This document shows positions 1-64,000 of a stretch of DNA of 64,000 nt, piece after piece. The stretch spans positions 310,001 through 374,000 of the forward strand of contig NZ_FOFM01000001.1 in assembly GCF_900110875.1 (NCBI RefSeq), read 5' to 3'. Below the pieces are notes generated by a model. The model was not told where the DNA came from. It ran no database searches and saw only the letters and a program-made list of their open reading frames with translations. This stretch comes from Pseudovibrio axinellae. GTDB lineage: Bacteria; Pseudomonadota; Alphaproteobacteria; Rhizobiales; Stappiaceae. The position numbers were made by a program, and so were the translations under genes. Numbering within the stretch: the stretch's first letter is position 1; each line of letters begins with the position of its first letter.

Positions 1-192
1 TCCAAGATCGTCGATCAGGATCGTCCACAAACGATGGACAGAGGTCAGTGCCTGAGCAGCTTCTCCAGAGCGGTTACCGAGCTCCTTTGCAGCTTGAAGC
101 TGTGCAATCACAAGAGAAAACAGCTCACGTTCCTGACCTCTTCTGTCTTCAGAAGAATCTTCGATCGTTTCCGCGTATGACATTTGATACAT
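1..192 (-). CDS. flaF: FlaF flagellin regulator, partial (3' end beyond the window)
   Basis: Flagellar biosynthesis regulator FlaF, which in alphaproteobacteria links flagellin synthesis and secretion to hook completion together with FlbT. The reading frame from the ATG at 192 is open to the window edge and gives 64 residues. It begins MYQMSYAE and contains LGNRSGEAAQAL and VHRLWTILIDDL, which match the helical FlaF family by eye. It lies 38 bases downstream of flgL on the same strand, the usual rhizobial order flgE-flgK-flgL-flaF, where flbT and flgD would be expected next. Roughly half of a typical FlaF of about 115-125 residues is present. A second in-frame ATG three codons later (position 183) is possible. 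Identification is from recalled family similarity. Confidence 0.88.
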   Translation of the reverse strand, partial: MYQMSYAETIEDSSEDRRGQERELFSLVIAQLQAAKELGNRSGEAAQALTSVHRLWTILIDDLG

Positions 193-230
193 ATAGTGCC
201 CCAAAAAGTTCTTTATAAATCAGTGAACAC

Positions 231-1283
231 TTACAAGTAATTCATAATGCTTAGGTTTTTCATTTGAGCGGTAATAGCGTAAGTCGCTTCAAGCTGCGTT
301 TGCGCCAAACTCAACTCAATCGCAGCCCGCGCTGGATCAACGTTTTCAAGATCGTTGATACGCAGGTTCAACATGTCGCTTTTCAACTCAATGTCAGTAT
401 TTGTTGATGTGATTTTTTCTGCAATTGCGCCTACTTGTGCCGCCAAGGAGATCACTTCATTCGTCGCTACATTTAAACTCTCGACCGCCTTCCCAGAAAT
501 CAAAGAGCCAGTTTCTACTGATACATCCAGTTTTCCAAACACAGCGATAATGGAAAGCCCTTTAGCTAACTCACGAAAAGCTTCATCATCTGCTGATTCA
601 GAACCCGTCGTTGTGACACCCTCGCTGATCGTAGCTGTCATCTTCTCTTCGGTTGCCGATGACCAGGTAGGAGACCAGTCAGCACCAAAGATATCATTTA
701 GGACTGCACTGCCTAAAAAGGTCTCCCAGTCCTGACCTGCCGGATCACCAGAAGTTGGAATAGAGGCTGTTGCCGGATCGTCAATCACGAACCCGAAGTA
801 GGTTTGGAAAGCAGTCTCAATGGCCGCCTCTGGCCCATCTTCAAAGGCAGTCATCGGGGCTGTATCGGTGTTAATGCCCCCAAAGAGATAAACCCCTCCA
901 ACACCGGTATTAAGCGAACTTACGAGTTTTCCAATCTCAGTGTAAGCCAGATCAGAAGCCGTTTCGAGGAACCCTGTGTCTTGCTCTAGCGCCAAAAGGT
1001 TTGCAGTAAACTCTGAACCACTGGTCTGAATATCATTCAAAGATAGGGTCATGACTTCCATTCTTGCGACCAAAGCACTGTTGGCATCAAGCTGGCTCTG
1101 CAGCATATCCCATTCAACATGAAATGATGTTGCAAGGCCGGCCTGTGCACCCATTGCCAGCCCATAGTCAGCAACTTTTTCAGAGATACTCTCGATCGCG
1201 GCTTTATCAACGTTCGCCCGGTGTTGGATCAAGTAGTTACTTAAGCTCAGTGAGCTAGATAAGGTAGAAACTGAATACACCAT
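231..1283 (-). CDS. flgL: Flagellar hook-filament junction protein FlgL (HAP3)
   Basis: FlgL is the second hook-associated protein, which together with FlgK joins hook to filament outside the cell. The 350-residue protein has the flagellin-like terminal helices expected of the family: an N-terminal segment starting MVYSVSTLSSSLSLSNYL and a C-terminal coiled-coil segment DPARAAIELSLAQTQLEATY. There is no signal peptide, as expected for type III export. The ATG at 1283 lies two bases after the flgK stop, so the genes are almost certainly translated from one message. Length and order fit rhizobial FlgL. Confidence 0.93.
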   Translation of the reverse strand: MVYSVSTLSSSLSLSNYLIQHRANVDKAAIESISEKVADYGLAMGAQAGLATSFHVEWDMLQSQLDANSALVARMEVMTLSLNDIQTSGSEFTANLLALEQDTGFLETASDLAYTEIGKLVSSLNTGVGGVYLFGGINTDTAPMTAFEDGPEAAIETAFQTYFGFVIDDPATASIPTSGDPAGQDWETFLGSAVLNDIFGADWSPTWSSATEEKMTATISEGVTTTGSESADDEAFRELAKGLSIIAVFGKLDVSVETGSLISGKAVESLNVATNEVISLAAQVGAIAEKITSTNTDIELKSDMLNLRINDLENVDPARAAIELSLAQTQLEATYAITAQMKNLSIMNYL

Positions 1284-1285
1284 AA

Positions 1286-2728
1286 TTAGCTCACTGCTCC
1301 CAGAAGATCTTTAAACATATTATCAATTGTCGACATCAACCTGGCGGAAGCAGAGTAGGACGTTTCAATCGTCAACAAGCGCTGCATCTCTAGATCCAGA
1401 TTGACACCTGTACTATTTGAAAGCATCTGCGCGTTTGATTGGAATGCAGTTGCATCCATCATTGCACTCTCTGTCGCGACCGTACGCTCAGCACTAAACC
1501 AACTCACACGATTGGTCGCAAATTCCAACAGCGTCGAACTTGTATTCAGGCCTGTCCCTGGGCCAAATGTGTAAACATCATTGAGCTGATCGACATACTC
1601 GTTAAGTAGTCCAGAATAACCACCATTACCGTCGACATTCCATACGAACGATGCGCCATTGATCCCACCATCGCGAAGCAACATAACATCGCCGCCTTGA
1701 GCTGGGTCCACTGCACTATTGACTTGCAACCGGCTGATAAGATCACCAGCGCCTGCAACAATTGTGAAGACACCGTCAGCAGACGCTGTACCAGGGGCAG
1801 GTTCATGCTCCTGGAATACATCAACCAGAGCCTTAGCGACCTCATCAAGCTGGGTCTGCATTGTGACGAGCGTTTCATCGCGCATCTTGGCATATCCAGC
1901 AATCGCGCCCCCAGAGATGGGCGCAGACGCATCAGGACCAGCAACAGCTATCCCATCAACGAGTATATTATTACCAAGCTCACCGGAGGATAGGGACAAA
2001 GAACTAGTAAATGTCACTTCACGCGCGCTCTTCTCAAAGAGAGTCACACCACTATCTGTGTAAATGGCAATACCGTTATTGTCCTGATGAAGAACATCAA
2101 TGCCGATCTCTTCGGAGAGGACCTTCAACATCTCATCGCGCTCATCTAAGAGACCGTTGACATCCACCCCACTCGCGGTACCAGTTACGATCTTATCGTT
2201 CAGCATTTCAAGATCCGACAGGATCACATTGATATTATCGACAGCTCGTGCCATCGCGGCATCAGCTTCCATGCGTGCATTGATCAATTCCGATGAGGAC
2301 TGTTTCAGATCACCAACAAGCCCATTGGCCGCATTCACAACCGACTGCCCAAGAACCTGGTTCGACGGATCATTGCCGAACGCCACCAACACCTCGCTGA
2401 GTGTACCGATCGCCGATGCGGTACTGGTCCCATAAGGCTCTACACCAGACGGGTTAAGTTGATCGAGCATTGTTGCGTAGGAACCCGACGCAACGGCCAT
2501 ACTGCCACTATTCAAAGTGGCAGTAAACGCAGCTTGATCAACCATCCGCGACGCATGAGAAACGTAAACGACGGATCCGTTACTACTCACAACCGACTGC
2601 ACATTCGCCTCAAGGCGCGAGTAGCTTGGGTTGCTGACGTTTGCAACATTTCTCGATGCAATCGCCATCTCAGCAGAACGCGCTGCGATGGACGATTGCG
2701 CGGTGAGCATTGCGGAAGTAAGTGACAT
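1286..2728 (-). CDS. flgK: Flagellar hook-associated protein FlgK (HAP1)
   Basis: FlgK sits directly on the hook tip and is the first junction protein. The 480-residue product starts with the rod/hook N-terminal motif (SSIAARSAEMAIASRNVANV, residues about 11-30) and ends in a matching C-terminal helix (LLTIETSYSASARLMSTIDNM). The central region carries the family segment around NGLLDERDEMLKVLSEEIG. It lies between flgE (11-base gap) and flgL (2-base gap), an arrangement typical of the late hook operon. Nothing is unusual in length or frame. Confidence 0.95.
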   Translation of the reverse strand: MSLTSAMLTAQSSIAARSAEMAIASRNVANVSNPSYSRLEANVQSVVSSNGSVVYVSHASRMVDQAAFTATLNSGSMAVASGSYATMLDQLNPSGVEPYGTSTASAIGTLSEVLVAFGNDPSNQVLGQSVVNAANGLVGDLKQSSSELINARMEADAAMARAVDNINVILSDLEMLNDKIVTGTASGVDVNGLLDERDEMLKVLSEEIGIDVLHQDNNGIAIYTDSGVTLFEKSAREVTFTSSLSLSSGELGNNILVDGIAVAGPDASAPISGGAIAGYAKMRDETLVTMQTQLDEVAKALVDVFQEHEPAPGTASADGVFTIVAGAGDLISRLQVNSAVDPAQGGDVMLLRDGGINGASFVWNVDGNGGYSGLLNEYVDQLNDVYTFGPGTGLNTSSTLLEFATNRVSWFSAERTVATESAMMDATAFQSNAQMLSNSTGVNLDLEMQRLLTIETSYSASARLMSTIDNMFKDLLGAVS

Positions 2729-2739
2729 ACTGCGCGCCC

Positions 2740-3939
2740 TTAGCGTAAGTTATTCAATTCTTGAAGCAATTCGGAACTCGCGTTAAACACCTTAGTGTTC
2801 GCGCTGTAGGCACGCTGCGCCTGAACCATTTCCGTCAGCTCTGTTGCAAGATCAACGTTCGAACCTTCAATTGCACCTGAATACAATTCGCCGAACGTGT
2901 TATCACCCGGGTAACCCACCGCAGGATCACCAGACGCATCGGTCGCGGCATAAATATTACCACTCTTCGCCTGCAAGCCATCTGGGTTTGCAAAGCTTGC
3001 TATCTGAATTTGCTCAAGAAGCATTTCGCTACCGCTACCGTAGATACCGAAAATACGACCATCTGCCTCAACGCGAATATTCTCAATTGTCGATGGCCCA
3101 AAACCGTTCACATCAACAACATTCACGCCATGCTTCTCGCCGGCAGTGACGGTCGCAGAAAGATCAAGCGTTACAGTTCCACCGTTTGGAACGTCAAATT
3201 CATAATCGGTCAAAGATGCAGGGTCGAGATTACCATTACCCTCGAAGGTGAGCGTAAAACCAGGGGCTGGGTAACCAGGGATACTGATATCATTGCCCCC
3301 CGAATCCACTGCCTGCACTAGCCACTCGGAGGAGTCCACCGTACCGCCCGTTACTGTTTCAGCTACCTTAGTGAAGGCAATATCAATAACAATTTCATTG
3401 CCATTCTGGTCGTAGGTAGTCACCGACGTCCTATAATCTTCATTTGGTGCACCTGGAGGAACAGAAGTTGTTACTGGAGTACTTGAAGCCAGGTTTACAC
3501 CCAACTCGCCTTGACTACTCTGCTCCCAAATTGGCGTATTGAGATCCACCACAACAGGAGAACCATTTGCGGACAGAAGGGTATAACCGCCAGAGTTTAC
3601 CATCTGACCGTTCTTATCTAGAACGAAGTCGCCTGCGCGCGTGTAGTAGGTACCGCCATCAGGTGCGGCCACCTGGAAGAAGCCATTACCGTTAATGGCT
3701 AGGTGCGTTCCTTGTCCTGTAAAGTTAAAGGCGCCTTGCTGGCGTACAGTCTGAACAACACTGGTTTGCACGATACCAGATTCCATACTGGTCGCACCAA
3801 CCATGGATGAGAACGCTGTCTTGTAGCCCTTGTAGCCTATGGTATTTGCGTTCGAGACGTTATCCGCCACAGTTGACAGCTTGTTCGACTGCGCATTCAT
3901 ACCAGATACGCTCGTATTCATAATTCCATAGAGACCCAT
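2740..3939 (-). CDS. flgE: Flagellar hook protein FlgE
   Basis: FlgE polymerises into the hook, the flexible joint between rod and filament. The 399-residue protein has the N-terminal flagellar rod/hook motif (STVADNVSNANTIGYKGYK, about residues 22-40), a middle domain, and the C-terminal signature LTEMVQAQRAYSANTKVFNASSELLQEL. The ATG at 3939 fits the family start (MGLYGIMNTSVSGM). It is separated from the upstream transglycosylase gene by 88 bases, enough for its own promoter; in relatives this point often starts the flgE-flgK-flgL-flaF unit. In some rhizobia the regulator gene rem/ftcR lies directly upstream; here ftcR is at 29.8 kb instead. Confidence 0.95.
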   Translation of the reverse strand: MGLYGIMNTSVSGMNAQSNKLSTVADNVSNANTIGYKGYKTAFSSMVGATSMESGIVQTSVVQTVRQQGAFNFTGQGTHLAINGNGFFQVAAPDGGTYYTRAGDFVLDKNGQMVNSGGYTLLSANGSPVVVDLNTPIWEQSSQGELGVNLASSTPVTTSVPPGAPNEDYRTSVTTYDQNGNEIVIDIAFTKVAETVTGGTVDSSEWLVQAVDSGGNDISIPGYPAPGFTLTFEGNGNLDPASLTDYEFDVPNGGTVTLDLSATVTAGEKHGVNVVDVNGFGPSTIENIRVEADGRIFGIYGSGSEMLLEQIQIASFANPDGLQAKSGNIYAATDASGDPAVGYPGDNTFGELYSGAIEGSNVDLATELTEMVQAQRAYSANTKVFNASSELLQELNNLR

Positions 3940-4027
3940 AGTCTACTCCTAGCCATATCGAATGCAAAACTATTGATACTAGTAAAGCTTGTTAATCTTG
4001 TCTGAGCCTGACCCAAAACCCGTTGAA

Positions 4028-4603
4028 TTATTTACAAAATTTTAATGAATTCTGCGTCCATCTACCATAACCGGATGCAACGATATTCTTTATCACGCGG
4101 CAGACATAACGCTTTTGGGCAGGGTTATTATTGGGACCGGCATGGTACCTGGCAACAGCCATGGTCCAGCTCTTCTCACGCTGTTTTAACTCTGAAAGGA
4201 ATCGCGCTGCGTATTTGACGTTTTGCGCAGGATCCAGCATAGCTTTCAGCCCAGAGAACTTATCGAGGTGATAGTGGATGTTGATTTGCATACATCCCAC
4301 ATCAATGAGTTTTACACCTCTGTTTCGCGACCTTTTTATTGCTGCGAGCGCTTCTGACGCTGTGTCTGCAAAGTACGCCTTCCCTTCAATATTTAAAGCA
4401 TAGGGATGTAGCGAATTCTTGCGCCCGGTTTCGGTCAAGCCCACCGCATAAAGTATACCAAGCGGCACGTTATATGTTCGTGCCGCTTTTTGCATCTGAC
4501 GCTCACACAGCCGAATTGCGGTCTTGTTACTTCCTGCGTAGGCGTAAACTGACGTAAGGCTACAAATAAATACCGCTGCGAAGATCTTGAGTATCCGATT
4601 CAT
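4028..4603 (-). CDS. Periplasmic lytic transglycosylase (SLT domain) in the flagellar operon
   Basis: Likely murein lytic transglycosylase that opens the peptidoglycan for rod or motor assembly; the same position after fliK/motD is occupied by a transglycosylase-like gene in rhizobia. The protein is 191 residues from the ATG at 4603, with a signal peptide (MNRILKIFAAVFICSLTSVYAYA). Catalytic-domain features are the probable catalytic glutamate E58 in VGLTETG, the segment VGCMQIN (102-108), and AVARYHAGP further on. The frame stays open upstream to 4912, but that part lies over fliK in another frame and is highly basic, so the signal-peptide start is preferred. The first 44 bases overlap the end of fliK, implying translational coupling. 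Confidence 0.85.
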   Translation of the reverse strand: MNRILKIFAAVFICSLTSVYAYAGSNKTAIRLCERQMQKAARTYNVPLGILYAVGLTETGRKNSLHPYALNIEGKAYFADTASEALAAIKRSRNRGVKLIDVGCMQINIHYHLDKFSGLKAMLDPAQNVKYAARFLSELKQREKSWTMAVARYHAGPNNNPAQKRYVCRVIKNIVASGYGRWTQNSLKFCK

Positions 4604-5831
4604 TTTGCGCTGCTCCGGAATATTCTGCATCTGCCTGATCTTCCCAGCTGTGCTGCGCAGTCTCCTCGCCGCTTTCACCTTCAGCATTGGCACCTCGGCC
4701 AAAACGCTCCTGATTTTGGCCTGGTTGGCGCATTTGATCCGACATTTCCTCTTTGAAACTGATCGTAATGTTCTGCGTTTCAGTGCGATAACCCGCATCC
4801 TGCAGCACGCGCGCCAACGCTTGCCGGTCGCCCTTAAGCATATCAGCAGCTTCCGGCGTACTCGTAGTGAGAGTAATTTCCAGTTCACCGCCGCGCATTT
4901 GAATGTTTGCACGCACCATGCCCATATTGTCTGGGCGCAATTGAATTTGAAGAGACTTCATTGGTTTAGCAGGTTGCTGCTCGCCCATTTGCAATGCCAG
5001 TTCCTGAGCAGCTTTGGCTGCTGAAGGCATCTGCTTTGCAAGAACACTGGCCACTTGTTGCGCCGGTCGGCCTATTTCAGCGGGGGCCAGATGCGTTTCC
5101 ACACTTACGACTTTAACTTCTCCGCCCACAGCAGGTGTACTCGATTGTGACGCACTCTTAGTGTGAAGCAGGTCGCCAGCTGGTGGCTTTACACCAACGC
5201 TCTCCCCTTCACCCTTGGGGAAGTTAATTGCTCGGCTACCCTCAAGCTTAGGTTCAAGCTGAGCCACCTTTAAGCTATCGCCTTTAACAGTTGAACTGTT
5301 AGCTAAGCCTTGCGTATTTTTGGAGGATACCGGCTTTGGCTCACCTTCACCCATCACAGAACTAAGCTGATTTACGCTCAAAGAGTTCAAGACCTGCGCC
5401 ATTGTTCCGCCGCGCCCAGAAGCAGTTCCTGCCATGTTAGCAAGATCAGTGAGCAAACCAAGTTGCATTTTCATGGCTTGGTCAGATGTCTTCGTTCCCG
5501 CCAATAAACGATCGCCGTTCGCGCCATCATTGCCTAGGACTTCGCCCTGAGCCTCATTCACAACTGATGCGTTCAACAGATGCTTTAACGTGTGACCTGT
5601 CTCCTGCGCACCTTTGCCAGATTGCTTGTGACGCAATTCGGAGCTCTCAGAGGACTCCTCATCCGCCCTGCTCTTGCGCTGCGGCGCAGTTTTTTGCTCT
5701 TGAACCCGGTTAATGACCTTATCAAAGCCACCGTCACGAGACGCTTCTTCCGTACTACCCGTGTCTTTACGGGTACCTGCTGCATTTTTAACCTGCGCAC
5801 CGGAATCAGTATTTGGAGGGGTGGTGTTCAT
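4560..5831 (-). CDS. fliK: Flagellar hook-length control protein FliK (MotD of rhizobia)
   Basis: FliK sets hook length and switches export specificity from hook to filament proteins. The protein is 423 residues. It has a long, low-complexity hydrophilic N-terminal part rich in Ser, Glu, Gln and Lys, and the conserved C-terminal domain (LQIQLRPDNMGMVRANIQM, then EITLTTSTPEAADMLK and ITISF). The ATG at 5831 shares its A with the motC stop (TGATG overlap); a TTG one codon earlier is possible but less likely. In rhizobia this gene was first named motD and later shown to be FliK. The downstream transglycosylase gene overlaps its end. Confidence 0.88.
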   Translation of the reverse strand: MNTTPPNTDSGAQVKNAAGTRKDTGSTEEASRDGGFDKVINRVQEQKTAPQRKSRADEESSESSELRHKQSGKGAQETGHTLKHLLNASVVNEAQGEVLGNDGANGDRLLAGTKTSDQAMKMQLGLLTDLANMAGTASGRGGTMAQVLNSLSVNQLSSVMGEGEPKPVSSKNTQGLANSSTVKGDSLKVAQLEPKLEGSRAINFPKGEGESVGVKPPAGDLLHTKSASQSSTPAVGGEVKVVSVETHLAPAEIGRPAQQVASVLAKQMPSAAKAAQELALQMGEQQPAKPMKSLQIQLRPDNMGMVRANIQMRGGELEITLTTSTPEAADMLKGDRQALARVLQDAGYRTETQNITISFKEEMSDQMRQPGQNQERFGRGANAEGESGEETAQHSWEDQADAEYSGAAQNESDTQDLRSGIYL

Positions 5832-7069
5832 CAAAACTCAGCCTCTTTCAACGCTTTGTCTGCATCATTAAGCGCATCCTCAAAAGGTTCTAAAACCTTT
5901 TCATTATGCAGCTTTTTATTCAACCCAATTTGCGGCACATAAGGTACAAATTCGGAGGCCGCTGGTGTTTCGGGTTGTGGCCATTCGCGAATTGAATTTG
6001 CCATCGCAATAGCAGCCGTTTGAATTAATTGAACGTCCGGCTCAAGATCAGATACCTTCACTTCAACCAGACCAGAAATTGCATCCTTCCAATCTTCGCT
6101 AGAGGCCTTGGCAGCCGACAAGTAAAGCTCTGCTTCGTTTGTTTGCTGCTCATTTTTTGCCTCTAGCTCTAGAAAGGCAGTACTGCCCCTGATTGCGAAG
6201 GCTGTGTTCCCACTCACCAACGCCGCCCGGGCCAGACGGAGCAACAAAATGTGTTGCGATTCTTCATCAAACTCGGAAACCAGCTGGAACACACGCTCCC
6301 ACTCGTTCTCTTTTTTTAAATACTCAGCACCGCTAATCACATTTGCAACTGTGTCACGGAACTCAGAGGCGAAGACCGACCCACTATATTGAAAGAGATA
6401 ACGACGCGCCAAACGCTCAAACTTCTGGGTATCGCCCAGTTTTGCAACCATTGGCGCTTGCCTGCGCAGCGCGCTTTCTTCTACCAGCGTGCCAGGCATC
6501 ATCAGTCGTGCAACATCAAAGTAGCGCTGTGCAGCAGCTGGATCTTCGTTTGACGTCAAAATCGCTTGCGCCAGCGCCACCTGTCCTGCAACGGCAACAG
6601 GAAGCGTCAAAGGATCGACCCTTGCTAATAGACGCAAAGCCAACTTTCGGTTGCCCTGTGAGTAGGCCATTGCACCTGCAAACAGGTTCGGGTCACCACT
6701 GAACACTACACCTTGAACGGCGAGCTCCTGAAAGACCGAACCTGACCCGCCACTGAGCATAAATGAAACAGCAGCACGTGCGTGCTTTTCCTGTTTCCAC
6801 ACTTCCCGGTCAAGCCGCAAAAACCTGCGACCGATTACGATCAAGGAGGGCTGCAAGAGATTGTAGGCTTCAAGATTACCTTTGATGATCTCGTCCTGCA
6901 GGATCTGCAATTCCAGCACCATCAAATCCGGATCAGCCGTGGACACCATTTGCGCATACGCTGGTTGGTTACTTGCTGGCAAAGACGTCATAGCAGTTGC
7001 CAGAGCAAGCGAAAGCGCGGCTGATTTCAGGAAGGACTTTCCTGGAGTTTGTTTAATCGGCCCTGGCAT
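5831..7069 (-). CDS. motC: Periplasmic motility protein MotC
   Basis: MotC is a periplasmic protein specific to rhizobia and relatives that binds MotB and is needed for motor rotation. The 412-residue product has an N-terminal export signal (hydrophobic stretch at residues 14-28, then SNQPAYA). The rest is helical and repeat-like, with family segments such as DLMVLELQILQDEI and SGGSGSVFQELAVQGVVFSGD. Start and stop overlap its neighbours (TAATG with motB, TGATG with fliK), so it is embedded in a coupled motB-motC-fliK unit. The dedicated chaperone gene motE is about 10 kb away in the flgI-flgH operon. Confidence 0.92.
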   Translation of the reverse strand: MPGPIKQTPGKSFLKSAALSLALATAMTSLPASNQPAYAQMVSTADPDLMVLELQILQDEIIKGNLEAYNLLQPSLIVIGRRFLRLDREVWKQEKHARAAVSFMLSGGSGSVFQELAVQGVVFSGDPNLFAGAMAYSQGNRKLALRLLARVDPLTLPVAVAGQVALAQAILTSNEDPAAAQRYFDVARLMMPGTLVEESALRRQAPMVAKLGDTQKFERLARRYLFQYSGSVFASEFRDTVANVISGAEYLKKENEWERVFQLVSEFDEESQHILLLRLARAALVSGNTAFAIRGSTAFLELEAKNEQQTNEAELYLSAAKASSEDWKDAISGLVEVKVSDLEPDVQLIQTAAIAMANSIREWPQPETPAASEFVPYVPQIGLNKKLHNEKVLEPFEDALNDADKALKEAEF

Positions 7070-8790
7070 TAGGCCTGCCCTTTCAAGAGCATTATTTCAA
7101 TGCGCCTGTTTTGAGGTGCAAACGGCTCTTCAACGTCTTTCAGGCGTCGATCCGCATAACCTTCAATACCCACGATCCGCTCTTCATCCAAACCGCCACG
7201 AACAAGCATGAAATAAGCCATGTGAGCACGTGCCGTTGACAGTCTCCAGTTATCATTACGCTTGGATTTAAATGGCCGTGCATCGGTGTGTCCTCGAATA
7301 ACGATCTCTCCGTTTTCTTCGCCCAACACCTTCGCAATCTGCTCCATTGCTTTGACAACGTCAGGGTGAGGTTCAGATGAACCAACTGCGAACATTCCAA
7401 AGTCATCATTATCCATGATACGGATCAGAACACCGTCCTGCGAATGAGTGAATTCGATGCTTGCGCCGGTTTTCATGCCTTCAAGCGCCGCGCCCACTGA
7501 GTTCGCCAGTGAAACAAGCTGCTTGTCACCGTCCTTGTCTTCGTCGTCTCCAGAGGCAGCCTTCTCAACCGTTTCGTGAGGCTTAGAGGCCGGTACAACA
7601 GGCACCTCTGTAGCTTCGTTCTGTGTCACACCCAGCTCTTCAATAACCGGTTCTGACTGAACTTCACTTATCTTCATGACTGCGCTATTGCTGATTTCTT
7701 CGGCATCTTCGATCAAGGTCGGAGCCGGGTCTACCTCTGGCGCTTTAGCCGTGTCAGGCTTATTAACTTGCGCAAACACAAGGCGGGTCATCACATCATC
7801 ATCGCCCACAGCTTCTGCCTGTGTTTTCGCAAGCTGCTTCAGGATTTCGCCTTCCACCAACTTATCGCCGTCACCGTCGGGCGCAGCTCCAACAACAATC
7901 ACAGAGTTGTCACCTGAGACGTCCCCGGCGATTGATGGCAGTACCTTGCCACCACGTGCCAACTCAGATGCTTGCTCGAGAAGTTCAATTTGCTCAGCAG
8001 TGAGTTCATTTGCAGAAATACCCTCTTCCTTTTCATTCAGGATTGGTATTTGCGCAAGCAGTGGCGCATTGCCAGGAAACTCATCCTTCTGCCAACCAGA
8101 TGGGTCGAACGGATCTCTAAAACTCGTGCCGTCAGCAAGGCCTTGACCATCCGGGTCACGGTTAGGAAGTGCAAACAAAACCGGCGTTTTTGCCATCTTC
8201 AGCGAGCCCGCACCGCCTGTACCTGGCGACCCATCGGTCTCCACAGTCGCCTCAGCCTCAGCAGCCAATGCTGCAAGGATCGCATAAGGGTTATCGTGAA
8301 GCTGGCTTTCCGTGTAGCGCGCCGTACGTTCGTAATCGCGATTGATCACACGCGTTGGCTTGGCACCGCCTTCTTCAGCGTCAGCGCCCTCGAACGTTGA
8401 GTTTTCGCCTGTTTCACGCTCAGATACTGGCTCCGGCTTATCTACACCGCCACCAGCACTTGGCCCATTCTTCTCGGTTCCGCCAGCACCCAACGGCTTA
8501 CCGTGGCGCACACCCTCATCATTATTCATGGGAGCGGACATTTCCTCCGGATCGCGAAGACCTTTGGGGCTCGATGTGGAGTCCACTAGCTTGATCGGAT
8601 TGAAATAGCTTGCGATGCCGCGCTGAGAGGCTTCATCAGATGCATTAACCAACCACATAAGCAGGAAGAATGCCATCATTGCGGTTGCAAAATCAGCGTA
8701 AGCGATTTTCCAAACACCAGATTTTGGCGTTATATCTATAACTTCATTACGCCTGCGAACGATGATCAGTTCTTGTGGTTCAACCGCCAT
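7069..8790 (-). CDS. motB: Flagellar motor stator protein MotB, long-linker form
   Basis: MotB forms the proton channel with MotA and anchors the stator to peptidoglycan. The 573-residue protein has an N-terminal cytoplasmic segment, one membrane helix (about residues 32-50) with the proton-accepting aspartate D33 in YADFATAMMAFF, and a C-terminal OmpA-like peptidoglycan-binding domain (VIRGHTDARPFKSKRNDNWR, then GIEGYADRRL). Between them is a linker of more than 350 residues, acidic and Pro/Glu/Asp rich, clearly longer than in the MotB proteins I know (total usually 300-430 residues). In this group the linker region is thought to contact MotC. It starts 5 bases after fliH and its stop overlaps the motC start. 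Confidence 0.95.
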   Translation of the reverse strand: MAVEPQELIIVRRRNEVIDITPKSGVWKIAYADFATAMMAFFLLMWLVNASDEASQRGIASYFNPIKLVDSTSSPKGLRDPEEMSAPMNNDEGVRHGKPLGAGGTEKNGPSAGGGVDKPEPVSERETGENSTFEGADAEEGGAKPTRVINRDYERTARYTESQLHDNPYAILAALAAEAEATVETDGSPGTGGAGSLKMAKTPVLFALPNRDPDGQGLADGTSFRDPFDPSGWQKDEFPGNAPLLAQIPILNEKEEGISANELTAEQIELLEQASELARGGKVLPSIAGDVSGDNSVIVVGAAPDGDGDKLVEGEILKQLAKTQAEAVGDDDVMTRLVFAQVNKPDTAKAPEVDPAPTLIEDAEEISNSAVMKISEVQSEPVIEELGVTQNEATEVPVVPASKPHETVEKAASGDDEDKDGDKQLVSLANSVGAALEGMKTGASIEFTHSQDGVLIRIMDNDDFGMFAVGSSEPHPDVVKAMEQIAKVLGEENGEIVIRGHTDARPFKSKRNDNWRLSTARAHMAYFMLVRGGLDEERIVGIEGYADRRLKDVEEPFAPQNRRIEIMLLKGQA

Positions 8791-8795
8791 GGCTA

Positions 8796-9428
8796 CTACT
8801 CTCCCAGCGTATTACGAAGCTCGTCACACCATTCGGTCAAACCAGTTGAAAGCGTCATATCAGATACTTTCAACTCTAAATCGGCGCTGGAGTTTTCAGA
8901 AAATGTGATGGTATTTGCCAGATCTCCGGCTTTTTCGCCGAATAGATCAAACAGATATTGAGGACCAGATACTTTAATGATTGCCTCGGAACTTTCGGAG
9001 AGCTGGCGCCTGAGCACCTGCACCAAAGATCCAACCGCACGTTCACGCGCATTTTCCTCTATAAAGGGCACAAGGGTCTGTGAGACCGTTTTTGACAGTG
9101 TTTCTTCGATCTCTACCAGTGACTGCTGAAAAGCTTGCTTCAGCCGCTCACCCTCGCCCTCTTTAAAAGCTTTCTCACGCGCGGCAAGCTCAACTTCAAG
9201 CTCCTCGCGCATTTTCTTGATGCGTTCATCAGCGCCCGCTTTGGCAGCTTCTTCACCCTCAGAAAAACCATTTTCATAGGCTTCGAACACGCGGTTGACC
9301 CAGTCACCACCTTCCCCGTAGCCTTTCGGCAACATGGAAATGACTTCCTGCATATCTTGCAGGTCTTTTGTGGTGACACCGGTGTCCTGCGTAAAGTCCG
9401 CTAAACAGTCATTGATGCCGCGCGTCAT
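8796..9428 (-). CDS. fliH: FliH-like flagellar export apparatus protein
   Basis: Probable FliH, the cytoplasmic stator-like protein that holds the export ATPase FliI at the C-ring. The 210-residue protein has a charged, helical middle region (residues about 55-110, Glu/Lys/Ala rich, with EGEGERLKQAFQQSL) followed by a compact C-terminal domain, the FliH/YscL layout. Sequence similarity in this family is low, so the call rests on architecture and on its place directly after fliF, with which it shares an ATGA overlap. No other FliH candidate is present, and FliI is encoded elsewhere in this locus. Confidence 0.72.
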   Translation of the reverse strand: MTRGINDCLADFTQDTGVTTKDLQDMQEVISMLPKGYGEGGDWVNRVFEAYENGFSEGEEAAKAGADERIKKMREELEVELAAREKAFKEGEGERLKQAFQQSLVEIEETLSKTVSQTLVPFIEENARERAVGSLVQVLRRQLSESSEAIIKVSGPQYLFDLFGEKAGDLANTITFSENSSADLELKVSDMTLSTGLTEWCDELRNTLGE

Positions 9429-11113
9429 ACGGCACGCTCCTGATCATACATCCACTGCTTCAGAATGATCGCTGTCTGCATATCATCCATCTCGACCGCA
9501 CGCTCCAGCTTACGCAGGTTGTCACGGTTGACCACAGTGGTGTCTACACTTTCACCGGCGTAGCCTTCGCCGTTGGTAAAGTCAGGCAACTGACCGTTTT
9601 CGCCCTCAAACTCACCATCGCGAACTCCCGCGAGGTTAGAGTTCGCACCAGCGACCAGACCACCTTCAACACTTTCAGATTTAGGGATAAGGAAGGCCAC
9701 TGCTGGGCGCAGACCAAACCAGATTATCATCAAGGTCACAATGAGAATTGCGGATGCGTTGACCACAGCACCCATATTGCGCATCAGGACATCCTGCCAT
9801 GTGCGCTCCGGAATTGCAGCAAGTTGATCACCTGCGAGCATGAAGTTCACAGCAGACACCGAAACCTTATCGCCACGCGCAAGATCAAGCCCTGCCGCTG
9901 TTGCGATAATTTCTTCGATCTGTTCAACTTTTTCGGTCAAATCGACTTCCGCACCCTGAATAACCGCATCGCCTTTTTGCCCTTGGGCACGGCGCGCCAT
10001 CTCTTCGAGAAGACGGTCACGATTAACCAACACGGCTACGCTCATGCGCTCAATGCGGTAATCGTCAAAAATCGTTTCAACCGTACGAGAAGAGATCTCA
10101 TAGTTGGTCAACTCTTCGCGGCGCTCGTTTTCCTCAGAGGACCGTTCGCCAGATTGAGAAGACACAGCCTCTTCGGGCAGGTTTTGCTCAACTGTAGTTG
10201 GGTTTTCCAAGCTCGCGTTTTGGGAGCTTCCATTTTCGCGCACAACACGGAAAGAACGCTCAACCCGCGTCTCAGGATCATAAGAGGTTTCAGAAACGCG
10301 CTGATTATCTGTGTTTACGGCAGCAGAGACACTGACTTCGAAGTTGTTTACACCAAGATAAGGCGCCAGCGCTTGACGGATCGCGCTTTCCTTGCGGTTT
10401 GCCAGATCAGCCTCAAGCATCGCCTTGCGCCCTGTTGAGGCACTTTGCGCGTCCTCACCAGCGGCAAGAAGCTGACCTTCCGTATCCAAAACAGTAACCG
10501 CATCAGCTGTCAGCCCTGGTACGGCAGCAGCTACCAAATAGCGGATCGACTGGGCAACTGAAGTTGTTTGAACGCCCTCAGTGCGAATAAGAACAGATGC
10601 GGTTGGCTTCTGATTTTCGCGGCGAAACGTTGCTTTTTCAGGGAGAACCAGATGTACGCGCGCAGCCTTAACGCCTTGCATACTTTGAATGGAGCGGGCG
10701 ACCTCCCCTTCCAGCGCGCGAATCTTTGTTACGCTTTGCATGAAAGAGGTAAGACCAAGTGAACCCATCTCGTCAAACAGCTCATAACCGGCTCCTGAAC
10801 CGCGCGGCAGGCCTTTTTCAGCCAATAGCATACGCGCACGCGCTGTAGCTCCAATATTGACAGAAATCGCCGTTCCATCAGCACTTACATCAAAGGGGAC
10901 ACCACTGGCCTGAAGCGCCATGCCGATTTGGGTAACATCGTCCCTTTCCAGGTTGGCATAAAGCACTTCCTGATCTGGGCGGGATAACATATATGCTGCT
11001 GCGCCAATGGCAACAAACGTAAACATTGCTATAAACCCAAGCACTATCAGGCGCTTTGCGCCCAACTCTGCTAGATTGCTATAGATTTTTTCGGCGTTTT
11101 CACGAGCTGCCAT
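9425..11113 (-). CDS. fliF: Flagellar MS-ring protein FliF
   Basis: FliF builds the membrane MS ring, the base on which the flagellum assembles. The protein is 562 residues from the ATG at 11113. A membrane helix near the N-terminus (RLIVLGFIAMFTFVAIGAAAYML) and one near the C-terminus (VVNASAILIVTLMIIWFGL) flank the periplasmic ring-building domains (VLYANLERDDVTQIG, ARVHLVLPEKATF). The cytoplasmic tail ends RKLERAVEMDDMQTAIILKQWM, the FliG-binding region. A TTG at 11158 would add 15 residues, but it has no ribosome binding site at usable spacing; the ATG has AGAGG a few bases upstream. FliF begins the fliF-fliH-motB-motC-fliK run. Confidence 0.95.
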   Translation of the reverse strand: MAARENAEKIYSNLAELGAKRLIVLGFIAMFTFVAIGAAAYMLSRPDQEVLYANLERDDVTQIGMALQASGVPFDVSADGTAISVNIGATARARMLLAEKGLPRGSGAGYELFDEMGSLGLTSFMQSVTKIRALEGEVARSIQSMQGVKAARVHLVLPEKATFRRENQKPTASVLIRTEGVQTTSVAQSIRYLVAAAVPGLTADAVTVLDTEGQLLAAGEDAQSASTGRKAMLEADLANRKESAIRQALAPYLGVNNFEVSVSAAVNTDNQRVSETSYDPETRVERSFRVVRENGSSQNASLENPTTVEQNLPEEAVSSQSGERSSEENERREELTNYEISSRTVETIFDDYRIERMSVAVLVNRDRLLEEMARRAQGQKGDAVIQGAEVDLTEKVEQIEEIIATAAGLDLARGDKVSVSAVNFMLAGDQLAAIPERTWQDVLMRNMGAVVNASAILIVTLMIIWFGLRPAVAFLIPKSESVEGGLVAGANSNLAGVRDGEFEGENGQLPDFTNGEGYAGESVDTTVVNRDNLRKLERAVEMDDMQTAIILKQWMYDQERAV

Positions 11114-11227
11114 TGCGACCTCTGCAGGTGTATCAATGGCGCTACCTTCGCTTTTCAACCTTGCGCGAACGTGATCTACGTCGCTCTCAGGCGGAAATCC
11201 ACGGTTTCCAGAGGAAAGCTAGAGCAA

Positions 11228-11575
11228 TTAAACGTAGGCTTCTGCGTAGGTAATCCGCTGAATGCTTGGCAAACCAAAGCTGGCAAGGCCGCAATTACGT
11301 GCTTTCAGGCCGCGACTGGCACGCTCCGCTGTTGCATTAACGGAGACAATTGCTGGGGCACAACGCTCTACAGGGCATGACTGGGCCTGTTGATCAACAA
11401 AGCCCTTTTGCGCAAGCGCGATAACCGAATTCCAAAACGCCTCCTCACCGCGCACAGCAAGTGTCAGACCTTCGGAGATTTTTGCTGATGAAAGCGCACA
11501 GGACAGCAAGTCCACTGTGCCATTTTTCTCATCTACAGAATTATTCAACTGGTTACACAACATTACGCACCGCAC
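11228..11575 (-). CDS. Small hypothetical protein between flagellin and fliF
   Basis: Open frame of 115 codons from a GTG at 11575, or 111 from the ATG at 11563. It ends 114 bases before the fliF ATG and is the only sizeable frame between the flagellin terminator and fliF. The product is alanine- and serine-rich with four or five cysteines; segments such as AVRGEEAFWNSVIALAQKG and ASRGLKARNCGLASFGLPS look like real protein, but I recognise no domain. No strong ribosome binding site is visible. A short frame that starts with three ATG codons (11586-11578) runs over the same start region in another phase and stops within a few codons. It could be a real flagellar-locus gene, a decayed one, or chance. 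Confidence 0.4.
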   Translation of the reverse strand: MRCVMLCNQLNNSVDEKNGTVDLLSCALSSAKISEGLTLAVRGEEAFWNSVIALAQKGFVDQQAQSCPVERCAPAIVSVNATAERASRGLKARNCGLASFGLPSIQRITYAEAYV

Positions 11576-11696
11576 TCATCATCATAGTTACACGCGAAAC
11601 ACACTCAACGTACAGTTTCCAGTATTTTTATATTTAATCGAACTTGCCTAAACCTGACTTAATACAATTTTATCTAAAAGTTTATTCGCCATAAGC
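11576..11696. other. Flagellin-to-fliF intergenic stretch, likely fliF-side promoter region
   Basis: An AT-rich stretch of about 120 bases between the first flagellin terminator and the small hypothetical gene. A promoter for the hypothetical-fliF unit is expected here, because the terminator at 11700-11724 should stop flagellin transcripts. I could not identify a convincing -35/-10 pair. Confidence 0.3.
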
Positions 11697-11699
11697 AAA

Positions 11700-11724
11700 A
11701 AGCCCCAGCACAAGGCCGGGGCTT
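11700..11724 (-). terminator. Intrinsic terminator after the first flagellin gene
   Basis: GC-rich inverted repeat (AAGCCCC...GGGGCTT, nine of ten pairs with one A/C mismatch) with a T-rich tract on the minus strand directly after the stem (the run of A at 11696-11701 on the plus strand). It lies 35 bases after the flagellin stop codon at 11759. Confidence 0.88.
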
Positions 11725-11758
11725 CTTAAACTCAGGGTTCTCAGGAGTTGTTACCGAA

Positions 11759-12922
11759 TTAACGGAACAGGCTGAGAATGTTTTCGGAGCCAGCGTTGGC
11801 GATGGACAGAGCCTGAATGCCGAGCTGTTCCTGGGTCTGAAGAGCTTTCAAACGTGTGGATTCTGCATTCATGTCTGCATCAACGAGCTGACCAACACCA
11901 CGATCAATCGCATCTGTCAGGTTTTTCACAAACTCCATCTGCATATCAACACGTGCCTTGGCAGAACCAAGGTCGGTTGCAGCATCTGTCAAGGACTGCA
12001 ACTGGCCATCAACGGCGTGGATCACAGCCTGGAGAACTTTCTTGTCTGACCCAGAGGTACCAAGCCCGCTGATGTCAAAATCAAGAACACTGTTCCCACC
12101 AAGACTATTAAATGCGTCCTCCATCTCCTGACCCAAAACTGTATTGGCACCAGTTGCAAAAAACAACGCCTTCGCATCGGTCGCATTAAAGGTGGTTGCC
12201 GCAGTACCCGTCAGAGTATTGTAGTGATCAATAATTGCTTGTTTGTAAAGCTCAGCCTCCAGACCATGCACTTCGGTACCTGTCACGATCGTGAGTGTAT
12301 CCATATCACCAGCAGTAACGATAGCAATCTTGGCAACATCAAACCCAGCGCCCATCAGATCCTGAGAGAGGATACCATTGTCAGTTGTACCATTTGTATC
12401 AACAAGCACGATGGAGGAGGTGTCAACGGAAATGGTCTCGATGGTGACATTGCCGTTTGCATCACGGGTAAAGGAACCGGTGATTTCCTTGTTCAGGTTG
12501 TCGGCAACCATGTCCTGCTGCAGCCAGTTCTGACCAGAAAAGCTTGCTGAAGAGGCGATGGTTTTCAACTGATCCTGAAACTGGGTCAGTGCGGACTGGA
12601 TCTTACCTTTGTCAACCGTATCATCGGTTGCTGTGGTCATGTTGCTGACCATGTCTTTCATTTGCTCAACAGCGTTATCCATTGCTGTAAAAGCAACGTC
12701 AACGGTTGCTGCACCCAGACCAATAGCATCCTGCACAGCGGAAAGTGCCGCATTGTCAGAACGCATGGTTGTTGCGATGGACCAGTATGCAGCATTGTCA
12801 GATGCATCAGCTACACGCATACCAGTGGAAATGCGGTTCTGAGTTTCTGCCATGCTGTCACTGATGCCACGCAGAGTGGTCAACGCAACCATTGCGGAGG
12901 TGTTTGTTAAAAGAGAAGACAT
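11759..12922 (-). CDS. fliC: Flagellin, copy 1
   Basis: Filament subunit secreted through the flagellar type III system. The 387-residue protein has the alphaproteobacterial flagellin N-terminus (ALTTLRGISDSMAETQNRIS, then SDNAAYWSIATTMRSDN) and the C-terminal helix (QTQEQLGIQALSIANAGSENI). Residues 1-181 match copy 2 except for one position (G106 versus T) and the last 85 or so are identical, while about 100 central residues (roughly 182-290) differ; these would form the surface-exposed domain. There is no signal peptide. It has its own leader and terminator, so it is probably a separate transcription unit. Production is expected to depend on FlaF/FlbT. Confidence 0.96.
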   Translation of the reverse strand: MSSLLTNTSAMVALTTLRGISDSMAETQNRISTGMRVADASDNAAYWSIATTMRSDNAALSAVQDAIGLGAATVDVAFTAMDNAVEQMKDMVSNMTTATDDTVDKGKIQSALTQFQDQLKTIASSASFSGQNWLQQDMVADNLNKEITGSFTRDANGNVTIETISVDTSSIVLVDTNGTTDNGILSQDLMGAGFDVAKIAIVTAGDMDTLTIVTGTEVHGLEAELYKQAIIDHYNTLTGTAATTFNATDAKALFFATGANTVLGQEMEDAFNSLGGNSVLDFDISGLGTSGSDKKVLQAVIHAVDGQLQSLTDAATDLGSAKARVDMQMEFVKNLTDAIDRGVGQLVDADMNAESTRLKALQTQEQLGIQALSIANAGSENILSLFR

Positions 12923-12949
12923 ATTATGTGCCCCTAAAATACTTAAAAA

Positions 12950-13023
12950 ACTGGGACATTCCGGTTCTAAATGCCGGCGCTACAGAATTGCATCATACAC
13001 TTTGGAAAACCAAAGTCTGTAAC
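12950..13023 (-). promoter_or_regulatory. Conserved flagellin leader element, copy 1
   Basis: About 74 bases that are nearly identical to the leader of copy 2 (about 14434-14502). It holds two dyads: CTTTGG-AAAA-CCAAAG (13000-13015), and CCGG with a 9-base spacer and CCGG (about 12961-12977). The differences between copies fall outside the stems. It lies 28-101 bases upstream of the start codon, so it may be the untranslated leader, the promoter, or both. FlbT is known to act on flagellin mRNA leaders in Caulobacter; a link here is inference. Confidence 0.5.
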
Positions 13024-13171
13024 ATGAAAAAAATTGATGCATAAGCCTTGTGTGAAGCTGACTATTATCTAAGTATCCCCCTCATCCCTCAGCCATACAT
13101 AACTACCGATACGGCACTTAATCCAAGCACTTAACCAAATGCAGTCACTACGCGATCATCACCAAACGCAA

Positions 13172-13197
13172 AAGCCCCGGCAACTAGGCCGGGGCTT
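13172..13197 (-). terminator. Intrinsic terminator after the second flagellin gene
   Basis: Perfect 10-pair stem AAGCCCCGGC / GCCGGGGCTT with a 6-base loop, followed on the minus strand by a short T run. It lies 35 bases past the flagellin stop at 13232. Its stem and flanks resemble the terminator of copy 1, so the duplication unit included the terminator. Confidence 0.9.
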
Positions 13198-13231
13198 CTT
13201 AGTCTCAGGGTTCTCAGGAGTTGTTACCGAA

Positions 13232-14404
13232 TTAACGGAACAGGCTGAGAATGTTTTCGGAGCCAGCGTTGGCGATGGACAGAGCCTGAATGCCGAGCTG
13301 TTCCTGGGTCTGAAGAGCTTTCAAACGTGTGGATTCTGCATTCATGTCTGCATCAACGAGCTGACCAACACCGCGATCAATCGCATCTGTCAGGTTCTTG
13401 ACGAACTCCATCTGCATATCAACACGCGCCTTGGCAGAACCAAGATCGGTAGCCGCATCAGTCAAGGACTGCAACTGACCATCAACGGCACCAATTACGG
13501 CCTGAAGAACAACTTTGTCCCCCGCAGACGTACCAAGACCACCGATATCAAAATCAAGCACATTGGTACCACCAAGGTCACCCAATGCATCAACCATAGC
13601 GTCACCAAGAGCGGTGTTTGTAGCACCACCAACAGCAGTAACAAACAACAACTCTGCGTCATCACGGTCAAAAGTGGTCTTAGCAGTGCCGGTCAACGTA
13701 TTGTAATGGTTGACAATCGCGAGACGATAAGCTTCCGCCTGGACACCATGCTCTTGACCTGTCGTCACGATGGTAAGCGTGGAGATGTCGCCAGCAGTAC
13801 CCATAGCAATGTCGGCAAGACTAACAGCAGTGCCCATCAGATTCTGAGAGAGGATACCTTCGTCAGTTGTACCGTTTGTATCAACAAGCACAATCGAAGA
13901 TGTGTCAACGGAAATGGTCTCAATGGTGACATTGCCGTTTGCATCACGGGTAAAGGAGCCAGTGATTTCCTTGTTCAGGTTGTCGGCAACCATGTCCTGC
14001 TGCAGCCAGTTCTGACCAGAAAAGCTTGCTGAAGAAGCGATGGTTTTCAACTGATCCTGGAACTGGGTCAGTGCGGACTGGATCTTGGTTTTGTCAACCG
14101 TATCATCGGTTGCTGTGGTCATGTTGCTGACCATGTCTTTCATTTGCTCAACAGCGTTATCCATTGCTGTAAAAGCAACATCAACGGTTGCTGCACCCAG
14201 ACCAATCGCATCCTGCACAGCGGAAAGTGCCGCATTGTCAGAACGCATGGTTGTTGCGATGGACCAGTACGCAGCATTGTCAGATGCATCAGCTACGCGC
14301 ATACCAGTGGAAATGCGGTTCTGAGTTTCTGCCATGCTGTCACTGATGCCGCGCAGAGTGGTCAACGCAACCATTGCGGAGGTATTTGTTAAAAGAGAAG
14401 ACAT
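13232..14404 (-). CDS. fliC: Flagellin, copy 2
   Basis: Second filament subunit gene, 390 residues, in tandem with copy 1. The N-terminal 181 residues and the final 85 or so are essentially the same as in copy 1, even at DNA level, whereas the central segment (from about SLADIAMGTAGD to VLDFDIGGL) differs at many positions and carries small length changes. This pattern is typical of duplicated flagellins kept alike at the polymerising ends by selection or gene conversion. Leader, coding region and terminator repeat as one unit. It is transcribed away from fliP, from which it is separated by the terminator at 14562-14582. Confidence 0.96.
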   Translation of the reverse strand: MSSLLTNTSAMVALTTLRGISDSMAETQNRISTGMRVADASDNAAYWSIATTMRSDNAALSAVQDAIGLGAATVDVAFTAMDNAVEQMKDMVSNMTTATDDTVDKTKIQSALTQFQDQLKTIASSASFSGQNWLQQDMVADNLNKEITGSFTRDANGNVTIETISVDTSSIVLVDTNGTTDEGILSQNLMGTAVSLADIAMGTAGDISTLTIVTTGQEHGVQAEAYRLAIVNHYNTLTGTAKTTFDRDDAELLFVTAVGGATNTALGDAMVDALGDLGGTNVLDFDIGGLGTSAGDKVVLQAVIGAVDGQLQSLTDAATDLGSAKARVDMQMEFVKNLTDAIDRGVGQLVDADMNAESTRLKALQTQEQLGIQALSIANAGSENILSLFR

Positions 14405-14433
14405 ATTATACGTCCCTAAATTTGAATAACTGG

Positions 14434-14502
14434 GACATTCCGGATCTAAATGCCGGTGCTACAGAATTGCATCATGCACTTTGGAAGCCCAAAGTCTGTA
14501 AC
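14434..14502 (-). promoter_or_regulatory. Conserved flagellin leader element, copy 2
   Basis: Counterpart of the element at 12950-13023, differing at about five positions. The hairpin CTTTGG-AAGC-CCAAAG (14479-14494) keeps its six-pair stem while two loop bases change, and the CCGG-N9-CCGG dyad is intact with one spacer change. It lies 30-98 bases upstream of the flagellin start. Confidence 0.5.
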
Positions 14503-14561
14503 GATCTTTAGCCTCGTACATTAAGCTTACGCAAAGCTGGATAGAGAGCAAAAATAAAAAA

Positions 14562-14582
14562 AAGGCCTCGAAACGAGGCCTT
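14562..14582 (-). terminator. Intrinsic terminator after fliP
   Basis: Nine-pair stem AAGGCCTCG / CGAGGCCTT with a 3-base loop and a long T tract on the minus strand (A run at 14550-14562 on the plus strand). It lies 10 bases past the fliP stop and ends the flgB-to-fliP operon. Confidence 0.93.
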
Positions 14583-14592
14583 ATAGTTAATT

Positions 14593-15348
14593 TTAAGTAA
14601 ATGATCGTATTAGCCCGCCCGTTAATAAGTACCAGCCGTCAATCAAGACGAAGAACAGCACTTTAAAGGGTAGAGAGATGACAGTGGGTGGCAACATCAT
14701 CATGCCCATGGACATTGTTAGTGTTGCGACGATCATATCAATGACAACAAAGGGTAAGGCGATCAAAAAGCCAATCTCAAACCCGCGCCTTAGCTCTGAA
14801 ATCATGAAGGCTGGGATGAGCACTCGCAGGTCCAGCTCCTCAAGCGGCGCGTTTTGTTCATAATTGAATGAACTCACTGCCAAATCGTCAAAAAGAACCA
14901 GATCTTTTTCACGAACATTGTCGAGCATGAACTGCCTGAAGGGCTTGGTGATTTCTGTGTAGGCCGCATTCTCTGAAATCTCTTCCTTGATCAAAGGCTG
15001 CAAACCATTCTTCCAGGCTGCGTCGAATGTGGGCGCCATCACATAAAACGTCATAAAGAGAGCAAGTGAGATGAGGATGATGTTGGCAGGTGTCGTTTGC
15101 AGACCGATGCCAGAACGCAAGAAGGACAGAGCGACCACAAAACGGGTGAAGCTGGTGACCATGATCAAGATGCCTGGTGCCAACGAGAGCACTGTCAGGA
15201 TCATGACATATTGGATGATGCGCCCACTTGCAGAAGCCTCGCCTGCCGGAAGCAAGTCGCCTAGGTTAAGCTCCTGTGCCTGGGCTGGCATTACCCAGAA
15301 AAACGCAAATACGCTCAAAAAACCCGTAAAAAACGCAAGGCAACGCAT
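14593..15348 (-). CDS. fliP: Flagellar export gate protein FliP
   Basis: Core subunit of the flagellar type III export gate in the inner membrane. The 251-residue protein has a cleavable-type signal (MRCLAFFTGFLSVFAFFWVM, cut after AQA) and about four membrane helices. Family segments include MVTSFTRFVVALSFLRSGIG, TTPANIILISLALFMTFYVM and PAFMISELRRGFEIGFLIALPF. Its start overlaps the fliL stop (TAATG). It is the last gene of the operon. The partner genes fliQ, fliR and flhA are not in the window. Confidence 0.97.
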   Translation of the reverse strand: MRCLAFFTGFLSVFAFFWVMPAQAQELNLGDLLPAGEASASGRIIQYVMILTVLSLAPGILIMVTSFTRFVVALSFLRSGIGLQTTPANIILISLALFMTFYVMAPTFDAAWKNGLQPLIKEEISENAAYTEITKPFRQFMLDNVREKDLVLFDDLAVSSFNYEQNAPLEELDLRVLIPAFMISELRRGFEIGFLIALPFVVIDMIVATLTMSMGMMMLPPTVISLPFKVLFFVLIDGWYLLTGGLIRSFT

Positions 15349-15842
15349 TACTGAATAACCACAGATTCAAGGACCAGTTCTTTAACGAAATTTCCGCCGC
15401 GCATCTTTGCTCGCTCGTTCAAATCATCTCTTAAGCGCAGAAGTCCGCGGGTTCCTTCAAGCTGACGCGGCCCAAGTGTGCGTGCATACAGCAGAAGATC
15501 CTGTTCAACCTGCTTTACCAGCAAAGAATGGTCCTGCTCCTCGATACCGCGCTGCATCAAAACCACAGAGGCTTCAATACGGATCCAGTTTTTGGAGGAG
15601 GACAACAGGTTTGTCACAATCGGTTTTAATGAGACAATCTGACTGCTCTCGGTATATTCAGGATTAATGAGCGCACCGCTGCTGGCCTTTTGCTCATCCA
15701 GATACTTGCTATGTACTTGATCAACAAGCGCTGATCCCATTGCCATGCCGCCAAGACCGGCGCATGTTGTTACGATCGCTGCAGCAATTACGATACCCGC
15801 CCAAGCATTATCGGAGGACGGCAACTGTGGTTTAAGAGCCAT
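15348..15842 (-). CDS. fliL: Flagellar basal-body-associated protein FliL
   Basis: FliL is a single-pass inner-membrane protein around the stator that supports torque. The 164-residue protein has a short cytoplasmic N-terminus, a membrane helix (AGIVIAAAIVTTCAGLGGMAMG, about residues 15-36) and a periplasmic domain ending VKELVLESVVIQ, the typical FliL tail. It lies between flgH (12-base gap) and fliP (overlapping). Confidence 0.88.
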   Translation of the reverse strand: MALKPQLPSSDNAWAGIVIAAAIVTTCAGLGGMAMGSALVDQVHSKYLDEQKASSGALINPEYTESSQIVSLKPIVTNLLSSSKNWIRIEASVVLMQRGIEEQDHSLLVKQVEQDLLLYARTLGPRQLEGTRGLLRLRDDLNERAKMRGGNFVKELVLESVVIQ

Positions 15843-15854
15843 TTTTGCCTCCCC

Positions 15855-16565
15855 CTAAAGCGGACTAATTACATCCAAAATCTGCTGACCAATACTAGGT
15901 TGCTGCACTTCCGTCACACGACCGCGCCCCCCATAAGAAACGCGAGCCTCAGCGATTTTGTCATACTCAATGGTATTGCGACCGGTGATATCTTCAGGAC
16001 GCACAATGCCAGCAACAGAAAGCACACGAACCTCGAAGTTCACACGGACCTCTTGCTGACCAGAAATGATAAGGTTTCCGTTACCCAGCACTTTGGTAAC
16101 AACAGCAGCAATAGAGAGTTCAATCTCCTCACTACGGTCAATTGCACCCTCACCTTTACTGCTTGAAGCCCCTGTACCCGACAGGCTGGCACTTGCATCG
16201 CCAGAACTTGTCCCGCCCCAGGCAAATGCGCCTGTGACGCCGGTGGAACTGGAGGCGTCGCGCGAGCGTTCGCTAGAATTATCAAGCTTCGCCTTATCGT
16301 CAATCTTGATGGCAACAGTCAGAACATCCCCCACAGACTTCGCTCTAGGGTCCCTGAAAAAGTCCTGCTCACCATCGGCCCATAGACCATGATAGGCGCG
16401 TTTATTTTTCGCATCTGACTTTGCTAAAGTGTTTGGCAAGCTCGCAACATTGGGCTGCAGCCCCTGCCCCAACGGCGTGAGTTCAGGTTCCTGACCGACA
16501 TTTTTCATAGCACTACAGCCAGAGAGCAAAACGGCGGTGAGTATACAAACCAAGGTACGCTTCAC
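15855..16565 (-). CDS. flgH: Flagellar L-ring lipoprotein FlgH
   Basis: FlgH forms the outer-membrane L ring around the rod. The 236-residue protein has a lipoprotein signal with lipobox LLSGC (Cys17) and the family segments DPRAKSVGDVLTVAIKIDDKAKLDN and NGNLIISGQQEVRVNFEVRVL, ending RGRVTEVQQPSIGQQILDVISP. The start is a GTG that overlaps the motE stop, so the two are translationally coupled. Confidence 0.96.
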   Translation of the reverse strand: MKRTLVCILTAVLLSGCSAMKNVGQEPELTPLGQGLQPNVASLPNTLAKSDAKNKRAYHGLWADGEQDFFRDPRAKSVGDVLTVAIKIDDKAKLDNSSERSRDASSSTGVTGAFAWGGTSSGDASASLSGTGASSSKGEGAIDRSEEIELSIAAVVTKVLGNGNLIISGQQEVRVNFEVRVLSVAGIVRPEDITGRNTIEYDKIAEARVSYGGRGRVTEVQQPSIGQQILDVISPL

Positions 16566-17113
16566 TGCGACACTCCTAAATTTTGTTGTGCGGCCTTTCG
16601 AGCTGTGAACTCTGCCATCAAGTCCGTGAGATAAGCTGCACGCTCTGAAGACAGTTCAGCCAATACCGAGCTCGCTTTGCGCGCTTTCATCTGCAACAGA
16701 ATGGAAATCGCGGTTTCATCATCGAGTGACGTCAGCTGCAACGCCGCCGCGTCCGGGCGCATATTCGCATAAATTTCAACGACATGACCTTCGGCGCGTT
16801 GCAATATCTCATCACGGCGCTTCACCCAGCTGCGTAATTCGGCAACCTTGGCATCAAGCACTGCGATTTTCGCTTTCATCTGATGTTCAACATCGAAAAG
16901 CGCTCGCATCTGCCATGCAATTCGTGCGTCGGCTGATTGGTCTGCTATAGCTTCACAATAGTTCTTGGCGAGCTCAATCGCAGCCTCTAGGTCATCGACC
17001 TCATCGCTGTTACTTTGCGCCTGCACATTTGCAACAGAAATGCACAACCCAAGAGACACCGCGGCACACTTAAGGGGAAGAATTTTCTTCTTAGAGAGCT
17101 TTAGGAGAGGCAT
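16562..17113 (-). CDS. motE: MotE, periplasmic chaperone for MotC
   Basis: MotE is known in Sinorhizobium as a periplasmic chaperone that stabilises MotC. The 183-residue protein has an N-terminal signal (ILPLKCAAVSLGLCISVANVQAQ), a coiled-coil middle (MKAKIAVLDAKVAELRSWVKRRDEIL) and the MgtE-N-like segment YANMRPDAAALQLTSLDDETAISILLQMKARKASSVL. Its place between flgI and flgH is the usual rhizobial one. It ends overlapping the flgH start. Confidence 0.88.
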   Translation of the reverse strand: MPLLKLSKKKILPLKCAAVSLGLCISVANVQAQSNSDEVDDLEAAIELAKNYCEAIADQSADARIAWQMRALFDVEHQMKAKIAVLDAKVAELRSWVKRRDEILQRAEGHVVEIYANMRPDAAALQLTSLDDETAISILLQMKARKASSVLAELSSERAAYLTDLMAEFTARKAAQQNLGVSQ

Positions 17114-17148
17114 TACAACTCAGTTCCGATAGGTTTAGCGGTACATTG

Positions 17149-17172
17149 AAGCCACAAGCTTGCCTGTGGCTT
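17149..17172 (-). other. Hairpin in the motE-flgI gap
   Basis: Eight-pair inverted repeat AAGCCACA / TGTGGCTT with an 8-base spacer, in the 78-base gap between the flgI stop (17192) and the motE start (17113). No T tract follows on the minus strand, so processing, partial attenuation or chance are all possible. Confidence 0.35.
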
Positions 17173-17191
17173 ATCCAATTGCCATGTGGCT

Positions 17192-18316
17192 CTATTTGAC
17201 CACCAGAGCAGCCTGAAGAGCCCCTGCCTGCTTAATCGCCTGAAGAATTGCGATTATACCACTTGGCTTCAGGCCAATACGATTGAGCCCCCTCACCAAG
17301 GTCTGCAGATCCGTGCCACCAATAAGCTGCAACTGACCATCTTCTTGCTGAACTTCAATGTCAGTGCGAGGCACAACCACGGTTTCACCCTGAGTGGAAA
17401 ACGGAGATGGCTGCGAAACCTCAGGTCGCTCAGACACCCGTACTGTTAGGTTTCCATGCGTCACCGCGACCGTTGAAATGCGAACATTCTGGCCAATGAC
17501 CACTGTGCCTGTTCTTTCATCAACCACCACGCGAGCGGGTGTATCAGGCTGGACCATCAGGCCTTCAATCTGAGAAACGAAGCGAACAGAGCTAATACCT
17601 GCGGGACGCTGAACCTGCACAGAGCGGTAGTCCAGCTCGCTTGCCAGCTTCATACCGTACCTGTTTAATGAAAACGCATTGATTGCATCAGTCACTCTGA
17701 CAGCGGTCTTAAAGTCTGGGTTTTTCAACTCGAGAACCAGCTGCGGCATTGAGCTGAAGTAGTCAGGCAGTGTCTTCTCGATTAACGCACCATTTGGCAC
17801 ATAACCAGCAGTTGGAACGCCTTGCGTCAGACTGGATGCATCACCTTCTGCCAAAAAGCCAGAGATAGATATAGAGCCCTGACCGACTGCATACACATTC
17901 CCATCAGCCCCCATCAAAGGCGTCACCAGAAGGGTACCACCTTGCAAGGATTTTGCATCCCCAAGTGAGCCGACCGACACATCGATCCGGGCGCCATTCC
18001 CAATGAAGGGCGGGAGTTCGGCCGTTACAACAACAGCTGCAACGTTGCGCGCATTCAAGCTAGCTTCTCTAACGTTCACCCCCATGCGCTCCAGCATCGA
18101 TTGCAAAGATTGCTCGGTGAACGGTGAATTACGCATGGTATCACCCGACCCATTCAGGCCGATCACAATACCATAGCCAACCAACTGATTTGAGCGCATG
18201 CCACGCAAGTCAGCGATATCTTTGATGCGAACGAGTGCAGAAGCGCTTTCGACGACCATAAACAAGGCAAAACAAGCAAAGCAGAAAGCTCTGAGAGAAC
18301 GACCTACAAGACGCAC
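17192..18316 (-). CDS. flgI: Flagellar P-ring protein FlgI
   Basis: FlgI forms the periplasmic P ring. From the GTG at 18316 the product is 374 residues with a signal peptide (core AFCFACFALFMVVE, ending SASA). Conserved segments are RIKDIADLRGMRSNQLVGYG, LNGSGDTMRNSPFTEQSLQSML and, near the end, LVRGLNRIGLKPSGIIAILQAIKQAGAL. The GTG is preferred over an ATG at 18349 because a strong AAGGAG site lies eight bases upstream, formed by the last codons of flgA, and because the flgA stop then falls just before it. It follows flgA as usual. Confidence 0.96.
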   Translation of the reverse strand: MRLVGRSLRAFCFACFALFMVVESASALVRIKDIADLRGMRSNQLVGYGIVIGLNGSGDTMRNSPFTEQSLQSMLERMGVNVREASLNARNVAAVVVTAELPPFIGNGARIDVSVGSLGDAKSLQGGTLLVTPLMGADGNVYAVGQGSISISGFLAEGDASSLTQGVPTAGYVPNGALIEKTLPDYFSSMPQLVLELKNPDFKTAVRVTDAINAFSLNRYGMKLASELDYRSVQVQRPAGISSVRFVSQIEGLMVQPDTPARVVVDERTGTVVIGQNVRISTVAVTHGNLTVRVSERPEVSQPSPFSTQGETVVVPRTDIEVQQEDGQLQLIGGTDLQTLVRGLNRIGLKPSGIIAILQAIKQAGALQAALVVK

Positions 18317-18320
18317 GATA

Positions 18321-18803
18321 TTATTCTCCTTCAGCCAGCAAGGAACCATCTTCCTGCACCTTGCCTAAAACACTTAAGCCTGTATCGGGATTACGCACCC
18401 TGATATTCGTTCCGATTGACCCAGATTCCTGCGCCTCAACGATGGCGCGAATTTCCAGCCCGTTTTCTTTAAAGACCAACAAGACCGAAGAACCACGCTT
18501 GACGACAACTGGCTCCTGCACCGCATTGTTGGGAATAGGTTTTCCTGGAAAAAGGGTGCGGCGCGCTTCCAGGCCCACAACATTTTCCATGCGATGAACG
18601 ACCGAAAGCTGAGCGACTGATTTAGCGTAGAAACCATGCTCGCGAAGCATGCCTGCTTCAATTGTATCGCCGGGGTAAATCATCATGGCCGGCACCGGCA
18701 GCTTCACGACCTCGCGCCCACCTGCGGCTGGTGCCGCTGTCGATGACAGAGACACGCAACACAATAGCACAGCGGCGCGAATAAAACGCTTCGTAGCATT
18801 CAT
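18321..18803 (-). CDS. flgA: P-ring assembly chaperone FlgA (short form)
   Basis: FlgA is the periplasmic chaperone for FlgI assembly. The 160-residue protein has a signal peptide (AAVLLCCVSLSSTAAPAA) and a SAF-type domain (AMMIYPGDTIEAGMLREH, TLFPGKPIPNNAVQEP, then a C-terminal VRNPDTGLSVLGKVQEDGSL). This short form is usual in rhizobia; enterobacterial FlgA is about 60 residues longer. It sits 9 bases after flgG and directly before flgI. Confidence 0.93.
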   Translation of the reverse strand: MNATKRFIRAAVLLCCVSLSSTAAPAAGGREVVKLPVPAMMIYPGDTIEAGMLREHGFYAKSVAQLSVVHRMENVVGLEARRTLFPGKPIPNNAVQEPVVVKRGSSVLLVFKENGLEIRAIVEAQESGSIGTNIRVRNPDTGLSVLGKVQEDGSLLAEGE

Positions 18804-18812
18804 TATGGTGTC

Positions 18813-19601
18813 CTAGCGAATGCCCTTGGACACAGTTCCAGCCATATCATCAGCTGCCTGAATGACCTTCGAATTCATCTCATATCCACGCTGAGCGCTG
18901 ATCAAGCTAGTAATTTCTTTAACTGGGTCAACGTTAGCGCCTTCAAGGTAGCGCTGACGAATTACACCCAAAGGTCCCTCGCCTGCGATACCAGCATTTG
19001 GCGCGCCAGAAGCTTCAGTTTCGCGGAAGAGATTTCCGCCAATCGCTTTCATGCCTGCATTATTTACGAAGCTGGTGAGACTCAGCTGACCGATACTGGT
19101 CGCTGGACTGCCATCTGCAAAGGTAGCAAAGACCTCACCACTTTCATTGATGGTCATCTCAGTCGCATCAAGTGGGATAGTGATACCGGGCTGAACTTCG
19201 TAGCCATCCAATGTCACCAAGGCACCTTCACCGTTGACATTAAATGCACCTGCCCGTGTATAAAGCGCCTCGCCGTCAGGCCCACTCACCTCGAACCAGC
19301 CCTGACCGTCGATCGCCAAATCAAAAGTGTTATTTGTGTGGTTCATTGGCCCCTGCGAATGAAGACTGCGAACAGCTGCGGTACGAACACCAAGCCCCTG
19401 CTGAATACCTTCTGGAACTGGCGCGGCTCCGCCGCGATTTGCGACACCCGCAGCGCGATCCACCTGATACAGCAGATCAGAAAATTCCGCGCGCGATCCC
19501 TTAAAGGCCGTGGTATTCATGTTGGCAATATTATTAGAAATCACTTCTAGGTTTGTTTGCTGAGCAGACATACCCGTCGCGGCAATAGCAAGAGCTTTCA
19601 T
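18813..19601 (-). CDS. flgG: Distal rod protein FlgG
   Basis: FlgG builds the distal rod. The 262-residue protein starts MKALAIAATGMSAQQTNLEV and continues ISNNIANMNTTAFKGSRAEF, the rod/hook N-terminal motif, and ends EITSLISAQRGYEMNSKVIQAADDM, the matching C-terminal helix. Length is normal for the family. It lies between fliE (24-base gap) and flgA. Confidence 0.97.
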   Translation of the reverse strand: MKALAIAATGMSAQQTNLEVISNNIANMNTTAFKGSRAEFSDLLYQVDRAAGVANRGGAAPVPEGIQQGLGVRTAAVRSLHSQGPMNHTNNTFDLAIDGQGWFEVSGPDGEALYTRAGAFNVNGEGALVTLDGYEVQPGITIPLDATEMTINESGEVFATFADGSPATSIGQLSLTSFVNNAGMKAIGGNLFRETEASGAPNAGIAGEGPLGVIRQRYLEGANVDPVKEITSLISAQRGYEMNSKVIQAADDMAGTVSKGIR

Positions 19602-19625
19602 GGGAGGAACCTTCTTTCAAAAACT

Positions 19626-19982
19626 TTAAATGCTCATCCGAGCGAATTCTTGATAGGCCTCAACGACCTTATCACGCACAGCAACTGCACTCTTCAAGGA
19701 AAGCTCTGCCTTCATCACGGCTTCAACCACCTTTTGCGCAGAAACTTCGCCGCGCACGCCAGCTACAGAAGTGGCTTCAGCAGTTTTCAGATCGCCAGCA
19801 GTTTCACGAACGACATCCGCCATGGTATCTGCGAAGCTGCCCTGCACTCCCTGAGTAGCTTGAGTTTCCTGCGCTCCGCCAACAAGATATTGGCGAGTAC
19901 GCGCAACAGAAGAAACGTCATTTACACCACTGGTAAACGTTGAAACGCGTGACACAGCACTCAAGGCTGAAAAATCCGCCAT
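19626..19982 (-). CDS. fliE: Flagellar MS-ring/rod adaptor FliE
   Basis: FliE connects the MS ring and the rod. The 118-residue protein has the family C-terminal pattern (KVVEAVMKAELSLKSAVAVRDKVVEAYQEFARM). Its ATG overlaps the flgC stop (TAATG). Order flgB-flgC-fliE-flgG is standard. Confidence 0.94.
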   Translation of the reverse strand: MADFSALSAVSRVSTFTSGVNDVSSVARTRQYLVGGAQETQATQGVQGSFADTMADVVRETAGDLKTAEATSVAGVRGEVSAQKVVEAVMKAELSLKSAVAVRDKVVEAYQEFARMSI

Positions 19983-20401
19983 TACCTAGACCTCAACAAA
20001 TCGATTGTACGGGTAATCATTTCTCTCGATTTAACCATCATTTGCAGGCCAGCCTCATAAGAACGAGAAGCTTCACGCATATCTGCAAGTTCAATCAGAG
20101 TATTCACATTTGGATACTTAACGTTGCCGTTCTCATCAGCAGCAGGGTGCGAAGGATCAAATTCAATCCGATAATCACCCTTGTCCGTTCCGATATCTTT
20201 CACAGCAACAAGGTTTGCGTCCAGAGCCCGGTCAACCTCACTTTTGAAAGTGATCGTTTTACGCTGATAGGGGGTTGCGCCGGGAGTATCGCCCGTTGAC
20301 TGCACATTCGCCAGATTTTCAGAAACAACACGCATTCGCTGCGACTGCACCCTCAAACCCGAAGAAGAAATCTTCATTGAAGCAACAAGTGGATCGATCA
20401 T
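19982..20401 (-). CDS. flgC: Proximal rod protein FlgC
   Basis: FlgC is a proximal rod subunit. The 139-residue protein carries the N-terminal motif [25 protein letters not shown] and the C-terminal [24 protein letters not shown]. It starts 5 bases after flgB and overlaps fliE. Confidence 0.96.
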
Positions 20402-20406
20402 CAGCC

Positions 20407-20796
20407 CTATCTCCCTAAGCTCGTTTTCATCAAACCGTAAAATGACCCAACAAGCTCAGTATTGAGAGCGTGCTGTCGAGCAACTTCACCAGATTTGATC
20501 AGCTCTTGCTCAAGAGAGACGGAGTTATCAGAGACCGTAACCTGCCACGCTTCACCATCATTGACACGAACGCGTCGAGAATTAGTCGCACCTTCGCTGA
20601 TATGGCCTGACTGCGTAGCAGCCATCTGCATACTCGTCTTATCTAAAACGTCTTTAAAAGGCTCAACATCTTTACTTGCAAAACCAGGAGTATCAACGTT
20701 CGCGATATTTTCGGAAATTGCTGACTGTCGAACTGACAACCATGAATTCTGCCGCGAAACCAAATTGAAAAGATATACGGGCTCCAAAAACTCCAC
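20407..20796 (-). CDS. flgB: Proximal rod protein FlgB
   Basis: FlgB is a proximal rod subunit, 129 residues here. Its N-terminal motif is [23 protein letters not shown], the usual rod signature. The start is a GTG at 20796 preceded by a purine-rich stretch. It begins the flgB-to-fliP operon, since a terminator at 20881-20912 separates it from the upstream motA-flhB operon; the promoter should therefore lie in the 84 bases between. Confidence 0.93.
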
Positions 20797-20880
20797 TCCA
20801 CTACAAAAAACTGCTCACAATGACATAGCAGCGCAATCTTGTCCGTAGCTGGTGGAATCAATAGTCCCGTAAAAAGCAAA

Positions 20881-20912
20881 AAAGATATACTTGGTAAGTC
20901 AAGTATATCTTT
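20881..20912 (-). terminator. Intrinsic terminator between the motA-flhB and flgB operons
   Basis: Perfect 13-pair stem (AAAGATATACTTG / CAAGTATATCTTT) with a 6-base loop. T runs follow on both strands, so it could act in either direction; the relevant one is minus, ending transcripts from the hypothetical gene at 20954. Confidence 0.88.
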
Positions 20913-20930
20913 TTATCTTAAAATTTTATA

Positions 20931-20946
20931 TTAATAAAGGGTTAAC
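20931..20946. promoter_or_regulatory. CtrA-type site (TTAA-N7-TTAAC)
   Basis: Exact match to the alphaproteobacterial CtrA consensus: TTAA (20931-20934), seven bases, TTAAC (20942-20946). It lies just past the hypothetical gene stop, 135-150 bases upstream of flgB, but the terminator lies between it and flgB. In an AT-rich spacer a chance match is quite possible. Confidence 0.3.
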
Positions 20947-20953
20947 GGTGCAT

Positions 20954-21427
20954 TTAAGAGGCAATACGCGCCTCAGTAAGCGCAGTTTCCAGCCGTTTAG
21001 TATTTTCCTGCGGGTCTTGAGAGGGCTGGTCAAAAGCGATGAACTTGACATCAATGGCCGAATTCAGAGCCAGCAAAAACAGATGAAATATGACATTCAC
21101 ACCATTATGAGCAAACTTCATATGGAGGCAAACCGTTACATTTCCGTTCCAGTTCAAATCGATCGAGGACGTACCGGCGTAGGTCAATGTATCAGGCTTG
21201 AAATAGAGCTCCGAAGAAGATGCAAGCAAATCAGTTAAGTTTGCAGCCTCACTTGATAGAATATGGCGAGCCAGTGACGACAGATCACAAAGACGCAACT
21301 CAGCAGCGATTGGCTTCATCGCATTTGCAATCAAGGTCTCGCGCAAAACATCCTCTGATTTTGCAGGCAAGTCGGTATTCTTTAATATGGTCTTAGTGGA
21401 CAAAGTACCCTCGCAAGACAGAAACAC
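20954..21427 (-). CDS. Hypothetical protein, last gene of the motA-flhB operon
   Basis: Product of up to 157 residues with no domain I recognise. It starts 15 bases after flhB and is followed by a strong terminator, so it is part of that operon. The likely start is uncertain: GTG at 21427, or TTG at 21403, which has a GAGGG site a few bases upstream and would give 149 residues (starting STKTILKNTD). The sequence is mixed, with a leucine-rich segment (AELRLCDLSSLARHILSSEAANL) and a hydrophobic stretch (VNVIFHLFLLALNSAI), and no signal peptide. Position suggests a flagellar accessory role, but nothing in the sequence shows which. Confidence 0.7.
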   Translation of the reverse strand: MFLSCEGTLSTKTILKNTDLPAKSEDVLRETLIANAMKPIAAELRLCDLSSLARHILSSEAANLTDLLASSSELYFKPDTLTYAGTSSIDLNWNGNVTVCLHMKFAHNGVNVIFHLFLLALNSAIDVKFIAFDQPSQDPQENTKRLETALTEARIAS

Positions 21428-21442
21428 GTATTGATAATGCCT

Positions 21443-22504
21443 TTAACGCTTTAAATATACATATGAAATAATTTCAGCCACCGCACGATAATATTCCTCT
21501 GGAATACTCTGTTCTATCTCTACGGCCGCATAAAGTGAACGTGCTAATTGTCGATCTTCTACGACGGGAACATCGTGGATATAGGCAAGCTCTTTAATTT
21601 TGAGTGCGATGATATCCTGGCCTTTTGCAACGACCCTGGGCGCACGCTCCCCTTCACGGTCGTAATACAATGCAACTGCAAAGTGGGTTGGGTTAGCAAC
21701 CACGACTGTTGCATCCTGAACAGAAGACATCATACGCTTGCGCGCCCTGTCGCGTGCAATTGAACGCAACCGGGCTTTAATAAGCGGATCACCTTCCGCC
21801 TGCTTAAACTCGTCCTTCAACTCTTGATGAGACATACGAAGGTTTTTGCGCCACTGAAAGCGCGACAAGGCCAAGTCAAACCCAACAAGAAAAATCGTTG
21901 CAATGCAGATTCCGGAAAGTAGCGTCATTGCGACAGAAAGAATGAGCTGCGGAAGCTGGCTCGGATCACTGTACATAGCCGTTAAGGCGACGGCTTGCTG
22001 AGACTTCAAAACCAACATAGCAACAACAACGATTGTTATGAGCTTGAAGAGCGACTTAACAAACTCCATTGCACTGTTGATGCTAAAGAGCTTTCCGAAT
22101 CCCTTTTTTAAGGAGATCTTGCTCAGTTTTGGTTCGATTCTATCCAGTACAAGTCGTGGTGTATTTTGCATGAAGGATGACGCCAGCCCGAAGAAAACAA
22201 ACAGCGCTACAATTGGACCAAGAAACCAAACCAACTCCAAGGCAACCGCGTTCATCAATAGAAGCGGCTCTGCGGAGCTGTTGAAACGGATTTCACCTGG
22301 ACTGTCCAAAAACCACTTGAGAAAATGCACCAAGCCTTGCGCTTTATCGACCGCAATAAAGGAAAGAACAAGCAACAAAGCCAGCAGAGAAGCGAGCACT
22401 GATGCCTCTTTGGAGACAGGGATATTCCCTTTCTCCGTGGCATCACGAACCTTCTTCTCCGTGGGTTCCTGTGTTTTGCTATCTTGATCCTGGTCTTCAG
22501 ACAT
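21443..22504 (-). CDS. flhB: Flagellar export switch protein FlhB
   Basis: FlhB is the export-gate protein whose self-cleavage helps switch substrate class, working with FliK. The 353-residue protein has a charged N-terminus (EPTEKKVRDATEKGNIPVSKE), four membrane helices and the cytoplasmic domain with the autocleavage site NPTH at residues 271-274 (VVANPTHFAVALYYD). It ends PEEYYRAVAEIISYVYLKR. It follows fliG by 55 bases. Confidence 0.96.
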   Translation of the reverse strand: MSEDQDQDSKTQEPTEKKVRDATEKGNIPVSKEASVLASLLALLLVLSFIAVDKAQGLVHFLKWFLDSPGEIRFNSSAEPLLLMNAVALELVWFLGPIVALFVFFGLASSFMQNTPRLVLDRIEPKLSKISLKKGFGKLFSINSAMEFVKSLFKLITIVVVAMLVLKSQQAVALTAMYSDPSQLPQLILSVAMTLLSGICIATIFLVGFDLALSRFQWRKNLRMSHQELKDEFKQAEGDPLIKARLRSIARDRARKRMMSSVQDATVVVANPTHFAVALYYDREGERAPRVVAKGQDIIALKIKELAYIHDVPVVEDRQLARSLYAAVEIEQSIPEEYYRAVAEIISYVYLKR

Positions 22505-22559
22505 GAAACCTGCCGCTTCTCAAGGTGTTTTGACAAACTTACACAGTCACGCTGCAGCT

Positions 22560-23591
22560 TTAGACGTAGATTTCTTCTCCACGTCCTATCTCAAGATCAA
22601 TCTCACCAGCATTGGCTTTTTCGAGAGCAAGATCGGTAATCTCACGACGAGCATCCATGACCTCACGCTGCGTCATCGGTTCACCGGAGGCAAGATCATT
22701 TTCAACGATCCGACGTGCACGAGATGCCATACTTGCAAGGATCGCCTGACGGAACTCAGGTGCAGTACCTTTAAGAGCCGACGTGATAACTTCACTAGTG
22801 ACATCATCAAAGATAGCTGTTCGAGTACGCAGATCCAGGTTCTGGATATCTTCAAAGGTGAAGAGAAGACCAGCGAGCTGCTCTGCAGATTTCGGCAGTG
22901 CTTCACGCAAGTTACTCAACGTGTCTTCAAGATCATCACGTTCCATCTTATTGAGGATATCAGCCATGCGAACATGGGCATCAGTACCCACGGTTCTTGC
23001 AAAGTTGACCATGAAGTCTTCGTGCAATGTCTTTTGCACTTCTTCCATGATGTCTTCAACAATAGGCTTAAGAGTTAACATCCGCCGAACAATCTGATTC
23101 CGCTTTCTTCGAGGGATCTGCGAAATCACGCGCGCTGCGCCATTTGCGGAAATCTTAGAAAGAATAACAGCTGCGGTCTGCGGATGCTCTTTTTGCAGAT
23201 AAGTCGACAAAACATGCTCTGAGATTTGTGAAACCTTGTCCCAGATTGAACGCTTGGAATAACCCATAACGTCGGACATGATTTCGGCAACCTGGTCCTC
23301 AGGCAAAATGCCCTTCAGAAGGCTCTCAGCACCTTCGGCTGTGCCAAACAAATTTACACCGCCAGAGAAAAGTTCGATGAACTCTTCAATCAACCCATCT
23401 AGTTCACTGGCAGGCACTGTACCTAGGTCTGCAGCAGCGCGGATGATCATCCGCATTTCATCATTGTCGAAATGCTTCAGAACACGGGTCGCATTGTCAC
23501 TCCCCATAGCCAACAGCAAAGCCGCCGCTTTCTGATGACCATTTTTTCTGGAAATGACGCTACCCATTTCAGCTGGAACAACACTGTTCAT
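22560..23591 (-). CDS. fliG: Flagellar motor switch protein FliG
   Basis: FliG is the rotor protein that contacts the stator. The 343-residue product has the N-terminal domain (KAAALLLAMGSDNATRVLKHFDNDEM), the middle PEHPQT-like EHPQTAAVILSKI segment, and the C-terminal torque helix region (DIQNLDLRTRTAIFDDV). Length and motifs are normal for rhizobial FliG. It lies between fliN (54-base gap) and flhB. Confidence 0.96.
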   Translation of the reverse strand: MNSVVPAEMGSVISRKNGHQKAAALLLAMGSDNATRVLKHFDNDEMRMIIRAAADLGTVPASELDGLIEEFIELFSGGVNLFGTAEGAESLLKGILPEDQVAEIMSDVMGYSKRSIWDKVSQISEHVLSTYLQKEHPQTAAVILSKISANGAARVISQIPRRKRNQIVRRMLTLKPIVEDIMEEVQKTLHEDFMVNFARTVGTDAHVRMADILNKMERDDLEDTLSNLREALPKSAEQLAGLLFTFEDIQNLDLRTRTAIFDDVTSEVITSALKGTAPEFRQAILASMASRARRIVENDLASGEPMTQREVMDARREITDLALEKANAGEIDLEIGRGEEIYV

Positions 23592-23645
23592 TATCTACGC
23601 GCCTCGGATACAAAAATTCATTCAAGCACAGCACTTTTGGTGGGG

Positions 23646-24062
23646 TTAGGCGTAACTGCCTTTTGCACCCACAATCTCTGTCAGTGACACTCCAAACCGG
23701 GAGTTATCGTCCTCGACCACAACGATCTCACCGCGTGCCACAGTTCTACCATTCACGACAATGTCGACAGGTTCACCCACACGATGATCCAGCGGAATGA
23801 CCGCTCCGCGCCCAAGCTTCAACAAACTCGCCACCGGCATCGTCGCAGAACCAAGCACGACCTGCATATCAACAGGGATACCGAGAACTGCATCCAGATT
23901 TCGGTCAACGTTCTCGTCACTCATTCCTTTTTCGGCAACAGGAGTGCTAGGCTGAGCTGTTGCAGCAGGCGCTGCCATATCGATATCCATCTCGGCTTCA
24001 GAAGCAGCAGCTTCCCATTGCAGCGCGAGGGCTTCATCACTCATTTCGTTTGAGCTGCTCAT
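23646..24062 (-). CDS. fliN: Flagellar motor switch protein FliN
   Basis: FliN forms the lower C-ring. The 138-residue protein has a variable acidic, alanine-rich N-terminal half and the C-terminal SpoA domain (DAVLGIPVDMQVVLGSATMPV, then GRGAVIPLDHRVGEPVDIVVNGR and VVEDDNSRFGVSLTEI). Its start overlaps the end of the DUF6468 gene by four bases. Confidence 0.95.
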   Translation of the reverse strand: MSSSNEMSDEALALQWEAAASEAEMDIDMAAPAATAQPSTPVAEKGMSDENVDRNLDAVLGIPVDMQVVLGSATMPVASLLKLGRGAVIPLDHRVGEPVDIVVNGRTVARGEIVVVEDDNSRFGVSLTEIVGAKGSYA

Positions 24063-24703
24063 TGCGGATCACTCTCCTTCTCGGGACCTTCTTCGTCCTT
24101 TACACTTACAGACCTGAATGTGGCGCTTTGGCCGAAAGAAACTTTTCGAACACGAACATTCTGATTATCAATTGCAGAGACTGCGGTGTTTTCACTTTTT
24201 TCTGGTGGAGCCGCTTTACTAAGACCACCGGTCAAGAGCAAAGCCGCCGCGTTTGACGAAGACCTTGAGACAGACTTTTGCTTTACCTTCGCCTGCCTTG
24301 GTACGCTACCAGAGCGCCGCCCACGATCACCACCTGGTTTTGGTGGGGCATCATCCATACTGATACCAATTTCGCCACTCTTTTTGCTTAGCCACTCAAT
24401 GTGCTCTTGCAGCGCCTTCATTTCTGTTTGCGCCTGCAAAATCACACCGGAAATATCAACAGTGGTCTCGCGAGCTTCGTCAATTCGCAGGCCCAGATTG
24501 GTCAAAATCTCTTCTCCGCGAACGCGGATTTCCTGCAAAGACAGCCCGATGTTATCCATCGCCTCAGTGGTCTGATCAAAGATCCTCTGGTAGTCCTCAT
24601 GATAGCCAGACAGCTTTTTGAGCTGCCGGTACATCACAATGACGCGCCAAGTTGTAAGCGCCAGAGCAAACAGTAAAAATCCATCAATTAGATAAGATAT
24701 CAT
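24059..24703 (-). CDS. DUF6468-type membrane protein between fliM and fliN
   Basis: A 214-residue protein of unknown function found at this position in alphaproteobacterial flagellar operons; the DUF6468 label is from memory. An N-terminal membrane helix (LIDGFLLFALALTTWRVIVMY) is followed by a predicted coiled coil (DQTTEAMDNIGLSLQEIRVRGEEIL to about residue 105) and a basic, low-complexity C-terminal tail. It overlaps fliM by 20 bases and fliN by 4. The layout, a single helix with a cytoplasmic coiled coil, would suit a scaffold or C-ring attachment factor; that is inference. Confidence 0.85.
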   Translation of the reverse strand: MISYLIDGFLLFALALTTWRVIVMYRQLKKLSGYHEDYQRIFDQTTEAMDNIGLSLQEIRVRGEEILTNLGLRIDEARETTVDISGVILQAQTEMKALQEHIEWLSKKSGEIGISMDDAPPKPGGDRGRRSGSVPRQAKVKQKSVSRSSSNAAALLLTGGLSKAAPPEKSENTAVSAIDNQNVRVRKVSFGQSATFRSVSVKDEEGPEKESDPQ

Positions 24704-25649
24704 CGAGAAGTTCCCCTTCCTGCTCGATCAGCTCTTCAACCCGCACTGTGTAGGACCCGGCAACCTGCCCAAGGCGACAATTAAATAGCGGTTGGCTATT
24801 ACACTCAAGCTGGACAGCTGTTTTTGGGGTCGCGTTCAGCTCAAGAACAAGACCAACCTCAAACTGCGCAACCTCCTCAAGCGTCAAACGCTGTTCCTCA
24901 AGTATCGCAGTCAGCTTAACCTCAGTGCGCTGAACTTCCTGCTGGAACTGCTTGGTCCAACGCGTATCACGGCCCGCAACCTCGCCAGACAACACTTGTG
25001 TCAAATTCTCTCGAAGAGGATTCAGAACAGACTGAGGTATGATGACAAAAATCTCACCCTCACGCCCGATGATCTCTGCAGTCATTTTAGCAAGCACACA
25101 CGGATTACTCTTACGCCCCGTCTGAGCAAACTCCATTCTGTTTTCGAGTCGCTCAACCTTCAGCGATGTATCCGCGATGGCTTCAAACGCTGTCTCCAAC
25201 GCTGTCGCCGCCTCCTCAAACATCCGATAGGCCAGGCGCTGCTCGACATTCGTTAGTGCACGATCTTCAAGGAAAGCTTCTTCCTCTCCATCACCACCGA
25301 GCAAAACTTCAACCATCGAGAAGATAAAGGCCCGATCAAAGCCAAGCAAAATACGAGCATCCCACTCCTGGGCATGCAGCACCGCCACAACAGCACGATC
25401 TTCGTATTGCTCGAGCGCATCACCGATACGTTCATTGGAGACTGACTGCACAGCAAGGTAAGGAGCTGTCGCAGCCATCTGCCGAAGTGTATCGATATAT
25501 TGACGTGCCATGCGGTCAAAGACCACATGAAGCATCGGCAAACGATCAACACCAAGACCAGCAGCATCGAGAAGGCGAGAAGGGAGATCAACCTTAGCGC
25601 TTTCCGCACTAATGACCTCATCATTCATATCAAGCTCTTGCGGCTCCAT
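24684..25649 (-). CDS. fliM: Flagellar motor switch protein FliM
   Basis: FliM links CheY-P sensing to C-ring switching. The 321-residue protein has the CheC-like middle domain (RLPMLHVVFDRMARQYIDTLRQM, FSMVEVLLGGDGEE, NPLRENLTQVLSGEVAGRDTRW) and a C-terminal SpoA domain (VELNATPKTAVQLECNSQPLFNCRLGQ, one residue approximated from the frame). The usual N-terminal CheY-binding motif (LSQxEIDALL type) is not evident; the N-terminus reads [17 protein letters not shown]. The start overlaps the motA stop (TAATG). Confidence 0.93.
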   Translation of the reverse strand: MEPQELDMNDEVISAESAKVDLPSRLLDAAGLGVDRLPMLHVVFDRMARQYIDTLRQMAATAPYLAVQSVSNERIGDALEQYEDRAVVAVLHAQEWDARILLGFDRAFIFSMVEVLLGGDGEEEAFLEDRALTNVEQRLAYRMFEEAATALETAFEAIADTSLKVERLENRMEFAQTGRKSNPCVLAKMTAEIIGREGEIFVIIPQSVLNPLRENLTQVLSGEVAGRDTRWTKQFQQEVQRTEVKLTAILEEQRLTLEEVAQFEVGLVLELNATPKTAVQLECNSQPLFNCRLGQVAGSYTVRVEELIEQEGELLDDILSN

Positions 25650-26530
25650 TACGCCTCACCTCCAGCAGACACCACAGGGCCGGCGTTCATTGTCTCTGCC
25701 TCAACCTCGTCAATCGTCGGACGATCATCCGCACCGATTGTCTTACGGCCATGCTCCAGCGCGATTTGCGGCGCCGCACCATTCATAAAGGCAAGCAGAG
25801 TTTGCTTCACTTCGATGTATAGGCGGTAACGCTGCTCACGAATGGATTTAATCTTGACCGCGATTGGACTAACAATCCCATAGGACAAGAAGATTCCAAG
25901 GAATGTCCCCACAAGAGCTGCACCGATCAAGCTGCCCAAGATTTCAGGCTCCTGGTCAATAGCACCCATTGCTTTCACAATACCAAGGACAGCAGCAACA
26001 ATCCCGAGAGCGGGTAGCGTTTCCGCCACAATACTCAAAGCCTGATAAGGCTTCATCTCTTCACGACCCAGAGTATGCAACTCTTCATCCATCAGAGCTT
26101 CAATCTCATGAGGGCGGACATTTCCGATGATAATCAGACGGAAATAATCGCAAATGAAACTCGTTAGAGAGACATTCCCAAGCACCCTTGGAAAACGCTG
26201 AAAAAGATCAGATTCTTCAGGGTTATCAATAATCTGCTCTACGTCATTTCGACCCTTCGCACGAAGAGTTCTCATGAGCCCATAGAGCACACTTAATGTA
26301 TCAAGGTGATCTCTTTTTTTGGGCTTTGCATTTAACAAAGCCTCATGAATACCACGACCGGTATCCTTTATTGTTTTGAAGGTATTCGCCACCACAAAGG
26401 TACCGAAGGCAGCCCCTCCAACAATAAGCAGCTCAAAAGGTTGCCATAGCACCTTCATATAGCCGCCCATAGCAACATAACCACCAATTATGGATCCAAT
26501 AACGATCACGAGGCCAACTAGGATATTCAA
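25649..26530 (-). CDS. motA: Flagellar motor stator protein MotA
   Basis: MotA is the cytoplasmic-membrane stator ring around MotB. From the TTG at 26530 it is 293 residues starting with the first membrane helix ([23 protein letters not shown]), the normal MotA start. A GGAG site lies six bases upstream of the TTG; an ATG at 26620 would add 30 residues with no family counterpart. Further features are helix 2 ([17 protein letters not shown]), the rotor-contacting cytoplasmic loop, and the conserved [18 protein letters not shown] and [17 protein letters not shown] helices. First gene of the motA-fliM-DUF6468-fliN-fliG-flhB operon. Confidence 0.94.
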
Positions 26531-27038
26531 TTTGCGCTCCACACACTCAACCGGACAAGCACTTTTCTCAGCTTGTGGTAGCGAGGCATACTTGTCCGAA
26601 ACTGGCGTTGTGAAAATCAAATTGCATGCAAATGGGCTACAGGTTCAGACAAGGCATCTCGATCATTCTGTCGCCCTATTTAAGTTCGGGCGGGTTTGAC
26701 ATGATCTATGCCAAAAGCAAGATATGTAGTTTTTTCCAAGACAGCACGTCTGAAACCTACGACTGTAAAGAAACAGTCATGGGCATAAACAAAAACAAAC
26801 GAAAGCACTTGAGTATCGTTTCAGATCAACGAATTTATCAAGTTGTTTCAAGGCCCAAAACAAATATCTTTAGACGTCCCGAGCAATTTTACGGAATTCT
26901 TGGGGTTTTCGTTCTTTTCTATCAAACAAAGAATGAACGATGCATCTCACCAATAGTTCACCTATTTGCACCTGCGGGTTTCGGAATTGATCCAGCTCCT
27001 GCAGCTCTAGTGAACACAACCAGACTTGGAATCTGACG
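26531..27038. other. Divergent promoter region between motA and flgF
   Basis: About 500 bases that must hold the divergent promoters of the motA and flgF operons. An open frame on the plus strand spans most of it (26626-27036) but has no recognisable product, no clear ribosome binding site and atypical codon use, so I do not call a gene. No convincing CtrA or sigma-54 site was found. Confidence 0.45.
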
Positions 27039-27764
27039 ATGGTAGTTTCTTCACTTTATGTCTCATTATCTGGGCAAATGGCTCTGGAACGTCGGCTTGA
27101 AACAGTGGCACGAAATGTCGCCAATATGGAGACAACGGGATACCGGGCCGACGAGGTGAAATTTGATAGCCTTGTAAAACGCCCAGGCGAAGACCCGGTT
27201 GCATTTGCGTCCACCGGGAAAACTTATATCTCAACGCAGCCAGGTGAGATTAAGCAAACGGGCAACACGCTTGATGTGGCAATTGAAGGCGAGGGCTGGC
27301 TCGGTATTCAGACCGGGAATGGCATTGCCTATACGCGAGATGGTCGTTTTCAAGTTGCCACCGACGGAATCTTGAGAAGCATTGAAGGCAACCCTATACT
27401 GGATAACGGAAATGCACCTATCGTTCTGGATCCGCTTGGTGGTTCGCCAGAAATCTCCAAGGATGGCACTATTTACCAAGAAGGTCGTCAAGTTGGCGTG
27501 CTTGGTCTGTTTTCAATCCCTCAAAACGCTCAGCTTAGCCGTACAGGAAATTCGGGCGTTATACCGGATACCTTGGTTGAACCAGTGCAAGATTTTACTG
27601 AAAATGGTTTTGCTCAGGGCTTTGCCGAGGGCTCCAACATCAATCCAATTGCAGAAATCACTAAGCTGATTACCATCACTCGCGCTTTTGAAAGCACGAA
27701 TTCGATGATGCAGAGCGTTGAAAGCATTCGTCAGCAAACTATTAAGAAGCTCGGAGAGGGTTAA
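27039..27764 (+). CDS. flgF: Proximal rod protein FlgF
   Basis: FlgF is a proximal rod subunit. The 241-residue protein has the rod motif (ALERRLETVARNVANMETTGY, residues about 14-34), the segment IEGEGWLGIQTGNGIAYTRDGRF and the C-terminal ITKLITITRAFESTNSMMQSV. It opens a plus-strand operon with the next gene (TAATG overlap) and fliI, divergent from motA. This organisation is standard in rhizobia. Confidence 0.95.
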   Translation: MVVSSLYVSLSGQMALERRLETVARNVANMETTGYRADEVKFDSLVKRPGEDPVAFASTGKTYISTQPGEIKQTGNTLDVAIEGEGWLGIQTGNGIAYTRDGRFQVATDGILRSIEGNPILDNGNAPIVLDPLGGSPEISKDGTIYQEGRQVGVLGLFSIPQNAQLSRTGNSGVIPDTLVEPVQDFTENGFAQGFAEGSNINPIAEITKLITITRAFESTNSMMQSVESIRQQTIKKLGEG

Positions 27765-28444
27765 TGGCGGTACATCCAGTTAACTCATTCCCGTCCGCAG
27801 CGGGCGAAGACCGCTCGATTAGCGGTCCGAGCGCCCCAAAGACATCGTCTTCAGCCGAGCCATTTAGCCTTGGTGAATTCATAGATATTATCAACCCCCT
27901 TCAACATATACCCGGCGTAAACACGCTTTACCGCGAACTAACTGGCGATGAGGCATCGGTTCGATCACGAATTGCTGGCAGCTCTTTGTACGGGATGATT
28001 GCAGGCCCGTTGGGGGTAGCTGGACTTGTTGCTGGAAATATTGCTGAGATGAAGCTTGCTGGCAAACTCGACGCAGAATCAATGCCGCAAGAGGTAAATA
28101 CAGCGATGAGTGTTATCGAGCAAAAGCTGAACCTAGCCAGCGCGGCACCAGAACCAGCCGTAGATATGGCAACGCCACTACAAAGGGGCACACCAATACT
28201 GCCGGTAAAAACTGGTGATATCCCTCCCCTCTTTGGAAACATAGCTTCAGCTGAAGCTATCTCGATGGGCAGCAAAGACAAACTCATCGAGGCTCTTGCA
28301 GCAAGCGATGAGAGTGATAACGAGGCTAAGGCCTCCGAGCTTCCAACCATCGACAAGCTGTCTCAAGATGCACGAAACCTGCTGCCGGAAGATCTACTTC
28401 GGCAACTTCAGGAGCGTCACCGCAATACAATTGCTCAAAGCTAA
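27764..28444 (+). CDS. Unassigned flagellar-operon protein between flgF and fliI
   Basis: A 226-residue protein coupled to flgF by a TAATG overlap and followed by fliI after 18 bases. The N-terminal 35 residues are Pro/Ser rich. The central block GEFIDIINPLQHIPGVNTLYRELTGD followed by a small-residue hydrophobic stretch (SSLYGMIAGPLGVAGLVAGNIAEM) resembles segments I recall from other alphaproteobacterial hypothetical proteins, but I know no function. No signal peptide. The C-terminal part is charged and helical, ending LLPEDLLRQLQERHRNTI. It does not look like FliJ. Its constant place beside fliI suggests export or rod assembly; this is inference. Confidence 0.82.
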   Translation: MAVHPVNSFPSAAGEDRSISGPSAPKTSSSAEPFSLGEFIDIINPLQHIPGVNTLYRELTGDEASVRSRIAGSSLYGMIAGPLGVAGLVAGNIAEMKLAGKLDAESMPQEVNTAMSVIEQKLNLASAAPEPAVDMATPLQRGTPILPVKTGDIPPLFGNIASAEAISMGSKDKLIEALAASDESDNEAKASELPTIDKLSQDARNLLPEDLLRQLQERHRNTIAQS

Positions 28445-28462
28445 GATATCAAAAGGTTGTTT

Positions 28463-29779
28463 ATGACCGCCCTTGAGCGCATTCAGGAACTTACCGCTCA
28501 AATTCCATCGAGTTCGTGGAATATTGAGATAAGTGGCACTCTTTGTGAGGTCACACCCAATCACCTTAGAGTTAAAGGCCTTTCTGGTGGCGTAAACCTA
28601 GGAGACCAGGTCTCCTATCTGTCCGGAACTCAAGAAGAGTTCGGAGAGGTCATCCGAATTGAGCCCGATAGCGTCCTTGTGAAACCATATGCATCCAGGT
28701 CTGACTTAGGCCTTGGAATTAAGGTTAAGCGACGCGGAGAGCTCAATTTTTATCCTGACAATAGTTGGCGCGGGCGCATTATCAATGCCTTCGGAAAGCC
28801 AATTGATGGTCTCGGAACAATGGCCGAAGGTCCGTCCCTAGCCTCCTTTAACAACCTACCCCCTCCACCTGTTCAGCGCGCGCGCGTAAAGAGTCCCGCA
28901 TTGACTGGAGTTCGGGTTATGGACCTATTTACACCGATCTGCCATGGACAACGGCTCGGGGTCTTTGCCGGTTCTGGCGTAGGCAAGTCGACGCTGCTTT
29001 CGATGATTGCTCAAAGCAACACTTTCGACACTGTTGTAATCGGGCTAATCGGAGAGCGCGGCAGAGAGGTCCGTGAGTTCGTTGAGGAGACACTGGGAGA
29101 TCAACTCTCAAAATCAGTGGTTGTAGTCGCTACAGGCGATGAAAGCCCTATGATGCGGCGCTTGGCCCCAAAAACTGCAATTACCGTGGCAGAGCACTTC
29201 CGCGATCAGGGGCAATCAGTTCTCCTAATATTGGATAGTGTAACACGTTACGCGCATGCACTGCGTGATGTCGCTCTTGCAGCGGGTGAACCTGCACTTT
29301 CTCGCGGCTACCCACCCAGTGTGTTTTCAGAGCTCCCTCTCCTGCTCGAACGTGCGGGACCTGGCATTGAAGGAAGCGGCATGATGACCGCAATCTTCTC
29401 AGTGCTCGTTGACGGCGATGACCATAACGATCCAGTTGCAGATAACATCAGGGGCCTGCTTGATGGGCATATTGTTTTGGACAGGCATATAGCAGAGGAA
29501 GGCCGCTACCCGGCTGTAAACGTGCTGACTTCGATCTCACGTCTAGCTCAAAGCTGCTGGTCCACGCAGGAACAAGAGCTCATCACCAAATTGAAAGCGA
29601 TGATTGCAAAATTCGAAGACACAAAAGACCTTCGCATGATGGGCGGGTATAAAGAGGGCGTGGACCCTTTACTCGACCAGGCGATCGAGATTGCTCCGAA
29701 AATATACAACGCGCTTGTTCAGAGTTTAGATGCACCATCCAGTCAAGATGCATTCAATGAGTTAGCTCAGCTTCTATAA
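28463..29779 (+). CDS. fliI: Flagellar export ATPase FliI
   Basis: FliI energises flagellar protein export. The 438-residue protein has the Walker A motif GSGVGKST (residues 170-177), the F1-beta-like segments VIGLIGERGREVREFVEETL and LLILDSVTRYAHALRDVALAAGEP with RGYPPSVFSELPLLLERAG. The ATG at 28463 is preferred over a TTG six bases earlier because AAAAGG lies at good spacing. It ends the flgF operon at a shared terminator. FliH is encoded in the fliF operon, and no fliJ follows here. Confidence 0.97.
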   Translation: MTALERIQELTAQIPSSSWNIEISGTLCEVTPNHLRVKGLSGGVNLGDQVSYLSGTQEEFGEVIRIEPDSVLVKPYASRSDLGLGIKVKRRGELNFYPDNSWRGRIINAFGKPIDGLGTMAEGPSLASFNNLPPPPVQRARVKSPALTGVRVMDLFTPICHGQRLGVFAGSGVGKSTLLSMIAQSNTFDTVVIGLIGERGREVREFVEETLGDQLSKSVVVVATGDESPMMRRLAPKTAITVAEHFRDQGQSVLLILDSVTRYAHALRDVALAAGEPALSRGYPPSVFSELPLLLERAGPGIEGSGMMTAIFSVLVDGDDHNDPVADNIRGLLDGHIVLDRHIAEEGRYPAVNVLTSISRLAQSCWSTQEQELITKLKAMIAKFEDTKDLRMMGGYKEGVDPLLDQAIEIAPKIYNALVQSLDAPSSQDAFNELAQLL

Positions 29780-29797
29780 CTAAAGCTTGAGAGTCCT

Positions 29798-29836
29798 AAC
29801 AACAAAAAAGGCTGCGGTGCAGCCTTTTTTGTTGTT
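29798..29836. terminator. Bidirectional terminator between fliI and ftcR
   Basis: Perfect 18-pair inverted repeat (AACAACAAAAAAGGCTGC and its complement) with a 3-base loop. The GC core is flanked by A and T runs, so it can terminate both strands. It ends inside the ftcR stop codon (29835-29837). Confidence 0.95.
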
Positions 29837-30509
29837 ACATTGCATTGATAATATAGCCAAGATAACGCTTTGAATCGATGGGGTCGTATCCCATTTGACT
29901 GCGCAGCTTCTTTCTCAACTTGCTGATGTGGCTCTCAATAACATTCTCATCAACTTCGCTTTCAAAAATTCCGTATACGAAGTTGTAAATCTGTGTTTTG
30001 GTCAGACGTCTGCCATTGTTTTGCGCAAGGTACTCTAGAATTCGACGTTCTCTACGCGGCAGTGCCAGCGCATTCCCGTCTATTTCCGGATCTCTCCCAT
30101 CAAAGTAAACAGTCAGTCCACCAAGTTCTACATTAATGCTCTGGTTTACTGTCCGCCGTTTGATCGCATTAACACGAGCAAGTATTTCTTGCGGGTGTAC
30201 TGGCTTACGAACGACATCATCTACACCAGCAGCAAACAACTTAAGCGTTTGCTCGAGCGCTGGACTACTATTAAGGACCAACACAGGCTTTTGAGAGCAT
30301 CTGCGCCGGATAATCTGAGGGAACTTCTCGTGCTCCCCTATCTCACCGATCAAGATAGCTTCTACGGCCTCAAACTCTGTATCAGGCGCAGTATTTAGCC
30401 AATCTTGAAAATCACCCGGACTAAATCCGCTCGTTGAGATGCCCTCACGCTCAAAACCTGAGGCATACCCATCTGTTACAAGTTGTTGCTCATCAACAAT
30501 TAAATACAT
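29835..30509 (-). CDS. ftcR: Flagellar transcriptional regulator FtcR (Rem)
   Basis: OmpR-type response regulator that activates flagellar genes in Brucella (FtcR) and Sinorhizobium (Rem). From the ATG at 30509 it has 224 residues: an atypical receiver (MYLIVDEQQLVTDGYASGFEREG, then LFAAGVDDVVRKPVHPQEILARVNAIKRR) and a winged-helix DNA-binding domain (ALPRRERRILEYLAQNNGRR, ENVIESHISKLRKKLRSQ, DPIDSKRYLGYIINAM). The receiver begins IVDEQ rather than the usual acidic pair plus phospho-Asp layout, as in other FtcR proteins, which are thought to act without canonical phosphorylation. An ATG at 30521 would add four residues. In Sinorhizobium rem sits beside flgE; here it is convergent with fliI. 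Confidence 0.93.
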   Translation of the reverse strand: MYLIVDEQQLVTDGYASGFEREGISTSGFSPGDFQDWLNTAPDTEFEAVEAILIGEIGEHEKFPQIIRRRCSQKPVLVLNSSPALEQTLKLFAAGVDDVVRKPVHPQEILARVNAIKRRTVNQSINVELGGLTVYFDGRDPEIDGNALALPRRERRILEYLAQNNGRRLTKTQIYNFVYGIFESEVDENVIESHISKLRKKLRSQMGYDPIDSKRYLGYIINAM

Positions 30510-31262
30510 GACCCAACCCATTCATTCCCAAATGAATATACCGCTGGTAAATCAGAGAAACATATTCTGTCAATTTCCTTAGAAGCTTTTTTATCTTGCT
30601 GAACAAGTAAATCTGACCTGAAAACTAAAGTAATTATAATAGAAAATAATATTCAATTTTAGTTACAATTTGATCTTAATATTTCCTATCACCCTAGATT
30701 TCTGCCGTTTATGAAATTTCAGGGATTGTCTGCAACTAATTTCAGTGCTCGGTTCACTTGTTAAGCAAAAATCAGAGGGCATACTTTTGCCACATGTTCT
30801 CCATATTTCGGTTCGCGCTATACGCGAAATTTTCTTGGGATAACTATTAGAAATTTTAAGTTAGCGACAACCAAAGGAATGAGTAGAATCAAAATCTTCT
30901 TCTATTTCACAGAAGAAATCGCGTATTTTTACCTATTTTCGCAATAGAAATATCCCATGTAATTTTATCTAAATTACTTTATTAACCATCCATTTCTTTC
31001 CGCGCAGTCTTTCCCAACTTATAAGGGAAATAAATTCATTTAGAACTTTAGATAAATAAGACCTCAATACACACTAATACTCGTCACAATTAGACTACAA
31101 TTTTACCACAATCTCCAATTTGCTTGCTAGTTTGCGGCTCAGGCAGCCAATGAATGTGCCTTACTGGGGGCTGTATTTGGAAGCGGGTTATGTACTATTG
31201 CGTTTCGGCATAAATAAACCTATTTGCACATCCAAAAGTGATCGGCTCGTGCAGGAGACAAA
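30510..31262. other. Long AT-rich spacer between ftcR and ugd
   Basis: About 750 bases with no credible gene, markedly more AT-rich than its neighbours. It must hold the divergent promoters of ftcR and ugd. I see one clear dyad, TTCGCG-N5-CGCGAA at 30812-30828, and many T/A runs but no recognisable RNA gene. The long leader in front of the flagellar regulator gene would allow complex control. Confidence 0.5.
30812..30828. promoter_or_regulatory. Operator-like dyad TTCGCG-N5-CGCGAA
   Basis: Perfect six-base arms around CTATA, about 300 bases upstream of ftcR and 435 upstream of ugd. GC-rich arms stand out in an AT-rich spacer. Could be a protein-binding site or a small hairpin; no regulator is assigned. 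Confidence 0.35.
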
Positions 31263-32579
31263 ATGGTAATTGCAGTAATCGGAAGCGGATATGTAGGTTT
31301 AGTATCAGGAACCTGTTTCGCTGATTTTGGTCACGAAGTCATTTGCGTTGATAAAGCCAAAGACAAAATTGAAAAATTAAGAAACGGTCAGATACCTATT
31401 TATGAGCCAGGACTGGAAGAGCTCGTCGATAGTAACGTAAAAGCAGGCCGCTTGAGTTTTACGACAGAACTGACTGATGCAGTTCGTAAAGCTGATGTCA
31501 TCTTCATTGCGGTTGGTACTCCGTCACGCAGAGGAGATGGGCATGCCGACCTAAGTTATGTCTACGCAGCCGCTGAAGAGATTGCTGCATCCCTTGATGG
31601 CTTCACTGTTATTGTCACCAAATCGACCGTTCCTGTCGGGACTGGCGATGAGGTCGAACGCATTATACGTGAGATCAATCCTAACGCCGACTTTGAAGTG
31701 GTCTCAAATCCAGAATTTTTGCGAGAAGGCGCCGCCATTAGCGACTTCAAGCGACCTGACCGTATTGTCGTTGGCGTTTCAGGGGACCGGGCAAAGTCTG
31801 TCATGACAGAGGTTTATCGCCCTTTATACCTCAACCAGTCTCCCTTGGTATTTGTCAGCCGCCGCACGTCTGAGCTTATTAAGTACGCCGGTAATGCATT
31901 CCTAGCCATGAAAATCACGTTCATCAATGAACTTGCGGATCTAAGTGAAGCAGTTGGAGCAGACGTTCAAGATGTTGCCCGCGGGATAGGGCTTGATAAC
32001 CGGATCGGCTCAAAGTTCTTAAATGCAGGTCCAGGCTATGGGGGCTCCTGCTTTCCAAAGGATACGCTTGCTCTTGTTAAAACAGCACAAGACCATGCCA
32101 GCCCTGTCCGCCTGATTGAAACAACCTGCTCCATTAATGATCAGCGTAAGCGCTCAATGTCAAAGAAAGTCATCTCCGCTGTTGGTGGTGATGTACGCGG
32201 TAAGAAAATCGCGGTGCTCGGCCTTACGTTCAAGCCGAACACAGATGATATGCGCGATAGCCCTGCCCTTTCCATTATACAAGCGTTGCAAGACAAAGGC
32301 GCGGAGATTAGTGCCTATGACCCAGAAGGCATGAAAGCAGCAGTCGAGCTCGTGGATAATGTGACTTTTGGGAACAGCGCATATGACGTCGCCAAGGACG
32401 CCCATGCTCTAGTTATTGTCACCGAATGGAACGCCTTCCGTGCTCTTGACTTCAGCCGGCTGAAAGAGGATATGGCCGTTCCTGTTCTCGTCGATCTTAG
32501 GAATATTTATGGCAAGGACGAAGTCGCTAAACACGGCTTTTCCTATATGTGCGTAGGTCGCCCAGACCAAGAGGCCTGA
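31263..32579 (+). CDS. ugd: UDP-glucose 6-dehydrogenase
   Basis: Oxidises UDP-glucose twice with NAD to UDP-glucuronate, a precursor of exopolysaccharide, capsule or lipid A sugars. The 438-residue protein has the N-terminal dinucleotide motif GSGYVG (residues 7-12), the segment VGTPSRRGDGHADLSYV, the lysine-containing KYAGNAFLAMKITFINE, and the catalytic cysteine C263 in GGSCFPKD. A GGAG site precedes the ATG. It stands alone, with a hairpin about 10 bases after the stop. Confidence 0.96.
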   Translation: MVIAVIGSGYVGLVSGTCFADFGHEVICVDKAKDKIEKLRNGQIPIYEPGLEELVDSNVKAGRLSFTTELTDAVRKADVIFIAVGTPSRRGDGHADLSYVYAAAEEIAASLDGFTVIVTKSTVPVGTGDEVERIIREINPNADFEVVSNPEFLREGAAISDFKRPDRIVVGVSGDRAKSVMTEVYRPLYLNQSPLVFVSRRTSELIKYAGNAFLAMKITFINELADLSEAVGADVQDVARGIGLDNRIGSKFLNAGPGYGGSCFPKDTLALVKTAQDHASPVRLIETTCSINDQRKRSMSKKVISAVGGDVRGKKIAVLGLTFKPNTDDMRDSPALSIIQALQDKGAEISAYDPEGMKAAVELVDNVTFGNSAYDVAKDAHALVIVTEWNAFRALDFSRLKEDMAVPVLVDLRNIYGKDEVAKHGFSYMCVGRPDQEA

Positions 32580-32586
32580 TCATGTA

Positions 32587-32619
32587 TGGTCCCGGAGAAT
32601 AAACGCTCTGCCGGGACCA
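32587..32619 (+). terminator. Hairpin after ugd, probable terminator
   Basis: Nine-pair stem TGGTCCCGG / CCGGGACCA with a 15-base loop, 7 bases after the ugd stop. No T tract follows, so it may be a weak or factor-dependent end. Confidence 0.5.
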
Positions 32620-32771
32620 ACTCCTAACCAGCACTATCTATCTTGAAAACTTCGCCGCAATTGGTGCAGAGACTATAATTGAGGTTTGCTTTTACAGTGC
32701 AAGTTATGCGATTTTTTTAATTAGCACTTACACAGATTCTCTTAGGGCCAAATTCCAATAGTGCTGTACCC

Positions 32772-34799
32772 ATGAGAATACTGGCTATCTCTTTTGATCG
32801 TGGGAGCCTTTCCTCGTTGCATTACGGGCTCAAAAATCAAACAGGTTACAGAACCACCGTTCGATCGTGGACTGGTAGAGGTTTGCGACCATTTGTTTTT
32901 ATGATTAGCCTGTGGTTCTCACTCACCGCCGTAGCGCCAGCTTATGCCTTTGAACTTTTCGGGTTTCATCTTTGGGGAGAGAAAACTGATAGTGAAGAGA
33001 CAGACACCGTTGGAGTGCCTGACCCAACCGCCTATAGCGTAGAGTTTCGCGTAGTTGGTGAAAACGAAGACCACCCAAGCAAGATTGAAAAAGAACTTCA
33101 ATCTGTCAGTCTTCTGGTTCGGGAAATCAAGCAGCTTCCCTCTGGCACAAGCGGCGTCCTTGCCCGCGCGACAAAGGACTTTGAGCGCCTCATCGGCAAG
33201 CTCTATGAAGATGGGTATTATGGCGCACTCGTCGAGATCACGGTAGCAGAGGTACCTCTTAATCAGGCATTGCTTCACCCAGAAAAAATTACGCAGCGCC
33301 CCGTTCCTATTTTGGTTGTGGTCAACAGAGGGCCTCAATTCCATATCGGACAGGCCGAGGTATTTTACCGTGGGCCAATAACCAAAGAACAGCTCGACCT
33401 TCCCAACGCGCAAGCACTCGGGCTTATCGAAGGGGCTCCTGCGTTTTCTTCAAGCGTGGTTTCTGCAGAAAAAAAAGCCGTCCAGTCGCTTAAAGATCAG
33501 GGTTACCCATTCGCTAAGGTCGAAAGAAGACAGCTCTTGGCAAACCACGCCAATCGAGCATTAAAAGTCAAAATCAACCTTCTAAGCGGACCATATGCCC
33601 GTTTTGGTCCTGTAACAGTGTCCGGCACTGTCAAGATGGACCCGCACTTCGTTCGAGAGTATGCCAATATTCCTCAAGGCTCGCAGTGGGACGCGGACAT
33701 CATATCAGCTGCAGAAAGCAAACTGCGTGACTTGGAAGTCTTTTCTAGCATTCGCTTTGAACCCGCCAAAAAGTTAGATCAAAATGGCGAGCTGCCTCTT
33801 ACGATCGTCGTGGCTGAACGCCCAAGAAAGGTATTTGGGTTTGGTGCTAACTACTCCAGTAACGAGGGCGTCGGAGTTGAAGGCTACTGGCGCCACCGCA
33901 ACCTGTTCGGCCAAGCAGAGCGCCTTTCAATCACAGGCGCCGTTGGCCAACTTCTTGCCGTAGATAATGAACAGATAGAGTATGCTGCACGAGTAACCTT
34001 CGAAAAGCCCGGGGTACTGGGACCTTTAACATCATTTTCAACAAGCGCTGCAGCAGTGCAGGAAAACCCAGACAATTATCGCAGCACCTCTCTTACTTAC
34101 GATTTGTACCTTTCCAGAGAATTCACTGATGCCTTGAGCGTGCGAGCTGGCGGTGAAGTGTATTTTGCAAAAGAACGTGATGTATTTGGTCGTAATGATT
34201 ATTTTCTCATCGGCCTCCCAATAAATCTCACATACGACACCCGCAACGACACCTTAAATCCGACCAAAGGTGTCGATGCGACTTTGTTTTTCGAGCCTGC
34301 CTATGACGTGAGAGGAAAGACAGAGAACCTCTACTCTAACGCATCGATTGCCAGCTACCTGCCTATCATGGGAGAGGATCAACTTGTGCTTGCTGGTCGG
34401 GTTTCAACTGGTGCAATCATCGCGCCGTCCGTCCGCGATGTTCCAGCCGCCCGGCGTTTCTTTCTGGGCGGAGGGGGGACCATTCGCGGATACGCCTATA
34501 AAAATGTCGGCCCACGTATAGATGATCAAGTCGCTGGAGGGCGAAGTTTCATCTTGTTTAATGGCGAAATCAGATCAAAAATCACTGAAAACCTCGGAGT
34601 TGTTGGTTTTGTTGATGCGGGAGCAGCTTATCTCACTCAGTTTCCAAGTTTTGACGAAACACTTAGTATTGGTGTTGGTGGAGGTATTCGGTATTTCACC
34701 CCTGTCGGCCCGTTGCGGCTGGACGTCGGGGTTCCGTTAGATCCGAAACGCAATGACCCACCGCTTGCTCTGTATATTGGTTTGAGCCAAGCGTTCTAA
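32772..34799 (+). CDS. tamA: Outer-membrane assembly factor TamA (Omp85 family)
   Basis: TamA works with TamB in outer-membrane protein insertion and phospholipid or autotransporter handling. The 675-residue protein has an export signal (around FVFMISLWFSLTAVAPAYA), three POTRA-type periplasmic domains (to about residue 350) and a C-terminal Omp85 barrel with FLGGGGTIRGYAYKNVGPR and PVGPLRLDVGVPL, ending in a phenylalanine (LSQAF), the usual barrel sorting signal. The predicted N-terminus before the signal is long (about 42 residues); a later start at an ATG at 32901 would give a standard signal peptide but lacks a clear ribosome binding site. tamB follows after about 50 bases. Confidence 0.93.
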   Translation: MRILAISFDRGSLSSLHYGLKNQTGYRTTVRSWTGRGLRPFVFMISLWFSLTAVAPAYAFELFGFHLWGEKTDSEETDTVGVPDPTAYSVEFRVVGENEDHPSKIEKELQSVSLLVREIKQLPSGTSGVLARATKDFERLIGKLYEDGYYGALVEITVAEVPLNQALLHPEKITQRPVPILVVVNRGPQFHIGQAEVFYRGPITKEQLDLPNAQALGLIEGAPAFSSSVVSAEKKAVQSLKDQGYPFAKVERRQLLANHANRALKVKINLLSGPYARFGPVTVSGTVKMDPHFVREYANIPQGSQWDADIISAAESKLRDLEVFSSIRFEPAKKLDQNGELPLTIVVAERPRKVFGFGANYSSNEGVGVEGYWRHRNLFGQAERLSITGAVGQLLAVDNEQIEYAARVTFEKPGVLGPLTSFSTSAAAVQENPDNYRSTSLTYDLYLSREFTDALSVRAGGEVYFAKERDVFGRNDYFLIGLPINLTYDTRNDTLNPTKGVDATLFFEPAYDVRGKTENLYSNASIASYLPIMGEDQLVLAGRVSTGAIIAPSVRDVPAARRFFLGGGGTIRGYAYKNVGPRIDDQVAGGRSFILFNGEIRSKITENLGVVGFVDAGAAYLTQFPSFDETLSIGVGGGIRYFTPVGPLRLDVGVPLDPKRNDPPLALYIGLSQAF

Positions 34800-34849
34800 T
34801 TTCAACTTGCTCCTATTTGGAGCGGGATGCACAGAAAGACAGAGAACGA

Positions 34850-37800
34850 ATGCAGCTGGTTAGACACATAACAACGGTCCTTGTCAAAGTACTGGCACTT
34901 CTTCTTTTGCTAGTGATTGCGCTTTACGGATCTATTGTTGTGGCCAGCAACTTCACAGATGGACGTGAGTTTCTAGGCGAGACTATAAGTTCGTTGCTTC
35001 CAGACGTCATAATTGATCAGCCGGGTATTTCTGTCTTCGGCAACATCTCTGCTAAGGGCATCTATGTCTCCGACACAAATGGCAGGTGGTTGGAAGTTCA
35101 CGATGCAGCGGCATTATGGTCGCCCCTTGCTCTTTTCACAGGTCGGGTCAACATTCATGAAGTTTTAGCGCAGCAAGTGAGCTTAATTCGGTTGCCAGAG
35201 GCATCCGAAGAACCTGACCTCGTATCCCCTTCAGACGAAGCGGCGGGCCTCTCACTTCCCTTCAGCAGTCTTGATCTGGCCAAACTCAACATCAAAGACG
35301 TCAGCATTCCCGCTGCTATTGCCGGGACACCAGCCCAGTTTTCTATAGTCGCAGGCGCATCCTTTGTAACATCTCCCGTCAAGATTTCGGGTAACTTCAA
35401 GGTGGTTCATCGCGGGAAAACTCAAGGCTCTGCTGAGGCAAAGTTCGAGTTCTCCCCCCAAGATAACTTACTTAATTATCAAGCAATGGTTTCTGAGGCG
35501 GCAAACGGGCTTGTCGTGAACCTGCTTAAGATCCCAGATACGCCTCGTTTTGAGTTACGTTTGGTAGGAAGTGGCCCTCTGTCTAAGTGGTCTTCTGTGC
35601 TGGAAGTCGATCTAAATAGTATACGCGCAATTGACGGTGAAGTTTCTCTTACTCAGGACGGAATGCAAAAGGCCGTCACAACCAAGCTTTCTGGGCATCT
35701 CTCGCAATTTCTACCGGTTTCTGTGTCCAGCCTTTTTGCTGGTCAGGCGATGTGGCATTCAACAGCCTCACTGAACAAGGACTACATTCCACTCTCTGCT
35801 TCCGGTAAGCTGACGACGGAAGCAATTGCCGCTGAGTTAGAAAGTAAATATTCTCCTGATGACAATGGTCTATCGGCGAAAGCGGAGCTAAAGACAACTC
35901 AGAATACCCCTCTCGTGTTTACCAGTAACGATCAAGTCATTCGCTTAGGCTCGCTGAACGCGTCGGCGTTTGCATCAGGACCACTTGAGAATTTAAGCTG
36001 GGCATTTTCTGCCAAAGCTGCTCAGCTCAAAACGTATGAAGGCGATTTGGATGATCTGAGTATCACATCGAAGGGCGATGGAGCTCATATATCCTCTCAG
36101 ATGGTCTCCATTCCATTGAATGCTCGCGTTGAGGCAAATGGCATACATTTACCATCCTCCCTTCAAAAACAAACCATCAAACACATCACTGCCACGCTTG
36201 AAGGGACCGCGCTTCCAAAACAATCAGAGCTTAAGCTGCAGACATTGCATATTGAGAGTGAGGGAGCAGCCGCACAGTTTGACCTTGTGGAACTTTCACC
36301 CCCAATGGGCACCTTGGAGGGCACACTAAAGGTTTCTGATCTTGGTGTTTTCTCGCCCCTTTTAAAGCAGAATATCAGCGGTTCTTTAGAGGCAGGGCTA
36401 CAGGTCCTTGCTGACTTTGAGAGTAAATCTGGCAGTGTCGATGTGAATGGAACCAGCAACCAAGTGGTTCTTCAAAATGAGATACTGGATCGCATCCTTC
36501 GCTCACAAAGCCGCTTTTCAACGAAGCTATCTGCCACGCTCAACAGCAACGATGTCTTTGCCTCTAGCGGCGAACTAAAAGAGCTCTCCTTTGAGAGTTC
36601 ATTTGGACGAATTCAGGCCCAAGGAGAGCTCCAGAATGGTCAGGTTGACGGTACCCTCTCAGCACAACTGCGCAAACTTGACCTAATCAACCCACGCGTA
36701 ACTGGCGCGATCGATCTACAAGCAAATGCGTCTGGGGCTGCCCTGTCACCCGATATTGAACTTTTGGTTCAATCTGATCGCATAAATATGGATCACGTAC
36801 CGCTGGAGAATTTGAGCCTGACAGCCTCAGCCAAACTCTCAAAAACATCACCTAGTGGGCAGATCGATTTGCAAGGCCGTTTCAAGGGCAAGAACGTTAT
36901 CGGCAAATTCAAAATGGCGAGTGAAGATGGTAAATTCTCCATCCCTACACTGGATTTTGAACTGGGTGGCAACAAACTCACTGGGAGCGCTCATGCAGCT
37001 GACATTGCACTACTGCCCCAAGGACTGGCCGGGAACGTCACGATTGATGCGAACGACTTGAGCACTCTATCTCCTATGGCACTCACACAGATGGAGGGTC
37101 GCGCGACTGGCGACATTGAAATCTCACAAAAGAACGGGAACACGAAGGTTGAGTTTGACCTTAATGGTGAGAAACTTCAGTTTGCGAAAAGCTCTATCGG
37201 TTCCATTGCTGCCAAGGGGTGGTTAGACACGCCTTTCACGCGCCCATCAGCTGATGCCAACATCAAAATTGAGGATGTTAATGTGGGTGAGATCAAAATC
37301 CGGGAGCTCACTTTGACCGCTGCGTCTGCAAGCAATGCCTCAGGCTCCACCAGTGCAACTGACTTTTCGATTAATTCTACATTTGCACAAAACAACGATT
37401 ATTTGAGAAGCAATGGAGCTGTGAACTTGGTTCCTGACGGGTTGCAGATTACGCTCAAGACTCTGCAAGGGCAGTACGAAGGCATTCCAACGAAACTGAA
37501 ACAGCCAACCACAATTTCTCTGCTGGACGACAAACGCTCTGTGACCCCTTTTGAGCTGGAGCTAGGGGGTGGTTCTTTGGTTGTCTCTGGAAGCAATAAG
37601 GGCCAGCTGGACATAAACACGCAGATGAAGCAGCTCCCACTTTCTCTAGCAAATGTGTTTATGCCGTCTTTGGCCTTAGACGGGACACTGAATGGTAAAG
37701 CTCAGGTTTTCGGAAAGATCGATGCACCACAAGCAAATTGGCAAGTCACGTTGGCCAACTTTTCAGCCCAGCCACTCAAAGCGAACAGCATTTTGCCACT

Positions 37801-39250
37801 ACAGATCGGGAATTCTGGGTCACTTACAAACAATGAAATCAAACAAAAAACAACAATCACAAATGGAGCGGGCCTCGATTTTAGTAGCTCAGGAACGATC
37901 GGAGTAAAAGGTTCCCAGTCTTTGTCTATGACCGCTTCTGGCAATATCCCTCTTGATGTGGTCGGAGCAAAGCTGATCACTCAGGATTTGGGAGGCAGTG
38001 GTGGCTTTCGTTTGAGTGGGTCTATCGACGGGAACCTGACGGACCCTAAGGTTTCCATCGAGATCCAGCCCAACAATCTACAGACTACTCAATTTTCAAC
38101 GGGCATGACGCTGACAGACTATACTGGGTCCATGCAAATCACCGCAGATGAGGTTAGAATTAACGGCCTAACTGCCAAGTTTAGTAATGGCGGCACTTTG
38201 AAGGTTGATGGCAAATTGGGCCTAGGGGCAGATTTACCTGCTCAAATGGACCTTGTCATTGATGGAGGGCGTTATGTTGATGGAACATTTGTTTCTGCAC
38301 TCATCAACGCCAACCTCTCACTCAAGGGGCCCCTTGGCAGTATCAGCTCACCGGCTTCGATTGATGGAAAAGTTGTCATTGAACAGGCTGATGTTGAGAT
38401 TCCAAGCTCATTTAACTCAAGCATAAACCCGGTTATTGTGCGTCACCTGAACGCTCCCAAACCCATTCTTACGCAAGCAAAAGAACTGGCGAGAGATGAA
38501 GGGCGAAAAAAGCCGCGCAAAAGCAAACAGAAGAGTCCACTTGAGGAAATAAGACTCAATGTGAATGTGGAAGCTCCTGGTAAGATATATATACGCGGTC
38601 GCGGCGTAAATGCTGAGGCAGGAGGCTCGTTAAACATTGGTGGAACCGTAACAAAAGTACAAACTGTTGGCGCTTTTTCGCTTGTACGCGGCCGTATGGA
38701 CATCTTGTCTAAGCGATTGATCTTTAACCGCGGCAATGTCACCTTTAGCGGCGCACTTGTCCCGACCTTAGATTTTGCTGCAACCACAACTGCAAGCTCT
38801 ACGGAGGTAACCGTTCTGGTAACTGGCCCTGCGGACCTGCCAGTGATTGACTTCACATCCTCTCCAAGCTTACCGAAAGACGAAATTATTGCGCAGTTGC
38901 TCTTTGGCGAGTCCGTGAACAATTTGTCTCCGGTCGAACTTGCACGATTGGCCAGCGCGACAGCAACACTCACAGGTGGGACCAGCACTGATGGCCCTCT
39001 GGATACCCTGCGTAATCTGCTGGGCGTTAGCGACATCGACTTAAACTTTGACGCAGAAGGCAATCCAGAAGTCACAGTTGGGGGCTATGTCAGCGAACGC
39101 GTTTATCTTGGCGTCATTCAAGAGCCCACAACGGGGGACAACGCGGCAACCGTTGATATCGATGTGACAAACTATTTGAAGCTTCGTGGAGAAGCAGGCT
39201 CAAACGGGGATGCTAAAGCCGGCTTCTATTATGAAAGAGAATATGATTAG
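34850..39250 (+). CDS. tamB: Translocation and assembly module subunit TamB
   Basis: TamB is a very long inner-membrane-anchored periplasmic protein, built largely of beta structure, that spans toward TamA. From the ATG at 34850 it is 1466 residues; a TTG at 34817 would add 11. It has an N-terminal membrane helix (VLALLLLLVIALYGSIVVAS), a long repetitive beta-rich region and the C-terminal DUF490/TamB domain (EEIRLNVNVEAPGKIYIRGRG, LVRGRMDILSKRLIFNRG, DEIIAQLLFGESV, VGGYVSERVYLGV). A very basic segment (about 15 residues, around 38505-38540) precedes the terminal domain. Its stop overlaps the convergent Ldh-type gene by four bases. Confidence 0.93.
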   Translation: MQLVRHITTVLVKVLALLLLLVIALYGSIVVASNFTDGREFLGETISSLLPDVIIDQPGISVFGNISAKGIYVSDTNGRWLEVHDAAALWSPLALFTGRVNIHEVLAQQVSLIRLPEASEEPDLVSPSDEAAGLSLPFSSLDLAKLNIKDVSIPAAIAGTPAQFSIVAGASFVTSPVKISGNFKVVHRGKTQGSAEAKFEFSPQDNLLNYQAMVSEAANGLVVNLLKIPDTPRFELRLVGSGPLSKWSSVLEVDLNSIRAIDGEVSLTQDGMQKAVTTKLSGHLSQFLPVSVSSLFAGQAMWHSTASLNKDYIPLSASGKLTTEAIAAELESKYSPDDNGLSAKAELKTTQNTPLVFTSNDQVIRLGSLNASAFASGPLENLSWAFSAKAAQLKTYEGDLDDLSITSKGDGAHISSQMVSIPLNARVEANGIHLPSSLQKQTIKHITATLEGTALPKQSELKLQTLHIESEGAAAQFDLVELSPPMGTLEGTLKVSDLGVFSPLLKQNISGSLEAGLQVLADFESKSGSVDVNGTSNQVVLQNEILDRILRSQSRFSTKLSATLNSNDVFASSGELKELSFESSFGRIQAQGELQNGQVDGTLSAQLRKLDLINPRVTGAIDLQANASGAALSPDIELLVQSDRINMDHVPLENLSLTASAKLSKTSPSGQIDLQGRFKGKNVIGKFKMASEDGKFSIPTLDFELGGNKLTGSAHAADIALLPQGLAGNVTIDANDLSTLSPMALTQMEGRATGDIEISQKNGNTKVEFDLNGEKLQFAKSSIGSIAAKGWLDTPFTRPSADANIKIEDVNVGEIKIRELTLTAASASNASGSTSATDFSINSTFAQNNDYLRSNGAVNLVPDGLQITLKTLQGQYEGIPTKLKQPTTISLLDDKRSVTPFELELGGGSLVVSGSNKGQLDINTQMKQLPLSLANVFMPSLALDGTLNGKAQVFGKIDAPQANWQVTLANFSAQPLKANSILPLQIGNSGSLTNNEIKQKTTITNGAGLDFSSSGTIGVKGSQSLSMTASGNIPLDVVGAKLITQDLGGSGGFRLSGSIDGNLTDPKVSIEIQPNNLQTTQFSTGMTLTDYTGSMQITADEVRINGLTAKFSNGGTLKVDGKLGLGADLPAQMDLVIDGGRYVDGTFVSALINANLSLKGPLGSISSPASIDGKVVIEQADVEIPSSFNSSINPVIVRHLNAPKPILTQAKELARDEGRKKPRKSKQKSPLEEIRLNVNVEAPGKIYIRGRGVNAEAGGSLNIGGTVTKVQTVGAFSLVRGRMDILSKRLIFNRGNVTFSGALVPTLDFAATTTASSTEVTVLVTGPADLPVIDFTSSPSLPKDEIIAQLLFGESVNNLSPVELARLASATATLTGGTSTDGPLDTLRNLLGVSDIDLNFDAEGNPEVTVGGYVSERVYLGVIQEPTTGDNAATVDIDVTNYLKLRGEAGSNGDAKAGFYYEREYD

Positions 39251-40263
39251 ACAGGTTGCCCACTCAAAGTAACGGCTTCCTCGTAGATATGCTTTGGCAC
39301 ATCAATACCATGCAATTTCGCTTTGTTGCGCGCCGCAAGGCGAGACGTGCCAGGAAGGCGAGCACCCTGCTCTGCTTCAATCGCGTTTACCAAAGTCTGC
39401 ATTCTTTCGGTAAATGCCCCTCCGGATACCATGTCCGTATTGATCGCCAGAATGACCTGCCCAAGGTCAGGAGCAGCACCCTCGCCTGAAAAAAGGCTAG
39501 AAGCTTCAAAGCCAAATGCGGTTCCGCACAATCCTGCCGCCATTATCTCAATCATCATTGCAAGAGCAGCCCCTTTTGCCTCACCAATAGGGATCATAGT
39601 TCCTTCAAGCGCTTCTTTCGGGTCTGTCGTTGGTTGACCAGCCTTATCCAGAGACCACCCCTCTGGTATGGATTTCCCAGCCCGCTGCGCGGCCATCACT
39701 TTTCCGCGTGCAACGCGCGATAATGCCAAGTCAATCACCAGAGGGTCTCCCTCATGATTAGGGGCTGCGAAGGCAATCGGGTTGGTGCCGAACATGGGCG
39801 TTTTGCCACCATGAGCGGCAATCGCCTTTGGGGCATTGCCAAACACAAACGCGATCATGCCTTGTTTGGCCAGTCGCTCACAATGTGCTCCTGCCTGTCC
39901 GAAATGGTGAGAGTGGCGAATTGCGCTTAGCGCAAGCCCGTTTTGGGTTGTGGCCTCTTTTAGAAACGGCAGGGCAAGCTCAATTGCAGGATAGGCAAAC
40001 CCATACCGCGCATCAACGCTCTGCACCACAGAACTAATTTGCCTTGCTGTGGGCTTTGCAAAGCCATCTAGTTTCCCAGTTCTGGCTTGTGCGCAATATG
40101 ATGAAATTCGTGACAAGCCATGTCCTGCCTGTCCGTTGGCTTCGGCATCAACGAGAGCATTTGCAACGATCCGTGCGTTTATCGGATCCGTTTTATTTGC
40201 AGACAACGCATCCAGGGTGAGGTTGCGTGCCTCGTTCAAAGATAGATTAACCGTGCCCGACAT
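39247..40263 (-). CDS. Ldh-family NAD(P)-dependent oxidoreductase
   Basis: Member of the malate/L-lactate dehydrogenase superfamily that includes sulfolactate dehydrogenase, ureidoglycolate dehydrogenase and piperideine-2-carboxylate reductase. The 338-residue protein shows the family segments GHGLSRISSYC, the probable catalytic histidine region IRHSHHFGQAG, APKAIAAHGGKTPMFGTNPIAFA and IGEAKGAALAMMIEIMAAGLCG. The exact substrate cannot be told from sequence. It stands alone, convergent with tamB and divergent from gabD. Confidence 0.88.
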   Translation of the reverse strand: MSGTVNLSLNEARNLTLDALSANKTDPINARIVANALVDAEANGQAGHGLSRISSYCAQARTGKLDGFAKPTARQISSVVQSVDARYGFAYPAIELALPFLKEATTQNGLALSAIRHSHHFGQAGAHCERLAKQGMIAFVFGNAPKAIAAHGGKTPMFGTNPIAFAAPNHEGDPLVIDLALSRVARGKVMAAQRAGKSIPEGWSLDKAGQPTTDPKEALEGTMIPIGEAKGAALAMMIEIMAAGLCGTAFGFEASSLFSGEGAAPDLGQVILAINTDMVSGGAFTERMQTLVNAIEAEQGARLPGTSRLAARNKAKLHGIDVPKHIYEEAVTLSGQPV

Positions 40264-40718
40264 GGAGTACCCTTAGTATATCATCATTAAAAGACAACTG
40301 CTCCTTGCACACTTTTCGGGAAAGAACAAACCGTGTTGGTTTCCAGCGACATCTACACGTTGGCTAACGCAGCCTCAAAATGCGCAGGTGCCCAGAAAAT
40401 GATGTAAATTTGCGCAAGTATGCAGGCTCTGGAATAACATCATTCCAGATATTTTTACCCTCCTCTAAAGCATCGTATCATCATAACCTCTTATAATTGG
40501 CCATCTATTTTTTAAAAGGTCTTTGCTTTAGTAACCAAAGGCTCAATTACTCGTAAAATTTGCATTGCAGTAATCTGCAATCTTTGCGAACTCTATACGC
40601 ACCAGGTGCTTTTCAGAATTCACCACCTATATCTGTAGGTAGGCATTGCCATACATTCATCGTGTTTTTCTATCTCTCCCAATTATCCGGTGGGATGTCA
40701 CTTCATCAGGAGTTTTTT
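40264..40718. other. Divergent spacer between the Ldh-type gene and gabD
   Basis: About 455 bases. It contains one neat dyad, CTGGAAT-N6-ATTCCAG (40429-40448), which could be an operator, and two TGCGCA repeats (40381 and 40411). The reading frame of gabD stays open upstream to 40560 but has no ribosome binding site there and is not counted as coding. Confidence 0.45.
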
Positions 40719-42194
40719 ATGAGTTCAACACTCACAGCAGCCAACAAAGTCCCACTCCTTCGTGAAGCTTGTCTCATAGGCGGAACATGGCTCAGCGGAG
40801 ACGAGCAGAATTCAATTGCAGTAACCAACCCCGCCACGGGCGAGATCATCGGTCGTGTGCCGCGCTTTGGACGTGCAGAGACCGCTCAAGCAATTGATGC
40901 TGCGTCCAAGGCCTTTCAGTCCTGGTCAAAAATGACAGCAGTTGAGCGGTGCAATCTAATGCATAGCTGGGCAGATCTAATTATAGAAAACCAAACTGAC
41001 CTTGCAAAGCTTTTGACCATCGAGATGGGCAAACCGCTTGCAGAAGCGGCTGGTGAGGTCACTATTACAGCAAATTATATTCGCTTCTTTGCTGAAGAAG
41101 GAAAACGCGTATATGGGGATGTCATCCCTTCTCCCTGGCAAGGGCGGCGTATCTTTGTAACCAAAGAGCCTATAGGCGTTGTCGGCGCAATCACCCCTTG
41201 GAACTTCCCAAGTTCAATGCTTGGTCGCAAGCTTGCCGCAGCTCTGGGCTCAGGCTGCACTGTTGTTGCAAAGCCAGCTAGCCAAACCCCTTATTCAGCT
41301 TTGGTTTTGGGCAAACTTGCTGAAGACGCGGGCATACCCGCTGGTGTGATCAACATAATCACCGGCACTGCTGCTGAGATTGCCGATGAACTCTGTGAAA
41401 ATGATAAGGTTCGGAAGATCACTTTCACCGGTTCAACACCTGTCGGTAAGCAGCTCGCTTCCAAAGCCTTGGCTAACATGAAAAAGGTCTCCATGGAGCT
41501 TGGCGGCAACGCACCGTTTATCGTGTTTGACACTGCCAATATCGACAAGGCTGTCGAAGGTGCAATCGCTTCAAAATTCAGGAACTCAGGACAGACCTGT
41601 GTTTGCGCAAATCGCATCTATGTTCAATCAGGCGTCTATGAGGAGTTTTCGGCAAAACTGAAGGTCGCAATTGAAGTTCAACTGCGCGTTGGTAATGGTT
41701 TGAAAGCTGGTGTTACTCAAGGACCACTCATCGATTCAAACGCGGTTGCCAAAGTTGAAGAGTTGATCTCCGACGCTGTCGAAAAAGGCGGCACAGTTGT
41801 AACAGGTGGCAAGCGTGATGCTCAGGGGGGGACCTTCTTTGAACCCACTCTTTTGCTGAATGCAACACCTGATATGAAGGTTGCCAAGGAAGAAACGTTT
41901 GGCCCATTCGCCCCTGTCTTCAAGTTTGAATCTGAGGAAGAGGCAATCAACATGGCAAATGACACAGAGTATGGACTTGCCTGCTATTTCTATACACAAG
42001 ATCTGGGCCAAACTTTCCGCGTCATGGATGCGCTTGAATATGGCCTTGTTGGTGTAAATGAAGGCGTGATCACAACAGAATACGCACCATTTGGTGGTTA
42101 TAAGGACAGCGGTATGGGCAACGAGGGCTCCAAGTACGGGATCGATGATTACATCAATATAAAGTACTCTTGTATTGGTGGTCTGAGCCTTTAA
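40719..42194 (+). CDS. gabD: NAD(P)-dependent succinate-semialdehyde dehydrogenase
   Basis: Oxidises succinate semialdehyde to succinate, the last step of GABA breakdown. The 491-residue protein has the aldehyde dehydrogenase signatures: WNFP with N162, catalytic Glu260 in SMELGG and catalytic Cys294 in FRNSGQTCVCANR, a sequence typical of GabD rather than other aldehyde dehydrogenases. The ATG at 40719 has CAGGAG at good spacing, and residue LLREACLIGGTW after it matches the normal GabD N-terminus. It is followed by a terminator, so is likely monocistronic; no gabT is adjacent. Confidence 0.93.
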   Translation: MSSTLTAANKVPLLREACLIGGTWLSGDEQNSIAVTNPATGEIIGRVPRFGRAETAQAIDAASKAFQSWSKMTAVERCNLMHSWADLIIENQTDLAKLLTIEMGKPLAEAAGEVTITANYIRFFAEEGKRVYGDVIPSPWQGRRIFVTKEPIGVVGAITPWNFPSSMLGRKLAAALGSGCTVVAKPASQTPYSALVLGKLAEDAGIPAGVINIITGTAAEIADELCENDKVRKITFTGSTPVGKQLASKALANMKKVSMELGGNAPFIVFDTANIDKAVEGAIASKFRNSGQTCVCANRIYVQSGVYEEFSAKLKVAIEVQLRVGNGLKAGVTQGPLIDSNAVAKVEELISDAVEKGGTVVTGGKRDAQGGTFFEPTLLLNATPDMKVAKEETFGPFAPVFKFESEEEAINMANDTEYGLACYFYTQDLGQTFRVMDALEYGLVGVNEGVITTEYAPFGGYKDSGMGNEGSKYGIDDYINIKYSCIGGLSL

Positions 42195-42213
42195 TGTAGC
42201 CAATGATATTGTG

Positions 42214-42246
42214 AAAAAGCCGAGGTAATTGATACTTTGGCTTTTT
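42214..42246 (+). terminator. Intrinsic terminator after gabD
   Basis: Thirteen-pair stem (AAAAAGCC... / ...GGCTTTTT, with two G-T pairs) and 7-base loop ending in a T tract, 20 bases past the gabD stop. Confidence 0.88.
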
Positions 42247-42263
42247 TAACATGAGGATGCTTT

Positions 42264-42812
42264 GTGCTTTTAGAACAAGAACGTCTTACAGCCGCACCAA
42301 CACTGATTGGTGAACGTATTATCATGCGTGCCCACAAAGATGAGGATTTTGAAGCTTGCTGCGCTTTGTGGGCAGATCCTGAGGTTGTTCGCTATATTTC
42401 AGGCAAACCCTCTACCCCAACCGACACCTGGGGGCGCCTCCTCAAATATGCCGGGCACTGGAGCCTTTCAGGTTTCGGGTATTGGGCAGTAATTGAAAAA
42501 GAGAGTGGTGAACTGGTCGGCGACGTTGGTTTTGCAGATTTCAAACGCGATATCACGCCTAGCCTAGAAGGTAAGGCTGAAGCTGGGTGGGTGCTGTCTC
42601 CGAAGTTTCACGGTCGTGGCTATGGCCAGGAAGCGGTTGAACTTGGATTATCCTGGCTCAACAAGTCTGGGTTATTCCCAGAAGTGCATTGCATTATTGC
42701 GCCAGAGAATAAAGCAAGCGTTGGGCTTGCAGAGCGCGTTGGGTTTAAGAAATACGCTAATGGCGCATACCTTGGAGAACCGACCGTTTTTCTTTCGATG
42801 CCACTTTCATAA
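42264..42812 (+). CDS. GNAT-family N-acetyltransferase (RimJ/RimL type)
   Basis: Acetyl-CoA-dependent acetyltransferase of 182 residues. It has the RimJ/RimL-like pattern: GERIIMRAHKDEDFEACCALWADPEVVRYI, then LVGDVGFADF, the acetyl-CoA motif region GWVLSPKFHGRGYGQEAVELGLSW and a C-terminal NKASVGLAERVGFKKY. The start is a GTG with GAGGA seven bases upstream. The acceptor is unknown; these proteins modify ribosomal protein N-termini, antibiotics or small amines. Confidence 0.88.
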   Translation: MLLEQERLTAAPTLIGERIIMRAHKDEDFEACCALWADPEVVRYISGKPSTPTDTWGRLLKYAGHWSLSGFGYWAVIEKESGELVGDVGFADFKRDITPSLEGKAEAGWVLSPKFHGRGYGQEAVELGLSWLNKSGLFPEVHCIIAPENKASVGLAERVGFKKYANGAYLGEPTVFLSMPLS

Positions 42813-42905
42813 ACGACCAGGTTCAACGTTCAGTTTGGAGGTTGGACTTGTTCATTTCCTGCGATCCTGTATATCCATTCTTCAAAGATCCATGCAGGTT
42901 GAGTT

Positions 42906-43409
42906 ATGCAGAAATATGATAAGGTTTACGCCAAGGACGAAAGTTACTTTGGCCACACTTCCAAGCAATTTACGACGCTGTTCTCAAATCTAGATTTTGA
43001 CAGCGGCACCATCCTTGACCTTGGAGCAGGACAAGGAAGAGACGCAATCTTCCTTGCCAAGCGCGGATATAATGTGATTGCGCTGGACAGTTCCAAGGTG
43101 GGACTGGATCAACTTGAAGCGCGTGCGCAGGCCGAAAATCTTGCAATCGAGATTGTTCATGCTGATGCACTCGGTTACAACCCGCCTCAAGACCTTGATG
43201 CTATTGTTGCAGACCGCTTTTTCCACGAGCTGCCCAATAATGCTCGCGTCAAACTCCTCCAGCGGATGTTAGGCAATCTTCGCTCAGGTGGGTATATGCT
43301 CATTGCTGATGAAAAGAGCGTTTTACCAAATTTGCGTGATACTTTGAAAAAAGAGAAGTTTGAGTTCCTACGCGATAAAAACGGCATTCTTTTCACCTAC
43401 AAACCATAG
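42906..43409 (+). CDS. Class I SAM-dependent methyltransferase (TehB-like)
   Basis: Small methyltransferase of 167 residues. Motif I is ILDLGAGQGRDAIFLA (residues about 36-51), followed by the acidic residue of motif II (VIALDSS) and the ADALGYNPPQDLDAIVADRFFH segment. The closest recalled group is TehB-like or small-molecule methyltransferases. Substrate unknown. It lies in the same direction as the GNAT gene with a gap of 93 bases and may be co-transcribed. Confidence 0.85.
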   Translation: MQKYDKVYAKDESYFGHTSKQFTTLFSNLDFDSGTILDLGAGQGRDAIFLAKRGYNVIALDSSKVGLDQLEARAQAENLAIEIVHADALGYNPPQDLDAIVADRFFHELPNNARVKLLQRMLGNLRSGGYMLIADEKSVLPNLRDTLKKEKFEFLRDKNGILFTYKP

Positions 43410-43414
43410 CGTTT

Positions 43415-43450
43415 TGTGCGGGGGAAGCGGTGATGCTCCTCCCTCGCACA
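43415..43450 (+). terminator. Hairpin after the methyltransferase gene
   Basis: Eleven-pair stem (TGTGCG plus GGGGA against TCCCT plus CGCACA, one G-T pair) with a 14-base loop, six bases after the stop. No T tract follows, so terminator function is uncertain. Confidence 0.45.
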
Positions 43451-43520
43451 CGTGTTGGGATGCTGCTTTCACTAACTGATCACACACAAAAATGTGATGT
43501 AAAACCCTTATACATTAGCA

Positions 43521-43543
43521 ATTGTATCACTCAAATATACAAT
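43521..43543. promoter_or_regulatory. Operator-like dyad ATTGT-N13-ACAAT, site 1
   Basis: Inverted repeat ATTGT-N13-ACAAT (arms extend to ATTGTAT/ATACAAT) with CACTCA in the spacer, about 184-206 bases upstream of the first yceI start. A second copy of the same pattern follows 102 bases later. A nearby smaller dyad, ATCACA-N8-TGTGAT, lies at 43479-43498. Confidence 0.45.
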
Positions 43544-43622
43544 TTCCACTATATCGCCACAGTAACAACTCAATTTGGTTGGAATGTTTGCAAAATATGG
43601 CGACTTAACTCAATTTATCCCG

Positions 43623-43645
43623 ATTGTACACTCAGATTGAACAAT
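43623..43645. promoter_or_regulatory. Operator-like dyad ATTGT-N13-ACAAT, site 2
   Basis: Same 23-base architecture and shared CACTCA as site 1, about 82-104 bases upstream of the first yceI start. The spacing of 102 bases from site 1 is close to a whole number of helical turns (about 9.7). Confidence 0.45.
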
Positions 43646-43726
43646 GAGTTTAATTGCAATTTCCAGTGCTTCTGCCATTTCTATACACAAGCTTGGTACT
43701 CAGGTTCGAGAAAATTGGAGATAAAA

Positions 43727-44305
43727 ATGAAATCAATTCGCTTCGGAATGTTTGCAGTCGCGACATCCTTTCTTGCAACAGCTGCAATTGCAGAGCCTGT
43801 TGCATACGACGTAGACATGTCCCATGCCAATCTGGCATTTGATTACAACCACCTAGGTTATTCCACCACAGACGGTCGTTTTGCTACTTGGACCTCTAAA
43901 TTGATCATCGACGAAGAGACCCCTGCAAACTCTAAAATTGATGTTAGGATCGATGCCAGCTCACTCGATACATTTTGGGCCGCTCGCGATAAACACTTGA
44001 AAAACGGTGACTTTTTTGATGTTGAGAATTTCCCAGAAGCAACATTCAACTCAACAAAGGTTGAACAAACCGGCGAAAATGAGTTGGAAGTAACTGGTGA
44101 CCTCACCATTCGCGGCGTGACAAAACCAACTGTTTTGCAAGTTGTGGTCAATCAAATTGCTGAGCATCCGATGGCTAAGAAAAAAGCTGTTGGCTTGGAT
44201 GCAACCACTACGATCAAACGCTCTGACTTCGGTATGACTATGGCTGTGCCTTATGTTTCTGACGAAGTGAACATCAACATCAGCTTTGAAGCAACTGTTC
44301 AATAA
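43727..44305 (+). CDS. YceI-family periplasmic protein, copy 1
   Basis: YceI proteins are secreted lipocalin-like beta barrels that bind isoprenoid molecules such as quinones. The 192-residue product has a signal peptide (MKSIRFGMFAVATSFLATAA, cut after IAE region) and family segments DMSHANLAFDYNHLGYSTT, FFDVENFPEATFNSTKVEQ and VTGDLTIRGVTKPTVL. GGAG lies seven bases before the ATG; the frame stays open upstream to 43430 but has no signal or site. It opens an operon with cytochrome b561 and a second YceI. Confidence 0.93.
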   Translation: MKSIRFGMFAVATSFLATAAIAEPVAYDVDMSHANLAFDYNHLGYSTTDGRFATWTSKLIIDEETPANSKIDVRIDASSLDTFWAARDKHLKNGDFFDVENFPEATFNSTKVEQTGENELEVTGDLTIRGVTKPTVLQVVVNQIAEHPMAKKKAVGLDATTTIKRSDFGMTMAVPYVSDEVNINISFEATVQ

Positions 44306-44401
44306 CATCTTTAGACTGTTGGATACGACACGGACTCTGACAGTCTTAATCGACTATTGAGAGGGGGCTTTGCGCCCCTTCTCATACTCGAAGGGCTACC
44401 C

Positions 44402-44971
44402 ATGATCAGAAATACCAGATCAGCCTATGGTACTATCGCGATCGCGTTGCACTGGACCATAGCCACACTCATCATCGCCATGCTTTGCTTTGGCCTATAT
44501 ATGGTGACCCTGCCGACTTTTGACCCACAAACGTTTACTTATTATCAGCTGCACAAATCCGTCGGTTTTGTTGTACTGGGGTTGGTTGCTCTTCGCATCC
44601 TATGGAAAATCACGAGTATTACACCGAATTTACCTGAGCAGATGCCTGCCTGGGAAAAGATAGCGGCTCATCTGGGGCATCTTGCTCTATATGCCTTAAT
44701 GCTGGTTATGCCTATTTCTGGTTGGCTTCTGGTTTCCTCAAGTCCGCTTGGTCTGCCGTCAGTCTTCTTTAACCTCTTTGAGATTCCGCACCTACCAACA
44801 CCGGAATTTTTCGGGCAAAAGGCTGACGTGTCTGCATTCTTCTCGTCAGTACATGGATGGGCAGCCTATGCGTTTATTGCTGTTATTATCGCTCATGCGG
44901 GAGCAGCATTTAAACACTACTTCATATCTAAGGATAACGTTTTGCAGCGTATGTTATCCTCAAAGAGCTAG
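44402..44971 (+). CDS. Cytochrome b561 family protein
   Basis: Di-haem membrane cytochrome of 189 residues that moves electrons between the quinone pool and the periplasm. Four membrane helices are visible, with histidines expected to bind haem in TIAIALHWTIATLIIAM, LHKSVGFVVLGLVALRI, HLGHLALYALMLVMPISGWLL and VHGWAAYAFIAVIIAHAGAAFKH. In other bacteria CybB is able to dismutate superoxide through ubiquinone. It lies between two YceI genes (97 and 21 bases). Confidence 0.93.
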   Translation: MIRNTRSAYGTIAIALHWTIATLIIAMLCFGLYMVTLPTFDPQTFTYYQLHKSVGFVVLGLVALRILWKITSITPNLPEQMPAWEKIAAHLGHLALYALMLVMPISGWLLVSSSPLGLPSVFFNLFEIPHLPTPEFFGQKADVSAFFSSVHGWAAYAFIAVIIAHAGAAFKHYFISKDNVLQRMLSSKS

Positions 44972-44992
44972 TTTGAGGATTCGGAGAAAATA

Positions 44993-45559
44993 ATGAAACA
45001 ATTGACCGACTTATTCTTCAAAACCAGTGTGCTTATTGCCTTTATTTTGACAGGCGCAGTCGCTGCGTCTGCTGATGAATGGCAGGTAGACCGCAATAAA
45101 AGCACACTTGGCTTTGAAGTGATCAATAACGGCAATACGGTCACCGGCACTTTTGAAACCTGGAACGCCAAGATCACCTTCGACGAAGAAAACCTCGACA
45201 ATGCGAAGATCCAGGCTTCTATCGTCACTGGCAGCGTCAAAACGGATGATGCGCAGGCTGCAGGTGCGATCCCTTCTGCACAGTGGCTGGACATTTCGAG
45301 CTACCCTGATGCGGTATTCCGCGCAGATAACGTCGCCCCTGCTGGCGGAGATCTGTATGAAGCAGCTGGTACGCTTGAGCTTAAGGGAGCGACGATCGCT
45401 GTATTTCTGCCTTTCACCTTGACCATTGAAGGTGATGCAGCCCATGCAGTGGGTGAAGCAACTCTTACCCGAGGTGACTTTAAAGTCGGCGACGGTGTGC
45501 CAGATAGCACAGTGAGCAACAAGGTGATTGTTAAGTTGGACCTTTACGCCAACCGCTGA
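44993..45559 (+). CDS. YceI-family periplasmic protein, copy 2
   Basis: Second YceI, 188 residues with a signal peptide (LIAFILTGAVAASADEW region). Family segments are WQVDRNKSTLGFEVINNGN, WLDISSYPDAVFRADNVAP and GTLELKGATIAVFLPFTLTIEG. It differs clearly from copy 1, so the two are not a recent duplicate. It directly follows the b561 gene and is ended by a terminator at 45644-45673. Pairing with b561 supports a quinone-related role. Confidence 0.92.
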   Translation: MKQLTDLFFKTSVLIAFILTGAVAASADEWQVDRNKSTLGFEVINNGNTVTGTFETWNAKITFDEENLDNAKIQASIVTGSVKTDDAQAAGAIPSAQWLDISSYPDAVFRADNVAPAGGDLYEAAGTLELKGATIAVFLPFTLTIEGDAAHAVGEATLTRGDFKVGDGVPDSTVSNKVIVKLDLYANR

Positions 45560-45643
45560 TAAGGCGAGCGAAAGCGCGGCTTGCATTTTTCACCAGGTCT
45601 CTCGTCAATTCGACGTAAACTTTCAATTTTGATTAGATTTGAG

Positions 45644-45673
45644 AGCTGAGGGGCTTTGCCCCTCAGCTTTTTC
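45644..45673 (+). terminator. Intrinsic terminator after the YceI operon
   Basis: Perfect 10-pair stem AGCTGAGGGG / CCCCTCAGCT with a 5-base loop and a T tract. Its presence over 45656 argues against the upstream extension of the fumarase frame and supports the start at 45743. Confidence 0.93.
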
Positions 45674-45742
45674 GCTATAAAACAGCGCTCAGCAAATACA
45701 ACAGTGTACAAGCGTACACCAAATAAGCCAGAGAGTGCCACG

Positions 45743-47377
45743 ATGTCTGAAATACATGCTGCCGAGTACGTACACACCTCTCTTTTTCCACTTGGTAAAG
45801 ATAAAACCCCTTATCGCAAGCTGACTTCTGATCATGTTTGCGAGGTTGAGTTTGACGGCGAGAAAATTCTGAAAGTGGGACAAGAGGGTCTGCGCCTGCT
45901 TGCTGAGGAAGCATTTAAAGACATCAACCACTTCCTGCGTCCTGCACATTTGCAGCAACTACGCAAGATCCTTGATGATCCGGAAGCGTCCGAAAATGAC
46001 AAGTTCGTTGCATTTGATTTGCTTAAGAATGTAAATATCTCTGCAGCTGGCGTGCTCCCAATGTGTCAGGACACCGGTACAGCTATCGTCATGGGTAAAA
46101 AGGGAAACAAGGTCTGGACAAACGGCGATGACGAAGCTGCCTTGGGAGAAGGCGCTCGCGATGCATATTTTAAAAAGAACCTGCGCTACTCCCAACTTGC
46201 CCCGCTTTCCATGTTCGAAGAAAAGAACACGAAAAACAATATGCCGGCACAGATCGAAATTTATAGCGAAGGTAAGGATGAATATAAGTTTCTGTTTATG
46301 GCAAAGGGTGGCGGATCTGCCAACAAGACCTTTCTTTTCCAAGGCACTCCCAGCCTGCTCACACATGATCGCATGATCGACTTCTTAAAGGAGAAGATCC
46401 TAACACTTGGCACCGCAGCTTGTCCTCCCTATCACCTTTCTATTGTCATTGGCGGGACCTCTGCGGAGCTGAACCTGAAAACTGTGAAGTTGGGATCTGC
46501 TCGTTATCTGGATGAACTGCCAACTCAAGGGTCTGAACTTGGGCATGCATTTCGTGATCTAGAAATGGAAGAGGAAATCCACAAACTCACGCAGGCAACC
46601 GGTGTTGGTGCCCAGTTTGGTGGCAAATACTTTTGTCACGATGTGCGTGTGATCCGCCTGCCACGTCATGGCGCCTCTTTGCCGATTGGTATTGGTGTAT
46701 CTTGTTCGGCTGATCGTCAGGCGACTGGTAAAATCACCAAGGACGGAATTTTCCTTGAGAAATTGGAGCGTAATCCAGAGGTTTACATGCCAGAAGTCAC
46801 TGAAGTCGACCTCTCCGAAGATGTCGTGAAAATTGACCTGACGCGTCCAATGAGCGAAATCCTTGGTGAGCTGACAAAGCACCCAACAAAGACACGTCTG
46901 TCACTGACGGGTCCGTTGATCGTCGCTCGTGACCTGGCTCACTCCAAACTGCGTGACCGGCTGGAAGCAGGTGAACCTCTTCCAGATTACATCAAGAACC
47001 ACCCTGTCTATTACGCAGGTCCTGCAAAAACACCTGAAGGGATGCCATCTGGATCATTTGGCCCGACCACCGCTGGCCGAATGGATGCTTACGTGGATCA
47101 ATTCCAAGCAGCTGGCGGTTCTATGGTGATGTTGGCCAAAGGAAACAGGTCCGCGGGTGTCCGACGCGCTTGTCAGGCCCATGGCGGGTTCTATCTTGGC
47201 TCCATTGGCGGCCCTGCTGCGCGCCTGGCACAAGACTGCATCAAAAGTGTTGAGGTGGTTGAGTATGAAGAGCTGGGTATGGAAGCCGTCTGGAAGATCG
47301 AAGTTGAAGACTTCCCTGCCTTCATCGTGGTGGATGATAAAGGAAATGATTTCTTTAAAGAGCTCAATTTGAGTTGA
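45743..47377 (+). CDS. fumA: Class I fumarate hydratase (iron-sulfur)
   Basis: Oxygen-sensitive [4Fe-4S] fumarase converting fumarate to malate in the TCA cycle. The 544-residue protein is the fused two-domain form of E. coli FumA/FumB. The three cluster cysteines are seen at C108 (MCQDTGTA), C227 (TAACPPYH) and C321 (VSCSADR), each within about three residues of the positions in FumA. The ATG at 45743 follows a modest purine-rich site and the usual N-terminus. It is monocistronic, with a terminator at 47407. Confidence 0.95.
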
Positions 47378-47406
47378 CCGGCTGACATTATACGCTATCC
47401 CGATTG

Positions 47407-47430
47407 AGGGCGTTCTTTTGAGCGCCCTTT
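47407..47430 (+). terminator. Intrinsic terminator after fumA
   Basis: Six-pair stem AGGGCG / CGCCCT with a 10-base loop and a T tract, 30 bases past the fumA stop. Confidence 0.85.
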
Positions 47431-47738
47431 TTCACTGTTGAATTTATCGAAAACAATAATCAATCACAATTAAATTTAAAATTACTCATGTACTCGTTGA
47501 TGAGTTAGCTCTTGTTTTAACTAGGTTCAAATTAACCTCTAGAAAAATGTAAATCTGCTTCTATGAACTTGGCCGATAATTCCTTTTCCATAAGAAACAT
47601 ATAGCGCTGGTTGCAGCTTTCAAAGGTGCAACAATTAATAGATTAGACATTCAAAGCTGCGAGCGTCCCCCTACTCGCTGCATAAATTCCCTCATGCAAA
47701 CGAGAAAAAACAAACAACAATATCCCAGGGGGTATTCA
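47431..47738. other. Spacer between fumA and the L,D-transpeptidase gene
   Basis: About 308 AT-rich bases that should hold the promoter of the transpeptidase gene. I see no gene, RNA or clear operator in it. Confidence 0.5.
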
Positions 47739-48335
47739 ATGCGCATATTTATCGCGAGTGTTGCTCTTTGTGTTGCAGCACTATTTAACGGCACACAAGC
47801 AGATGCTGCGGCATCTGGAAAATTCTTTGACCATGCATCCAAAAAATGGGTTACTTACGGCTCTGCCCACCAAGGCAAGTCCCCTATTAAGCGTAAGCAA
47901 GTCAGATATAACGGATCGTATGGGCCAAACACGATTGTCATTAGCACTAAGGATCGTCGCCTCTATCATATCCGAGGTAACGGAACTGCAATGGTATACG
48001 GCGTCGGCGTCGGTCGTGAAGGGTTCCAATGGTCAGGAACTCACCGTATCTCCCGCAAGGCAGAATGGCCAGGCTGGACACCACCAAAGGTCATGATCGA
48101 CCGCGAGCGCCGGAAAGGTCGCATTTTGCCCAGCTACATGAAGGGCGGTCCTGAGAACCCACTCGGCGCACGGGCTATGTACATTGGAAGCACGATCTAC
48201 CGTATTCATGGCTCGAATGAACCATGGACTATCGGCTCAGCTGTTTCTTCCGGTTGCATCAGACTGGCAAACGAAGACGTCATTCATCTATATGAGAACG
48301 TTTCCGTTGGCACAAAAGTTGTCGTACTACGATAA
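47739..48335 (+). CDS. L,D-transpeptidase (YkuD domain)
   Basis: Periplasmic enzyme that makes 3-3 peptidoglycan cross-links or attaches proteins to peptidoglycan. The 198-residue protein has a signal peptide (MRIFIASVALCVAALFNGTQ, then ADAA). The YkuD catalytic motif is HGSNEPWTIGSAVSSGCIRL with catalytic Cys173 and His157. The ATG at 47739 has AGGGGG upstream at eight bases. It is the compact form without LysM or peptidoglycan-binding domains. Confidence 0.94.
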   Translation: MRIFIASVALCVAALFNGTQADAAASGKFFDHASKKWVTYGSAHQGKSPIKRKQVRYNGSYGPNTIVISTKDRRLYHIRGNGTAMVYGVGVGREGFQWSGTHRISRKAEWPGWTPPKVMIDRERRKGRILPSYMKGGPENPLGARAMYIGSTIYRIHGSNEPWTIGSAVSSGCIRLANEDVIHLYENVSVGTKVVVLR

Positions 48336-48344
48336 GATTGAGTG

Positions 48345-48369
48345 CTTGGGGCTGGTAGATGCCAGCCCT
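48345..48369. terminator. Shared hairpin between the L,D-transpeptidase and DUF971 genes
   Basis: Stem of seven or more pairs (GGGCTGG / CCAGCCC, extended by G-T and A-T pairs) with a 6-base loop, in the 34-base convergent gap. It could end both transcripts; a T-rich stretch follows on the plus strand. Confidence 0.6.
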
Positions 48370-48735
48370 TTAGCTTTTGTCTCTACGCAGACCGCGCTCT
48401 TCCAGTTCTTTCAAATAACGTTTCCATAGAAAATCATAGCGCTCATGTAGCTCTTGAAAATAGGCCCACGTAAAGATTCCTGTATCGTGCAGGTCATCAA
48501 ATGTTGGTTTGATTGCGTAGTTTCCGACAGGATCAACGCCAATGATGGTTACATCTTTTTTTCCGGCAATCACTTTTCGTTGATCAGGATTATGCCCCTG
48601 CACCTCTGCTGATGGCGACATGACCCGCAAAAACTCCGCAGTAAAGGCGATTTCAAGGCCACCCTCAAAAGTAACAGATAGTTGTTTCCCCTTATCTTTT
48701 AAGTGAATTTGCGTAGGCCACGGAGTATCCGTCAT
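48370..48735 (-). CDS. DUF971 protein
   Basis: A 121-residue protein of the DUF971 family (N-terminal domain of gamma-butyrobetaine hydroxylase). Typical features are WPTQIHLKDKGKQLSVTF at the start, the LRVMSPSAEVQGHNP segment, IIGVDPVGNYAIKPTFDDLHDTGIFTWAYF and a C-terminal LKELEERGL. In plant HCF101 this domain is fused to an Mrp-type Fe-S carrier, and in bacteria it is often near Fe-S genes. Here it is divergent from the Fe-S enzyme gene moaA, with mrp itself 4 kb away. Function unassigned. Confidence 0.9.
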   Translation of the reverse strand: MTDTPWPTQIHLKDKGKQLSVTFEGGLEIAFTAEFLRVMSPSAEVQGHNPDQRKVIAGKKDVTIIGVDPVGNYAIKPTFDDLHDTGIFTWAYFQELHERYDFLWKRYLKELEERGLRRDKS

Positions 48736-48924
48736 ATTTTTTTGTCCTTGCTCAAGTTCATGGAACTCAGTATTGATGCGGGGTAAATTATATCTGTGGT
48801 TCTATGGTGTTTTCATAGGTAAATCCACCAGAAGCCTTGTCTAATGCATTGACGCTAACTATTTGCGCACTACATTAGAATCGTTAAATTAGACAAGTTT
48901 GAGATTTGGGTTGTGGAGAGTTCC

Positions 48925-49959
48925 ATGGGGCAACAAGCTACAGATAAACTACAGGATCCACGCCCAGAGCTGATTGATCCATTCGGCCGGGCCGTAACTT
49001 ATCTTCGGGTGTCTGTAACTGACCGTTGTGACCTTAGATGTGTTTATTGCATGTCTGAACACATGACATTTCTTCCGAAAAAAGACGTCCTGTCCCTCGA
49101 AGAGCTGGACCGTTTGTGTACCGTTTTCATTGAAAAAGGTGTTCGGAAAATTCGCCTGACAGGTGGTGAACCTCTGGTGCGGAAAAACATCATGAGCTTT
49201 ATTCGTGGGCTTTCAAGGCATCTTGAAGGTGGCGCACTGGATGAAATTACGATCACCACCAACGGCACCCAGCTGGAACGGTACGCCGAAGACCTTTATG
49301 CTGCTGGTGTACGGCGTATCAACGTTTCTCTAGACACATTGATTGCAGAGAAATTTAAGGATGTGACGCGCTGGGGAGATATTCAAAAGGTCTTTGACGG
49401 GATTAAAGCTGCGAAAGAAGCTGGCCTTCACGTTAAGCTCAATGCAGTTGCATTGAAGAACTTTAACGAGGATGAACTCATTCCTATGCTGGAATGGGCG
49501 CACTCGAAGGGCCACGATCTGACCTTCATTGAAACCATGCCGCTTGGTGATATTGATGGCGACCGCAACGACCAATACCTGCCACTTAGCGAAGTCCGCA
49601 AGACGCTTTCGGCTAAGTTCACATTGACCGATATTCCTTACAAGACCGGTGGTCCTGCGCGATATATGCGGATTGAGGAAACAGGTGGACGCCTTGGCTT
49701 CATTACCCCACTGACACATAACTTTTGCGAGAGTTGCAACCGCGTTCGCGTGACCTGCACCGGACAGCTGTATATGTGCCTTGGTCAGGACGATCAGAAA
49801 GACCTGCGCGCTGCGCTGCGAGCCTCCGAGGGAAATGAGGTTCTGAGCGAAGCAATCGATACTGCGATTTCCAGAAAGCCTAAAGGGCATGACTTCATCA
49901 TTGATCGTGACAGCAAAAGCACGCCGGTTTCTCGTCATATGAGTGTGACGGGTGGGTAA
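48925..49959 (+). CDS. moaA: GTP 3',8-cyclase MoaA
   Basis: Radical SAM enzyme that starts molybdenum cofactor synthesis. From the ATG at 48925 it is 344 residues. The radical SAM cluster motif CxxxCxxC lies at C35, C39 and C42; the C-terminal second cluster motif is CESC followed after 13 residues by a cysteine ([18 protein letters not shown]); the protein ends in Gly-Gly (SVTGG), which is needed in MoaA. A GTG at 48913 would add four residues. It is preceded by a divergent DUF971 gene. moaBCDE are not adjacent. Confidence 0.97.
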
Positions 49960-49996
49960 AGGTATTTCGTAGGCAAACGTTGACCATGACAGAAGG

Positions 49997-50025
49997 AAAC
50001 CCAACTGCAAAGCAGTTGGGTTTTT
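49997..50025 (+). terminator. Intrinsic terminator after moaA
   Basis: Perfect 12-pair stem AAACCCAACTGC / GCAGTTGGGTTT with a 3-base loop and a T tract, 38 bases past the moaA stop. A run of A upstream means it may also end the pilin transcript from the opposite strand. Confidence 0.95.
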
Positions 50026-50051
50026 GAACTTCAGCCCTATTAGATAGCTTA

Positions 50052-50213
50052 TTAACCCAAGTCCAAAGCATCACTAACATCTGTAAATACGGCCGTTAGG
50101 TTTGTGCCAAGCGTTCCGACAATTGTTATGATTGCTACGGAAATTAGAGCTGCCAGAATACCATACTCAATCGCAGTAGCGCCGGACTCGTCGTTGAAAA
50201 ATTTCACAAGCAT
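50052..50213 (-). CDS. Flp/Fap-family pilin (small, 53 residues)
   Basis: A 53-residue Flp-type pilin, shorter than routine gene-calling limits. The sequence starts MLVKFFNDESG, then ATAIEYGILAALISVAIITI, the classic Flp prepilin peptidase cleavage and hydrophobic helix motif, and ends in a short acidic tail. The G-A-T-A-I-E-Y pattern places cleavage after the Gly. Flp pilins form tight-adherence or CtrA-controlled pili in alphaproteobacteria; the secretion genes (cpa/tad) are not in this window, so it is an isolated copy. The stop codon is 26 bases from the moaA terminator. Confidence 0.92.
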   Translation of the reverse strand: MLVKFFNDESGATAIEYGILAALISVAIITIVGTLGTNLTAVFTDVSDALDLG

Positions 50214-50804
50214 GTTTTAAACTCCATTAAACCCTGAGCGTCCCACTGCTCATTGGGACTAGAGGCAAATTATATCCGCAATTCTTGCCAAGTTATGAAT
50301 CAAATTTTCCGATCACTTTACATTCACTTGCATCAACTCCATCACATAGGCAGAATTTGCATAACTCACCTTTTTGTTGCTTGATGTTTTCTTTTAAGCG
50401 TATGAATTTATTGATATTCTTATAAAATAAATTTGAAAATATTATTTTAGCACCTCATTAACCTTAGTGAAGATTATGTAATTTTGCCGGTGCAAAAGCT
50501 AACAATCGGCAAGGCACTGAGCCTTCCTGCGATTCATATGCGCCGGCGCAGCCAACGCGAAACCGACGCAACCACTTCATAGAACACACGAGACCTCTCA
50601 TAACGTGCTTTCAGGAGATACTCGTGCGGTGGGTATGGGTGAGAGAAGCCCAATTGATCCTTATCCATGTACTGTCCCTTAATCTACGTTGCGTAGTGGC
50701 GATTTGTGTCGCAAGTTCTTTGGAATAGTCGGACAATAGTCTTGTAGCGCGAGCCCTGACAAACGAGTATTTTCGCCAGTTCAGATCAAATAATTTGAGG
50801 TGAA
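50214..50804. other. Spacer between flp and the LysR gene
   Basis: About 590 AT-rich bases with the divergent promoters of flp and the LysR gene. A small hairpin GTCCCA-N8-TGGGAC (50240-50259) lies just upstream of flp, perhaps in its leader. TTAG-N7-TTAACC (50447-50463) resembles a CtrA site, about 235 bases upstream of flp. No RNA gene recognised. Confidence 0.45.
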
Positions 50805-51713
50805 ATGCGCTATTCTCTTCCCCCCCTTAATGCCTTCCGGGCTTTTGAGTGCGTTGCGCGGCATATGAGCTTTGCACGGGCCGCTGAGGAGCTTAATCTC
50901 ACTCCCTCTGCGTTGAGTTACCAGATCAAATCGCTCGAAGACCAACTCCAAGTTCCTTTGTTTCTGCGCTTAAACAGGGCTATAGACCTCACGCCAGCCG
51001 GACGGTCTTTGTTGCCGGGCGTTGAGAACGGGTTGAATAGTTTTTCTGAAGCAGTTGCACGGGTTAAGGGTGTTGCTGAAGATAATGTGTTAGTGATCTC
51101 AACCGGGCCAGGCACAGCTTCGAAGGTTATTGCTCCACGTATTTACAAATTCATGGAAGCATTCCCCGAAATTGAACTGCGGATATCTGCCAGCTTAAAA
51201 CTCGTTGATTTTTATAGGGATGATGTGGACTTGGGCCTTCGTTTTGGCCGGGGGCACTATCGCGGATTAAAGACACAGTTTTTGATTGATGACTACCTAA
51301 CACCGATGTGTTCGCCACGTCTTGCGAGCCAGATTTCAACACCATGTGATTTACGTGACTTCAAACTGCTGCATGATGGCAGCATGGCACCGTTTTCCAA
51401 TGCACCTAATTGGCGTGAGTGGTTGCAAGCGGCAAGTGTTGAAGACGTCAGCTGGGCCTCCAAAGGTCTAGTGTTTTCTCAGATCGAGCATGCTCAGGAT
51501 GCCGCAATTGAGGGGGCTGGTATCATGCTGGGAAGGAAGGTGCTGTGCGCTCATGACAAGCGGCTTGGTTTGCTTAAAAACCCATTTGAGTTGCATCTGC
51601 CTGCAACGGCCCATTACATGCTTGTCGGCTTGGAAAAGTCATTCAAATTGAAAAAGTGTCTTAAGTTTGTTGAGTGGATCAGGGCAGAGCTGGATAGCCT
51701 CTGCCCCTCCTAA
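50805..51713 (+). CDS. LysR-family transcriptional regulator (GcvA-like)
   Basis: LysR regulator of 302 residues. The N-terminal helix-turn-helix is typical (PPLNAFRAFECVARHMSFARAAEELNLTPSALSYQIKSLEDQL), followed by the substrate domain with RVKGVAEDN, APRIYKFMEAFPEIELRIS and FRDD-like DFYRDDVDLGLRFGRGHYRGL. It resembles the GcvA/AmpR type. GAGGTGAA precedes the ATG. It is convergent with the DMT transporter, with only 8 bases between stop codons; no target gene is evident. Confidence 0.93.
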   Translation: MRYSLPPLNAFRAFECVARHMSFARAAEELNLTPSALSYQIKSLEDQLQVPLFLRLNRAIDLTPAGRSLLPGVENGLNSFSEAVARVKGVAEDNVLVISTGPGTASKVIAPRIYKFMEAFPEIELRISASLKLVDFYRDDVDLGLRFGRGHYRGLKTQFLIDDYLTPMCSPRLASQISTPCDLRDFKLLHDGSMAPFSNAPNWREWLQAASVEDVSWASKGLVFSQIEHAQDAAIEGAGIMLGRKVLCAHDKRLGLLKNPFELHLPATAHYMLVGLEKSFKLKKCLKFVEWIRAELDSLCPS

Positions 51714-51721
51714 GGTTTGAC

Positions 51722-52756
51722 CTATTCGGCAAGAGCCAAGCCGTCTTTTGGTGCGCTGATGTCTTTTGTCAGTACGCGGCCCGCTGCCATCTGCTTATGG
51801 CGCACACGTTCACGGTGAACGGTGTAAAGACCTGAGCCGACAACAACCAGCATACCTGTTATCGTGATGGCATCTGGCACCTGTCCCCACACCAGAACTC
51901 CGATGGCTGTTGCCCAAAGCAGTCCAGTGTAGCGCATTGGAGCAACGACACTCATATCACCTGCCCGTGTAGAGACAATTGCAAAGTAATAGGCACCAAT
52001 CAGGAACGTTGAGCACCCAACCAACGGCAGCACATAGTCTATCTCTACCGCAATCCACTCTTCAGTGGTGCCCATACCAGCACCCATGAGCGTAACAGCG
52101 GCGCAGACAACAAAGCACACGCCGGAAGATGGCATTCCCCTTGGCATTGATTTGGTCACAAGGTCACGAAGTGCCATAAAGACAACGGCGGCAACAGCCA
52201 GCAAAGCCCAAGCATCGAACCCGTCCATTCCAGGGCGAATGATGAGCATAACACCTGCGAAGCCGACGGCGATTGCAGACCATCTTCTCCAGCCCACTAC
52301 CTCACCATAAATCATTGCAGCCCCTGCAGTTACGGCCAAAGGCATGGCCTGTAACATTGCAGTCGCATTAGCAATTGGCATTTGTGTAAGGGCTGTCAGA
52401 TACATAAAGGAGCCAATGATCTCCAAAATGGAGCGGCCAAAGACAACTGGATGAAAGAGCTTGCGGCCTTGGCTAAATGCGCCAGACGACCAGCACCACA
52501 TTGCCATGATAAATGTCGTCACCAATCCGCGCAGAAAGATAATCTGACCGAGAGGCATGGTTTGTGCTGTATATTTCAGCAGGGCGTCATTGAACATGAA
52601 AAACGCAGTTGAAAGAAACATAGCCACGATTGCGCGGCCATTCTCCTTGGCAAACATTTTCTTAAGGCTCCAGATTGTATTGAGACCCTGGCGACGTATC
52701 AAGGTCGTGCGCTTATCAGGCACGAGAGTAACAGTCGTCTCAGGTATTGGAGCCAC
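51722..52756 (-). CDS. DMT-superfamily EamA transporter
   Basis: Membrane transporter of 344 residues with about ten helices in two EamA halves (first half begins AIVAMFLSTAFFMFNDALLKY; repeat region FDAWALLAVAAVVFMALRDL, ending ITGMLVVVGSGLYTVHRERV). Family members export or import amino acids, nucleotides, SAM and metabolites; the substrate here is unknown. The GTG at 52756 or an ATG at 52657 could be the start. It is separated from mrp by a terminator. Confidence 0.88.
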   Translation of the reverse strand: MAPIPETTVTLVPDKRTTLIRRQGLNTIWSLKKMFAKENGRAIVAMFLSTAFFMFNDALLKYTAQTMPLGQIIFLRGLVTTFIMAMWCWSSGAFSQGRKLFHPVVFGRSILEIIGSFMYLTALTQMPIANATAMLQAMPLAVTAGAAMIYGEVVGWRRWSAIAVGFAGVMLIIRPGMDGFDAWALLAVAAVVFMALRDLVTKSMPRGMPSSGVCFVVCAAVTLMGAGMGTTEEWIAVEIDYVLPLVGCSTFLIGAYYFAIVSTRAGDMSVVAPMRYTGLLWATAIGVLVWGQVPDAITITGMLVVVGSGLYTVHRERVRHKQMAAGRVLTKDISAPKDGLALAE

Positions 52757-52767
52757 ACTACACTAAA

Positions 52768-52798
52768 CGGCACAATGCAACGAGGTGACATTGTGCCG
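52768..52798 (-). terminator. Hairpin between mrp and the DMT transporter gene
   Basis: Perfect 10-pair stem CGGCACAATG / CATTGTGCCG with an 11-base loop, 40 bases past the mrp stop; only a short T run follows on the minus strand. It probably ends mrp transcription before the DMT gene. Confidence 0.75.
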
Positions 52799-52837
52799 CT
52801 TAAGTAAAATTCCTTTGAAATATCAGAGGCGTTACAT

Positions 52838-53971
52838 CTAATCGATGACAATTTTGGGAGCACTGCGCGCAGCATCGCCACTCGGCTGAACAACTCCTTG
52901 CCACAACCCTGCTGCGATCAATCCATAAGCCTTGGACACAGCGCTTTGCGGGTTGCTCACAGTGATTGGCGTTCCGGTATCGGATTGCTGCCTGATTTCC
53001 ATAGTCAGCGGTATTTCACCGAGGAATGGAACCTTCATCTTTTCAGCTTCCGCTTTTGCACCGCCGTGTCCAAAGATATCGTGCTGACCACCGCAATCAG
53101 GACAGATAAAGTGGCTCATGTTTTCAACCACGCCAAGAACAGGGATGGCGACTTTTTCAAACATTGCAATGCCACGACGTGCATCGAGCAGCGCCAGATC
53201 CTGAGGCGTCGATACGATCAGCGCCCCTGTCAGAGGCACCTTTTGAGCCATCGTGAGCTGTACGTCACCGGTACCAGGTGGAAGGTCCACAATGAGGACA
53301 TCCAAATCACCCCAAGCGACTTCGCGAAGCATCTGGTTGAGGGCAGAAACCACCATCGGGCCGCGCCATATCATGGCAGTCGTTTCTTCTACCAGAAAAC
53401 CGATGGACATCAGCTTGATACCATGGGCCTCCAACGGCTTCATTATTCTGTTTTCGACAACCTCTGGCTGGCCAGAAGCTCCCATCAGCTTTGGTATGGA
53501 CGGACCGTAGATATCTGCATCTAACAACCCAACCTTCAGGCCCATGGCAGAAAGTGCAAGAGCAATATTTGCTGAAGTCGTTGACTTGCCAACTCCTCCT
53601 TTTCCCGATGCAACAGCAACGATGTGCTTTACGCCGGGCACCTCTTGTTTTGCTGGCATTGGAGCACCCATCTTGGGAGACTTAGCCGCAGAGGGAGGTG
53701 GAGTTGATGCGGTGCCCGGCTGTTTATCTGCCGTGAGCGCAACCAGCACTGTCTCAGCTCCTGGAAGAACGGAAACCACTTTCTCCGCAGCTTGTCGGAG
53801 CCCTTCCAGTCCAGCTGCCTGTTCTGCGGGCACCTTGATGGAAAATACAACTCGTCCATCAGATACAAAAAGGTCTGCAACCAGACGCTGGTCAACAATG
53901 TTGCCTTTGCCATCTGGTGACTTCACTTGTTTGAGCACATCAAGGACGCGCTCTTGCGTCAACCCAGCCAT
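52838..53971 (-). CDS. mrp: Mrp/ApbC iron-sulfur cluster carrier ATPase
   Basis: P-loop ATPase that carries [4Fe-4S] clusters to target proteins. From the ATG at 53971 it has 377 residues, with a DUF59/MIP18 N-terminal domain (VLDVLKQVKSPDGKGNIV), a Pro-rich linker, and the MRP core with Walker A GKGGVGKS (about 123-130), DADIYGPSIPKLMG, VDLPPGTGDVQLT and the cluster-binding CPDCGG. The start has GGAGAA six bases upstream; the frame is open farther (to GTG 54070 or ATG 54061), which would add about 30 residues (MDNGKSKGLWGRLKDGF) with no usual counterpart. Fe-S enzymes in the window (MoaA, FumA) are plausible clients. Confidence 0.93.
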   Translation of the reverse strand: MAGLTQERVLDVLKQVKSPDGKGNIVDQRLVADLFVSDGRVVFSIKVPAEQAAGLEGLRQAAEKVVSVLPGAETVLVALTADKQPGTASTPPPSAAKSPKMGAPMPAKQEVPGVKHIVAVASGKGGVGKSTTSANIALALSAMGLKVGLLDADIYGPSIPKLMGASGQPEVVENRIMKPLEAHGIKLMSIGFLVEETTAMIWRGPMVVSALNQMLREVAWGDLDVLIVDLPPGTGDVQLTMAQKVPLTGALIVSTPQDLALLDARRGIAMFEKVAIPVLGVVENMSHFICPDCGGQHDIFGHGGAKAEAEKMKVPFLGEIPLTMEIRQQSDTGTPITVSNPQSAVSKAYGLIAAGLWQGVVQPSGDAARSAPKIVID

Positions 53972-54583
53972 TGCTTCTCCGGTTTCCCTTTGGTTGTTCT
54001 TGCTTGTTGTGAAGCCGTCTTTAAGTCGCCCCCACAGTCCTTTAGATTTGCCGTTATCCATCGTGAGCACACCCTACAAAACCTCTGCCAAGCAGAGAGA
54101 GGATAAATTGATCTTAAAGAGAAATATGCGTGCAATTTGAATGTGCAAGCTTTTGCAGTCATTCTTTTGTATCTTGGTATACCTCTCAACAACAATTGAG
54201 CAATACAGAATTCATCAAAGGCCGCATTTGTCCTTTGCGCATTCGCAATATAAATTTACAATTCCCAATGAACTCACTTGTTGGATACCGCCAGAATTTG
54301 AAGTCACCAACACAAATTCACAGATATTTGCGTGTTACGAAAAAACTTTCATCATTGATAAAACCCTGCGTCTTCTGAGCATTAGCGCACAGCTATAGGG
54401 GATGTAACCTACGCAGGGGATGAGCAGCCTCATCATCTTGATAAAATCGACCAACACTGTGCGCGAGATGCATGATATTTAACGGGCAAGAACCCTCTTG
54501 CTGCTGCACATTGGAGCAGGAGGAACGGGCAAAATTCATGCTGACAATTCTGTTTTGCATTTTCCACGGGCTAGGAGGCAATC
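53972..54583. other. Spacer between mrp and cpdB, possible structured cpdB leader
   Basis: About 600 bases between divergent genes; the first part may code for an N-terminal extension of Mrp. Nearer cpdB, a long-range stem is possible (CCCTGCGT at 54364-54371 with ACGCAGGG at 54411-54418), followed by a small hairpin (GATGAG-CAGC-CTCATC, 54419-54434). This could be a structured leader, but no known riboswitch is recognised. Confidence 0.4.
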
Positions 54584-56563
54584 GTGTCTAATCCTATTTT
54601 GATGAATCGTCGTAGCGTACTGGGAGGTATGGCAGCGACCGGCGCTATTGCGATGGTGCATCCATATTCGGTTCTCGCCAAAGAGAACACAGCGCACCTG
54701 CGTCTTATGGAAACAACTGATCTGCACGTTCACGTTGCTCCTTACGACTATTATGCCGATCGCCCAATGGATACTGCTGGCCTGGCTCGTACAGCTTCCA
54801 TTATTAGGAAACTGCGCGCTGAAGCTACCAACTCCATGCTGGTAGATAATGGTGACTTTTTGCAGGGCAACCCGATGGGCGATTACATCGCTTATGAGCG
54901 TGGGATGCACGATGGCGATGTACACCCTGTCATTAAAGGCATGAACGTTCTTGGATACGATGCCGGTACGTTGGGCAACCATGAATTCAACTACGGTCTG
55001 GACTTCATGATGAAGGTTCTTTCCGGAGCGAACTTCCCCGTTGTTTCCTCCAATGTTTCCAAAGGCACCTCACTGGCTTCTAATGGCCGTAAGGATGACT
55101 TGTTCCTCAAGCCTTACACCATCGTTGAAAAGAAGATCAAAGATGGTGGCGGTGTTGAGCACACCATCAAAGTTGGCTTTGTGGGTTTTGTGCCTCCAAT
55201 GATCATGAATTGGGATTCTCGCCACTTAGTAGGTAAAGCAAGTACCCGCGACATGGTTGATGCGGCCCGCTCCTGGGTTCCAGAAATGAAAGAGCGCGGA
55301 TGTGATCTTATCATCGCGCTTGTTCATGGCGGTATTGCAGGTGGTGCGCATGAGGAAGGCACAGCCAACACTGCACTTCATATTGCAGGCGTTGAAGGCA
55401 TTGATGCACTGTTCACCGGACACCAGCATCAGGTCTTCCCTGGTCCAGACTTTGAAGGCATTCCTGGAGTTGACGCAACCAAGGGCACACTGCAAGGCAA
55501 ACCTGCTGCTATGGGCGGTTTCTGGGGGTCACACCTTGGTGTGATTGACCTGATGATCGAGCGGGATGGCAACAACGGCTGGCGCATCGCCAACTTCACG
55601 ACAGATGTGCCATCTATCTACCGCAAAGAAGGTCGCAAGCGCATTCCGCTGGTCTCCAGTGATGAAGAAGTACTTGCGGCAGTTGAAGACGACCACAACA
55701 AGACACTGTCTTACGTGCGCCGTGCTGTTGGTAAAACCTCTGCTCCGCTGCACTCCTACTTTGCTCTGGTTGCAGATGATCCATCTGTGCAGATCGTTTC
55801 TAAGGCCCAAACCTGGTACACCAAGGAAATGCTCAAAGACACGGAATGGGCCGCTTTGCCGGTTCTATCTGCTGCTGCTCCGTTTAAGGCTGGTGGCCGC
55901 GGTGGTCCTGACTACTACACCGACGTTCCAGCCGGCGATGTTGCAATTAAAAATGTTGCTGACCTTTACCTTTACCCAAACACTACACGTGCCGTTTTAG
56001 TGAGTGGCAGTGATGTAAAGGAATGGCTGGAGCGCTCAGCAGGCATGTTCAATCAGATTGAAGCTGGCAAAAAAGATCAGCCTCTTTTGGACCCAGAATT
56101 CCGTTCTTACAACTTCGATGTGATGGACGGTGTCACCTACGAGATCGACCTGACTCAGCCTAACAAATACGATGGTGAAGGAAATGTAGCGCATCCAGAT
56201 GCCAACCGTATCGTCAACCTTCAGTTTGAAGGTAAGCCAATCGATATGGGTCAGAAGTTTGTTGTTGCAACAAATAACTACCGTGCTGGCGGCGGCGGAT
56301 CGTTCCCAGGCATCAATGATGATGTGACGATTTTCGTTGGTCCAGATACAAACCGCGATGTGATTGTTCGTTACATCGTTGAACAAGGTACAATCAACCC
56401 ATCGGCCGATGCGAACTGGAAGTTCAAATCGATTGCGGACACCACTGTCCTGTTTGAGACTGGCCCAGTGGCAGAAAAGCATATGAAAGACGTTAAGGGC
56501 GTACAGATTGAAGCTGCTGGCGACGGCAAGGACGGTTTTGCTATGTTCCGCATTACGCTCTAA
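54584..56563 (+). CDS. cpdB: 2',3'-cyclic-nucleotide phosphodiesterase / 3'-nucleotidase CpdB
   Basis: Periplasmic bifunctional enzyme that degrades cyclic and 3'-nucleotides for salvage of phosphate and nucleosides. The 659-residue protein has a twin-arginine-like signal ([21 protein letters not shown]), the metallophosphatase motifs [29 protein letters not shown] and TGHQH, and a C-terminal 5'-nucleotidase-type domain ([16 protein letters not shown]). The start is a GTG with AGGAGG at ideal spacing. It has its own terminator. Confidence 0.95.
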
Positions 56564-56589
56564 GCGTATGCTATAAGTTTAAGTTTGGG

Positions 56590-56618
56590 AAAGCGAGGTT
56601 TGCGCCTCGCTTTCTTTT
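56590..56618 (+). terminator. Intrinsic terminator after cpdB
   Basis: Nine-pair stem AAAGCGAGG / CCTCGCTTT with a 6-base loop followed by a T-rich stretch, 27 bases after the stop. Confidence 0.9.
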
Positions 56619-56710
56619 TGGGATAAAGCTATATTTTTCAATGTTTTAAACGCTGTATTTTACAATTTTAGAAGATTTTACTGTCAGGCTTTCACGAACT
56701 GGAGGATCTG

Positions 56711-57172
56711 ATGATGAGTGTTACGCAATTATGTTATCGCAGCCGCATTCATTGGCCTGCACTTCGCTATAGCCTTGACGAGGAAGTTGAGCGATCACTT
56801 TCACGTATTTGGCGCATCAATTCCATGGCGGGTGTCACAGGCGCACTGATCTTGACAGACAACCATATTTTTCAGCTGCTGGAAGGCCCATGGCCATCAG
56901 TGAAGCGCACGTTTGAGTGTGTCCTTGAAGACAGGCGTCATTCGGACCTGACTGTTCTTTCCAATGAACAGCAAGACTACAGACTCTTTCACAATTGCTG
57001 GATGCATTACTGTGATTTGCGTGAGGATGCGCAAGGGCACCACCCCAAGCTCTTCGCAAGTTTGCTCTCTCACCCTGAACGTACTTGTAGTGAAGAGGTC
57101 ATGGAACTACTTTTGTTGCTTTCGATGAATATGCATGAAAGTGACTTAACCAGCCGCCTTGCGCTCATGTAA
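56711..57172 (+). CDS. BLUF-domain blue-light photoreceptor
   Basis: A stand-alone BLUF (FAD-based blue-light) protein of 153 residues. Key flavin-site residues by alignment are Tyr9 (QLCYRSR), Asn37 (RINSMAGVTGAL) and Gln55 (IFQLLEGP), with Met98. The usual tryptophan two residues before the methionine (W-x-M) is not in place: a Cys occupies it and Trp97 directly precedes Met98. No effector domain follows; a short helical C-terminal tail is present, as in short BLUF proteins. GGAGG is upstream of the ATG. It has a terminator, so is likely monocistronic. Role unknown. Confidence 0.9.
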   Translation: MMSVTQLCYRSRIHWPALRYSLDEEVERSLSRIWRINSMAGVTGALILTDNHIFQLLEGPWPSVKRTFECVLEDRRHSDLTVLSNEQQDYRLFHNCWMHYCDLREDAQGHHPKLFASLLSHPERTCSEEVMELLLLLSMNMHESDLTSRLALM

Positions 57173-57209
57173 ACCAAGCTAATTCCCCAGGTGGCAAGGC
57201 CACCGCTCC

Positions 57210-57258
57210 AAAACGCTCCTTAAGGCACTTTTCCTCCCACTGCCTTCAGGAGCGTTTT
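57210..57258 (+). terminator. Intrinsic terminator after the BLUF gene
   Basis: Long stem of 17 pairs with one mismatch (AAAACGCTCCT..AAGGCA against TGCCTT..AGGAGCGTTTT) and a 13-base loop ending in a T tract. A smaller hairpin, GGTGGC-AAG-GCCACC (57190-57204), precedes it. Confidence 0.9.
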
Positions 57259-57374
57259 TTATGCCAATACATGCAAAATTGTGGTTTGCGAATAGTTGCG
57301 ACTTTCACAGAGCTAGCTTGTACGCCAATAGTATTGCGGTTTTTTAGCAAGCTGGTTTGAAAGGTGATATTAAA

Positions 57375-58016
57375 ATGGCTGCTGCGCGGAATGAAAAAGA
57401 CAAAGTTATAGGATGTATCCTTAGCGGCGGAAAATCGCGACGTATGGGTCATTCAGACAAGTCCTTAGTAACCTTGGGCAAGGCAACCTTATTGGAACAT
57501 GTCGTGTCGCGTTTGCGGCACCAAGTGCAGCAGCTTGTGGTGAGTGTAAATGACCCTGGCGACGCCTATGAGCGCCTTGACCTACCGCTGCTTAAGGATC
57601 AACTCGCGGGACATTTGGGACCATTGGCCGGAATTCACGCTGCGCTAAGCTGGGCAAAATTGCATTCACCCCATGCAACGGATGTTGCTAGTATCGCGGT
57701 TGATACGCCATTTTTCCCAACAAACTTGGTTGAAACTCTCATGCTTGCCAGGGTGACGAACCCTGAGCCTCCCGTTATTTGTTCAAGTGCGGGACGTTCT
57801 CATTTTGCCTTCGGGCTTTGGCCAATCACTCTTGCGGACCCACTAAAGGACTACCTGTTGAATGGTGGGCGCAGTATTAAAGGCTTTTTCAACGAGCACG
57901 CACCGGTCATTGTTAATTTTGAATCCCAGAACACAATTGATCCTTTCTTCAACATCAACACCCCTGAAGACATTCCCTTAGCACTTGAATATCTTTCGCA
58001 ATTACACGTGCAATAA
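57375..58016 (+). CDS. mobA: Molybdenum cofactor guanylyltransferase MobA
   Basis: Adds GMP to molybdopterin to make the guanine dinucleotide cofactor. From the ATG at 57375 the protein has 213 residues. The nucleotide-binding motif is LSGGKSRRMG..DKSL (residues about 16-31), with later LAGHLGPLAGIHAAL, VDTPFFPTNLV and FNINTPEDIPLALEY. AAGGTGAT lies upstream of the ATG; a TTG six codons earlier is less likely. It precedes moeA by 106 bases. mobB, often between them in relatives, is absent. Confidence 0.93.
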   Translation: MAAARNEKDKVIGCILSGGKSRRMGHSDKSLVTLGKATLLEHVVSRLRHQVQQLVVSVNDPGDAYERLDLPLLKDQLAGHLGPLAGIHAALSWAKLHSPHATDVASIAVDTPFFPTNLVETLMLARVTNPEPPVICSSAGRSHFAFGLWPITLADPLKDYLLNGGRSIKGFFNEHAPVIVNFESQNTIDPFFNINTPEDIPLALEYLSQLHVQ

Positions 58017-58122
58017 ATGAGGAAACTTCCAGATGTCTGTTAGATCTTTGATTTTTGCCAAATCCAACGGCCTCACTATGGTAAATAAGGAAAGTACTTA
58101 GACCCGATATTCTGGAATAGGC

Positions 58123-59367
58123 ATGAACACGAAAACGCCCCTTCTGAGCTTTGACGAAGCCCTTTCACATCTGCGTAAACTCGGCCATTGTAAGGTCGGC
58201 GTTGAAGACACTGCGTTGATGACGGCCTATGGCCGTGTTCTTGCTGAGGATATCATTGCGACCTGCGACCAGCCTCCCCTGGACAATTCCGCGATGGACG
58301 GTTACGCGATTTCGCGCTCGCTTAATGAGGCTAAGCAAACCTCTTTTCCAGTTGTCATGGACGTTTATGCCGGCTCGATGCCTGAAACAACGCTGAAACC
58401 GGGTGAAGCTGCGCGTATCTTTACTGGTGCACCGGTACCAGAGGGTACCGGTTTTGTCGCTCCTCAGGAGGACTGCCTAGAGACCACCTTTGATGGTGTG
58501 CGCTTGGTGAAGCTCTCAAGATCCTATCAATCAGGGTGCAATATTCGCCGTCAGGGTGAAGATCAGAAAAAGGGTGCCCCGATTGTTCGGGCGGGCGCAT
58601 CTCTTCGGCCGCAAGAAATTGCTGCAGCAGCTTCCATTGGCATGGGGCAGGTCAAGACATACAAGCGCCTAAAGGTCGGCGTGTTTTCAACTGGCAACGA
58701 ACTTATCCGCCCTGGCACTTCGCGAAAAGCAGGGCAGATATTCGATGCCAACCATTTCCTATTACGCGGAATGCTGGCAAATTTGCCCGTTGAGCTTATC
58801 GATCTGGGAATCTTGGTAGATCAGCGCGAGGTCGTTGAAAGCGCGTTGGAAGCAGCCTCCAAACAATGCGATGTTATCTTAACATCTGGCGGCGCAGGTG
58901 GGGGTGATAAGGACTTTGTTTCAGCTACGCTTGGCAAGCTTGGCAAGACGACGTTCTGGCACCTAGCGGTTAAACCTGGTCGCCCGTTCATGGTGGGCGA
59001 GCTGCCTAAGTGCGTCTTCATCGGCCTTCCCGGCAATCCGGTTGCAGCAACCGTGGCTTTTGCGTTTCTTGCACGCCCTCTCATCGAGGCGATTGCAGGT
59101 GGAACTTTTAAAGAAGCGTCCCGCCAATATATTCCAGCCAATTTTGAGATTTTGAACCGAAAGACAGGACGTCGTGAATTCCTGCGTGGGCGCCGGGTAC
59201 AGGATGGGGGAGCGATGAAACTCTCCAAGTACCACAGCGATGGTTCTGCATTGTTATCTTCGCTTACCTTCGCTGATGGCTTTATCGAAATCAGTGAGGA
59301 GGTCTCTTCGGTTTGCAAAGGAGACCTTTTACCGTTCATCAGCTTTGATGAGATTGGTCTTATATAG
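58123..59367 (+). CDS. moeA: Molybdopterin molybdotransferase MoeA
   Basis: Inserts molybdenum into molybdopterin. The 414-residue protein has family segments DQPPLDNSAMDGYAI, IFTGAPVPEGTGFVAPQED, VFSTGNELIRPG, ILTSGGAGGGDKDFV, WHLAVKPGRPFMVGEL and FIGLPGNPVAATVAFAF. Length and motifs are normal. It follows mobA in the same direction and they are probably co-transcribed. moaA, the first pathway enzyme, lies 8 kb upstream. Confidence 0.96.
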   Translation: MNTKTPLLSFDEALSHLRKLGHCKVGVEDTALMTAYGRVLAEDIIATCDQPPLDNSAMDGYAISRSLNEAKQTSFPVVMDVYAGSMPETTLKPGEAARIFTGAPVPEGTGFVAPQEDCLETTFDGVRLVKLSRSYQSGCNIRRQGEDQKKGAPIVRAGASLRPQEIAAAASIGMGQVKTYKRLKVGVFSTGNELIRPGTSRKAGQIFDANHFLLRGMLANLPVELIDLGILVDQREVVESALEAASKQCDVILTSGGAGGGDKDFVSATLGKLGKTTFWHLAVKPGRPFMVGELPKCVFIGLPGNPVAATVAFAFLARPLIEAIAGGTFKEASRQYIPANFEILNRKTGRREFLRGRRVQDGGAMKLSKYHSDGSALLSSLTFADGFIEISEEVSSVCKGDLLPFISFDEIGLI

Positions 59368-59574
59368 CTAAGCAATTTGGCCCTTCAAGAATCGTAGGCG
59401 AAGCGTTTTCCACGTTTGTATATTTTTGTGCGATTTTAACAATTTTTCCCTCAGACAGGCGAAAGTTGCAAGATATTATCGAAAACTATCTTCAGTTTGC
59501 TATTAATTAGCCTAAACCGCATTCGATATAGGTTGATCTACGGATACTTTTAGTGAAACATAAGGCTCGGTTAT

Positions 59575-59601
59575 GCAGGGGCCTACTTAAAGAAGCCCTG
59601 C
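59575..59601 (+). promoter_or_regulatory. Leader hairpin element, copy 1 (first binding-protein gene)
   Basis: Hairpin GCAGGG (59575-59580), 15-base loop, CCCTGC (59596-59601), followed by CAAGA and a ribosome binding site, ending 26 bases before the start codon. The same arrangement occurs before the other two binding-protein genes. Confidence 0.6.
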
Positions 59602-59627
59602 CAAGATAATTAATTCGGGGACATAAT

Positions 59628-60407
59628 ATGCGTATTTTGCGTTTGGCCGCAGTAGCAGCAGTTGCATTAACAGCCATTTCTGGCGCGGAAGCAAAAGATT
59701 GGACTAAGGTTCGCATGGGCACCGAGGGTGCCTACCCTCCTTTTAACTACACCACCGCTGACGGAACGCTGACCGGCTTTGACGTTGAGATCGGCAACGC
59801 TCTTTGTGATGAGCTAAAGCTTGAGTGTACCTGGGTCACTCAGGACTGGGACGGTATCATTCCTGGCCTTATTGCAGGTAAGTACGACACCATCCTTGCT
59901 TCCATGTCCATTACTCCAGAGCGCATGGAAAAAATCTCTTTCTCAAAGAAATACTACAACACACCTCCTGGGATTGCTGTGCGCAAAGATTCAGAGCTGA
60001 GCGAAGCAACTACAGAGGGCCTTGAGGGCGTTCGTCTTGGTGCACAGGGCAGCACAACGCACTCTCAGTTTGCTGAAGAGATCCTGAGCGGCTCCGATAT
60101 TGCGCTTTACCCGACATCTGAAGAGTATAAGTTGGACCTGGAAAACGGCCGCGTTGACGCTGTTGTCGATGACGTCATGGTTTTGACAGAGTGGGTAAAC
60201 TCTGATCAGGGTTCTTGCTGTAAAATTCTCGGCACTATGCAGTCTATTGATCGTATCCACGGCGAGGGCGCTGGCATCGGCGTACGTCAGGGCGACGAAG
60301 ACCTTGCGGCGTTGTTCACAAAGGGTATTGCCGCTTTGCGTGCTAACGGCAAATACAAAGAAATCAACGACAAGTACTTCACATTCGACGTATATGGCGG
60401 CGAATAA
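59628..60407 (+). CDS. Amino-acid ABC transporter substrate-binding protein, paralog 1
   Basis: Periplasmic binding protein of the lysine/arginine/ornithine (HisJ/ArgT/OccT) family. The 259-residue protein has a signal peptide (MRILRLAAVAAVALTAISGAEA), then the ligand domain KVRMGTEGAYPPFNYTTADG, LTGFDVEIGNALCDEL, ITPERMEKISFSKKYY and DLENGRVDAVVDDV. A Cys-Cys pair (SDQGSCCKILG) is conserved in all three paralogs. It has its own strong terminator and leader hairpin, so is a separate transcription unit. Basic amino acids or opines are likely ligands. Confidence 0.93.
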   Translation: MRILRLAAVAAVALTAISGAEAKDWTKVRMGTEGAYPPFNYTTADGTLTGFDVEIGNALCDELKLECTWVTQDWDGIIPGLIAGKYDTILASMSITPERMEKISFSKKYYNTPPGIAVRKDSELSEATTEGLEGVRLGAQGSTTHSQFAEEILSGSDIALYPTSEEYKLDLENGRVDAVVDDVMVLTEWVNSDQGSCCKILGTMQSIDRIHGEGAGIGVRQGDEDLAALFTKGIAALRANGKYKEINDKYFTFDVYGGE

Positions 60408-60444
60408 GAACTTTTTGACGATTACCTGATTTTAAATCTGGTGC

Positions 60445-60479
60445 AAACCCCGGGAGTTTTTGCTTCCGGGGTTTTGTTT
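60445..60479 (+). terminator. Intrinsic terminator after the first binding-protein gene
   Basis: Stem of 12 pairs with one G-T (AAACCCCGGGAG / CTTCCGGGGTTT), 6-base loop and a T tract, 37 bases after the stop. Confidence 0.93.
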
Positions 60480-60765
60480 TGCCAATTTGCTCAGACTACA
60501 AGTCGCCCTGCTAACACTGTGGCTTTCGACCATACAGAGTGCCACCTCCCGATAAATTTCAAAGGTCAGCCCAGCAGCATTTTCTTTCGTGACCGGGAAT
60601 GTGGGGCGCTTCTACGACCGCAATTTCTCTGGAATTTCATCCACACAACCAGTCAATTTGCCGGATTTTAATTCGTATTGACGGCATTACGGATATATTA
60701 TTCTAAAATATCCGTGATTTCAGTTGATGTTCTGCGCAATTTTAATAATATCCATTTCAACAAAT
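60475..60765. other. Spacer upstream of the second binding-protein gene
   Basis: About 290 bases after the terminator, containing the promoter of the second binding-protein gene. I see no RNA gene or protein gene here. Confidence 0.4.
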
Positions 60766-60794
60766 GCAGAGCACAAACAAAACCAATTCTCTGC
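60766..60794 (+). promoter_or_regulatory. Leader hairpin element, copy 2
   Basis: Hairpin GCAGAG (60766-60771), 17-base loop, CTCTGC (60789-60794), followed by CAAGA, 22 bases before the start codon. The middle pair is A-T where copies 1 and 3 have G-C, a compensatory change. Confidence 0.6.
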
Positions 60795-60816
60795 CAAGAA
60801 GAACAAGGATATACGG

Positions 60817-61593
60817 ATGTCTTTTTCCCGCATGGCACTTGCCGCAATTTTGACCCTGACTGCGACATCAGCTCTTCAGGCAACTGAGATCACCAAATTA
60901 CGTGTTGCGACTGAGGGGGCTTACCCTCCATTCAACTATACCGGGCCAGATGGCGTACTGACCGGTTTTGACGTTGAGATCGGCAACGCTCTGTGTGCTG
61001 AAATGAAAGTTGAATGTGAGTGGGGAACTCAAGAGTGGGATGGCATGATCCCAGGCCTTGTGGCTGGCAAGTACGATGCAATCATCGCCAGCATGTCTAT
61101 TACTGAGGAGCGCCTTGAGCGCATCTCGTTCTCACGCAGCTATTACAACACACCATCCACCGTTGCTGTATCCAAAGACTCCCCTATTTCCGAGATCACA
61201 CCTGAAGCCCTAACCGGCCTTTTGATCGGCGCACAGGGCGGCACGACGCACTCAGTCGTAGCCGAAGAGGTTTACTCAGAGTCTGACGTTTCTTTGTATC
61301 CAACTTCAGAAGAGTACAAACTGGACATGGAAAGTGGCCGGCTTGATGCAGTGATTGATGACTTGGGAGTGCTGCAAAGCTGGATAAACTCAGATGCTGG
61401 CGCGTGCTGTAAGATTATTGGCTCGTTGCCTATTCAACCGGAGCTGCACGGGCAAGGCATTGGCGTTGGAGTCCGAAAGGGACAAGATGAGCTCAAAGGT
61501 CGTTTCTCAAACGCGATCCATGCAATTCGAGAGAACGGCACCTATAAAAAGATAAACGATAAATACTTTTCTCAGGACGCTTTTGGAGAGTAA
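60817..61593 (+). CDS. Amino-acid ABC transporter substrate-binding protein, paralog 2
   Basis: Second paralog, 258 residues from the ATG at 60817, with a signal peptide (MSFSRMALAAILTLTATSALQA). The mature protein is close to paralog 1 (RVATEGAYPPFNYTGPDG, ITEERLERISFSRSYY, DAGACCKIIGS). Some ligand-lining residues differ. The frame extends upstream to 60724 but this runs across the leader hairpin and is not counted. AAGGA lies seven bases from the ATG. No clear terminator follows. Confidence 0.93.
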   Translation: MSFSRMALAAILTLTATSALQATEITKLRVATEGAYPPFNYTGPDGVLTGFDVEIGNALCAEMKVECEWGTQEWDGMIPGLVAGKYDAIIASMSITEERLERISFSRSYYNTPSTVAVSKDSPISEITPEALTGLLIGAQGGTTHSVVAEEVYSESDVSLYPTSEEYKLDMESGRLDAVIDDLGVLQSWINSDAGACCKIIGSLPIQPELHGQGIGVGVRKGQDELKGRFSNAIHAIRENGTYKKINDKYFSQDAFGE

Positions 61594-61794
61594 GGGCGCT
61601 GAGACACACCTAAAGAGTACGGAGGGAAATTTTCATGTGATGCATCACCGTTTTGGGGAACAAATATGCTCAAAACTGATCAAATTGGAGACTCCCTCTT
61701 TGCAAGATGGATTAAATTGATTACTTTCTACCTAAACACTTAATCAAATAGGTTGAAATCTGATTTTTTCTAACTAAACATGCGCCCCGGCTGT

Positions 61795-61821
61795 GCAGGG
61801 AGCTTTGATGACGACCCCTGC
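61795..61821 (+). promoter_or_regulatory. Leader hairpin element, copy 3
   Basis: Hairpin GCAGGG (61795-61800), 15-base loop, CCCTGC (61816-61821), followed by CAAGA, 25 bases before the start codon. The preceding 50 bases also resemble the region upstream of copy 1 (ATAGGTTGA, then AAACAT and CGG at similar spacing), suggesting a duplicated promoter. Confidence 0.6.
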
Positions 61822-61846
61822 CAAGAATTCACAAAGGGGACTACAA

Positions 61847-62623
61847 ATGGGCTTCGCGCGCATCGCCACTGTTGCAACACTCGCTCTTATTGCTTCAACT
61901 CAGGTTCAGGCTAAAGAGTGGACTAAAATCCGAATTGCGACTGAGGCCTCATACCCTCCTTTCGCGTTCACAACTGCGGATGGTCAGCTGGCTGGCTTTG
62001 AAATTGAGTTGGGTAATGCATTGTGTGCGGAAGCCAAGGTTGAATGTGAGTGGATGCCCGTTGACTGGGATGGCTTGATCCCCGGTTTGGTTGCCGGCAA
62101 GTACGATACCATCATGGCATCAATGTCCATTACACCTGAACGCAAGGAACGCATTGATTTTTCTGCTAAGTACTACCAGACCCCTCCGGGCGTTGCGGTA
62201 CCAAAAGACAGCAAAATCACGGAGGCGAGCGTTGAAGGTATGGCTGGAGCATTGGTCGGTGCACAAGTTGGTGCAACACACGCTGTCTTTGCTGAAGATA
62301 TTTTGAGCAAATCGGATGTATCTATGTACCCAACAGCGGATGAATATAAGCTGGACCTTGAAAGTGGTAGACTGGACGCTGCAATCGATGACGTAGTAGT
62401 TCTCTCCGACTGGCTAAACTCCGAGGAAGGTGCATGCTGCAAACTTCTTGGTACCATGTCATCTATTCCACAGATACATGGTGAAGGCGTAGGTGTTGGC
62501 GTTCGTAAGGGTAACCAAGACTTGGCTGATCTATTCTCGAAAGCAGTGATTGCCTTAAGAGAGAATGGAAAGTACAAAGAGATTAATGATAAATATTTCG
62601 ATTTTGACGCCTACGGAGAGTAA
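61847..62623 (+). CDS. Amino-acid ABC transporter substrate-binding protein, paralog 3
   Basis: Third paralog, 258 residues from the ATG at 61847, with a signal peptide (FARIATVATLALIASTQVQA). Motifs are KIRIATEASYPPFAFTTADG, ITPERKERIDFSAKYY and SEEGACCKLLGTMSS. It is the one directly before the permeases. AAAGGGGAC precedes the ATG. The frame is open upstream to 61793, crossing the hairpin, and is not counted. The likely ligand is a basic amino acid or opine. Confidence 0.93.
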   Translation: MGFARIATVATLALIASTQVQAKEWTKIRIATEASYPPFAFTTADGQLAGFEIELGNALCAEAKVECEWMPVDWDGLIPGLVAGKYDTIMASMSITPERKERIDFSAKYYQTPPGVAVPKDSKITEASVEGMAGALVGAQVGATHAVFAEDILSKSDVSMYPTADEYKLDLESGRLDAAIDDVVVLSDWLNSEEGACCKLLGTMSSIPQIHGEGVGVGVRKGNQDLADLFSKAVIALRENGKYKEINDKYFDFDAYGE

Positions 62624-62647
62624 AGGCGTCAAGCTGCGATACATTCC

Positions 62648-62673
62648 AGCGGCGGGCCATACAACCCGCCGCT
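62648..62673 (+). other. Intercistronic hairpin between binding protein 3 and the permeases
   Basis: Perfect nine-pair GC-rich stem AGCGGCGGG / CCCGCCGCT with an 8-base loop, 24 bases after the binding-protein stop and 27 before the permease start. A weak T/A stretch follows. Such stems often protect the upstream mRNA or attenuate transcription, giving more binding protein than permease. Confidence 0.65.
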
Positions 62674-62700
62674 TTATAAAGAATAGGGGCAATCCCCATA

Positions 62701-63411
62701 ATGAATGAAATTTTTACACTCCTATCCTTTGGGAACATGGGTTGGGGAGACGAGATCGCACTTGGCGTTGCTATGACCGTTTCTCTTGCATTGGCAAGCC
62801 TTCCCTTTGGCTTGTTATTGGGTTTTCTGCTTGCGCTTGCAAAAAAGTCTGAAGAGCCTTCCTTGCGTGCTGCAGCCAATATTTACACGACGATTTTTCG
62901 GGGCCTTCCTGAGCTCCTTACGCTCTTTCTCGTTTACTACGGCGGCCAAATCCTACTCCAGCAAGTATTGTCGTTGTTTGGAGACGTCTATTTTGAAGTG
63001 AACGCATTTCTGGCAGGTATGATTGCCCTGTCGCTTGTGTTTTCCTCTTACGCCTCTGAAGCATTTCTTTCCGCATTTCGCGCAATCAAACAAGGCCAGT
63101 ATGAAGGCGCTAATGCGCTTGGGCTTGGCTACGTGCAAACAATGCGGTTGGTTATCTTACCGCAGCTTGTGCGCCTGGCCTTGCCAGCTCTGAGTAACCT
63201 CTGGCTCATCCTGTTAAAAGAGACGTCTCTGGTTTCCATCATCGGACTGGCTGATATCATTCGCTATTCAAATATGGCCGCTCGTACGACCAAAGAGCCA
63301 TTCCTGTTCTTTTCAGTCGCTTGTGCCATATACCTCGTCCTGGCCATTATCTCTTCAACCGGCATCAGTCGCCTCGACAGCTGGGCAAAACGCGGGGAGA
63401 CCCACAGGTGA
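62701..63411 (+). CDS. Amino-acid ABC transporter permease (HisQ/OccQ type)
   Basis: Inner-membrane permease of 236 residues with about five helices and the EAA loop EGANALGLGYVQTMRLVILPQL. Other family segments are IFRGLPELLTLFLVYYGG and VFSSYASEAFLSAFRAIKQG. It starts 77 bases after the third binding protein and its stop overlaps the start of the second permease (GTGA). With that permease it forms the heterodimeric channel. Confidence 0.94.
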   Translation: MNEIFTLLSFGNMGWGDEIALGVAMTVSLALASLPFGLLLGFLLALAKKSEEPSLRAAANIYTTIFRGLPELLTLFLVYYGGQILLQQVLSLFGDVYFEVNAFLAGMIALSLVFSSYASEAFLSAFRAIKQGQYEGANALGLGYVQTMRLVILPQLVRLALPALSNLWLILLKETSLVSIIGLADIIRYSNMAARTTKEPFLFFSVACAIYLVLAIISSTGISRLDSWAKRGETHR

Positions 63412-64000
63412 GTAATTTATCCTTAGGTGCCGCAGGAAGCTTTGTACAAAACCAGACGATCGAAGCAAAAGCACCGCCTCCACCTCCAAAGTCCCGTGAT
63501 TGGACTTTGACACGTGTAGCAGGCACAACTTGGCTGACATTTTGGATCCTTGGCGGTCTTGGCATTGTATGGTTCCTGCTCAATTCCAACCATGTTGCCC
63601 TAGTGTTTCAAGATGATGGCTTCCTGCCAGTTTCCATCACTCACAATGCAAAGTTCCTCGTTAAATATGGTGAAAAATTTGTCTCTGGCTTCCTCATTAC
63701 GCTGAAGCTTGTTGGCCTTTCCATGTTGCTGGGCGTACTCCTGTCGATCCCGATGACCTTCATGCGGATGAGCAAGAGCCGCATATTGGGCGGCATCGCT
63801 TATGCATATATCTACTTCTTCCGCGGTACACCGCTGTTGGCGCAGGTCTTTCTCATCTACTACGGTGCAGGTACATTCCGTATTCCACTGCAATCCATTG
63901 ATGTATGGTGGTTCTTCCGTGACGCTTGGAATTGCGCTGTACTTGCCTTTACGCTGAACACTGCCGCCTATCAGGTCGAAATCCTGCGTGGGTCCATTCA
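63408..64000 (+). CDS. Amino-acid ABC transporter permease (HisM/OccM type), partial
   Basis: Second permease, running off the right edge after 197 codons. The start is a GTG at 63408 overlapping the first permease stop. It has an N-terminal Pro-rich cytoplasmic stretch (EAKAPPPPPKSRD), a first membrane helix around residues 45-63 (TFWILGGLGIVWFLL), then the permease core with FLITLKLVGLSMLLGVLLSI, YFFRGTPLLAQVFLIYYGAG and LAFTLNTAAYQVEILRGSI. The EAA loop would follow just outside the window. The ATPase gene is presumably beyond the edge. Confidence 0.92.
   Translation, partial: MSNLSLGAAGSFVQNQTIEAKAPPPPPKSRDWTLTRVAGTTWLTFWILGGLGIVWFLLNSNHVALVFQDDGFLPVSITHNAKFLVKYGEKFVSGFLITLKLVGLSMLLGVLLSIPMTFMRMSKSRILGGIAYAYIYFFRGTPLLAQVFLIYYGAGTFRIPLQSIDVWWFFRDAWNCAVLAFTLNTAAYQVEILRGSI

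Follow-up and report, generated by a model that had tools for sequence, protein, structure and literature searches.

A leader hairpin before tandem binding-protein genes of Pseudovibrio axinellae that tends to be kept as pairing while its letters change

The window, i.e. the whole stretch of 64,000 nucleotides of Pseudovibrio axinellae DNA that was analysed, contains three tandem binding-protein genes and a permease gene (Table 1). Binding protein 1 scores 241.7 bits against TIGR01096, under the cut-off of 256.35, and has nopaline-binding proteins as its best solved relatives, so we regard it as a putative binding protein of the lysine/arginine/ornithine or opine type. All NCBIfam matches of the permease fall below the curated cut-offs, TIGR01726 excepted. 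A sequence-only reading of the region had described, 22 to 26 nt before each ATG, a six-pair stem (GCAGRG with its complement) around a loop of 15 to 17 nt, and this element was indeed found at all three genes, with 26, 22 and 25 nt between stem end and ATG in copies 1, 2 and 3, respectively. The variable stem base is G in copies 1 and 3 and A in copy 2, with the pairing intact. The CAAGA that follows the stem, also said to be kept, is present in the three copies of the window but only partly kept elsewhere, with CAAGA in 20 and CAA in 28 of 31 tandem-type leaders.

Table 1 Features of the binding-protein region; positions are those of the window.
Feature	Position	Strand	Details
Promoter-like boxes, copy 1	59533..59561	+	TTGATC - 17 nt - AAACAT; box search; predicted start ~59569
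Leader hairpin, copy 1	59575..59601	+	GCAGGG / CCCUGC; arms 59575-59580/59596-59601; loop 15 nt
CAAGA after stem, copy 1	59602..59606	+	sequence
Shine-Dalgarno region, copy 1	59616..59621	+	CGGGGA; sequence
Binding protein 1	59628..60407	+	SBP_bac_3, PF00497 1.5e-41
Intrinsic-terminator-like hairpin, 3' of copy 1	60445..60474	+	terminator scan; z -4.30
Promoter-like boxes, copy 2	60724..60752	+	TTGATG - 17 nt - AATATC; box search; predicted start ~60760
Leader hairpin, copy 2	60766..60794	+	GCAGAG / CUCUGC; arms 60766-60771/60789-60794; loop 17 nt
CAAGA after stem, copy 2	60795..60799	+	sequence
Shine-Dalgarno region, copy 2	60805..60809	+	AAGGA, without GGGG; sequence
Binding protein 2	60817..61593	+	SBP_bac_3
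Promoter-like boxes, copy 3	61753..61781	+	TTGAAA - 17 nt - AAACAT; box search; predicted start ~61789
Leader hairpin, copy 3	61795..61821	+	GCAGGG / CCCUGC; arms 61795-61800/61816-61821; loop 15 nt
CAAGA after stem, copy 3	61822..61826	+	sequence
Shine-Dalgarno region, copy 3	61835..61840	+	AGGGGA; complementary to a stretch of AbcR seed aSD2
Binding protein 3	61847..62623	+	SBP_bac_3
Stable hairpin 3' of copy 3, before permease gene	62648..62673	+	81-nt region z -3.25
Permease, ArtQ/HisQ-like	62701..63411	+	BPD_transp_1; profile matches

As to where transcription starts relative to the stem, a point raised by the sequence-only reading, each stem has promoter-like boxes before it, which would place its first base at about +7 of a predicted leader of 57-59 nt in all three copies. 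Of the 115 leaders compared, 101 have a TTGA box, and in 95 of those 101 it predicts a leader length of 54-63 nt, within a search window that permitted about 32-84 nt. The -10 boxes of these promoters are poor, and a generic sigma-70 scan, which gave 3 sites against 3.9 expected, listed none of the three.

Taken singly, each stem is weak. The isolated hairpins of copies 1-3 have z values of -0.93, -1.72 and -2.66, which become 1.10, -2.46 and 0.05 in their 81-86 nt context; the region from -65 to -18 gives 0.66, -2.77 and -0.78 and the whole predicted leaders 0.15, -1.38 and 0.55. The support for the element rests on comparison.

Within the genus at least 5 of the 6 pairs are kept in 29 of 31 tandem-type leaders (10 genomes). 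The stem is absent from copy 2 of L100, near a contig end, and from L243. The genus alignment comprised 31 of 43 leaders (30 distinct rows) and left out near-duplicates, the L100 leader just named and, from two-copy genomes, the paralogs that are more distant (L109, L111, L113, L115, L116 twice and L117 twice). In this alignment 93.9% of the cells are paired, compared with at most 58.3% for slid partners, and double changes occur in 4 of the 6 pairs. The double-change cells number 12 as opposed to 3.1 in shuffles, none of which (0/500) reached 12, whereas the count of further pair types does not exceed that of shuffles (6 versus 5.3, reached by 164/500) and RNAalifold predicted just 4 of the 6 stem pairs.

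A longer structure of 13 pairs was followed in genus g6, where the first helix begins at +1 to +4 from the predicted start in 30 of 45 leaders and at +10/+11 in 15. The alignment of 29 of these 45 leaders (28 distinct; 16 divergent or near-identical rows left out) has 95.0% of cells paired and double changes at 4 pairs, a number reached by 3 of 500 shuffles, with 6 double-change cells compared with 1.1 in shuffles, all of which is biased towards this structure by its having been named from single folds beforehand. RNAalifold on 38 of the 45 leaders returned 0 pairs because divergent rows were misaligned. Since the inner stem varies by G-U (21 cells) and not by A-C (0 cells), and since double changes keep the pairs, selection is apparently on the RNA; in the outer stem A-C cells outnumber G-U cells, 9 to 3.

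The tendency to fold extends beyond these two genera. Among 55 non-redundant family leaders (from 112) the mean z was -1.57 and 20 reached p<=0.05, against a mean of -0.41 and 10.2% among 264 background leaders (Mann-Whitney 4.2e-9). In the discovery genus alone 3 of 23 leaders reached that level, and in the rest of the family 17 of 32. In Alphaproteobacteria outside the family, where 45 of 79 named loci were read, seven were skipped for genus redundancy (L367, L368, L373, L376, L383, L387 and L393) and two Cohaesibacter second paralogs were removed before counting, the mean z was -1.69 with 15 of 32 non-redundant leaders at p<=0.05, compared with 25 of 264 in the background (Mann-Whitney 8.7e-9). 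The background leaders themselves fold above chance, about 10% of them at p<=0.05. An earlier set of 56 non-redundant leaders that included distant orders gave a mean z of -1.15 versus -0.43 (p 8.6e-5) and 39% versus 14% at p<=0.05, and in its control region from -25 to -1 no difference from background was seen (p 0.68). Mean pairing peaks at -50 to -46 (0.71 in the family, 0.65 in the other genera) and at -30 to -26 (0.67 and 0.69), two positions at which the background is flat at 0.53-0.57.

Comparison of the genus, family and other-genera leaders revealed no arm or loop sequence common to genera. What is conserved across genera is a tendency to pair at this position, with the letters changing freely. 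An element before orthologous genes of relatives, which the sequence-only reading had called for, is present, and its proposal of selection on an RNA structure is borne out by the double changes in the genus and by hairpins with other arms in other genera. The specific roles that it named, a small-RNA target, a protein site or an amino-acid switch, find no support as such, because the sequences of the arms and of the loop both change from genus to genus.

In the genome itself neither a pattern search nor a covariance model gave a further leader copy. The pattern GCAGNGN{10,25}CNCTGCCAAGA had 5 matches in 5.13 Mb and 0 in the reversed control; the two beyond the window copies (L004 and L005) lie inside coding sequence and were rejected as chance. 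The covariance model, made with the genus leaders including the window copies, recovered only the three window copies in the genome at E<=1. Nor is the hairpin a general trait of SBP_bac_3 genes, since the genome has six more of these and by eye only one (L158) shows a strong one. A generic hairpin pattern run over 87 family genomes proved too loose, matching 82 of them with the reversed control often equal outside the genus.

The leader element is of an ordinary kind and well conserved, with a putative functional role. The reading that we tentatively favour, at slightly less than even odds, is that of a 5'-proximal stem-loop which, whatever its sequence, stabilises the mRNA and perhaps also aids ribosome access. 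The leader would be short: the stem-loop would come a few bases past the predicted 5' end, and after it an A-rich stretch and then the Shine-Dalgarno sequence. Acting by its fold, the stem-loop would hinder 5'-end-dependent decay and might also ease ribosome loading, and the stabilised message would serve a binding protein needed in excess over its permease. According to a review, 5' hairpins can stabilise mRNA and impede RppH (PMC3997798). The leaders tend to keep their pairing and leave their sequence free, as expected of such a stabiliser, less clearly so in the outer g6 stem. Also in favour are the terminator-like hairpin that copy 1 has of its own (the region holds 7 terminator-like sites where 3.5 are expected) and the stable hairpin between copy 3 and the permease gene. 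Besides the poor -10 boxes, the folds predicted with coding sequence weigh against this reading. Minimum-energy folds of the leader with 30 coding bases lack a helix upstream of the Shine-Dalgarno sequence in 19 of 101 cases, window copies 1 and 3 among them, and the hairpin probabilities of copies 1-3 are 0.34, 0.97 and 0.00. The Shine-Dalgarno sequence is then unpaired at only 0.59, 0.28 and 0.54, and a ribosome site kept open is unsupported for the window copies. These Shine-Dalgarno values and the A-C cells of the outer g6 stem lowered our confidence in the stabiliser.

The leader could instead be a target of the small RNA AbcR (ar15), whose seed aSD2 (UUCCCCUC, from PMC8844928) would pair with an AGGGGA Shine-Dalgarno sequence while the hairpin merely holds the site; this we consider unlikely. 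The sequence-only reading did not see the AbcR motif, which has to be corrected: the genome carries an ar15-like RNA at G000:C64:153999-154130 (32.1 bits versus a gathering score of 40, E 2e-4) with both published seeds, aSD1 and aSD2, exactly. The aSD2 octamer occurs in 30 of 30 fetched ar15-like loci (anywhere in the locus, both strands), with aSD1 at most 60 nt upstream in 27 of the 30. All ar15-like matches of the family but one score under the Rfam threshold, yet both seeds are kept. AGGGGA, complementary to part of aSD2, lies in the Shine-Dalgarno sequence of copy 3 and of the majority of the orthologs in the family, being found in the Shine-Dalgarno window of 65 of 89 copy-1-type and 13 of 16 copy-3-type leaders against 2 of 264 in the background, where the 89 are related and not independent cases. 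Duplex energies of all 115 leaders are somewhat below background (Mann-Whitney p 0.023), and in Sinorhizobium AbcR1/2 repress amino-acid binding-protein mRNAs via both seeds (PMC8844928). However, when compared with 151 background leaders of the same genome, copies 1 and 2 do not pair better than unrelated genes: their duplexes of -13.3 and -11.2 kcal/mol are equalled or surpassed by 77.5% and 89.4% of the background, and that of copy 3 (-19.4 kcal/mol) by 22.5%. AGGGGA is found in 0 of 10 copy-2 leaders and GGGG in 0 of 47 leaders outside the family, where the hairpin tendency persists, and pairing with AbcR leaves the kept pairing unexplained. AGGGGA followed by ATG was rejected as a clean binding-protein signature, since of its 182 matches in the genome (79 in the reversed control) 30 loci were read and 14 of them lack a frame of at least 90 aa behind; among the others, inspection by eye suggests a binding protein in two.

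A further rival is a bistable translation switch, in which the 3' arm would pair with either the 5' arm or the Shine-Dalgarno sequence and temperature, ligand or translation state would set the output. When the fold takes in 30 coding bases, pairing of the 3' arm to the Shine-Dalgarno sequence is predicted at a probability of 1.00 in 9 of 9 stem-bearing copy 3 leaders (the tenth being the stemless L100), and the window's copy 1 comes out mixed (hairpin 0.34, arm-Shine-Dalgarno 0.40). But copy 2 shows no such pairing (0.01), the copy 3 leaders are near-identical and amount to about one observation, their hairpin spans 0.00 to 0.99 between genomes when coding bases are omitted, and C-rich arms and a GGGG Shine-Dalgarno sequence pair easily by chance in what is an energy model only, so that we find the switch improbable. 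Hardly more probable is the broader idea of a regulatory element older than the family, in which the 3' arm toggles or the stem gates AbcR access and dosage tracks nutrient state; if it were true, the tandem copies would be tuned variants, with copy 2 as hairpin, copy 1 mixed and copy 3 mostly closed.

It is rather doubtful that the hairpin is a ribosome standby platform, i.e. that it and its single-stranded flanks help the 30S subunit to load and do not affect decay. The two-armed mean pairing profile, followed by lower pairing as far as the ATG, would fit; on the other hand sequence does not separate standby from stabilisation, and the Shine-Dalgarno sequences of the window copies are predicted to be partly paired.

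That the repeat acts as DNA, as the binding site of a transcription factor, is hardly credible and was rejected: in the window the dyad is perfect and close to where transcription is predicted to begin, but the arm letters differ between genera where the pairing tends to stay, and the inner g6 stem has G-U without A-C. An intrinsic terminator or attenuator was dismissed, as an A-rich stretch and not a U-run follows the stems and the terminator scan lists none there.

Our literature search covered mRNA-stabilising leaders, Pseudovibrio transcription starts and small RNA, AbcR in Stappiaceae and Roseobacter, and arginine ABC-transporter leaders, and showed nothing on this leader among the matches listed; an ordinary kind of element is here in a place, before this gene, that is undescribed in the literature searched. 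The leaders form a natural series over several genera in which the fold tends to stay and the letters do not, and the three tandem copies in one genome are an internal experiment. Should the element prove to be a stabiliser, it would help to explain the excess of binding protein over permease in marine and soil Alphaproteobacteria. A further lead is the ar15-like small RNA of Pseudovibrio and its relatives, with both seeds kept.

Like the riboswitches and leaders of Rfam, the element is a structured leader before a transport gene, but the window has no match at gathering score and no conserved aptamer core, in arm or loop, is kept across genera. With the AbcR/ar15 targets livK, prbA and SMa0495 of Sinorhizobium it shares an amino-acid binding-protein gene, an ar15-like RNA in the genome and, for copy 3 as for the majority of orthologs in the family, a Shine-Dalgarno sequence complementary to aSD2. 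It differs from them in that the pairing of copies 1 and 2 is not preferential and the match is lost outside the family, and a leader hairpin is not named for the Sinorhizobium targets in the part of the source consulted. The 5'-terminal stabilising stem-loops of E. coli ompA and papA and B. subtilis aprE (PMC3997798) differ in that the stem in the window starts at about +7 by prediction; in common would be a short leader and a simple hairpin near the 5' end, in which the fold rather than the letters is expected to matter.

The leaders of the three tandem binding-protein genes share a six-pair stem, GCAGRG...CYCUGC, around a loop of 15-17 nt. Across the 5.13 Mb genome there are five matches to the complete pattern, these three leaders and two sites in coding sequence; the reversed control has none. 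The sequence-only reading had placed such a stem before each gene, and it is indeed present there and in orthologous leaders too. The folding energies of single leaders are ordinary, copy 2 excepted, and the support for the stems comes from comparison with relatives rather than from these energies.

The genes belong to the polar amino-acid ABC transporter locus that closes the window, where they are followed by permease genes. The lysine/arginine/ornithine label is tentative, since the TIGR01096 match behind it scores slightly under its cut-off and the nearest solved structures are nopaline-binding proteins; the nearest named relatives of binding protein 1 are from Pseudovibrio species. Among the NCBIfam matches of the second permease only the generic permease domain TIGR01726 exceeds its cut-off. 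Because copy 1 has a terminator-like hairpin of its own and a stable hairpin separates copy 3 from the permease, the mRNAs of the binding proteins seem arranged to be present and to persist independently. In one relative the copy-1 gene recurs as a fourth copy on another contig, and most of its leader is conserved there.

Features of the transporter locus and of related loci (G000, genome of the window; G022, a relative; C, contig; L, fetched locus)
Feature	Location	Strand	Remarks
Presumably mobA and moeA-like genes (molybdenum cofactor)	57357-59367		by eye; just 5' of the transporter locus
Leader stem, copy 1	59575-59580/59596-59601		26 nt from stem end to ATG
Binding protein 1	59628-60407	+	SBP_bac_3, 258-259 aa
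Terminator-like hairpin	60445-60474		copy 1
Leader stem, copy 2	60766-60771/60789-60794		22 nt from stem end to ATG
Binding protein 2	60817-61593	+	SBP_bac_3, 258-259 aa
Leader stem, copy 3	61795-61800/61816-61821		25 nt from stem end to ATG
Binding protein 3	61847-62623	+	SBP_bac_3, 258-259 aa
Stable hairpin	62648-62673		between copy 3 and permease
Permease, ArtQ/HisQ-like			after the binding-protein genes
Second permease, ArtM/HisM-like			start only, cut by window end; NCBIfam matches, Pfam match absent
ar15/AbcR-like small RNA gene	G000:C64:153999-154130 (L251 1501-1632)	+	32.1 bits, gathering score 40
Intergenic RNA-like stretch	G000:C53:948425-948516 (L252 1501-1592)	+	ar15 score 29.7
Other SBP_bac_3 gene	G000:C64:285781-286491 region (L158)		strong leader hairpin GAUGCAGGAC...GUCCUGCAU
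Fourth copy of copy-1 gene	G022:C5:83500-88500 (L106)

Orthologs were found at E<=1e-60 in 49 of 61 relatives and at E<=1e-95 in 85 of 87 genomes of the family Stappiaceae, G003 and G076 having none at the latter threshold. At least five of the six pairs are kept in 29 of 31 tandem-type leaders (10 genomes); the CAAGA reported to follow the stem, kept in the window, is complete in 20 of these 31 and its CAA present in 28. In an alignment of 31 of the 43 Pseudovibrio leaders (30 distinct rows) 93.9% of the cells are paired, compared with at most 58.3% for shifted partner positions. Both-sided changes affect four of the six pairs in 12 cells, against 3.1 in shuffles and reached by 0 of 500, where the cells are non-independent and the A-U of copy 2 is mainly a single inherited change. 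The compensatory change noted at the variable pair keeps the pairing, and there are further double changes in copy 2 of L105 (GCAAAG/CUUUGC), in L110 and in L112. RNAalifold unaided predicts four of the six pairs, and the count of further pair types in this alignment is not higher than in shuffles (164 of 500 reach it). At locus L100 the stem is missing from copy 2, which sits 112 nt away from the end of a contig, and copy 3 has a different hairpin, GGCAU/AUGCC; L243 (G082) is without a hairpin.

Other genera of the family have hairpins at the same leader position but with other arm sequences, such as GGGCAAGG/CCUUGCCC in L122. In one group of 45 orthologous leaders (g6) an inner stem GGCGGG/CCCGCC is enclosed by an outer stem; the alignment, which took in 29 of the 45, has 13 pairs with 95.0% of cells paired and four pairs doubly changed. 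The inner stem behaves like RNA on this strand, since it has G-U in 21 cells and A-C in none, and the outer stem is without G-U bias (G-U 3, A-C 9 cells). For 55 non-redundant leaders out of 112 in the family, the region -62 to -18 has a mean z of -1.57 (p<=0.05 in 20). The background, 264 leaders from forty 20-kb stretches, each showing a recognisable Shine-Dalgarno and having 90 nt or more free on its 5' side, gives a mean of -0.41 and p<=0.05 in 10.2% (Mann-Whitney 4.2e-9). Pseudovibrio alone is weak (3 of 23 at p<=0.05), and 17 of 32 remain when it is removed.

A non-family set gathered after the idea was formed repeats this result. From 45 loci read out of 79 named we obtained 47 leaders, then 45 after dropping two second paralogs and 32 non-redundant ones, with a mean z of -1.69 and p<=0.05 in 15 of 32 versus 25 of 264 background leaders (Mann-Whitney 8.7e-9), p-values that common ancestry of the leaders makes too optimistic. 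Mean pairing in both sets has maxima at -50 to -46 and -30 to -26, with dips between them and toward the ATG, and is flat in background and shuffled leaders.

A TTGA box is present in 101 of 115 leaders; counting 36 nt from it puts the predicted leader length at 54-63 nt for 95 of these 101, in a search window that permitted about 32-84 nt. Because the -10 boxes are poor and a generic promoter scan lists none of these promoters, we count the transcription start as inferred. In the minimum-energy fold 82 leaders have a helix 5' of the Shine-Dalgarno, with a median onset of +7 (quartiles 3 and 10), and 19 of the 101, including window copies 1 and 3, are without one; of the 45 g6 leaders, 30 begin their first helix at +1 to +4 and 15 at +10 or +11.

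The boldest alternative is that the 3' arm would switch between the 5' arm and the Shine-Dalgarno. With 30 coding bases included, copy 3 is predicted to pair its 3' arm with the Shine-Dalgarno (P 1.00, hairpin gone) in all 9 genomes whose stem is recognised, window copy 1 is mixed (hairpin 0.34, 3' arm with Shine-Dalgarno 0.40) and copy 2 remains a hairpin (0.97). Without coding bases the copy 3 hairpin has 0.80 in the window and 0.00 to 0.99 in other genomes. These folds count against a simple hairpin reading for copy 3, but such a switch derives from a single energy model and near-identical copy 3 sequences.

Control by AbcR may apply to copy 3. The sequence-only reading had missed an AbcR motif, yet the genome has an ar15-like RNA with a terminator-like end and both seeds, CUCCUCCC and UUCCCCUC, as given in PMC8844928, and AGGGGA, within the complement of seed aSD2, occurs in the leaders. 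The Brucella motifs CUCCCA and GUUCCC are given in PMC5461406; PMC3712013 is a further source. Under stricter filters, ar15 matches at E<=0.01 occur in 43 of 87 family genomes, one above the gathering score; all 30 loci fetched have aSD2 and 27 also the other seed, aSD1. AGGGGA lies in the Shine-Dalgarno window of 13 of 16 copy-3-type, 65 of 89 copy-1-type, 0 of 10 copy-2 and 2 of 264 background leaders (GGGG in 0 of 47 non-family leaders). Only 22.5% of 151 own-genome leaders have a duplex energy with AbcR at least as low as that of copy 3, but the values for copies 1 and 2 are 77.5% and 89.4%, no better than most, and AbcR leaves the hairpin unexplained; pooled, the 115 leaders lie slightly under background (p 0.023). 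There are two side observations. The intergenic stretch in L252, 3' of a small basic protein's gene, has a hairpin whose end is CUGCCAAGA and then a strong terminator-like hairpin; an Rfam scan does not report it as ar15 at E<=0.1. The Shine-Dalgarno region of L158, GAGGGGAA, is the exact complement of aSD2.

The lack of letters common to arms and loop across genera argues against a riboswitch core, against a binding site for a particular protein or, in the loop, for a small RNA, and against a DNA operator; the small-RNA-target, protein-binding and amino-acid-switch functions proposed from the sequence alone are likewise unsupported as such.

A fold close to the predicted 5' end, followed by an A-rich stretch and the Shine-Dalgarno, is what remains across genera. 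We tentatively suggest, with a little less than even confidence, that the hairpin is a fold-dependent stabiliser of the mRNA 5' end, whatever its letters; help for ribosome loading would be a second or alternative effect. Confidence is held there by the low predicted Shine-Dalgarno accessibility in window copies 1-3 (0.59, 0.28 and 0.54 with 30 coding bases) and by the g6 outer stem. The Rfam scan of the window gave zero matches at the gathering score, and no paper on this leader was among the literature matches listed. The interest is moderate: three tandem variants form a natural series, unsurprising in principle. In kind this is a structured 5' leader hairpin, here with a start that is only predicted, and perhaps of the ompA/papA/aprE sort treated in a review (PMC3997798).
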